Origin: a bacterium
Lineage (GTDB): Bacteria > JAUVQV01 > DATDCY01
Direction: 5' to 3'
Assembly: GCA_036524115.1 (NCBI GenBank)
Contig: DATDCY010000243.1
Coordinates: 1-32,669 of the forward strand
DNA: 32,669 bases
The notes under the pieces are model-generated. The model was not told the origin of the DNA. It saw only the letters and a list, made by a program, of their open reading frames with translations, and ran no database searches. Made by a program: the position numbers and the translations under genes. Positions within the stretch are counted from its first letter, which is position 1, and the number at the start of each line of letters is the position of its first letter. Shown one piece after another: positions 1 to 32,669 of the stretch.

Positions 1-16
1 CTGGCTCGGCGCCGCG

Positions 17-1636
17 GTGCGGAGCATCGGCGCGATGGGCGGGGGGGCGGGAGCGGCGGCGGCGCTCGAGACCGCCGAGCGGGAGTACCTCGAGCGGCTC
101 GCCGAGTGCCTGCGGGAAGTGCACGCCGCGGACCGGCGCCAGGGACTGGCGAACCTCTTCTGGCTGGCGCACAGCGGCGAGATCGCCGCGGAGATCGACC
201 GCTGCTGCGCGGGGGCGGGGACGCCGCAGCAGGTGCGCTACCAGCTGCACCCGCTCGTCAGCGGCCTGCTGCGCCGCGGCGAGGAGCGCGCGCGGCCGGC
301 GGCGAGCCGCTCCCAGCGCCTCGTCCACGACTTCCGGACGGGGGAGGGTGAGAGCGACGCCCTCGTCGCCGCGATCTTCGACGACCAGCTCGCTCTCACC
401 GAGAGCGACCCGCGCGCCTTCGACCCGGGACGGGCGCTGATCGCGGCGAACCCCCGCTTCCGCATCCAGGCGGCGGGCTTCGTCGAGATCAGCGACGTGT
501 TGCGGAAGGAACTGGCGCGGGCGCTGAGCGCGGGCGAGCGCGGGCTGGCGCAGGCGCTCGACGCGGCGGCGGGCGGGGCCGCGTTGCCCGGCCCCGACGA
601 TCCGGCCGCGGCGTGGGACCGCTTTCTCCTGGCCGAACCGGTGCGCGACGCGCTCCTGCGCGACCTGGATGGCGCGGCGGCAGCCCTGCAGCGCAGCGCC
701 GTGCTGCGGCGCGAGGTCGGCGAGGGACGGTCGTTCGGGGACCTGCTCGAGGCGTTCGGCGACGTGACGCGGTGCCTGCGCCGGGCCGAGGCGATCTGGT
801 TGCTCCGCCGCGCGCTCAGCCACACGAGCCGCGGGCTCGACAACCCGGAGACCCGCGAGCTGTTCCTCGAGGGAGGGCTCGTGCGCTTCGGCTTCCCGTC
901 GCCGGTGCAGAGCACGGTCCGCACGGTGACGGTCCTCTTCGCCGACATCCGCGGCTTCACGCGGAGGGCGGAGGGGCCGGTTTCCGAGACCGAGCTGGCG
1001 CGCGAGCTGTACGAGATCTTCGACCCCGCCGCGCTGATCGTGCGCCGCTTCGGCGGCAGCGTCGATGCCTATCTCGGGGACGGCTTCATGGCGACGTTCG
1101 CGGGCCGGGGAAGCGCGGCGGAAGCGGCGCTCGCCGCCGTGCGCAGCGCGGTTGCGCTCCAGCAGGTCCTCGGCCGCATGCGGGTGCAGGGGCGCACCAC
1201 CTTCCGCATGGGCATCAGCCTGCACTGCGGGCGGGTCTCCGTCGCGCGCTTCTTCCGCGACGAGCGGGAGGTGCAGACCACCTACATCGGTCGGCAGGTG
1301 AATGTGGCAGGCCGGCTCTCCGCATCCACGGGCGACCCCGCGCGCGTGGCCGGCCAGCCGGGGGCGCGGTGCGTGGGCGACGTGGCGGTGGACGGCGCCG
1401 GCACCCTCGTGAACCACGGCATCGCCGTCAGCGGCGCGCTCCTGGCCGCGCTCGAGCCGGTCGTCGCCGGGGAAGCCTTCAGCGAGGAGGGCGTCGAGGG
1501 GACGCGCTGGTACGACCCGGAGCTGTGCCTGTGGGTCCACGTCGGCTACGCGGGCGAGGCGCGCTTCCGGGGCCTGGAGGCGAAGGTCCCGGTCTACGGG
1601 CTCGTCGCCGCGGCGCCGCAGGCGGCTGGAGCGTGA
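17..1636 (+). CDS. Class III adenylate/guanylate cyclase-type protein, 5' end uncertain
   Basis: The C-terminal half (about residues 300-450) is a class III nucleotidyl cyclase catalytic domain. Metal-binding aspartates are present as D310 (in FADIRGFT) and D355 (in YLGDGFMATF), and the transition-state pair as N429 and R433 (in VNVAGRL). The two residues that normally select the purine are changed: the usual Lys four residues before D355 is A351, and the usual Asp/Thr in the IGD-type motif is R426. By family knowledge it would make a cyclic nucleotide, but specificity or activity is doubtful. I recognise no domain in the N-terminal 300 residues, and I see no membrane segment. The frame stays open to the window edge, so the GTG at 17 and the ATG at 35 are only candidate starts and the gene may begin upstream. 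Its TGA overlaps a possible GTG of the era frame, so transcription with era is likely. Confidence 0.75.
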   Translation: MRSIGAMGGGAGAAAALETAEREYLERLAECLREVHAADRRQGLANLFWLAHSGEIAAEIDRCCAGAGTPQQVRYQLHPLVSGLLRRGEERARPAASRSQRLVHDFRTGEGESDALVAAIFDDQLALTESDPRAFDPGRALIAANPRFRIQAAGFVEISDVLRKELARALSAGERGLAQALDAAAGGAALPGPDDPAAAWDRFLLAEPVRDALLRDLDGAAAALQRSAVLRREVGEGRSFGDLLEAFGDVTRCLRRAEAIWLLRRALSHTSRGLDNPETRELFLEGGLVRFGFPSPVQSTVRTVTVLFADIRGFTRRAEGPVSETELARELYEIFDPAALIVRRFGGSVDAYLGDGFMATFAGRGSAAEAALAAVRSAVALQQVLGRMRVQGRTTFRMGISLHCGRVSVARFFRDEREVQTTYIGRQVNVAGRLSASTGDPARVAGQPGARCVGDVAVDGAGTLVNHGIAVSGALLAALEPVVAGEAFSEEGVEGTRWYDPELCLWVHVGYAGEARFRGLEAKVPVYGLVAAAPQAAGA

Positions 1637-1677
1637 GCGTGGCCGGCGGCGGGCGACAGCGCGGCGGAGGCGGCGGG

Positions 1678-2583
1678 GTGCCGCGGGAAACGCACAGCGG
1701 CGTCGTCGCCTGCCTCGGCCGCACCAACGTCGGGAAGTCGACGCTGCTCAACCGGCTGCTCGGGCAGAAGCTGGCGATCGTCTCGCACAAGCCGCAGACG
1801 ACCAGCCGGCGGGTGCGAGGCATCGTGAACGCGCCCGGCGGGCAGGCGGTCATCGTGGACACGCCGGGCCTGCATGCCGCCGAGCGGGCGATCAACCGCA
1901 GCCTCCTGCGCGAGGCCCGGGCGGGCTTGAGCGGGGCGGACGCGATCCTGGCCATGACCGACCCCGAGGCTCCCCGGCATCCGGCGGAGGAGTCCCTCCT
2001 GCGGGAGCTGGCGGGCGAGTCGCGGCTGCCGGCGGTGCTGGCGGTGAACAAGATCGATCTGCTGGAGCCTGCCGCGGCGCGACGGCTCGTGGAAGCCGAG
2101 CGGACGAGCGGCACGTGGGCGGACGTCGTGGGGGTCTCGGCGCGCACGGGGCGCAACATCGACGAGCTGCTGCGCGCGGTGCTCGCGGCGCTGCCCGTCG
2201 GCGAGCCGCTCCACCCCGAGGACCTGCTCAGCGACCAGCCGGAGCGCGAGTTCTTCGCCGAGATCATCCGCGAGCAGATCTTCCACGCGCTGCACCAGGA
2301 GCTGCCCTACAGCGCGGCGGTGGTCATCGAGGACGTCGCCGAGGAGATGGAGCCGCGGCACCGCTACCGCATCCGCGCGACGATCTACGTGGAGCGCGAT
2401 TCGCAAAAGGGTATCATCATCGGCGAGGGGGGCGGCGGCCTGCGCCGCATCGGGGAGGGCGCGCGCCGGGCGATCGAGGAGCTGACGGGCGCGCCCGTCT
2501 ACCTCGGCCTCTGGGTCAAGGTGCGGCGCAACTGGACGAAGGACGAGCGCGCGCTGCGGGAGTTCGGTTTCGACCGCGGCTGA
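1678..2583 (+). CDS. era: GTPase Era (ribosome assembly factor)
   Basis: Era binds 16S rRNA and helps mature the 30S subunit. All G motifs are visible: G1 GRTNVGKS at residues 14-21 (most Era proteins have Pro where Thr16 stands), G2 KPQTTSRR, G3 DTPGLH, G4 NKID and G5 SAR. The C-terminal KH domain carries KGIIIGEGG. I chose the GTG at 1678 because GGAGG lies about 8 bases upstream and it gives 301 residues with the usual short lead before the P-loop. In-frame GTGs at 1633 (overlapping the cyclase stop) and 1639 are alternatives that would add a Gly-rich tail. It is followed 12 bases later by recO, a common pairing in proteobacteria. Confidence 0.95.
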   Translation: MPRETHSGVVACLGRTNVGKSTLLNRLLGQKLAIVSHKPQTTSRRVRGIVNAPGGQAVIVDTPGLHAAERAINRSLLREARAGLSGADAILAMTDPEAPRHPAEESLLRELAGESRLPAVLAVNKIDLLEPAAARRLVEAERTSGTWADVVGVSARTGRNIDELLRAVLAALPVGEPLHPEDLLSDQPEREFFAEIIREQIFHALHQELPYSAAVVIEDVAEEMEPRHRYRIRATIYVERDSQKGIIIGEGGGGLRRIGEGARRAIEELTGAPVYLGLWVKVRRNWTKDERALREFGFDRG

Positions 2584-2595
2584 GGGGAGGGTGCG

Positions 2596-3351
2596 GTGGA
2601 GCTGATCGCGGGGTCGGCTGTGCTCACCGCGGTGGCGGCCTGCAACCGCGACCGCCTCCTGACCTTCGTCACCCGCTCGCACGGGGGCGTGCGGCTGTTC
2701 GCCCGGCGCCCGGCGCAGCGTTCCCCGGGCACGGTGTACCTCGATCCGCTGCAGGGCGGCGAGCTGGTCTTCCTGCTTCCCGGGGAAGGCGGGCGCGCCC
2801 GGCTGCACTCGTTCGTCCCGCAGCGGGTCTGGCCCGGCATCCGGGCGGACCTCGGCCGCACGCTGCAGGCGCTGGCGTTCCTCGAACTGGTGAACGCCAC
2901 GCTCACCGAAGGGGAGCCGCAGGCTGAGGTCTTCGACCTGCTCGTGCGGTTCCTCAACAGGCTGGAGGACGCGCCGCGACCCGGGATCACGCGGATCGCG
3001 GCTTCGCTGCGCCTGCTCGCCCTCGCCGGGTTCACCCCGTCCCTGAGCGCCTGCGCCGTCTGCGGCGGGCCGGCCGACCCGAGGCGCGGCGGCCAGTTCG
3101 CGCCCGACGCCGGGGGCATCGTCTGCCGCGACTGCCTCGCCCGGGAGCGGCGCCGCTGCCTTTCCCTTGGCGCCGCCGCGCTCGGCTTCCTGCAGCGGGC
3201 GGCCTCGCTCCCGGAGGCGCGGCTGCAGCGGCTGCGCGTGCCCGAGGCCGTGGAGCGCGAGGCCTCGCGGGCGCTCGACACCTTCGTCGAGGCGTGCACG
3301 GGCGCACGGCCGCGCTGCGGGGCGGCGATCGAGCGCGTGGAGGCGGTGTGA
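2596..3351 (+). CDS. recO: DNA repair protein RecO
   Basis: RecO loads RecA onto SSB-coated single-stranded DNA in the RecFOR recombinational repair pathway. The 251-residue protein has the family layout: an N-terminal OB-like region (about residues 1-80), a helical middle with LAFLELVNATLTEGEPQ and LLVRFLNRLE, and a CxxC...CxxC zinc motif (CAVC and CRDC, about residues 153-180). The GTG at 2596 has GGGGAGG just upstream, bridging the gap after era. Its TGA overlaps the GTG of the next gene (GTGA), indicating translational coupling. Confidence 0.93.
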   Translation: MELIAGSAVLTAVAACNRDRLLTFVTRSHGGVRLFARRPAQRSPGTVYLDPLQGGELVFLLPGEGGRARLHSFVPQRVWPGIRADLGRTLQALAFLELVNATLTEGEPQAEVFDLLVRFLNRLEDAPRPGITRIAASLRLLALAGFTPSLSACAVCGGPADPRRGGQFAPDAGGIVCRDCLARERRRCLSLGAAALGFLQRAASLPEARLQRLRVPEAVEREASRALDTFVEACTGARPRCGAAIERVEAV

Positions 3352-4004
3352 TCGCCGGCGACGGCGCCCCCGCCCGGCGCAGCCTCCGGGAGCGCACGAA
3401 GCGCAACTTCATCACGGGCCTGCTGGTCATCGTCCCGCTCTGGCTGACGTGGTTCGTGCTGGCGGCCATCGTGCGCCGCATCGACCGGGTCCTCGCGATC
3501 CTGCCGGAGGCGTATCGGCCGGAGGCCTACCTCGGCTTCCCGATCCCGGGGCTGGGCGTCTTCCTCACGCTCGTGGTGATCATGCTCGTGGGCACGCTGA
3601 GCACGAACCTCATCGGCCGCTCCTTCGTCACCTCGTTCGAGCGGCTGCTCGGGCGCATCCCCTTCGTGCGGGGCCTCTACGGATCGAGCCAGCAGGTGCT
3701 CAGGCAGATCGTCTCGGTCGACTCGGCGAGCTACCACCGGGTGGTGCTGGTGCGCTACCCGGCGGGGGAGGGGCTGTACCGTGTCGGCTTCGTGACCGGG
3801 GAGAGGGAGATCACCGGTTGCGATGGAAACCCTGAGAAGCTCCTTCACGTCTTCCTGCCGAACTCCCCGAACGCGGCGACGGGCCATTTCTTCTTCGCGG
3901 CCGCCGCGGCGGTGGTCGATACCGACCTCACGCCGGAGCAGGCCTTCAGACTCATCATGAGCGGCGGGCTTCTCGAGGCCCAGGGCACCGGCCGGGAGCC
4001 GTGA
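3348..4004 (+). CDS. DUF502 family inner-membrane protein
   Basis: The 218-residue protein has two hydrophobic segments near the N-terminus (FITGLLVIVPLWLTWFVLAA and GVFLTLVVIMLVGTLSTNLI), then a soluble domain with the DUF502 signature (IPFVRGLYGSSQQVLRQI, then a VVLVRYP-type strand). The family is widespread in bacteria and some chloroplasts without a firm biochemical role. The start is the GTG at 3348, which overlaps the recO stop and has GGAGG about 5 bases upstream. It is the last gene of the cyclase-era-recO run. The next 130 bases hold short imperfect hairpins (for example GTGAG/CTCAC at 4001-4017) but no T-tract terminator. Confidence 0.85.
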   Translation: MIAGDGAPARRSLRERTKRNFITGLLVIVPLWLTWFVLAAIVRRIDRVLAILPEAYRPEAYLGFPIPGLGVFLTLVVIMLVGTLSTNLIGRSFVTSFERLLGRIPFVRGLYGSSQQVLRQIVSVDSASYHRVVLVRYPAGEGLYRVGFVTGEREITGCDGNPEKLLHVFLPNSPNAATGHFFFAAAAAVVDTDLTPEQAFRLIMSGGLLEAQGTGREP

Positions 4005-4134
4005 GATTCGGTCTCACCGTGACGGAACCTCACGGGAGATCAGGAAACAAACTGATTTCACAGGACTTACAGCTTCTTCGTCCGGTCGGCCGCGAACGGC
4101 GGCACGGCGTGGCGGAGAGCGGGGGCGGAGGCTC

Positions 4135-5490
4135 ATGGTAAAGAAACTTGTGATCATCGGCGGCGGCCCGGCAGGCAACGCGGCGGCGCTTGCGGCGGTC
4201 GATGCCGGCGCCTCGGAGATCGTGGTCGTCGAGCGCGACGCGATGGGCGGCACGTGCACGAACCGCGGTTGCATCCCGACGAAATTCCTCCTCTCGAGAA
4301 GCGAGGCGTACGCTTCAAGTAAATTGTCAGCGCCGCCCCAGGACGACTGGGGACGGCTCGTCGCCCACAAGACCGCGCTGGCGAGGGGGCTTGCGAAGTC
4401 GATCGAGACGACGTGCGCCTCGCGGGGAATCCGGATCGTGCGGGGGCGGGCGCGGTTCGTCGGGCCGAGCGAGGTCGAGGTCGTGGACGCCGGCGGTCAG
4501 TCCAGCCGCATCGACGGCGAGGCCTTCATCGTGGCCACGGGGTCGCAGCCGGCGCAGCTGGCCGCCGCACCGGCGGACGGGCGCGTGGTGATCACCAGCG
4601 ACGACGCCCTGGACCTGGCGACGTTGCCGCCGGCCATGGCCGTGATCGGCAGCGGCGCGGTCGGCGCGGAATTCGCATTCCTCTTCGCCAGGCTCGGTGT
4701 GAAGGTCACGCTGATCGAGGCCGCGGGCCGGCTGTTCCCGCTGGAAGACCCGGACGTGGACGGCGTGCTTCGCCGGGTCTACGAACGGCTGGGGGTCGGG
4801 ATCCGCGTGGGGTCCCCGGTGGTCGGCATCGAGAGGCGGGGCGACGGGGCCGCCGTGCTCCTGGGCTCGGGCGAGGCGGTCGAGGCGCCGGTGGTCCTCG
4901 TCGGGATCGGGCGGACGCTCGGCACGGCGGGGCTCGGCTGCGAGGCCGCCGGGATCGCGACCGGCCCCCGCGGCCAGATGGTCGTCGACGACGCGCTGCG
5001 GACGTCCCAGCCGCACATCTTCGGCGCGGGCGACGTCACCGGGCGCATGCTCCTTGCGCACGCGGCTTCCTTCATGGGGGCACAGGCGGCACGCCGCGCT
5101 TGCGGCGCCGACGCCAGGGAGGTCCCGTACCGGTCGATTCCCTGGGCCACCTACACGACGCCGGAGGTCGCCGCGGTTGGCCTGACGACCACGGCCGCCG
5201 CGGAGGCGGCCGGGCTCCGGGCGGTGTCCACAGGCGTGCCGCTCATGGAGAGCGTGAAGGCGCGGATCGACAGGACGACCGAGGGGTTCATCAAGGTCGT
5301 CGCCGAGCGAGGCAGCGGCGTGCTTCTCGGGGGGACGATCGTCGGACCCCATGCCTCCGATCTGATCCACATGATCGCGCTCGCAGTGCACCAGCGGCTG
5401 ACCGTGTCGGACATGAGGGGCTTCACGTTTGCGCACCCGAGCATTTCGGAGCTGATTGGCGATCTATATGCGATAGCGACATACGATTGA
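4135..5490 (+). CDS. lpd: Dihydrolipoamide dehydrogenase-like flavoprotein
   Basis: This is a class I pyridine nucleotide-disulfide oxidoreductase of 451 residues. The FAD Rossmann motif GGGPAG is at residues 9-14 and the redox disulfide is CTNRGC (C41, C46). The NAD motif GSGAVG is at 172-177 with Glu195 ending the second strand, which favours NAD over NADP. The second FAD motif is GAGDVTG, and the C-terminal catalytic pair is H434 and E439 (HPSISE). These are the features of E3 dihydrolipoamide dehydrogenase (dihydrolipoamide + NAD+ to lipoamide + NADH). No lipoyl domain, E1, E2 or glycine-cleavage gene is nearby, so its partner complex is unknown. Mercuric reductase is unlikely because the N-terminal HMA domain and C-terminal Cys pair are absent. 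The ATG at 4135 has GGAGG close upstream. Confidence 0.85.
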   Translation: MVKKLVIIGGGPAGNAAALAAVDAGASEIVVVERDAMGGTCTNRGCIPTKFLLSRSEAYASSKLSAPPQDDWGRLVAHKTALARGLAKSIETTCASRGIRIVRGRARFVGPSEVEVVDAGGQSSRIDGEAFIVATGSQPAQLAAAPADGRVVITSDDALDLATLPPAMAVIGSGAVGAEFAFLFARLGVKVTLIEAAGRLFPLEDPDVDGVLRRVYERLGVGIRVGSPVVGIERRGDGAAVLLGSGEAVEAPVVLVGIGRTLGTAGLGCEAAGIATGPRGQMVVDDALRTSQPHIFGAGDVTGRMLLAHAASFMGAQAARRACGADAREVPYRSIPWATYTTPEVAAVGLTTTAAAEAAGLRAVSTGVPLMESVKARIDRTTEGFIKVVAERGSGVLLGGTIVGPHASDLIHMIALAVHQRLTVSDMRGFTFAHPSISELIGDLYAIATYD

Positions 5491-5715
5491 ATAACAATTG
5501 GATGCACATCGTAACGTGACGTTATAGATTAATATATGGCTGCTGTTGGAAATCTTTCTCTACAGCCTGTTGATTGCGTGCTCGCCGGGGATGAAACGGC
5601 TATCTTTGCGACCAAGTACTTTACATAATATATCTTATCGGACGTTGTCAAAGGGAGAACCGACAGGCCAGGAACGACCTTCGGGGCGCTCAGCAGAACG
5701 AAATCGGGACCGACC
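5491..5715. other. AT-rich intergenic island between convergent genes
   Basis: This stretch is visibly richer in A and T than anything around it. It lies between the 3' ends of lpd (+) and the GH57 gene (-), where promoters are not expected. It holds a 13-base palindrome TAACGTGACGTTA at 5512-5524, an AT cluster at 5527-5537 and another at 5619-5638. On the minus strand there is TGTCAA-complement TTGACA at 5651-5646 with only a weak -10 (TTATGT or TATGTA) 17-18 bases on. A 30-codon frame at 5536-5628 (+) lacks a ribosome-binding site. No clear intrinsic terminator was found for either gene. Confidence 0.5.
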
Positions 5716-7914
5716 TCAGACCGACCACATGCGCCGCTCGAAGTCGGCGCCAGGGACGACCACCGAAAACGCCCCGCTCATCGGCCATGACGTGAGAACA
5801 CTCCCGTTCTTCTCGAGCGAGAGGTGGAAGCTGACCTGCTCGCCGAGCGATGCCTTGAGCTCGAACCAGGGGACGCCCACCTCCAGGATCTCGGCGATGG
5901 CCGCGGTGCCGGGGGGCAGCGCGTGCCGCGAGCCGTCCACCTCGTCGACGATCGAGACCCCGGCGCCGCCCTGGGCCATCGGCACGACGAGGCGCATCGG
6001 CCGCGGCCGGGACACATGGACGACGAGCTCGTCTCCCGCGAGTCGCGGGTCCTGGTAGCCCACCCGGAAGTCGACGCGCAGGAAGAGCCGCTCCGTGTTG
6101 ATCCCGTAGGAGAAGTGCGAGACGGGCACGTCCGCGCGGTGCATGGTCTGGCCGCGCCGGTGCACTTCGTGGACCGCCGCTCCCAGCCACTCGAAGTAGC
6201 TGCTGACCAGGCCGTCGATGCGCGGCGTGATCAGCGAGGTGACCTCCTCGGGAGGCGGGCCGGACCCGCCGGAGGTCTCGAGGATGCTGCGCAGCAGCGA
6301 CTCGGGCGGCTTGGCCCCGATCAGCTCGTAGACGTTCACCAGGTGGCGCCGGTACAACTCGTCGAACACCTCGTCGTTGCCCGAGGTGTGGTCGTCGCCG
6401 TACCACCAGCACCAGTCGCTGCCCTCCGCCATGTACAGCTCTTCCCAGGCCTCGACGAGCCGCTCGGGCGCCACGCCGCCCGCCGCCTGCGCGCTGACGA
6501 GCGCCTCGCGCGTCTCCGCCAGCAGATCCCAGGCACGGAGGTCCTCGCGGTGCCCGATCCAGATGGCGAAGTTGCCGTTGATCCACGAGCCGGAGAAGAT
6601 CTCCCGCATCCTGCCCGTCTCCGGGTGGCGGTCGAGGTGCCCGCTGAAGGTCGTGCTGCGCAGCTCCGGGTCGCTCTCGAGGTGCCGGTAAAGGCCGCGG
6701 ATGAACTCCAGCCCGCCGTCCGGGTAGTACTCCCAGGCGTTCTCGCCATCGAGGATCACCGGCACGACCCGGTGCCCGCGCGGGCCGCCCTCGCGCGCGG
6801 CGATCCCCTTGAGCCGGCGCACGAAGTCGGCGACGGCATCCCCGGGGTCCCAGCGGCTGTACGAGAACCCGATGAGATCCGAGAGAACATGGTCGCGAAA
6901 GAACACCGCCGCGGAGCCGCCCTCCACCCGGAAGGCCTGGTAGAGGACGTCCTCGCGCACGCCGGAGCGGTAGAAATCCTGGTTGAGCTGCAGCCCGAGC
7001 GAGCGGAACAGGATGTTCTCGTCGGTCGCCGTCCAGCGCAACCCCTCCTCCTCGAACATGCGCAGGACGGCCGGGCTGACACTCCCCTCCGACGGCCAGA
7101 TCCCCGCGGGCCGGCTTCCGAAGAGCGTCTCGTGGTAGTCGATCGCCTTGCGCACCTGGGCGAGCGCATCCTCAGGGTGGCGGAACGCCATGCGCGGCAG
7201 GACGACGTCCGGCATGGCCACGCGCGCGCAGTCCGTGTCGATCAGCAGCGGCAGGATCGGGTGGTAGTAAGGGGTCGTCGAGATCTCGATCCGCCCTTCC
7301 CCGGCGAGCCGCCTGAGCAGGGGGACGACCTTGCCCGCGATCTCGCGTTGCCGCTCGAGCAGCGCGGCCTTCTCGGCCTCCGTGAACGACGCGCCCTTGG
7401 CCACCAGCTCGCGGCAGAGCGGGTCCGTGGCGAGGAAGTACGGTCCGAACCACGCCAGGTTGAAGAGCACCTGCAGGTCGAGGAAGTCGCGCGGGCTAAA
7501 CGCCCGCCGCGCCCCCGCCAGGTGCCGGTGCTCGCCCGAGGGGCCCCGCTTCTCGAGCAGCTCGAGATACCGCGGGAGCGGCCGGATCATCGTCTCGTGG
7601 TTCGCCATGAAGAAGTTGCGCAGCAGGAAGACCTGGGTCTCCGCGTCGAGGTCGGCTGCCCGCACCGTGGAGGCGAGCAGGTGCTCGTCGGGCGTGCGGC
7701 CGCTCAGGTAGTCGCGGAGCTGGTCCAGGAGCGACGGGACGTAGTTGAACGTGAGCCGCACCCCGGGGAACTCGTCGACCAGCGCGGCCATCGGGTAGTA
7801 GTCCTTGACCGCGTGCAGCCGCACCCAGGGCAGGACGGCCTGCCCCTTCCGCCGGTCGCGGTAGTCGGGCTGGTGCATGTGCCAGAGGACGGCCACCTCG
7901 AGCGGAGCGCTCAC
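5716..7914 (-). CDS. Glycoside hydrolase family 57 protein (alpha-amylase/glucanotransferase type)
   Basis: GH57 enzymes hydrolyse or rearrange alpha-glucans with retention. The 732-residue protein starts with the family hallmark HMHQP (residues 12-16). It has HPILPLL at 218-224, WPSEGS at 273-278 with the probable nucleophile E276, DGENAWE at 389-395 with the probable acid/base D389, and a Trp-rich motif EGSDWCWWYGDDH at 497-509. There is no signal peptide, so it is probably cytoplasmic and may act on glycogen or maltodextrin. The C-terminal 200 residues look like the beta-rich domain seen in longer GH57 proteins. The start is GTG, 39 bases after the paaK-like gene, so the two may be cotranscribed although no functional link is obvious. 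Exact substrate cannot be read from sequence. Confidence 0.9.
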   Translation of the reverse strand: MSAPLEVAVLWHMHQPDYRDRRKGQAVLPWVRLHAVKDYYPMAALVDEFPGVRLTFNYVPSLLDQLRDYLSGRTPDEHLLASTVRAADLDAETQVFLLRNFFMANHETMIRPLPRYLELLEKRGPSGEHRHLAGARRAFSPRDFLDLQVLFNLAWFGPYFLATDPLCRELVAKGASFTEAEKAALLERQREIAGKVVPLLRRLAGEGRIEISTTPYYHPILPLLIDTDCARVAMPDVVLPRMAFRHPEDALAQVRKAIDYHETLFGSRPAGIWPSEGSVSPAVLRMFEEEGLRWTATDENILFRSLGLQLNQDFYRSGVREDVLYQAFRVEGGSAAVFFRDHVLSDLIGFSYSRWDPGDAVADFVRRLKGIAAREGGPRGHRVVPVILDGENAWEYYPDGGLEFIRGLYRHLESDPELRSTTFSGHLDRHPETGRMREIFSGSWINGNFAIWIGHREDLRAWDLLAETREALVSAQAAGGVAPERLVEAWEELYMAEGSDWCWWYGDDHTSGNDEVFDELYRRHLVNVYELIGAKPPESLLRSILETSGGSGPPPEEVTSLITPRIDGLVSSYFEWLGAAVHEVHRRGQTMHRADVPVSHFSYGINTERLFLRVDFRVGYQDPRLAGDELVVHVSRPRPMRLVVPMAQGGAGVSIVDEVDGSRHALPPGTAAIAEILEVGVPWFELKASLGEQVSFHLSLEKNGSVLTSWPMSGAFSVVVPGADFERRMWSV

Positions 7915-7953
7915 CGCCTGCCCCCGCCCCGCCGCCCCGCCGGCCCCGGCGCC

Positions 7954-9249
7954 TCAGCGCTCATCGACCACGCGCACTGCGCCCGCACCCTCGCCCCCGA
8001 CCGAGCGCGGCTCGACGAGGCGGACGTGCGCGGGGATCCCGATCTCGTCGCGGATGCGCCGGCTGGCCGCCTCCACCAGGTGGCTCTGCCGCCGCATCTC
8101 GTCGAAGAAGTTCTGGCCCGAGACCTCGACGCGCACCTCGACGCGCTCCTGGCCCTCCTCGCGCTGCAGCGCGATCACGAAGCGGGGCACCGCGCCGGCG
8201 AGCGAGGCGAGGATCGCCCCAATCTGCGCCGGGTAGAAGTGCACGCCGCGCAGGCTGATCATGTCGTCGGTGCGCCCCGCCAGCCGCGCCATGCGCGCCA
8301 GCGTCCGCCCGCAGGCGCACGCGGCGTACTCCAGACTGGTGAGGTCGCCGGTGCGATAGCGGATGAGGGGGAAGGCCTCACGGGTGAGCGTCGTCAGCAC
8401 GAGCTCGCCGCGGCTGCCCGGCGGCAGGGGCCGGCCGGTGGCCGGCTCGATCACCTCGGCGAAGAAGTGGTCCTCCTGCAGGTGCAGGCCGGTGCGGTGC
8501 TCGCACTCGCCGGCGACCCCGGGCCCCATCGCCTCGCCGACGGCGTAGGCGTCGGCGGCGCGGATCGCCAGCCCCGCCTCGAGCTCCTCGCGGACCTTTT
8601 CGTCCCACGGCTCCGAGCAGAAGATGCCCACGCGCAGGAACAGCCCCCGGGGGTCGCCGCCCTCGGCCGCGAGGTGCGCGGCCAACGCCCGCGCCACCGA
8701 CGGGGGCGCCAGGAGCACGGTGCAGCGGTAGTCGCGCATGATGCCGACCTGGTGCGCCGTCCGCGCGGCCGAGGTCGGGATGACGGAGGCCCCGACGCGC
8801 TCGGCGCCATAGTGGAAGCCGAAGCCGTCCGGGAAGATCCCGTAGTCGAAGGCGATCTGCACGACGTCGTCGCGCGTGACGCCCCCCGCGGTGAGCACGC
8901 GCGCCGCCAGCTCGCCCCAGGTGCGGATGTCGCGCGCGGTGTGTCCGACGACGACGGGGCGTCCCTCCGCGGATGTCGAGGCATGCAGGCGCACCACCTC
9001 CCGCAGCGGCACGGCGAAGAGACCGTACGGGTGGTGCTCCGCCAGCTCGGCGCGCGTCGTGAACGGCAGCCGGCGCAGGTCCTCGAGCGTGCGGAGGGCG
9101 TCGGGGTCGAAGCCGCAGTCGGCGAAGCGGCGCCGGTAGAAGGCGACGCTCCGCTGCACGCGGTGCAGGGTGGTCTGGAGGCGCTCGAGCTGGAGCTGCT
9201 CGATGTCCTCGCGCGGCATCGTCTCGTTGCGGGGATCCCAGATGGTCAT
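7954..9249 (-). CDS. Phenylacetate-CoA ligase-like protein with degenerate active-site motifs
   Basis: The 431-residue protein aligns end to end with the PaaK-type ligase at 15526-16815, including LEDLRRLPFTT, HYGAERVGASVIP, EAMGPGVAGECE, GELVLTTLTREAFPLIRYRTGD and GRTDDM. Two catalytic signatures are damaged. The phosphate-binding loop, SSGTTGK in normal members, is STSAEGR at residues 91-97. The C-terminal lysines (GKAKR in the paralogue) are replaced, giving GAVR at about 423-426. By family knowledge these residues bind ATP phosphates and drive adenylation, so catalysis is doubtful. An aryl-CoA or aryl-acid binding or regulatory role is possible. ATG with GGAGG four to five bases upstream. 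It lies 40 bases downstream of livF and upstream of the GH57 gene, all on the minus strand. Confidence 0.85.
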   Translation of the reverse strand: MTIWDPRNETMPREDIEQLQLERLQTTLHRVQRSVAFYRRRFADCGFDPDALRTLEDLRRLPFTTRAELAEHHPYGLFAVPLREVVRLHASTSAEGRPVVVGHTARDIRTWGELAARVLTAGGVTRDDVVQIAFDYGIFPDGFGFHYGAERVGASVIPTSAARTAHQVGIMRDYRCTVLLAPPSVARALAAHLAAEGGDPRGLFLRVGIFCSEPWDEKVREELEAGLAIRAADAYAVGEAMGPGVAGECEHRTGLHLQEDHFFAEVIEPATGRPLPPGSRGELVLTTLTREAFPLIRYRTGDLTSLEYAACACGRTLARMARLAGRTDDMISLRGVHFYPAQIGAILASLAGAVPRFVIALQREEGQERVEVRVEVSGQNFFDEMRRQSHLVEAASRRIRDEIGIPAHVRLVEPRSVGGEGAGAVRVVDER

Positions 9250-9289
9250 GGCTCCTCCGTGCGGCTCCGTAAGTATACCCGTTCCGCGA

Positions 9290-10030
9290 TCAGCGTTCCC
9301 ATACTTCCTGGTAGCCCTTGCCGAGGTAGGCGCGCTGCACCTCCCGGTCGCTCAGCAGGAAGCCGGACTCGCCCTCGAGGACGAGGCGCCCGTTCTCGAT
9401 CACGTACCCGCGGTCGGCGACCCGCAGCGCGGCGCGCGCGTTCTGCTCCACGAGCAGCACCGTCCGTCCCTCCTCGCGCAGCCGCGAGACCGCCTTGAAG
9501 ATGTCGCGCACGACCAGCGGCGCCAGGCCCATCGACGGCTCGTCCATCATCAGCAGCCGCGGGTCGGTCATGAGGGCGCGGCCCATCGCCAGCATCTGCT
9601 GCTCTCCCCCCGAGAGCGTCCCCGCCAGCTGGGTGTTGCGCTCCCGCAGCACGGGAAAGAGCCCGTACACGCGCTCGAGCGCCGCCGTGCCCTCGCCCCG
9701 CCCGCGGCCGCGGCGGGCCGCGACGTACCCGCCGAGCAGGAGGTTCTCGCGCACGGTCATGGCGCCGAACACCTGGCGTCCTTCCGGGACCAGCGCGATG
9801 CCGCGGTCGACGACCCGCTCGGCGGGAAGGCCGCGGATCGACCCGCCGTCGAGGAGCACCTCGCCGCCCTGCGGATCGAGCAGGCCCGCGAGCGCGCGAA
9901 GCAGCGTGCTCTTGCCCGCGCCGTTGGCGCCGATGAGTGTCACGATCTCGCCGGCGGAGACGTGCAGCGAGACCTGCCTGAGGACCCTGATCGGACCGTA
10001 GCCCGCCTCGAGATTGCGTACCTTCAGCAC
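9290..10030 (-). CDS. livF: Branched-chain amino acid ABC transporter ATPase LivF
   Basis: LivF is one of the two ATPases driving LivKHMGF import of branched-chain (and in some systems aromatic) amino acids. Visible motifs are Walker A GANGAGKST (about residues 34-42), signature LSGGEQQM, Walker B LLMMDEPSMGLAP and the LivF-typical LLVEQNA switch. I chose the GTG at 10030, which gives 246 residues and the usual N-terminus (VLKVRNLEAGYG). A GTG at 10078 would add 16 residues, and the open frame runs further still to 10255. Unlike the other liv genes it is separated from livG by a gene on the opposite strand, so it needs its own promoter or a very long read-through. It is followed 40 bases on by the degenerate paaK-like gene. 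Confidence 0.92.
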   Translation of the reverse strand: MLKVRNLEAGYGPIRVLRQVSLHVSAGEIVTLIGANGAGKSTLLRALAGLLDPQGGEVLLDGGSIRGLPAERVVDRGIALVPEGRQVFGAMTVRENLLLGGYVAARRGRGRGEGTAALERVYGLFPVLRERNTQLAGTLSGGEQQMLAMGRALMTDPRLLMMDEPSMGLAPLVVRDIFKAVSRLREEGRTVLLVEQNARAALRVADRGYVIENGRLVLEGESGFLLSDREVQRAYLGKGYQEVWER

Positions 10031-10452
10031 CCTGGCGCAGCCGCCGCTCGCACGCCTGGCGACCCTCCCCTCCTCCACTCCGAGGACCTTCCGGCCGCCA
10101 CTCGCGCGGCTGTGGATGTCACGAACGTTGTACCACAATCGCGGAGCGCGCGCGCGCCCCGTGACATTCGTCCCGCGGTACGCTGAACCACCGGATCGAC
10201 CCCGAATGTAAAGATCGTTGACATATTTCCCAGGGCATCCTGGGGGTCTTTCCAACAGAACATCGTAGAAACAGTCAGTTAAGCCGTTGTGTCACTATGG
10301 CGCAACAATTGCTTCCATCGTGAAAAGGGAGTACATTTTCTCCCGGGTAGGGGGGAGCAGTGATGGCACGCGTGGATCTCGTCCGAGATTCTCCGGCGTC
10401 GTCCCGGTATGTCTGGCTGGCTCTTCCGTCATCGCAGGAAAGGAGGGCGAAC
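10031..10452. other. 422 bp non-coding gap between livF and the secreted-protein gene
   Basis: No convincing gene is present. The part nearest livF is GC-rich with an alternating GC run near 10145-10158. The part from about 10200 is less GC-rich and looks regulatory. A hairpin CCCAGG-GCAT-CCTGGG lies at 10229-10244. A perfect TTGACA at 10218-10223 (+) lacks a -10 box at the right distance because the hairpin occupies that place. A plausible plus-strand promoter follows at 10309-10337. I could not assign a convincing minus-strand promoter for livF. Confidence 0.5.
10309..10337 (+). promoter_or_regulatory. Candidate sigma70 promoter for the secreted-protein gene
   Basis: TTGCTT (10309-10314) and TACATT (10332-10337) are separated by 17 bases and point at the gene starting at 10453. 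The predicted transcript would have a leader of about 110 bases, ending in a strong AAAGGAGG ribosome-binding site. Confidence 0.4.
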
Positions 10453-10974
10453 ATGAGTGGGAAGACGTTGTGCGGGGTCCTCGCCGTGTTCCTTCTTCTG
10501 GGTTCCGCCGTCGTGGGGCGCGCGGAGGTCGGCGACGTGCCGCTGCGCGACAACGTGGGCATCACGCAGGTCTCGGGAGGCGACCAGAGCAACGTCTTCT
10601 GGAAGCTGGAACTCGGCAACGACGAGTTCCGGCGTGCTCTCACGCGTGCCCTGGACAAGGTCGGTCTGCTCGAGCGAGCGCGGGGCGAGGGGCGGTTTGC
10701 GCTCAGTGCCGTGCTCGAGGTCCTCGATCAGGCCACCGCGGGCTTCGCGGCGACCGCGCGCGTGCGCTACACGCTCGTCGACACCAAGTGCGCGAAGGAG
10801 ATCTTCCAGAAGACGATCTCCGCCGAGTACTCGACGGAGATGTGGGACTCGTTCATGAACCCCGGCATCGGCAGGCGGCTCGCGGAAGGCACGGTCCGGG
10901 TGAACACCTCCATCCTGGCAGAGCAGCTTCTCGGCCTGAGCCTGTTCCAGGAGGCGGTGTCCGCGACGCAGTAG
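10453..10974 (+). CDS. Secreted/periplasmic protein of unknown function
   Basis: The 173-residue protein begins with a clear Sec signal peptide (basic MSGK, hydrophobic VLAVFLLLGSAVV, then GRA before E25), with no lipobox cysteine. The mature part has an SNVFWKLELGNDEFRRALTRAL segment followed by beta-rich sequence (FALSAVLEVLD, ATARVRYTLVDTK). I do not recognise the family; the look is of a small periplasmic or envelope assembly protein. The ATG at 10453 has AAAGGAGGG upstream. A GTG at 10360 with its own purine-rich site would put 31 residues ahead of the signal peptide and is less likely. The gene sits between livG and livF on the opposite strand, and its stop is only 19 bases from the livG stop. 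Confidence 0.75.
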   Translation: MSGKTLCGVLAVFLLLGSAVVGRAEVGDVPLRDNVGITQVSGGDQSNVFWKLELGNDEFRRALTRALDKVGLLERARGEGRFALSAVLEVLDQATAGFAATARVRYTLVDTKCAKEIFQKTISAEYSTEMWDSFMNPGIGRRLAEGTVRVNTSILAEQLLGLSLFQEAVSATQ

Positions 10975-10984
10975 GACGCAGTAG
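10965..10984. repeat. 10 bp tandem duplication at the stop codon of the secreted-protein gene
   Basis: GACGCAGTAG occurs twice in direct succession (10965-10974 and 10975-10984). The first copy contains the TAG stop codon. It looks like a recent slippage duplication in the short gap between two convergent genes. Confidence 0.8.
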
Positions 10985-10993
10985 GCCGGCCGC

Positions 10994-11768
<775 letters not shown>

Positions 11769-11785
<17 letters not shown>

Positions 11786-12854
11786 GGTCCCTCCGGCGCG
11801 CCAGGAGCCGCCGCACGCCGCGCCACACCCCGACCCCGACGACGCCCTCGGGCGCGAAGAGCATCATCGCCAGCAGGATGCCGCCGAAGACCAGGTCGTC
11901 CAGCGAGCCGAAGTAGCCGCGCAGGCTCAGGAAGGTCAGGAGCGTGCCCATGACCACCGCGCCGCGCAGGTTGGCCATCCCGCCCACCGCCACGATCGCG
12001 ACGTAGCGGACGGACTTCATCACGGAGGCCTCCGAAGGCCCGATCCCGCCGTTGTAGTGCGTGAGCAGCACGCCGCCGAGCGCCGCCAGCGCCGCCGCGA
12101 GCACGAAGGTCCGGGTCTTGTAGGCGGCGATGGGCACGCCGACGGCCGCCGCCGCGTTCTCCGAGCCGTGGATCGCGCGCAACGCCCGGCCGACGCGCGC
12201 CTCGATGAGGTTCGAGAGCATCCAGAGCGTCGCCAGCACGATGCCCCAGGCGACGTAGTAGTTCGCCACCCGCGCCGCGGCGCGTCCGGTGACCGCGAAG
12301 CCCCCCACGAGCGGCAGTGCCGGCACGTCCGAGATGCCGTCGGCGCCGCCGAAGTGCGGGCTGCCGAGGAAGATGCGGTGGACGATGATGCCGAAGCCGA
12401 GCGTCGCCATCGCCAGGTAGTGCCCCCGCAGCCGGAACACCGGCCCGGCGACGAGCCAGGCGGTCAGCGCCGCGGCGGCGACCGCGGCGACGAGAGCCGC
12501 GCGCGGGTCGACGTGGAGGAGCGTGCCGCCGTAGGCGTCCGGGCGCGACTGGAGCAGGTGCAGCGTCTCGAGCGCCGCGGGCAGCGCCCGCCCGCGCAGG
12601 GGCGTGAGGTCATGCGTCGTCAGGAACGCGGCCACGTAGCCGCCGATCGCGAAGAACCCCGCCTGGCCCATGGAGGCCTGCCCGGCGAAGCCCATGAGCA
12701 GCGCGAGGCCCAGCACCACGAGCAGCGAGTACGCCGCCATGGTCAGCTGCGTCAGGTAGAAGACCTTGTGCGCTGCGCTCGCGGCCAGCTGCACCGCGAT
12801 CACCGCGGCGGCGAGGCCCGCCGCGAAACCCGCACCGCGCCAGCGCCCGGCCAC
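11769..12854 (-). CDS. livM: Branched-chain amino acid ABC transporter permease LivM
   Basis: The 361-residue integral membrane protein has about nine hydrophobic segments and the LivM hallmark GFAGQASMGQAGFFAIGGYVAA near residue 55, plus the cytoplasmic coupling loop ARVGRALRAIHGSENAAAAVGV typical of this permease class. It pairs with LivH to form the transmembrane channel. The start is a GTG one base after the livH stop, with only a weak ribosome-binding site, which fits translational coupling. Confidence 0.94.
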
Positions 12855-12855
12855 G

Positions 12856-13746
12856 CTAGTGCTCGCGCAGCCGCGCCGCCTCGGCGCTGCCGAGGATGCC
12901 GCTGGGCCGGACGAAGAGAACCCCGAGCATGATGGCGATCGCCACTGCGTCCTTGTAGGCCGCGGGCAGCGCCCAGACGCTGAACGACTCGAGCAGGCCG
13001 AGGACCAGGCCGCCCGCCGCCGCGCCGGCCGTGCTGCCGAGGCCGCCGAGGATCGCCGCCGTGAAACCCTTGATCGCCAGCCCCGTGCCGCTGTCGTACT
13101 GCACGTAGGTGATCGGGGAGACGACGCATCCCGCGAGCGCCCCCATCCCCGCGCTGAGCACGAAGGAGAAGGTGACCATGTTGCGGGCGTTGATGCCGCA
13201 GAGGCGCGCGGCGTCGCGGTTCAGCGCGCAGGCGCGCATCTGGCGCCCGAGGCGCGTCGCCCGGAAGAAGGCGCTGAGCGCCAGGACCATCACCCCGCAG
13301 ACGCCGACGACCCAGAGCGCCTGCGGCGAGATCTTGGCGCCGCCGAGCGCGAGCGCGCTCACCGCGTCGCCCGTGAAGTGCGGCAGGGCGTGCGACTTCT
13401 CGTCCCAGACGTGGAGCGCGGCCTCGCGGACGAGGATCGAGACGCCGATGGTGATCATGATCATCCGCAGCACCGAGGGGCGGTGCAGCCAGCGGATGAA
13501 GAGCACCTCGATGAGGGCGCCGACGGCCATGGTGGCCGCGACCGCGCCCGCGATCGCCAGCGGCAGCGGCAGGTGCCGGTGCAGGCTGACCGCGGTCATC
13601 GCGCCGAGCATGAGGAACTCCCCCTGCGCGAAGTTGATGATGCCCGTGGTGTTGTAGATGATCGTGAAGCCGATGGCGACGACGCCGTAGACGACGCCGT
13701 AGGTCACGCCGGCCACGCAGAACTGCAGCAGGATCTCAGGGCTCAC
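12856..13746 (-). CDS. livH: Branched-chain amino acid ABC transporter permease LivH
   Basis: The 296-residue permease carries the LivH motifs GVVYGVVAIGFTIIYNTTGIINFAQGEF-like opening (residues about 17-44), the coupling loop TRLGRQMRACALNRDAARLCGIN and the C-terminal GGLGSTAGAAAGGLVLGLLE. About eight membrane segments are seen. The start is a GTG 60 bases downstream of livK, across a strong hairpin that may lower its expression relative to the binding protein. Confidence 0.94.
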   Translation of the reverse strand: MSPEILLQFCVAGVTYGVVYGVVAIGFTIIYNTTGIINFAQGEFLMLGAMTAVSLHRHLPLPLAIAGAVAATMAVGALIEVLFIRWLHRPSVLRMIMITIGVSILVREAALHVWDEKSHALPHFTGDAVSALALGGAKISPQALWVVGVCGVMVLALSAFFRATRLGRQMRACALNRDAARLCGINARNMVTFSFVLSAGMGALAGCVVSPITYVQYDSGTGLAIKGFTAAILGGLGSTAGAAAGGLVLGLLESFSVWALPAAYKDAVAIAIMLGVLFVRPSGILGSAEAARLREH

Positions 13747-13758
13747 GGACGCCGTCCG

Positions 13759-13786
13759 GCCCGGGGCCGCCGCCGCGGCCCCGGGC
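13759..13786 (-). promoter_or_regulatory. Strong intergenic hairpin between livK and livH
   Basis: A perfect 12 bp inverted repeat (GCCCGGGGCCGC and its complement) with a 4-base loop fills the gap between livK and livH. There is no T-tract, so it is not a standard intrinsic terminator. In binding-protein operons such hairpins commonly protect the 3' end of the upstream mRNA or partly attenuate read-through, raising the ratio of binding protein to permease. That role is inferred here. Confidence 0.7.
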
Positions 13787-13806
13787 TCCGGATGAGACGA
13801 GCGATA

Positions 13807-14961
13807 TTACTTGGCCAGCACGAACTTGCAGTCTTTCCCGTTGGCGTCGACGGTCAGCATCTCGAAGGCGTCCATGCCGAGGCCGTTGTGGTCCGTCGGG
13901 GAGAAGTTGAAGATGCCCGCAGTGCCAATGAAGCCCTTGAGGTTCTCCAGCGCCGTGCGCGCGTTCTCCTTGTCCGCGCCCCCGACCTCGATCGCCTTGG
14001 CCAGCAGCGTGTACGCGTCGTAGGCGTGGCCGCCGAAGGTGCTCGCCGCCTCCTTCGCAAAGGCCTCATAGTCCTTCTTGTACTTGACCAGCAGCGCCTT
14101 CTGGGGGTTGGCGTCGGGCAACACATCCGCCACGAGCAGGCGGCCCGCCGGGAAGAGAACGCCGTTGGATGCCACGCCGCAGGCCTCGGCATACTTGATG
14201 TTGCCGAAGCCGTGGCTCTGGTAGACCGGCACGTTCCAGCCGAGCTTGCGCACGCTCACCGGGACCTTGGACTGCGCCGGCTCGATCGACCAGTTGACGA
14301 CGGCCTGGACGTCCTTGGCCTTGAGCTTCGTGACGACGTCGTCGAGGTCGACAGCCGCCTTGTCGTACTCCTCGGCGATCACGATCTCGATGCCGAACTC
14401 GGGCGCCAGCTTCTCGAGCTGCCCGCGGCCGGCCTTGCCGAAGCCGGTGTTGCTGTTGAGCACGCCGACCTTGGTCAGGCCCTTCTTCTTGAGGTCGGCG
14501 AAGATCCAGCGAACCGCGTTCGCGTCGTTCTGCGGGGTCTTGAAGACCCACTTGAGCACCGGCGTCGTGATGGCCTCCGCCGCGGCGCAGGAGATCAGCA
14601 GCGTGGCGTTGTCCTCCAGGTACTGCTTGATCTTCATCGACTCGCCGCTCGTCGAGGGACCGAGCACGGCGAAGACCTTCTCCTCCTCGACCAGCTGCTT
14701 GGCCAGCGAGAGGGCCTTCTCGGCGTCGCCGCCCGAGTCCTTGATCAGGAGCTCGACCTTCATGCCCTTGATCCCGCCGGCCGCGTTGGTCTCGGCGGCG
14801 AGCATCTCGAGCGTCTTGGCCTCGGGCGCGCCGAGGAAGGCGGCCGGGCCGGTGACCGCGAGGATCGCGCCGACCTTGATCGTGTCCGCCGCCGCGGCGG
14901 CCCCGGCGGCGGCCAGCACCAGGCAGACTGCCAGCACCAACATCCGTGAGAGCGTGCGCAT
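13807..14961 (-). CDS. livK: Periplasmic amino-acid-binding protein LivK
   Basis: This is the substrate-binding component of the importer. The 384-residue protein has a Sec signal peptide (MRTLSRMLVLAVCLVLAAAGAAAAA, cleavage before DTIKVG) and a periplasmic binding fold with typical segments IKVGAILAVTGPAAFLG, AGGIKGMKVELLIKDSGGD and VLGPSTSGESM. The frame is open further upstream, but the ATG at 14961 has a near-perfect GGAGGG site 4 bases before it and restores a proper signal peptide. The ligand could be branched-chain or aromatic amino acids; the surrounding ior and paaK genes favour an aromatic or mixed range (inference). Confidence 0.94.
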   Translation of the reverse strand: MRTLSRMLVLAVCLVLAAAGAAAAADTIKVGAILAVTGPAAFLGAPEAKTLEMLAAETNAAGGIKGMKVELLIKDSGGDAEKALSLAKQLVEEEKVFAVLGPSTSGESMKIKQYLEDNATLLISCAAAEAITTPVLKWVFKTPQNDANAVRWIFADLKKKGLTKVGVLNSNTGFGKAGRGQLEKLAPEFGIEIVIAEEYDKAAVDLDDVVTKLKAKDVQAVVNWSIEPAQSKVPVSVRKLGWNVPVYQSHGFGNIKYAEACGVASNGVLFPAGRLLVADVLPDANPQKALLVKYKKDYEAFAKEAASTFGGHAYDAYTLLAKAIEVGGADKENARTALENLKGFIGTAGIFNFSPTDHNGLGMDAFEMLTVDANGKDCKFVLAK

Positions 14962-15034
14962 GCTTCCCTCCTGCGTCGTTGTCCCCGCCGCCCCCCGGAG
15001 GCGCCTGCCGCCGCCGCGGGACCGCACGGCGTTT

Positions 15035-15466
15035 CTACAGCGCGTACACCTTCTCGCCGGGGAGGATCGAGACCCCGGCCTTCTGGAGCGCGGCGATCGC
15101 CTTCTCCGGCTCGTCGAAGCGGAAGATGACCACCGCGTTGTCGGCGTGCCGCTCGACGAACGCGTACATGTACTCGACGTTGATACCCGCGGCGCCGAGC
15201 AGGTCGAGGATGTCCGCCAGCCCGTTCGGGCGGTCGGGGATCTCGACGGCGACGACCTCGGTCGTCCCCACCGTGAAGCCGTTGGCCTTGAGCAGCTCGA
15301 CCGCGCGGCGGTTGTCGTTGACGATGAGGCGCAGGATGCCGAAGTCGGTGGTGTCCGCGAGCGTCAGCGCGCGCAGGTTGATGCCGCCGCCGCCGAGGAT
15401 GCGGGTGACCTCGGACAGGCGCCCCGACTTGTTCTCGAGGAATACCGAAATCTGCTCGACCTTCAT
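15035..15466 (-). CDS. Tandem ACT-domain protein
   Basis: The 143-residue protein is two ACT domains in a row: residues 1-70 ([23 protein letters not shown]) and 71-143 ([34 protein letters not shown]). ACT domains bind amino acids and usually regulate an enzyme or transcription factor. Free-standing copies next to PaaK-type ligases and IorAB are a familiar arrangement in anaerobic bacteria. The likely role is sensing a branched-chain or aromatic amino acid and controlling its neighbours; no direct evidence shows the ligand. ATG with GGGAGG about 8 bases upstream; 59 bases follow paaK and 73 precede livK. Confidence 0.88.
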
Positions 15467-15525
15467 GGTGCGTGCCTCCCAGGGACGTGTGGGCGAAAGA
15501 CGGGGGGTGCGTCCGTCCCCGCGCC

Positions 15526-16815
15526 CTACATCTTCCGCTTGTCGATCACGCGCTTCGCCTTGCCCTCGCTCCGCTGGATCGACTTGGGCTCGACGAGCTT
15601 GACCTTGCAGGTGACCCCGCAGTAGTCCTTGACGTCATTCTCGATGCGCCGCGCCAGGCCCTCGAGCTTCTTGACCTCGTCGCTGAAGGTGCCCTCCGTC
15701 ACCTCGACCTGCACCTCGAGGGTGTCCATCTGGTTCACGCGGTCGACGATGAGCTGGTAGTGGGGCTCGACGCCGGGGAGCCCCACGAGGATGCTCTCGA
15801 TCTGGGACGGGAAGACGTTGACGCCGCGGATGATAAGCATGTCGTCGGTGCGGCCGGTGACCCGCACCATCCGGGCCAGCGTGCGCCCGCAGCTGCACGG
15901 CGCCGTGTCCAGGCTGGTGATGTCGCGCGTGCGGTAGCGGATGACGGGGAAGGCCTCCTTGGTCAGCGACGTGAAGACCAGCTCGCCGCGGGCGCCCGCC
16001 GGCAGCACCTCGCCGGTGTCGGGGTCGATGACCTCGGCGAGGAAGTGGTCCTCGAAGACGTGGGGACCGTTCTTCGCGAGGCACTCCATCGCCACGCCCG
16101 GCCCCATGACCTCGGAGAGCCCGTAGATGTCGAGGGCGTCCAGGTGCAGCTTCTTCTCGATCTCCTTGCGCATGGCCTCCGACCAGGGCTCCGCGCCGAA
16201 GATGCCGACGCGCAGCTTGAGCGACGCCGGGTCGACGCCCAGCTCCTGGATCACCTCGGCCAGGTTCAGCGCGTACGACGGCGTGCAGGTCAGGACGGTG
16301 CCGCCGAAGTCCTGCAGGATCATGACCTGGCGCTTGGTGTTCCCGCCGGAGATCGGGATCACCGTGACCCCGTGCTTCTCGGCGCCGTAGTGGACCCCGA
16401 GCCCGCCCGTGAAGAGCCCGTAGCCGTAGGCGTTGTGGACGATGTCGCCGCGGTGCACGCCCGCGCACCCCAGCGAGCGCGAGCAGACCTCGGCCCACGC
16501 GTCGAGATCGTGCCGCGTGTAGCCGACGACCGTCATCTTGCCGGTCGTCCCCGAGGAGGCGTGGATGCGCGCGACGTCCGCCATCGGCACCGCGAAGAGG
16601 CCGAAGGGGTAGTGGTCCCGCAGGTCCTGCTTGGTCGTGAAGGGCAGCCGGCGCACGTCCTCGATGCTGCGGATGTCGTCGGCGCCGATGCCGGCGGCGC
16701 GGAAGCGCTCGCGGTAGAAGGGGACGTTCGCGATCACGCGGCGCACGGTCTCGCGCAGGCGCTCGACCTGGAGGCGCTGGAGCGAGGAGCGGTCAAGGGC
16801 GTCGTTCTGGTGCAT
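15526..16815 (-). CDS. paaK: Phenylacetate-CoA ligase family enzyme
   Basis: PaaK activates phenylacetate or a related aryl-acetate: acid + ATP + CoA gives acyl-CoA + AMP + PPi. The 429-residue protein has an intact phosphate loop SSGTTGKM at residues 87-94, the [15 protein letters not shown] region, [10 protein letters not shown] and GRTDDM, and catalytic-region lysines K419 and K421 ([10 protein letters not shown]). A short cysteine cluster (CSCGRT) is normal for the family. ATG with GGGAGG 8 bases upstream, although that site can fold into a hairpin. It follows iorB by 107 bases and has its own good promoter. With IorAB it would link 2-oxoacid and aryl-acetate metabolism to acyl-CoA. Confidence 0.93.
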
Positions 16816-16817
16816 CC

Positions 16818-16845
16818 GTCAGCCTCCCGTGTGGCCCGGGCTGAC
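16818..16845 (-). promoter_or_regulatory. Hairpin that can mask the paaK ribosome-binding site
   Basis: In the minus-strand transcript GTCAGCC (16845-16839 complement) can pair with GGCTGAC just before the paaK start; an alternative fold pairs GTCAG/CTGAC and CCCG/CGGG. Both enclose the GGGAGG ribosome-binding site. This suggests, but does not prove, translational control. Confidence 0.4.
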
Positions 16846-16897
16846 CGATCGCACCCCGCACGCGGCGGCCGCGGACATTCCCGAGCTGAATATTCGG

Positions 16898-16926
16898 AGT
16901 TTAGCCACCGCTGGCGACCGTGTCAA
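16898..16926 (-). promoter_or_regulatory. Sigma70-type promoter for paaK-ACT-liv
   Basis: A perfect TTGACA -35 (16926-16921) lies 17 bases from TAAACT (16903-16898). The -35 includes the TGA stop codon of iorB. The predicted start near 16891 falls in a GAATATTC palindrome (16888-16895), a possible operator. The leader to paaK would be about 76 bases. Confidence 0.55.
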
Positions 16927-17519
16927 CGAACCGGGCCCGCCGCGGCGGCGCCCGCGCCGAGGGCGAACGCCTTGAGGTTCACGTCGAGCACGCGCGCCGG
17001 CACCTGCCGGCGCAGCGCCTCCGCCCACACGTCCGGGGCGAAGCGCAGGATCGACGAGAGCGCGCCGAGGATGACGGCGTTCACGGCCTTGGCGTTGCCC
17101 GCGGCCAGCGCCAGCCCGTGGCCGTCGATGAAGACGCAGCGCGCGCCCGTCGCGCGCAGGCGCTCCTCGACGTCCGCGGGGTAGCGGGCCTTGCCCACGC
17201 TCACCGGCAGCGGGAGGATCTCCTGGGTGTTGACGAGCACCACGCTGTCGCGGTGGAGGTACTCGAGGTACCGCAGCGTCTCGAGGCGCTCGAAGGAGAC
17301 GAGGTAGTCCGCCCCGCCGCGCGGGATGAGCGGCGAGTGCACGACGGGGCCGAAGCGCAGGTGCGAGACGACGCTGCCGCCGCGCTGCGCCATGCCGTGG
17401 ACCTCGCTCTTCTTGACGTCGCTGCCCGCGAGGGCGGCCGCCTCCGCCAGCACCTCGCTCGCCAGGAGCACCCCCTGCCCGCCCACGCCGGCAAGCAGCA
17501 CGCTCGTCACGGCGCTCAT
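16923..17519 (-). CDS. iorB: Indolepyruvate:ferredoxin oxidoreductase beta subunit
   Basis: IorB is the small subunit of the oxygen-sensitive complex that oxidises aryl-pyruvates to aryl-acetyl-CoA, passing electrons to ferredoxin. The 198-residue protein shows the gamma-type domain of the 2-oxoacid:ferredoxin oxidoreductase family: LLAGVGGQGVLLASEVLAEAA near the N-terminus, then KKSEVHGMAQRGGSVVSHLRFG, and a GNAKAVNAVILGAL segment. The ATG at 17519 overlaps the iorA stop by four bases (ATGA), showing translational coupling, so the longer open frame upstream is rejected. Confidence 0.94.
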   Translation of the reverse strand: MSAVTSVLLAGVGGQGVLLASEVLAEAAALAGSDVKKSEVHGMAQRGGSVVSHLRFGPVVHSPLIPRGGADYLVSFERLETLRYLEYLHRDSVVLVNTQEILPLPVSVGKARYPADVEERLRATGARCVFIDGHGLALAAGNAKAVNAVILGALSSILRFAPDVWAEALRRQVPARVLDVNLKAFALGAGAAAAGPVR

Positions 17520-19285
17520 CGCCCGCCCTCCCCCGCCGCGACGAAGGCGGCGCGGTCGCAGTGGGCGGCGCAGACCCCGCAGCCGGTGCACAGCGCCGCG
17601 TCGACGACGGCGCGCGCCTCGCGACCCTCGCCCGTGAGCGAGAGCGCCGGGCAGGCGACGACGATGCAGCGGCGGCAGCCGTCGCACTTGGTCTCGTCCA
17701 CGCGCAGCACCGCGCCGTGCGGCTTGCGCGTCAGCAGCACGCAGGGGCCGCGGTTGACCAGCAGCGCCGGTCCCGGCGCGGCCAGCAGCCGGTCGAGGGC
17801 CCCGGCGAGCCCCGGCAGGTCATAGGCGTCCGTCTCGACCACATCCGGGATTCCCATGGCGCGCCCGAGCGCCGCGATCGAGATCTCCGGCGTCGTCTCC
17901 CCCGCCAGCGTGCGCCCGGTCCCCGGGTGCTGCTGGCGGCCGGTCATCGCGGTGGTGCGATTGTCGAGAACGATCGTCAGCGTGTGCGCGCGGTTGTAGA
18001 CGAGGTCCACCAGCGGGGTCAGCCCCGAGTGGAAGAACGTCGAGTCCCCGATCACCGCGACCACCTGCCGGCGCTCGGAGGGCGGGAGCGCGCGCTCCAC
18101 GCCGTGCGCCACGCCGAGGCTCGCGCCCATGCAGAGGCAGGTGTCGAGCGCCGCCAGGGGCGGGAGCGCCGCGAGCGTGTAGCAGCCGATGTCGCCCGAG
18201 ACGACGACCCGCCGCGCCTTGAGCAGCGAGAAGATGCCGCGATGCGGGCAGCCCGGGCAGAGCACCGGGGGCCGGCCCGGGAGGTCCGCCGGGCACGCGG
18301 CCAGCGCCGGCGACGATTCGCCGCCCCACGCCTCGGCCACGAGCGTCGGGTTGAGTTCGCCGACGAGCGAGCGCGCCGCCGCGCCCTCGACCGCGATCCC
18401 CCAGGAGCGCACCTGCTCCTCGATGAACGGGTCCAGCTCCTCGACGACGATCACCCGCCGGTGGCGCGCCGCGAAGGCCTCGATGCGCCGGCGCGGCAGC
18501 GGCCAGGTCATGCCGAGCTTCAGGAAGCTGGCCTTCGGGAAGGCCTCGCGGGCGTACTGGTAGGCGACGCCCGCCGCGATGATCCCCGGCTGGCCCTCCT
18601 CGCCGGCGATCTCGCGCGTCAGGTCGGTCGTCTCCGCCAGTTCGGCGAGCCGCCTCGTGCGCTCCTCGACCACGCGGTGGCGCCGGATGCCGTGCGCCGG
18701 GACCATCACGAGCTTCTCCGGCTCGCGCACGAACCGCTTCTCGACGGGCGACGCCACGCGCTCCCCGAAGGAGACGCGCCCTTTCGCGTGCGAGAGCCGC
18801 GTCACGGTGCGCAGCATGACGGGGGTGTCGTGCTCCTCGCTCAGGGCGAAGGCGCGCAGCGTGAAGTCGCGCGCCTCCTGGCTGTCGGCAGGCTCGAGCA
18901 TCGGGACCTTGGCGAAGCGCGCGTAGTTGCGGTTGTCCTGCTCGTTCTGGCTGGAGAACTGCTGCGGGTCGTCGGCCGTGACCAGCACGAGCCCGCCGCG
19001 CACGCCGGTGTACGAGAGCGTGAAGAGCGGGTCGGCGGCGACGTTGACGCCCACGTGCTTCATCGTCACCAGCACGCGTGCGCCGGCCCACGACGCGCCG
19101 GCGCCGACCTCGAGGGCCACCTTCTCGTTGACGGACCACTGGCACCGCGGCCCCGGGAGCGTGGCGAGCACCTCGAGGATCTCGGTGCTCGGCGTCCCCG
19201 CGTATCCGGTGGCGAAGTCGACCCCCGCCTCCCACGCGCCGCGGGCGATGGCCTCGTTGCCCGAGAGCAGCGCGACCGTCGTCAC
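17516..19285 (-). CDS. iorA: Indolepyruvate:ferredoxin oxidoreductase alpha subunit
   Basis: The large catalytic subunit, 589 residues. The N-terminal pyrimidine-binding domain begins LLSGNEAIARGAWEAGVDFATGYAGTPSTE. The thiamine diphosphate domain has GDIGCYTLAALPP and VIGDSTFFHSG...N. The C-terminal ferredoxin domain holds two [4Fe-4S] motifs: C534, C537, C540, C545 (the CxxCxxCxxxxCP form usual in IorA) and C566, C569, C572, C576. Substrates are 2-oxoacids from Trp, Phe and Tyr. The enzyme implies anaerobic or low-oxygen metabolism, and it may also run in the reductive, biosynthetic direction. The start is a GTG overlapping the stop of the TPR gene (GTGA). Confidence 0.95.
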   Translation of the reverse strand: MTTVALLSGNEAIARGAWEAGVDFATGYAGTPSTEILEVLATLPGPRCQWSVNEKVALEVGAGASWAGARVLVTMKHVGVNVAADPLFTLSYTGVRGGLVLVTADDPQQFSSQNEQDNRNYARFAKVPMLEPADSQEARDFTLRAFALSEEHDTPVMLRTVTRLSHAKGRVSFGERVASPVEKRFVREPEKLVMVPAHGIRRHRVVEERTRRLAELAETTDLTREIAGEEGQPGIIAAGVAYQYAREAFPKASFLKLGMTWPLPRRRIEAFAARHRRVIVVEELDPFIEEQVRSWGIAVEGAAARSLVGELNPTLVAEAWGGESSPALAACPADLPGRPPVLCPGCPHRGIFSLLKARRVVVSGDIGCYTLAALPPLAALDTCLCMGASLGVAHGVERALPPSERRQVVAVIGDSTFFHSGLTPLVDLVYNRAHTLTIVLDNRTTAMTGRQQHPGTGRTLAGETTPEISIAALGRAMGIPDVVETDAYDLPGLAGALDRLLAAPGPALLVNRGPCVLLTRKPHGAVLRVDETKCDGCRRCIVVACPALSLTGEGREARAVVDAALCTGCGVCAAHCDRAAFVAAGEGGR

Positions 19286-19980
19286 GACGCCGGCGTGCCC
19301 TTGCCCGAGAGCGCCTGCACGCGCGTCTTCGCGTCCGCGGCCCAGGAGCCGTCGGGGTACTTGGCGAGCACGTCGCGGTACGCCTCCAGCGCCGCGGCGC
19401 TCTTGCCGCGCTTCTCCTCGATGCCGGCGATCTCCATCATGATCTGCGCGCGCGGCAGCACCGACTCCTTGTCCTCGAGCAGGGCCTGGAAGGCCGTGAG
19501 CGCCGCGTCGTCGCGCCCCTGCGACAGCTCGAGGTAGGCGAGCGCAACGCCGGCGAGCGACCCCAGATCACCCTTGGCGCTCTTGCCGCGCACCTGCTCA
19601 TACGCCTGCCTCGCCTTGTCCGCGTCGCCGCCGGCGCCGAGCGCCCCGGCCTCGAGATAGCGCGCCACCTGCCCCGCGGGGGCGCTGTCGTACTTCTTCG
19701 CCAACTGGCCGAACTCGCTGACCAGATCGGCCGGCGGCGCGCCCGTCGTCACCTGGCCGAGGCGGGCGACGGCCGTGGAGACCGCCTCGTCCCGCTTCAC
19801 CCGGGAGCGCTCGATGAGCGCCTTCGTCACGACCGCGAGCAGGAGCACGCCGACGGCCGCGCCCGCGATCGCCCCGGCGCGGGAGCGGTGCTCGGTGACC
19901 CACGTCCAGATGTGCTGCGAGGCGCTGAGGAACTCGTCGGGCTCCTTCAGGAGCTGCTTGCGCGATTGCTGTTGTGCCAC
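19282..19980 (-). CDS. Membrane-anchored TPR protein (YfgM/DUF2133-like)
   Basis: The 232-residue protein has one membrane segment at about residues 35-57 (AGAIAGAAVGVLLLAVVTKAL) after a charged cytoplasmic N-terminus. About four tetratricopeptide-like repeats follow (for example GDADKARQAYEQVRGKSAKGDLGSLAGVALAYLE and GKSAAALEAYRDVLAKYPDGSWA). The layout resembles YfgM, an ancillary factor of the Sec translocon that links to periplasmic chaperones; the similarity is by architecture. GTG start with GGAGG 8 bases upstream. It lies 14 bases after the PHP gene and overlaps iorA, so it is part of that operon although a link to 2-oxoacid metabolism is not obvious. Confidence 0.8.
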   Translation of the reverse strand: MAQQQSRKQLLKEPDEFLSASQHIWTWVTEHRSRAGAIAGAAVGVLLLAVVTKALIERSRVKRDEAVSTAVARLGQVTTGAPPADLVSEFGQLAKKYDSAPAGQVARYLEAGALGAGGDADKARQAYEQVRGKSAKGDLGSLAGVALAYLELSQGRDDAALTAFQALLEDKESVLPRAQIMMEIAGIEEKRGKSAAALEAYRDVLAKYPDGSWAADAKTRVQALSGKGTPAS

Positions 19981-19994
19981 GGAACGTCCTCCTG

Positions 19995-20657
19995 TCAGGC
20001 TGGTGTACCGGCGGCGAGCCTCGCGGCGAGGCGCTCGGCGTCCCGGAAGATGGCGGCGACCGCCCGTTCGGCGAGGCCGGCGCCGCGCGCCACGCGCGCG
20101 GCATGTTCCCGGGTGATGAGGTCACCCGGGCTGTGTGTGTCGGAGTTGACGACGAGGGTGGCCCCGGCCGCCGCGGCGAGGCGTGCGACGTGGCCGTTGG
20201 CGAGGCAATGGCCCTTGCGCGCCGAAAGCTCGAGGGCCACGGCGCGGCGCGCCGCCTGCCGCGCCTCGCGCGCCGTGATCAGGCCGGGGTGTGCGAGGAT
20301 GTCGCAGCCGCCGGCGATCGCCATGGTGTTCGTGCCCTCGGGGACCGGCTCGACCAGCGTCTCGCCGTGGACGACGACCACGCGGGCGCCCATGCGCCGC
20401 GCCTCGCGGATCAGCTCCGGGATGAGCTCGGGCGGGTTGTGCGTCAGCTCGGCGCCGGGGAGGACGCGGATCTTCCAGTAGCGCGAGACCTCCGCCGCCG
20501 CCGCGACCGCTCCGCGCACCGCGTGCTCCAGCGTCGAGCTGTCGACGTGGTCCGTGATGGCCAGCCAGCGGTAGCCGAGCCGCTCGGCGCGGCGCGCCAG
20601 CTCGGCGGGCACCAGCTCGCCGTCAGAGAAAAGCGTGTGGGTGTGCAGATCGATCAT
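19995..20657 (-). CDS. PHP-domain phosphoesterase (histidinol-phosphatase-like)
   Basis: A 220-residue single-domain PHP protein. Metal ligands expected of the family are present: H5 and H7 (DLHTHT), D36-H37 (TDH), E70 and H73 (GAELTH), H97 (VHGE), H123 (LAHPG) and D173/H175 (NSDTHSPGD). It probably hydrolyses a phosphomonoester or a nucleotide in a trinuclear metal site; a role in histidine synthesis cannot be assumed because no other his gene is near. I chose the ATG at 20657 because it gives the canonical MIDLHTHT start. A GTG at 20669 lies very close to the AAAGGAG site and is an alternative. First gene of the php-tpr-iorAB run. Confidence 0.87.
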   Translation of the reverse strand: MIDLHTHTLFSDGELVPAELARRAERLGYRWLAITDHVDSSTLEHAVRGAVAAAAEVSRYWKIRVLPGAELTHNPPELIPELIREARRMGARVVVVHGETLVEPVPEGTNTMAIAGGCDILAHPGLITAREARQAARRAVALELSARKGHCLANGHVARLAAAAGATLVVNSDTHSPGDLITREHAARVARGAGLAERAVAAIFRDAERLAARLAAGTPA

Positions 20658-20690
20658 CGCCTGAATCACGACTCCTTTCAAAGACGCGGC

Positions 20691-20720
20691 ATTCTACACG
20701 AACCGGGCAACCATCGGCAA
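20691..20720 (-). promoter_or_regulatory. Sigma70-type promoter for php-tpr-iorAB
   Basis: TTGCCG (20720-20715) and TAGAAT (20696-20691) are separated by 18 bases, facing the PHP gene. The predicted start near 20684 gives a leader of about 27 bases containing AAAGGAG. It is back to back with the lipoprotein promoter. Confidence 0.5.
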
Positions 20721-20743
20721 CCGCAGGAATTTTCCGTCGCGAG

Positions 20744-20759
20744 TGTGACGCAGGTCACT
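20744..20759. promoter_or_regulatory. CRP/FNR-family-like palindromic site
   Basis: TGTGA at 20744-20748 and TCACT at 20755-20759 with a 6-base spacer match the CRP consensus TGTGA-N6-TCACA at 9 of 10 positions. The centre (20751.5) lies about 43 bases upstream of the predicted lipoprotein transcription start, close to a class II activator position. It lies about 67 bases upstream of the predicted php start. Confidence 0.5.
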
Positions 20760-20788
20760 TGTGCGCCAGCGCACCCGGTTGCTAGGAT
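20759..20788 (+). promoter_or_regulatory. Candidate promoter of the lipoprotein gene
   Basis: TTGTGC (20759-20764) and TAGGAT (20783-20788), spacer 18. The spacer contains a perfect palindrome GTGCGC-CA-GCGCAC (20761-20774) that would suit a repressor. A 7 bp hairpin CTTCCCC/GGGGAAG (20807-20827) lies in the predicted leader. Confidence 0.4.
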
Positions 20789-20869
20789 GCCCGTCACGCC
20801 ACATTCCTTCCCCCGCCGCAGGGGAAGCGATGCGGGCGGGTCTGTCTCTTGCGGCTGGAGGGCTCTACG

Positions 20870-21220
20870 ATGAAGCGAATCGCTCTGTTCATTCTGGCGG
20901 TGCTGGCGCTCGTTGGCGTGGCGGCGTGCGGCGGCGATCACAACGGCGACCCCGTGGGCGTCTGGAATGCGGGCCTCGCCTATCGGTGCGACGGCAACTA
21001 CCACCGCCTGACTTTCCGTTTCTTCGAGGGTGGCGGCTTCCGCGACTCCACCACGCACACGGGCAGGTGGGCCGTGGACGGCGACGACATCAGGGTCCGG
21101 ATGAGCAACGGCTATGTCCTGGCCGGGACGATCGCCGGCGACAGGACCATGTCGGGGACCTTCACCGGCGGCGACGGCCCCGGCTGCTGGGAGGCGACGA
21201 AGTCGGCCAACCTGCCGTGA
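20870..21220 (+). CDS. Small lipoprotein with lipocalin-like repeats
   Basis: The 116-residue protein has a type II signal peptide (MKRIALFILAVLALVGVAAC) with lipobox VAAC, so C20 would be lipidated. The mature part is beta-rich with repeated short strands and turns (GVWNAGLAYRCDG, HRLTFRFFEGGGF, GRWAVDGDDIRVRMSNGY, GTIAGDRTMSGTFTGGD, GCWEATK), the pattern of small lipocalin-like or copper-resistance-like lipoproteins. Two further cysteines may form a disulfide. Function is unknown. ATG with GGAGGG 7 bases upstream. It is a single-gene unit diverging from php-iorAB under a CRP-like site. Confidence 0.8.
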   Translation: MKRIALFILAVLALVGVAACGGDHNGDPVGVWNAGLAYRCDGNYHRLTFRFFEGGGFRDSTTHTGRWAVDGDDIRVRMSNGYVLAGTIAGDRTMSGTFTGGDGPGCWEATKSANLP

Positions 21221-21299
21221 TCTGACGCGGCCCCTTCGGCGCGTGGTGCGCCCGACGCGCTCGCCAAGGGTTGTGCCTCTGGACGCACTCGAGGTGACG

Positions 21300-21332
21300 A
21301 AAAAATAGGCCCCCGCCGAAGAGCGGCGGGGG
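21300..21332 (-). terminator. Intrinsic terminator of the small RNA / tRNA-Arg transcript
   Basis: A 9 bp GC stem (CCCCCGCCG with CGGCGGGGG) and a 5-base loop CTCTT, followed on the minus strand by CCTATTTTTT. This is the clearest rho-independent terminator in the window. Confidence 0.85.
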
Positions 21333-21452
21333 GTGGGATGGGTGCCGCGTCATGGGGGCGGGACAAAGCCCGCGGTCCGGCTGACGCAACACCCGGGGGC
21401 CGATGGCCTCCGCCGAGGGGGAGACGCCACACCCCGGCTGACCGTCGGTCCT
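21300..21452 (-). ncRNA. Candidate orphan small RNA
   Basis: About 153 nt between a good promoter and an intrinsic terminator, with no open frame worth keeping. Predicted folds from 5' to 3': a short GACCG/CGGTC palindrome; a GC stem CCGGGG with CCCCGG (21437 to 21393) that encloses GTGGC/GCCAT and CTCC/GGAG; a 13 bp stem at 21394-21382 with 21352-21340 (two G-U pairs) enclosing a GCGGG-CTTTGT-CCCGC hairpin at 21373-21358; then the terminator. The sequence GTCAGCCGG occurs twice. I do not recognise 6S, SRP, tmRNA, RNase P or a riboswitch core. It lies downstream of tRNA-Arg on the same strand and convergent with the lipoprotein gene. Confidence 0.5.
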
Positions 21453-21458
21453 ACCTGC

Positions 21459-21486
21459 AATATAGGTTCATCTGGGAAGATGGCAA
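21459..21486 (-). promoter_or_regulatory. Promoter of the candidate small RNA
   Basis: TTGCCA (21486-21481) and TATATT (21464-21459) with a 16-base spacer; each box matches its consensus at 5 of 6 positions. The predicted start is the A near 21452. Confidence 0.55.
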
Positions 21487-21561
21487 GCCCCCCGGGGATG
21501 AGCAATCGGGGCGTGCCGATTGTGGGGATCCATGACTGAGGCACATCTGAACGCCTTTGGT

Positions 21562-21638
21562 TGGTGCCCCCGGCGCGACTCGAACGCGCGGCCTACAGAT
21601 TAGGAATCTGCCGCTCTATCCACCTGAGCTACGGGGGC
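21562..21638 (-). tRNA. tRNA-Arg (anticodon CCU)
   Basis: A complete 77 nt cloverleaf on the minus strand. The acceptor is GCCCCCG with CGGGGGC, the D stem GCTC/GAGC, the anticodon stem GCAGA/TCTGT with loop TTCCTAA (anticodon CCT), and the T arm GCGCG-TTCGAGT-CGCGC. The discriminator is A and the 3' CCA is encoded. It reads the rare arginine codon AGG. Confidence 0.95.
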
Positions 21639-21661
21639 CTGCCGTGACGGCGGCGCGCTAA

Positions 21662-21770
21662 CGGCCTGCGACTGCGTTGCACTCCTCGCGTTCGCTTGCG
21701 GCGTACGCCCAGTACGCCTCAGCGCCCGCTTGTCGTGCGCCTTGTCTCGGCTCGTTATCGCGTCGCCTCC
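21662..21770 (-). repeat. Palindromic intergenic repeat, copy 1
   Basis: The first of two tandem copies (about 109 bp, start-to-start 140 bp) between apt and tRNA-Arg. Read on the minus strand it has a CAAGGCGCACGAC arm, a palindromic core GGCGTAC...GTACGCC (21700-21718 region) and a GAGGAGTGCAACGC arm. The second copy and the element at 29464-29557 share both arms. Confidence 0.8.
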
Positions 21771-21801
21771 ATGCTCCTGTTCGTTCCCGGCGGCGCGGTC
21801 T

Positions 21802-21910
21802 CGGCCTGCGACTGCGTTGCGCTCCTCGCGCCCGCCTGCGACGTACTCCAGTACGTCTCGGCGTTCGCTTCGTCGCGCTCCTTGTCTCGGCTCGAGCCTG
21901 CGTCGCCTCT
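21802..21910 (-). repeat. Palindromic intergenic repeat, copy 2
   Basis: The second tandem copy, differing from copy 1 by scattered substitutions and single-base indels. Its core is a perfect palindrome GACGTACT-CC-AGTACGTC (21840-21857). The minus-strand arms are CAAGGAGCGCGACGA and GAGGAGCGCAACGC. It ends 27 bases before the apt stop codon. Confidence 0.8.
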
Positions 21911-21937
21911 AATCCGGTTCCGGCCTCGCTCCCGCCT

Positions 21938-22453
21938 TTAGTACTGAATCAGCGAGTACGCCGGATGCTTCAGCTTCTCGCGGCCGTTGAGGAAGAGCAG
22001 CTCCACGAGGAAGGCGCACTCGACGATGTCCCCGCCCTGCTGCTCGACGAGCTTGACCGCCGCGTTCACCGTCCCGCCCGTGGCCAGCAGGTCGTCGGCG
22101 ATGACCACGCGCTGCCCGGCGGTGATCGCGTCCTGGTGGATCTCCAGCGCGTCGGTGCCGTACTCCAGCTCGTAGATCGTCTTGTGCGTCTTGTACGGGA
22201 GCTTGCCCGGCTTGCGGATGAGGATGACCCCCGCGCCCAGCCGGTACGCGAGCGCCGCGCCGATCACGAAGCCCCGGGCCTCCACGCCGACGACGCAATC
22301 GACGCGCTTGCCCACGTAGCGCGAGGCGAGCATGTCGACCGCCTTGCCGAAGCCGGCCGGGTCGCGCAGCAGCGGCGTGAGGTCCTTGAAGAGGATGCCG
22401 GGCTTCGGGAAGTCCTGGATGTCCCGCACGAGGCGCTTGAGCTGGTCGACCAC
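21938..22453 (-). CDS. apt: Adenine phosphoribosyltransferase
   Basis: Apt salvages adenine: adenine + PRPP gives AMP + PPi. The 171-residue cytoplasmic protein begins [25 protein letters not shown], a signature of bacterial Apt. It has the substrate-loop [14 protein letters not shown] and the PRPP-binding motif [13 protein letters not shown] (about residues 116-128). Length is usual for the family. The start is a GTG preceded by a purine-rich AGGGGGG. It lies 78 bases downstream of tRNA-Pro(CGG) and may share its promoter. Confidence 0.95.
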
Positions 22454-22531
22454 GTCCGCTGCCCCCCTGCCGACGCCGCCCGCGACGGCGGCCCGTCGCT
22501 GTCCGCTGCGGCCGCGGCCCGCTGTGAAGAG

Positions 22532-22608
22532 TGGTCGGGACGAGAGGATTTGAACCTCCGACTCCCTGCTCCCGAAGCAGGTGCGCTACCAGGCTGCGCT
22601 ACGTCCCG
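22532..22608 (-). tRNA. tRNA-Pro (anticodon CGG)
   Basis: A complete 77 nt cloverleaf on the minus strand: acceptor CGGGACG/CGTCCCG, D stem GCGC/GCGC, anticodon stem CCTGC/GCAGG with loop TTCGGGA (anticodon CGG, reading CCG), T arm GGAGG-TTCAAAT-CCTCT. The CCA end is encoded. Confidence 0.96.
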
Positions 22609-22645
22609 ACATCCTGCCCACAAGTCCCTGGCACGACGGACGCAG

Positions 22646-22674
22646 ATGATGCAGCATCCGGCGGAATATTTCAA
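22646..22674 (-). promoter_or_regulatory. Promoter of tRNA-Pro(CGG)-apt
   Basis: TTGAAA (22674-22669) and CATCAT (22651-22646) with a 17-base spacer, about 35-40 bases upstream of the tRNA 5' end. It lies in the otherwise empty gap between the GGDEF gene and the tRNA. Confidence 0.45.
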
Positions 22675-22709
22675 CTGCCCGCGACACGCGGCGAGCGCGG
22701 GCGGGGCGT

Positions 22710-24215
22710 CTAGTGCTGGGGGACCCAGGCCTGGACCTGGTTGCGACCGAGGTGCTTGGCGCGATACAGCGCCTGGTCGGCAGCGCCCACGAGGTCCTGC
22801 GGCTGCATCACGTCCTCGGGATAGGAGGCGACGCCGAGGCTCACGGTCAGCCTGCCGCCGGGCAGCACCTCCTCGCCGGCGCAGCGCCGCCGCTCCACGG
22901 CACGGCACAGGCGCTTGGCCAGCGCCAGCGCCTGGCGCTTGTCGGTCTGCGGCAGCAGAAAGGCGAACTCCTCGCCGCCGTAGCGCGCGACCAAGTCGTG
23001 CTGGCGCGCGGCCGCCTGGAACATCCCGGCCAGCTCGCGCAGCAGCGTGTCGCCCGCCTGGTGCCCCCAGGCGTCGTTGAAGGCCTTGAAGTGGTCGATG
23101 TCCAGGAGCAGCAGCGAGAGCGGCTGCGCGTAGCGGCGGGCGCGGCCGATCTCCGCGACCAGCCCCTCCTGGAAGTGCTTGTGGTTGTAGAGGCCGGTCA
23201 GCCCGTCGGTCACCGCCAGCCGCGACTGCTCCCCGTAGAGCCGCGCGTTGTCGACGGCGATCGACACCGTGCCCGCGAAGGTCTGGAGGAAGCGCAGCTC
23301 CTCCTGCGTGTACGAGCGCGGGGCGCGGTGGTACAGGGTCATCACGCCGATGCAGCGGCCGCGCACGGACAGCGGCAGGCACAGCAGCGAGCGCAGCCCC
23401 ATGCGGCTGAGCATCTCGCCCTTGAGGAAGCCGCCGTCGGCCTTCTCGACGTCCTCCACGTGGACGGGCTCGCCCGTGAGCGCCGCCTGCCCCGCCGCGG
23501 ACGAGCCGACCGGGATCGCGCCGCGCCGGCAGTACTCGGGCGCCAGGCCGCTGTGGGCGACGAGCTCCAGGTTCTTGCCGGCCGCGTCCATCAGGCGCAC
23601 CGAGGAGGCCGCCGCCTGGAAGAGCTCCCCGGCCAGCCGCAGGACCGTCGCCAGCACGTCGCTGAGCGCAAGCTGCGCCGTCAGGATGCGCGCCGTCTCG
23701 TAGAGCGTCGCGGTCTCGGCCATGCGCCGCCCGAGCTGGTCCATCTGCCGCTCGAGCAGCTCGTTCTTGCCGGCGAGGTCGTCGGCGAGATCGCGGTAGA
23801 GCTTGCTGGCGCGGATGCGCCGCTCCTCCAGGCCCCGGCGCACCGCGGCGACGATGTCCGAGGGCTCGAAGGGCTTCACGAGGTAGTCGCTGGCGCCCGC
23901 CTTCATGATCTCGACCGCGACCCGCTCGCTCCCCTGGCCCGTCACCGCGATGCAGGGCAGATCCGGGTCCACCCCGCGGGCGAGGCGGATCAGCTCCAGG
24001 CCGTTCATGTCGGGGAGCTGGAAGTCGATGAGCGCGGCCGACGGCCCGGCCTCGCGCACCGCCGCGAACGCCGCCGCCCCGCTGCGCGCCACGATCGGCT
24101 CCCAGCCCGCGTGGCGGACGGTGAGCGCGAGCAACTCGGCGATGTCGACGTCGTCGTCGACGATGAGCACCCGCGCGGGCGTCGGCGCGGAATCCCTGGC
24201 GTCCCGGATCGTCAT
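22710..24215 (-). CDS. REC-GAF-GGDEF response regulator (diguanylate cyclase)
   Basis: The 501-residue cytoplasmic signalling protein makes c-di-GMP from two GTP. The receiver domain covers about residues 14-130 with acidic D20-D22, phosphoacceptor D64 and K114. A coiled-coil linker runs about 131-170, a GAF sensor domain about 171-325, and the diguanylate cyclase domain 334-498 with an intact GGEEF active site (413-417). The inhibitory I-site RxxD is R404-D407, five residues before GGEEF, so product inhibition is expected. No histidine kinase is adjacent. The ATG at 24215 has only a weak ribosome-binding site. It lies 34 bases downstream of pcm. Confidence 0.94.
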   Translation of the reverse strand: MTIRDARDSAPTPARVLIVDDDVDIAELLALTVRHAGWEPIVARSGAAAFAAVREAGPSAALIDFQLPDMNGLELIRLARGVDPDLPCIAVTGQGSERVAVEIMKAGASDYLVKPFEPSDIVAAVRRGLEERRIRASKLYRDLADDLAGKNELLERQMDQLGRRMAETATLYETARILTAQLALSDVLATVLRLAGELFQAAASSVRLMDAAGKNLELVAHSGLAPEYCRRGAIPVGSSAAGQAALTGEPVHVEDVEKADGGFLKGEMLSRMGLRSLLCLPLSVRGRCIGVMTLYHRAPRSYTQEELRFLQTFAGTVSIAVDNARLYGEQSRLAVTDGLTGLYNHKHFQEGLVAEIGRARRYAQPLSLLLLDIDHFKAFNDAWGHQAGDTLLRELAGMFQAAARQHDLVARYGGEEFAFLLPQTDKRQALALAKRLCRAVERRRCAGEEVLPGGRLTVSLGVASYPEDVMQPQDLVGAADQALYRAKHLGRNQVQAWVPQH

Positions 24216-24249
24216 ATCTACGAAGTATACCTTGGCGCCGGCGCGAGCA

Positions 24250-24918
24250 CTATCCTCCGGCCCCGCCGGCCTCCCCCCGGGGCCAGCCGTCGGCGCCGAC
24301 GAGGTCGACGAAGACGCAGCCGCCGAGCTCCTCGCGCAGATCCCCGGCTTCGCGACGGGTCAGCCGCAGCAGGCGCTGCGAGCGGCGGCCGCCGACGGGG
24401 ACCACCAGCCGGCCACCGGGGGCGAGCTGGGCGGTGAGCGCTTCCGGGACGTGCGGGGCGCCCGCCGTGACGATGATCGCATCGTAGGGGCCGTGGTCCG
24501 CCCACCCGAGCGTCCCGTCGCCGTGGCGCAGCACGACGCGGTGGCAGCCGAGCCGGTCGAGCACCTCCCGCGCGCGGCGGTAGAGCGGCGCGATGCACTC
24601 CACCGAGAAGACCCGGTCCGCGATCTCGGCCAGGACCGCGGTCTGGTAGCCCGAGCCCGTGCCGATCTCCAGGACCGTCTCCCCGCCGGCAAGCGCGAGC
24701 GCCTCCGTCATCGTGGCGACCATGAGCGGCTGCGAGATGGTCTGGCCGTGGCCGATCGGCAGCGCATCGTCCCCATATGCGCGGTCCCGCAACGCCGCGT
24801 CGACGAAGAGGTGGCGCGGCACGCGGCCCATCGCCCTCAGCACTTCCGCGTCGCGGATGCCCGCGGCGGAGAGCTGCTCGACCATGCGCCGGCGCGCCAG
24901 CGCGTAGATGTCGCTCAT
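24250..24918 (-). CDS. pcm: Protein-L-isoaspartate O-methyltransferase
   Basis: Pcm methylates L-isoaspartyl residues in aged proteins with S-adenosylmethionine, starting their repair. The 222-residue protein has family segments [33 protein letters not shown], where the [11 protein letters not shown] stretch is diagnostic, then SAM motif [18 protein letters not shown] (about residues 82-98) and the post-motifs [11 protein letters not shown] and [15 protein letters not shown] start, 38 bases after tRNA-Pro(GGG), with a weak ribosome-binding site. Confidence 0.95.
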
Positions 24919-24956
24919 GGCTCAGCGGGCGCGGGACCGCGTCCGCGGGAAAGAAC

Positions 24957-25033
<77 letters not shown>

Positions 25034-25108
25034 ACTTCAAAACCAACCAACATCCAGGCTCCATGCGCCCGAGCGATGAGCGGCATCAGTCCGCTCAATC
25101 GCGAGCGA

Positions 25109-25477
25109 CTACTCTAACATCTTTTCGAGCGCCGCCAAACCCTCGCGCACGCGGCGCATCACCTGCGTGCGGTCGCCGGCGGCGAAACCCAGTTCCATCT
25201 GGCGCTCCGCGGGGGCCTGGCGCCCCTCCCCGCTGAGCCACTTCTTCGCGCCGGCGATGGTGAACTTGCGGCGGTGGAGCAGGTCCTTGATCTCCAGCAC
25301 CGTCTCGACCTCGCGGCGCCGGTAGACGCGCTGGCCGGACTTGTTCTTGCTCGGCCGCAGGAGCCGGAACTCCGATTCCCAGTAGCGCAGCACGTACGGC
25401 TTGACCCCGGTGATCTCCGAGACCTCGCCGATGCGGAAGAACATCTTGTCCGGGATGTGCACCGTCGGCACGCTCAT
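25109..25477 (-). CDS. MerR-family transcriptional regulator
   Basis: A 122-residue protein with an N-terminal winged helix-turn-helix (FFRIGEVSEITGVKPYVLRYWESEF, about residues 13-37, and the wing KNKSGQRVYRRREVETVLEIKDLL). A short Gln/Glu-rich tail follows, with no metal-binding cysteines. It is the small MerR type that often follows ihfA in delta-proteobacterial genomes; its target and inducer are unknown. ATG with GGAAGG upstream, 35 bases after ihfA, so cotranscription is likely. Confidence 0.88.
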   Translation of the reverse strand: MSVPTVHIPDKMFFRIGEVSEITGVKPYVLRYWESEFRLLRPSKNKSGQRVYRRREVETVLEIKDLLHRRKFTIAGAKKWLSGEGRQAPAERQMELGFAAGDRTQVMRRVREGLAALEKMLE

Positions 25478-25512
25478 CGTCGCCCTTCCCGCCGCCGCTG
25501 CGGCGCCCGGCG

Positions 25513-25788
25513 TCAGGGATTGGCGACCTTGCGCAGGATCTGGGAGGGACGGAAGGTGACGACCCGCCGCCGCGAGATCTCGATCTCCTCGCCGGTCTTC
25601 GGGTTGCGCCCCTTGCGGGCCACTTTCCGCCTGACCACGAAGTTGCCGAAGCCGGCGAGCTTGATCTTCTCGCCCCGCTCGAGGTTCTCCTTGATGGTCT
25701 CGAGCACCACCTCGACGATGTGCGCGGTCTCCTTCTTGGAGAGCCCGATCTTCTCGTACAGGGCGCTGACGATGTCGGCCTTGGTCAT
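25513..25788 (-). CDS. ihfA: Integration host factor alpha subunit (HU/IHF family)
   Basis: A 91-residue DNA-bending protein of the HU/IHF family. Family marks are MTKADIVSALYEKIGLSKKE, LAGFGNFVVRRKVARKGRNPKTGEEI with the DNA-intercalating proline in the RNP turn, and the C-terminal VTFRPSQILRKVAN. The N-terminus and the merR neighbour favour IHF alpha over HU. It shapes DNA for replication, recombination and sigma54-type promoters. ATG with AAGGAG 9 bases upstream. In many relatives pheST precedes ihfA; here an EF-G-like gene does. Confidence 0.93.
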   Translation of the reverse strand: MTKADIVSALYEKIGLSKKETAHIVEVVLETIKENLERGEKIKLAGFGNFVVRRKVARKGRNPKTGEEIEISRRRVVTFRPSQILRKVANP

Positions 25789-25836
25789 GCAGTCTGCTCC
25801 TTGTCGAAACCTTGTGCTACCCCGGGATCGGTCGCG

Positions 25837-25865
25837 ATTTTCCCCGGTGCGGCGCCAGAAGTCAA
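25837..25865 (-). promoter_or_regulatory. Candidate promoter of ihfA-merR
   Basis: TTGACT (25865-25860) and GAAAAT (25842-25837), spacer 17, in the 85 bp gap between the EF-G-like gene and ihfA. Confidence 0.45.
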
Positions 25866-25873
25866 GACGCCAC

Positions 25874-27958
25874 CTAGGCTTTCTTCTCCTCCTCGGCGGT
25901 CTTGTGCGCCGCGATGATCTTCTCCGCGATCTGAGCCGGGACCTCCTCGTAGTGGTCCAGATCCATGGTGAACTGGCCGCGCCCGCCGGTCATCGAGGTC
26001 AGGTCGGTCGCGTAGCGCAGCAGTTCGGCGAGCGGCGCCTTCGCGGTCACGTGCTGGCGCCCGCCGCCGCCGTCGACGCCTGCGATGCGGCCGCGCCGCG
26101 AGTTGAGATCGCCGATGACATCGCCGACGAACTCCTCCGGGATCGTGATCTCCAGGCTCATGATCGGCTCGAGCAGCTTCGGCCCCGCCCCCTGGACGGC
26201 GAGCTTGAAGGCCTCGCGCCCGGCAGCCTGGAAGGCCACGTCCTTGGAGTCGACCGGGTGCTCCTTGCCGTCGGTGATCGCGACCTTGACGTCGACGACC
26301 GGGTAGCCGGCGATGGCCCCGTGCTCGAGCACCGAGCGCACGCCCTTCTCGATCGAGGGCTGGAAGGAGGAGGAGATCGCGCCGCCGAAGACCTCCCACG
26401 CGTACTCGAAGCCGCTGCCCCGCTGGAGCGGCTCGACGCGCATGTGGACCTCCGCGAACTGCCCGGCGCCGCCGGTCTGCTTCTTGTGGCGGTACATCGC
26501 CTCGTTCTTCTTGCTGATCGTCTCGCGGTACGGGACCTTCGGCTCCTTGAGCACGACCTCGACGCCGAGCCGCTTCATGCGCTCGACGACGATCTCGATG
26601 TGCTGCTGGCCCATCGCCGAGATCAGCATCTCCTTGGTCTGGGGGTCGCGGGAGATGCGGATCAGCGCGTCGGCCTCGGTCACGCGGTGCAGCGCGGTCG
26701 AGAGCTTGTCCTCGTCGCCCTTGCTCTTGGGCTCGACCGCCATCGAGATCACCGGCGTCGGGAAGACGATCGGCGGGAACACCACGGGGTGCTTCTCGTC
26801 GGCGAGCGTATCCCCGGTCTGGGTCTCCTTGAGCTTGACCACCGCGGCGAAGTCCCCGGGGCCGACCTCCGGCACCGCCTTGAGCGTCTTGCCGAGCACC
26901 TGGTTGAGCGAGCCGGCGCGCTCCCTGGCGCTGCGCGAGGCGTTGTACAGCTGGTCGCCGTGGAGCCTGCCGGAGACGACGCGGAAGAGCGTGATCTTGC
27001 CGGTGTACGGGTCGACGAGCGTCTTGAAGACCAGCGCCGAGAAGGGCGCGTCCTCCTTCGCGGCGCGCTGCTCCTCCTGCCCCGCGGGGCTCTTGCCGGT
27101 CACCGCCGGACGCTCGTCCGGCGCCGGCAGGAGCGAGAAGATCAGGTCGGCGATCGCGGCGGTCCCGGCGTTGCGCACCGGCACCGCGAACACCAGCGGC
27201 ACCACCTTGCCGGCGAGCACGCCCGCCCGCAGGCCCGAGCGGATCTCGTCGTCGCTGAGGGGCTGTCCGTCCAGGTACTTCTCGAGCAGCGTGTCGTCGC
27301 CCTCGGCCACGCCCTCGGCGAGGCGCTCGCGCGCCGCGGCGACCTCGTCGGCGAGGTCCGCGGGGATCTCGCCCGTGGTCTCCTTGCCCGCCGCGTCCGC
27401 CGGGAACAGCCGCGCCTGCCCCTGGAGCAGGTCGACGACGCCGCGGAACGAGGCCTCCGCGCCGATCGGCACCTGGATCGGAACGGGCTTGACCCCGAGG
27501 AAGCGCTCCGCGTCCTCGAGCACCTTCGCGAGGCTCGAGCGCTCGCGGTCGAGCTTGGTCACGACGATCATCCGCGGCAGGCCCTGCTCGCCCGCGGCCT
27601 TCCAGAGCTGCTCGGTCTCGAACTTGATGCCGGTGGCGGCGCTGACGACGAAGATCGCGGCGTCGGCCACGCGGCAGGCGGCCAGGCTCTCGCCGAGGAA
27701 GATGGAGAATCCCGGCGTGTCCAGCAGGTTGATCTTCCCCTTTGCGGTCTCGATGCTCGCCAGCGTCGTGTTGAGGGTGAGCTTGCGGCCGATCTCGTCC
27801 GGGTCGAAGTCCAGGACGCTGTTGCCCTCGTCCACCGAGCCCAGGCGGGTCGTGGCGCCGGCGTGAAAGAGCAGCGCCTCGCCCAGCGAGGTCTTGCCGG
27901 CGCGGCTGCCGCCCAGGAGGATGACGTTGCGGAGCTGACCAACCTCGAAACGCTTCAT
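25874..27958 (-). CDS. EF-G-like translational GTPase (FusA2 type)
   Basis: The 694-residue protein has the EF-G domain order: a GTPase domain (about 1-270), a beta-barrel (about 310-390, FSALVFKTLVDPYTGKITLFRV), then domains III-V ending in DLTSMTGGRGQFTMDLDHYEEVP. It is a divergent paralogue, not housekeeping EF-G. The P-loop is GGSRAGKT (16-23) where EF-G has a His-Ile-Asp lead. The switch II motif is DTPGF (80-84), with Phe in place of the catalytic His, and G4 is TKLD (134-137). Other EF-G2 proteins also lose that His. Slow or absent ribosome-triggered hydrolysis and a role outside normal translocation are likely. ATG with AAAGGAG 6 bases upstream. Confidence 0.9.
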   Translation of the reverse strand: MKRFEVGQLRNVILLGGSRAGKTSLGEALLFHAGATTRLGSVDEGNSVLDFDPDEIGRKLTLNTTLASIETAKGKINLLDTPGFSIFLGESLAACRVADAAIFVVSAATGIKFETEQLWKAAGEQGLPRMIVVTKLDRERSSLAKVLEDAERFLGVKPVPIQVPIGAEASFRGVVDLLQGQARLFPADAAGKETTGEIPADLADEVAAARERLAEGVAEGDDTLLEKYLDGQPLSDDEIRSGLRAGVLAGKVVPLVFAVPVRNAGTAAIADLIFSLLPAPDERPAVTGKSPAGQEEQRAAKEDAPFSALVFKTLVDPYTGKITLFRVVSGRLHGDQLYNASRSARERAGSLNQVLGKTLKAVPEVGPGDFAAVVKLKETQTGDTLADEKHPVVFPPIVFPTPVISMAVEPKSKGDEDKLSTALHRVTEADALIRISRDPQTKEMLISAMGQQHIEIVVERMKRLGVEVVLKEPKVPYRETISKKNEAMYRHKKQTGGAGQFAEVHMRVEPLQRGSGFEYAWEVFGGAISSSFQPSIEKGVRSVLEHGAIAGYPVVDVKVAITDGKEHPVDSKDVAFQAAGREAFKLAVQGAGPKLLEPIMSLEITIPEEFVGDVIGDLNSRRGRIAGVDGGGGRQHVTAKAPLAELLRYATDLTSMTGGRGQFTMDLDHYEEVPAQIAEKIIAAHKTAEEEKKA

Positions 27959-28020
27959 CGGGTCTCCTTTCGCTCGAGCCCGCGCCGGGCGCCGGCGCCC
28001 GCGGCGCGCGGGGACGCATA

Positions 28021-28049
28021 CATGTAGCATCGCACCCCGGGGGAGTCAA
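28021..28049 (-). promoter_or_regulatory. Candidate promoter of the EF-G-like gene
   Basis: TTGACT (28049-28044) and TACATG (28026-28021), spacer 17. The predicted leader is about 55 bases, ending in AAAGGAG. It is divergent from the promoter at 28126-28154, with a GC-rich stretch of imperfect GCGCGGTGGCGG repeats between. Confidence 0.4.
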
Positions 28050-28125
28050 GTGCAGTACCTGTCGTGGAAATCGCCTCCGGACGGGCGCGCGGTGGCGGGC
28101 GCGGGCGCGCGCGGTGGCGGCGCCG

Positions 28126-28154
28126 TTTGCAGCCGCCCGCGGGTGTGCTATGGT
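28126..28154 (+). promoter_or_regulatory. Candidate promoter of the CNB-fold gene
   Basis: TTTGCA (28126-28131) and TATGGT (28149-28154), spacer 17. It would start transcription near 28161, about 22 bases before the ATG at 28184. Confidence 0.45.
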
Positions 28155-28183
28155 TCGCTCCCGGGTGGGGAGGTGACGCGCGA

Positions 28184-29422
28184 ATGCTGTTCCCGGGAAG
28201 CCGGATCTGGTACGAGGGCGCCGTCGCCGACATCGCCACCCTGACTGAGGAAATCAAGAGCTCGGGCTTCTCCGGCCACATCGTCCTCGAGTTCCAGGAC
28301 TCGCTCGACGTCGTCGTCTGCGTGGGCGGCGAGTTCGTGAAGGTGGTGGAGCTCATCGGCGGCCGGTTGCTCTCCGCCAAGAAATACCGCGAGATCTGGG
28401 GCAAGTGCCGCATCAAGCAGGGCCGCATGACGGTGTTCGAGCTGCCGCCCCGCCTGGCGCAGCGCCTGCGCGGCATCCGCGGCCGGCGCGTCCTGTGCAC
28501 GGGCACGGCGGCCGGCGGCTGCGACCCCCTGCGGATCATCGGCGAGCTGAAGGCCGGGGGCTTCTCCGGGATCCTCGACGCGGTCTCCCCGGGCGGCAAG
28601 CTCCTGCTCGACTTCGAATCCGGCGTGATCGCCGCCGCGTACGCAACGAGCTTCGCCGGGCCGGCGCTGGAGGGGTTCGACGCCTTCCGCGACTGGCACG
28701 AGGGGTTCGTGCGCGCCGACGCGGCGACCGTGTTCTCGGTGGCCGGGATCGCGGCCCCCGGCGACGGCCAGCTCTGGGACGAGATCCTGATGGCCGGGAC
28801 CGAGCGCGTGGCCCTGCCGCTGCTCCCCTCGACCGAGCGGCTCGCGCACCGCTACGGCCGGACGGTGCCCGCCGGCGAGGTGCTCTTCGCCGCCGGCGCG
28901 CGGCCGGCGCAGGCGTACTACCTGCTGACCGGCGAGGTCGAGCTGTTCCCGGCCGCGACGGACGGCATCAGCGTCTGCCGCCGCCTCGGGTCGGGGGCGC
29001 TCTTCGGCGTCTCGTGGCTGCAGGACCTCGCGCCGGCCCGCTTCGGCGCGCGCGCCACGGTCGAGAGCCGCCTCCTCGCGTTCGGGCGCGACGCGCTCCC
29101 GACGGTCTTCGCGAACAGCCCCCAGCTCGCGGCGCGCTGCGTCCGCGCCTCCGCCGCCCTGCTGGCCCGCATGCGCAGCCGGCTGGAAGCCTTCCGCGCC
29201 GAGCCGCGCCTGCACGCGATGGAGACGGAGGTGATCGCCACGCTGCGCCGCCCGCACCCGGACAACCCGGACGGGCTCGCCGCGGCGGACCTCTTCGCGG
29301 AGCTGGCGCAGGTGCTGCCGCTGTCGCTGCCGGAGATCGACGCGCTCTTCCGGCGCCTCGTCAGCCTCGGGAGCATCAGCCAGACCGGCGGCAAGATCGC
29401 CCTCACCCTCCGCGAACTCTAG
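28184..29422 (+). CDS. DUF4388-like plus cyclic-nucleotide-binding-fold protein
   Basis: A 412-residue soluble protein. Two similar segments near the N-terminus (TEEIKSSGFSGHIVLEF at about 21-37 and IGELKAGGFSGILDAV at about 119-134) resemble DUF4388/PatA-type domains found in gliding and signalling proteins. Residues about 210-330 form a cNMP-binding fold (VPAGEVLFAAGARPAQAYYLLTGEVEL, then GSGALFGVSWLQ). The phosphate cassette is degenerate: the FGE glutamate is V276, and the partner Arg is shifted (R286 or R290). A C-terminal helical region (343-412) could be a small winged helix. It may be a nucleotide-independent scaffold or bind a different ligand. ATG with GGGGAGG about 10 bases upstream; the longer open frame is rejected. 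Confidence 0.75.
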   Translation: MLFPGSRIWYEGAVADIATLTEEIKSSGFSGHIVLEFQDSLDVVVCVGGEFVKVVELIGGRLLSAKKYREIWGKCRIKQGRMTVFELPPRLAQRLRGIRGRRVLCTGTAAGGCDPLRIIGELKAGGFSGILDAVSPGGKLLLDFESGVIAAAYATSFAGPALEGFDAFRDWHEGFVRADAATVFSVAGIAAPGDGQLWDEILMAGTERVALPLLPSTERLAHRYGRTVPAGEVLFAAGARPAQAYYLLTGEVELFPAATDGISVCRRLGSGALFGVSWLQDLAPARFGARATVESRLLAFGRDALPTVFANSPQLAARCVRASAALLARMRSRLEAFRAEPRLHAMETEVIATLRRPHPDNPDGLAAADLFAELAQVLPLSLPEIDALFRRLVSLGSISQTGGKIALTLREL

Positions 29423-29434
29423 GCATGACCTCCA

Positions 29435-29449
29435 CTCACCGTCGGTGAG
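29435..29449. promoter_or_regulatory. 15 bp perfect palindrome after the CNB gene
   Basis: CTCACCG-T-CGGTGAG, 12 bases after the stop codon. It could be the stem of a weak terminator (no T-tract) or a protein-binding site; it sits just outside the intergenic repeat. Confidence 0.5.
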
Positions 29450-29463
29450 CAGACCGCGGAGAG

Positions 29464-29557
29464 TGGTCCAGATGCAAGGCGCGCGACGATCCGGCGACTG
29501 AGGCGGGCTCGTGCCCGCCGCAGGGAGGCGGGAGGAGTGCAACGCCGCAGATGGGCC
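29464..29557 (+). repeat. Palindromic intergenic repeat, copy 3
   Basis: It fills the gap between the convergent CNB-fold gene and coaX, ending two bases from the coaX stop. The arms are CAAGGCGCGCGACGA and GAGGAGTGCAACGC, as in the two copies near apt. The core is a different palindrome, GGCGGGC-TCGT-GCCCGCC (29502-29519). The conserved arms with a variable palindromic core mark one repeat family. Confidence 0.75.
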
Positions 29558-29558
29558 G

Positions 29559-30329
29559 CTATACGCGCGTCTGCCGTTCCCAGATCAGTCGGAGGCCGTC
29601 GAGGGTCAGGTGCTGGTCCACCACCGTGGCGGCGCCGGTCTCGCGCACGATCAGCTCGGCGAGGCCGCCGGTGGCGACCACCGTCGGCGTCCCGCCCAGC
29701 TCCTGCGAGATGCGGCGTATCAGCGCCTCCACGAGGCCCGCGTAGCCGAAGATGATGCCCGACTGCATGCTCGCCGCCGTGTTCGTGCCGATCGCGACGC
29801 GCGGCCGCGCCAGCTCGATGCGCGGGAGGCGCGCCGCGCGCTGGGAGAGCGCGTCGATCGAGATGCGCAGCCCCGGCGCGATGGCCCCGCCGAGGTAGGA
29901 GCCGTCGGCCGCGATCGCGTCGAACGTGGTCGCCGTCCCGAAGTCCACGACGATCAGCGGCCCCGCGTAGCGCGCGTGGCCCCCGACGGCGTTGGCGACG
30001 CGGTCCGCCCCGACCTCCCGCGCGTCCTCGTAGCGGATGGCGATGCCGGTGTCCGTGTCCGGCCCGAGCACGAGGCACGGCGCGCCGCAGAGGCGGCGCA
30101 CGCCCTCGACGACGCCCTCGCTCACCTGGGGCACGACCGACGCGAGCGCCGCGCCCCGCACCGCCGCCGGGTCGATCCCCCTGCCCGCGAAGAGCAGGCC
30201 GAGGAGCGCCGCCAGCTCGTCCGGCGTGCGGTCGCGGTTGTTCGAGACGTCCCAGTGCGCGAGCAACGCGTCGCCCCGGAAGACGCCGAGGTGCACGTTG
30301 GTGTTGCCGACATCCAGAGCCAGAAGCAC
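29559..30329 (-). CDS. coaX: Type III pantothenate kinase
   Basis: CoaX phosphorylates pantothenate, the first step of coenzyme A synthesis; type III enzymes are not fed back by CoA and use a monovalent cation. The 256-residue protein has the ASKHA-fold motifs LLALDVGNTNVHLGVF at the N-terminus, EVGADRVANAVG, VVDFGTATTFDAI and GTNTAASMQSGI. The GTG at 30329 has GGAGGAGGGGGG about 8 bases upstream and lies two bases after the birA stop. CoA supply fits the CoA-ester chemistry of PaaK and IorAB, but birA-coaX pairing is common in itself. Confidence 0.95.
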   Translation of the reverse strand: MLLALDVGNTNVHLGVFRGDALLAHWDVSNNRDRTPDELAALLGLLFAGRGIDPAAVRGAALASVVPQVSEGVVEGVRRLCGAPCLVLGPDTDTGIAIRYEDAREVGADRVANAVGGHARYAGPLIVVDFGTATTFDAIAADGSYLGGAIAPGLRISIDALSQRAARLPRIELARPRVAIGTNTAASMQSGIIFGYAGLVEALIRRISQELGGTPTVVATGGLAELIVRETGAATVVDQHLTLDGLRLIWERQTRV

Positions 30330-30331
30330 GG

Positions 30332-30982
30332 CTATCCCCCCTCCTCCTTCGCTCGCACCGCGCCGGATTCGAGCGCGCCGTTCCCGGACCCGTCTGCACC
30401 GACCGCCAACCCGGCGGCGGCGAGGCGCGCGCGCGCCGCGGCCTCCCCGCCGGCTTCCCAGCTGGCGTACCAGGCATCGATCTCGCCGCAGAGGCCCGCG
30501 AGCAGCGCCGCGGCCTGGTGCGGCCGCCCCGTCTCGATCCGCAGCGACGTCGCCAACTCCCGCAGCTCGGCGGGGAAGTCCTCCACGGCGGCGCACACGT
30601 TCAGGCCGATGCCGGCGATCAGCGCCGCGGCAGCCCCCGCCCCCGTTCTGGTCTCGAGCAGCACGCCGGAGAGCTTGCGCCCCCCCGCGACGACGTCGTT
30701 GGGATACTTCAGCCCAACCCCGCCTGCGCCGGCGGCCCGCGCGACGACGGCCACGGCCGCGGCGATCACCCAGGAGAGGTCCGCCCACTCCCGCAGGGGG
30801 CGGGACGGGCGCAGGATGACCGAGAAGCAGAGGCCGGTTCCCGGCGGCGAGAGCCAGGGCCTGCCCTGGCGACCGCGGCCGCCGTGCTGGTGGCCCGCGA
30901 CGACGACCGTCCCCTCGGGCCACCCCGCGGCGGCGAGCACCGCGGCCGCATCGTTGGTCGACGCGGTCGCGGCGAGCCGCAC
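30332..30982 (-). CDS. birA: Biotin-[acetyl-CoA-carboxylase] ligase, no DNA-binding domain
   Basis: BirA activates biotin as biotinyl-AMP and attaches it to carboxylase carrier proteins. Visible motifs are STND near the N-terminus, GRGRQGRPWLSPPGTGLCFSVIL, KYPNDVVAGGRKLSGVLLET with the catalytic Lys region, and GIGLNV, then a short C-terminal SH3-like domain. At about 216 residues it is the monofunctional class that lacks the repressor helix-turn-helix. The start is uncertain. The GTG at 30982 leaves only nine residues before STND and has a weak ribosome-binding site; a CTG overlapping the nadC stop, with GGAG at good spacing, is an alternative. Confidence 0.88.
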   Translation of the reverse strand: MRLAATASTNDAAAVLAAAGWPEGTVVVAGHQHGGRGRQGRPWLSPPGTGLCFSVILRPSRPLREWADLSWVIAAAVAVVARAAGAGGVGLKYPNDVVAGGRKLSGVLLETRTGAGAAAALIAGIGLNVCAAVEDFPAELRELATSLRIETGRPHQAAALLAGLCGEIDAWYASWEAGGEAAARARLAAAGLAVGADGSGNGALESGAVRAKEEGG

Positions 30983-30996
30983 GACCGGCGCCCCGA

Positions 30997-31839
30997 TCAG
31001 AGGAACTCCAGGCTGATGTCGACGGCGGGCGCCGAGTGAGTGAGCGCCCCCGACGAAATGCAGTCCGCGCCGCTGGCCGCCATCGCCCGGGCGTTCTCCA
31101 GCGTGATGCCGCCCGAGAGCTCCAGGACCGCCCGGCCGGCGACGAGCGCGACCGCCTCGCGGGCCAGGGCCGGCTCGGCGTTGTCCAGCAGGATCACGTC
31201 CGCCCCCGCCGCGAGCGCCTCCTCGACCTGCGCGAGCGTCCCGGCCTCGACCTCGATCCGCGTCCCCGGCAGCGCGTGGGCGCGCGCCACGCCGACCGCC
31301 GCCGCCACGCCCCCGGCGAGCAGCACGTGGTTGTCCTTGATGAGCACGCCGTCCGAGAGCGAGAAGCGGTGGTTCGTTCCGCCGCCGTGGCGCACGGCGG
31401 CCTTCTCCAGGAGACGCCACCCCGGCGTGGTCTTGCGCGTGTCGAGCACCAGGCACCCCGTGCCCGCGACCGCGTCGACGAGCGCGCGGGTCGCCGTCGC
31501 GATGCCGCAGAGGCGCTGGAGGAAGTTCAGCGCCGTGCGCTCGGCGGCCAGCAGCGAGGCGGCGTCCCCGGAGACCCGGCCGAGCTCCGCGCCGCGGGCG
31601 ACCGTCTCACCGTCGCGCGCGAGCGCCTCGAAGCGCACCGCGGGGTCGACGATCGCAAACACCCTCGAGGCCACCGCAAGGCCGCTGACCGTGCACGCCT
31701 GCTTGGCCACGAAGACCGCCGCGGCCGCGCGTCCCGCGAGCCCGACGGCCAGCGTGGTGGCGTCCGGCCCCGGGAGGTCCTCGTCGAGGGCGATGCGGAT
31801 GAGCCGCTCGGCGTCGCGCGCGGCCGCGTAGTCCGGCAC
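30997..31839 (-). CDS. nadC: Nicotinate-nucleotide diphosphorylase (quinolinate phosphoribosyltransferase)
   Basis: NadC converts quinolinate and PRPP to nicotinate mononucleotide in de novo NAD synthesis. The 280-residue protein carries ERTALNFLQRLCGIATATRALVDA, LDTRKTTPGWRLLEKAAVRHGGGTNHRFSLSD-type active site (about residues 134-166), DGVLIKDNH, IEVEAGTLAQ and the C-terminal ELSGGITLENARAMAASGADCISSGALTHS. The start is a GTG with GGGGAGGG about 8 bases upstream, 13 bases after the valS stop. Confidence 0.95.
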   Translation of the reverse strand: MPDYAAARDAERLIRIALDEDLPGPDATTLAVGLAGRAAAAVFVAKQACTVSGLAVASRVFAIVDPAVRFEALARDGETVARGAELGRVSGDAASLLAAERTALNFLQRLCGIATATRALVDAVAGTGCLVLDTRKTTPGWRLLEKAAVRHGGGTNHRFSLSDGVLIKDNHVLLAGGVAAAVGVARAHALPGTRIEVEAGTLAQVEEALAAGADVILLDNAEPALAREAVALVAGRAVLELSGGITLENARAMAASGADCISSGALTHSAPAVDISLEFL

Positions 31840-31852
31840 GCCCAGCCCTCCC

Positions 31853-32669
31853 CTACCCCTGCCCGCCGCGGGCCAGCGGCAGCACGCGCTCGCGGCTCGC
31901 GGCGAGCACCCCGCGCTTCTCGCGCAGCTTCTCGAGCCGCTCCCGCACCTCGGCGACCTTCTCCGCCGGCGCGCGGCTGACGAAGTTCCCGTTGGCGAGC
32001 TTGGCCTCGAGCTTGGCCGCGTCGGCGTCGAGCGCGCCGATCTCCTTGTCGAGGCGCGCCAGCTCGGCGCCGAAGTCCACGACGCCCGCGAGCGGCACGC
32101 GCAGCACGCCGCACGAGAGGGCGGCGGTCGCCGACTCGCCGGGGTCGCCGCCTGCGTTGACGCGCACCTCGCGCGCGTTGGCGAGCCGCCGGATCACGGC
32201 CTCCTCGCGCCCGACGATCGCCGCCGGCTCGGCGGCGAGGCCCTCGAGGACGATGGCGACCGCCACCTTCGGCGAGACGTTCATCTCGCCGCGGATGTTG
32301 CGCACCGCGTCGACGACCTCGACCACGAGCGCCAGCTCCGCCTCGGCCGCGGCGTCCACGCGCGCGTCCTCCGGCTCGGGGAACCGCGAGGTCGCGAGCA
32401 GCGCGCCGCCGCCGGGCAGGCGCGCCGCGATCTCCTCCGTGACAAACGGCATGATCGGGTGCAGCAGCGCCAGGACGCGGCGCAGCACGTGCACCGCCGT
32501 CCCGCGCGCCGCGTCGCCCGCGGGCCCCTCCGCGCCGAGGCGCGGCTTGGCGATCTCCAGGTACCAGTCGCAGAACTCGTGCCACGTGAACTGATACAGC
32601 GCCGACGCGGCGTCGTTGTAGACGTACTCCTCGAAGGCGCGGTTGACGCGGCGCACGAGCCCGTCGAGG
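31853..32669 (-). CDS. valS: Valine-tRNA ligase, C-terminal part (cut by the window end)
   Basis: The last 272 or so residues of ValS; the frame runs on past 32669. Seen are the anticodon-binding helical domain (RAFEEYVYNDAASALYQFTWHEFCDWYLEIAK, then LRRVLALLHPIMPFVTEEI), the RNIRGEMNVSPK segment, and the C-terminal coiled-coil tRNA-binding arm (ELARLDKEIGALDADAAKLEAKLANGNFVSRAPAEKVAEVRERLEKLREK), all diagnostic for class I ValS. It heads the valS-nadC-birA-coaX run on the minus strand. Confidence 0.96.
   Translation of the reverse strand, partial: LDGLVRRVNRAFEEYVYNDAASALYQFTWHEFCDWYLEIAKPRLGAEGPAGDAARGTAVHVLRRVLALLHPIMPFVTEEIAARLPGGGALLATSRFPEPEDARVDAAAEAELALVVEVVDAVRNIRGEMNVSPKVAVAIVLEGLAAEPAAIVGREEAVIRRLANAREVRVNAGGDPGESATAALSCGVLRVPLAGVVDFGAELARLDKEIGALDADAAKLEAKLANGNFVSRAPAEKVAEVRERLEKLREKRGVLAASRERVLPLARGGQG

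Follow-up and report, generated by a model that had tools for sequence, protein, structure and literature searches.

A putative stand-alone small RNA gene downstream of tRNA-Arg(CCU) in a GC-rich bacterial genome

Does the DNA that follows the tRNA-Arg(CCU) gene of this uncultured and little-known bacterium, where a promoter-like site faces a terminator-like hairpin, encode an RNA of its own, and if so, how might such an RNA act? The window, which is the whole stretch of 32,669 nucleotides that was analysed, is contig C243 of a 3.91-Mb genome assembled in 374 contigs and 95% complete. On its minus strand the candidate RNA is preceded, in order, by genes for EF-G, MerR, tRNA-Pro(GGG), PCMT, a GGDEF response regulator, tRNA-Pro(CGG), apt and tRNA-Arg(CCU), and is followed by a PHP-domain gene, a TPR gene and a TPP/ferredoxin oxidoreductase gene. 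Between apt and tRNA-Arg, two adjacent copies of a GC-rich extragenic repeat (21648-21909, spacing 140 bp) were observed, a repeat that is matched 38 times here and 4 times in a sister genome of the same order (G001), the one other genome of the phylum that was compared. The elements that define the candidate unit are as follows.

21562 to 21638, minus strand: tRNA-Arg(CCU), the upstream neighbour of the candidate RNA
21459 to 21486, minus strand: sigma-70-type promoter-like site, TTGCCA-16-TATATT, with 10 of 12 consensus bases
21300 to 21452, minus strand: putative small RNA body of ~150 nt, its 5' end placed ~7 nt past the -10 element; proposed from its fold z score, non-coding character and lack of an Rfam match
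21300 to 21332, minus strand: intrinsic terminator read from the sequence, a 9-bp all-GC hairpin followed by CCTATTTTTT

The initial annotation had described a TTGCCA-16-TATATT promoter and a 9-bp terminator hairpin with a T-run, and both are present, at 21486-21459 and 21332-21300, respectively. The two signals were calibrated on 420 kb of contigs from the same genome. Promoter sites matching at least 10 of 12 bases occur 22 times in this sample, compared with 0.8 times in shuffled sequence, and three of them lie directly upstream of tRNA genes, 40-43 bp before them; the promoter class is therefore genuine in this organism. Strict intrinsic terminators are mildly enriched (6 against 2.5 expected), and the T-run of the candidate begins 4 nt past the stem (CCTA), which makes it weaker than an ideal terminator. 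A promoter followed by a terminator within 50-350 nt was found at two places in the 420 kb and at none in 2.47 Mb of shuffled sequence. Since the second place is the tRNA-Ser(CGA) gene (L137:17945-18034), the pattern marks stable-RNA genes in this genome, and scanning for a promoter plus a terminator picks out such genes against its GC-rich background. The calibration was run after the finding was already known and is thus supportive rather than an independent test.

The candidate unit follows tRNA-Arg on the minus strand at a distance of 75 nt, and no T-run terminator separates the two. This arrangement brings in the main rival explanation, in which an apt/tRNA-Arg transcript would have the unit as its 3' trailer and terminator, with the trailer either cut off and degraded or kept as a stable fragment and the promoter match incidental or secondary. 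There is precedent in the E. coli small RNAs produced within rRNA transcripts (PMC8144298, where a tRNA 3' spacer serving as a small RNA sponge is also cited). Like the trailer RNAs of E. coli tRNA and rRNA operons (3'ETS-leuZ and RrA/RrB/RrF), the candidate sits just 3' of a stable-RNA gene, shares its strand and ends in a terminator, but unlike them it has its own promoter-like site. That site, with 10 of 12 consensus bases, stands between the tRNA and the RNA body, and ~4% of such sites are expected to be false; moreover, the same tRNA in G001 has no such trailer. A trailer origin is considered unlikely.

The comparison with G001 also bears on the genes beyond the candidate, two of which are needed here.

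20870 to 21220, plus strand: lipoprotein-like gene of 116 aa with lipobox LVGVAAC, convergent to the RNA; two paralogues in the genome
19995 to 20669, minus strand: PHP-domain gene (start 20669 or 20657), the next same-strand gene, which directly follows tRNA-Arg in G001

The order tRNA-Pro(GGG), tRNA-Pro(CGG), apt, tRNA-Arg(CCU) and PHP gene is retained in G001, and the two PHP genes are 79% identical over 56 residues. The distance from tRNA-Arg to the PHP gene, however, is 59 bp in G001 and ~890 bp here, and the ~890-bp segment, which contains the candidate RNA and the convergent lipoprotein-like gene, is absent from G001. The absence of more than 820 bp could equally mean non-essential drift, and two genomes cannot tell a gain here from a loss in G001.

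The PHP gene had been overlooked in the initial annotation, which saw no downstream minus-strand gene. The further statement that the RNA is not a riboswitch for an adjacent gene nevertheless stood up. That the PHP gene comes next on this strand, and directly after tRNA-Arg in G001, might suggest that the RNA is its leader or attenuator. Yet the gene lies ~630 bp beyond the candidate, the oppositely running lipoprotein-like gene comes between them, and a promoter-like site of its own (TTGCCG-18-TAGAAT) is found just upstream of it. Because of the intervening gene and this site, a leader role appears unlikely, and as an explanation of the unit it is given next to no weight.

The lipoprotein-like gene and the RNA unit converge, 80 bp apart, and no terminator-like site was found on the plus strand from 20700 to 22700. 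An mRNA running from the gene into the unit would pair with the RNA over its full length, which would make the RNA an antisense regulator of the lipoprotein-like gene; the location of both in the segment absent from G001 fits such a partnership. Against it, the two paralogues (on C319 and C207; 32-37% identity, E values of 2e-14 and 7e-13) have no promoter-terminator unit nearby, although one of these loci ends soon after the gene, and the lipoprotein mRNA may have Rho-dependent ends. Antisense control of this gene is judged very unlikely. The lipoprotein-like family has no relative in G001 and no Pfam match. Upstream of the gene, a CRP/FNR-like palindrome, TGTGACGCAGGTCACT, was seen at 20744-20759, and a protein with a cyclic-nucleotide-binding domain is encoded at 28064-29422 on the plus strand.

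All six reading frames across 21300-21486 scored as non-coding when compared with the codon usage of confident neighbours, in line with the earlier view that no credible protein frame is present. The 106-aa open reading frame at 21112-21432 (minus strand) likewise has a negative codon-usage score and no Pfam match. The predicted fold of the 154-nt RNA has a free energy of -84.7 kcal/mol (z about -3.3 against shuffles) and consists of three consecutive hairpins without a stem closing the 5' and 3' ends; upstream of the terminator it comprises the following parts.

21396 to 21452, minus strand: 5' domain of 57 nt, a predicted irregular GC-rich stem (z -0.73, no better than shuffles)
21339 to 21393, minus strand: central hairpin with a 13-bp helix, GGGUGUUGCGUCA / UGACGCGGCACCC, and an inner 5-bp GCGGG/CCCGC stem (z -4.35, which refers to the 59-nt piece 21338-21396, chosen after the fact)
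21333 to 21340, minus strand: accessible C-rich linker, CAUCCCAC, a possible pairing segment (unpaired probability 0.85-0.99)

Besides the terminator, one helix exceeds chance, the 13-bp helix at 21393-21339, which formed identically in all the contexts folded, no matter where the piece began and ended; the fold signal stems from this helix and the terminator. The nested GC stems described earlier are thus borne out for the centre, whereas for the 5' part, at z -0.73, they are unproven. The segments of the RNA predicted to be accessible are the U-tail, a loop and the C-rich linker between the central hairpin and the terminator. Within the window, the stretch 21281-21400 ranks first of 204 for folding. 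Across the genome, 15 of 3483 stretches reach a z score of -4 (about 0.4% fold as well), and folding by itself would therefore not prove a gene. Three other stretches (L160:6841-6960, L138:13201-13320 and L175:10081-10200) fold far better than shuffles, with z scores of -5.4 to -6.1 and no Rfam match; these are repeats or unknown RNAs.

A search against 4227 Rfam families, at the gathering threshold and at E <= 10, returned only chance-level matches for the candidate RNA, with no family at threshold and nothing sensible to E = 10. Among these families, the covariance model of the 6C/B11 small RNAs (RF01066) did not match. The genuine 6S RNA of this genome is found at C172:5632-5823 (85 bits) and the SRP RNA (RF00169) at C176:38641-38740 (78 bits); the former is the sole RF00013 match in the genome at E <= 10, the latter the sole match to its model, and the candidate is absent from the matches to both. 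The earlier failure to place the RNA in a known class, 6S and SRP included, is therefore upheld, and the suggestion made alongside it, a very divergent 6S RNA, finds no support. The candidate does resemble 6S RNA in its length (150-190 nt) and as a stand-alone gene, and two 6S RNAs occur in some bacteria (PMC7726162), so that a divergent second copy could be imagined. Its predicted fold, however, has neither the closing stem nor the central bubble of 6S RNA, RF00013 does not match it at E <= 10 and the true 6S gene lies elsewhere, which leaves this possibility barely credible.

Relatives of the candidate were sought at several levels. DNA searches of 60 genomes gave matches confined to the tRNA part, and within the phylum nothing was obtained for the RNA beyond chance matches of ~20-30 nt. 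A covariance model built from the single sequence and run on 98 genomes, on the genome itself and on ten more recovered, besides itself, weak hits of at most 19 bits; a model of this kind has little power to detect distant relatives. In plasmids and phages, short chance matches alone were seen, and viral contigs had no exact 19-mer match. None of 80 apt loci obtained in a scan for that gene carries the candidate RNA, and when the closest of these were scanned for tRNAs, the apt/tRNA-Arg order was not kept. No relative thus emerged from any of these searches. The lack of detected conservation and the GC content of 67.7% would also suit a locus with no functional RNA at all, that is, a GC-rich extragenic palindrome with a terminator or protein-binding site and a chance promoter match, and other stretches of the genome, including copies of the dispersed extragenic repeat, fold as well. 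The candidate, unlike that repeat, is single copy, and its promoter-terminator combination never arose in shuffles, making this explanation decidedly unlikely.

With respect to the mode of action, Hfq (PF17209) had no match in this genome or in G001, both incomplete (this genome 95%), in a search in which the controls, including E. coli, did match; nor did CsrA (PF02599) in the same two incomplete genomes. An Hfq-dependent small RNA or a CsrB-type sponge was dropped because these proteins were not found, and RrA/RrB/RrF differ from the candidate on this point, as they bind Hfq and CsrA, neither of which was found in its host. In mycobacteria, which are high in GC and lack Hfq, the B11/6C small RNA uses C-rich loops for chaperone-free pairing with mRNAs (PMC12395582). 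By analogy with this RNA, base-pairing in trans to G-rich ribosome-binding regions appears the most likely mode. The likeness lies in a high-GC bacterium without detected Hfq, in hairpins with C-rich accessible segments and in a 3' terminator hairpin (PMC12395582). In contrast to 6C/B11, the candidate has its C-run in a linker between hairpins and not in hairpin loops, comes from an unrelated phylum, matches no Rfam family and has no known targets. A search against neighbouring gene starts produced nothing that stood out, a weak result given that the program favours long, unrealistic duplexes.

On this basis, we infer a small RNA acting in trans. The sigma-70-type promoter would transcribe an RNA of ~150 nt from near 21452, with approximate ends, and the transcript would stop at the intrinsic terminator near 21300. 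The exposed C-rich linker, held between two stable hairpins, may then base-pair with G-rich, Shine-Dalgarno-like segments of presumed target mRNAs, and pairing would proceed without Hfq.

Taken together, the best explanation, at a probability of roughly 45%, is a stand-alone small RNA gene whose product base-pairs in trans through its C-rich linker without Hfq. It is favoured by a proven promoter class, a promoter-terminator unit absent from shuffles, a central helix with a z score of -4.35, the lack of a coding frame, the separate promoter-like site of the PHP gene, the accessible linker and the failure to find Hfq or CsrA. It is weakened by the lack of a relative, the T-run set 4 nt off the stem, the mild terminator enrichment, a 5' domain unstructured beyond chance, the lack of a neighbouring target, a segment whose absence from G001 may be drift and the post hoc nature of the unit search. 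A self-contained, non-coding, structured unit that lacks an Rfam match and does not serve as the leader of a neighbouring gene is supported. Its transcription is likely, and the existence of a small RNA gene is likely as well, at about two in three; such a gene would be an ordinary kind of orphan. More doubtful is that it founds an undescribed family of small RNAs limited to a poorly sampled phylum, and acts independently of Hfq and CsrA, perhaps as a partner of the lipoprotein-like gene. Any lineage that has received little study can be expected to contain orphan small RNAs, and the finding is in itself unsurprising; its value would be modest and would lie in providing a lineage without detected Hfq or CsrA with a small RNA that can be tested.
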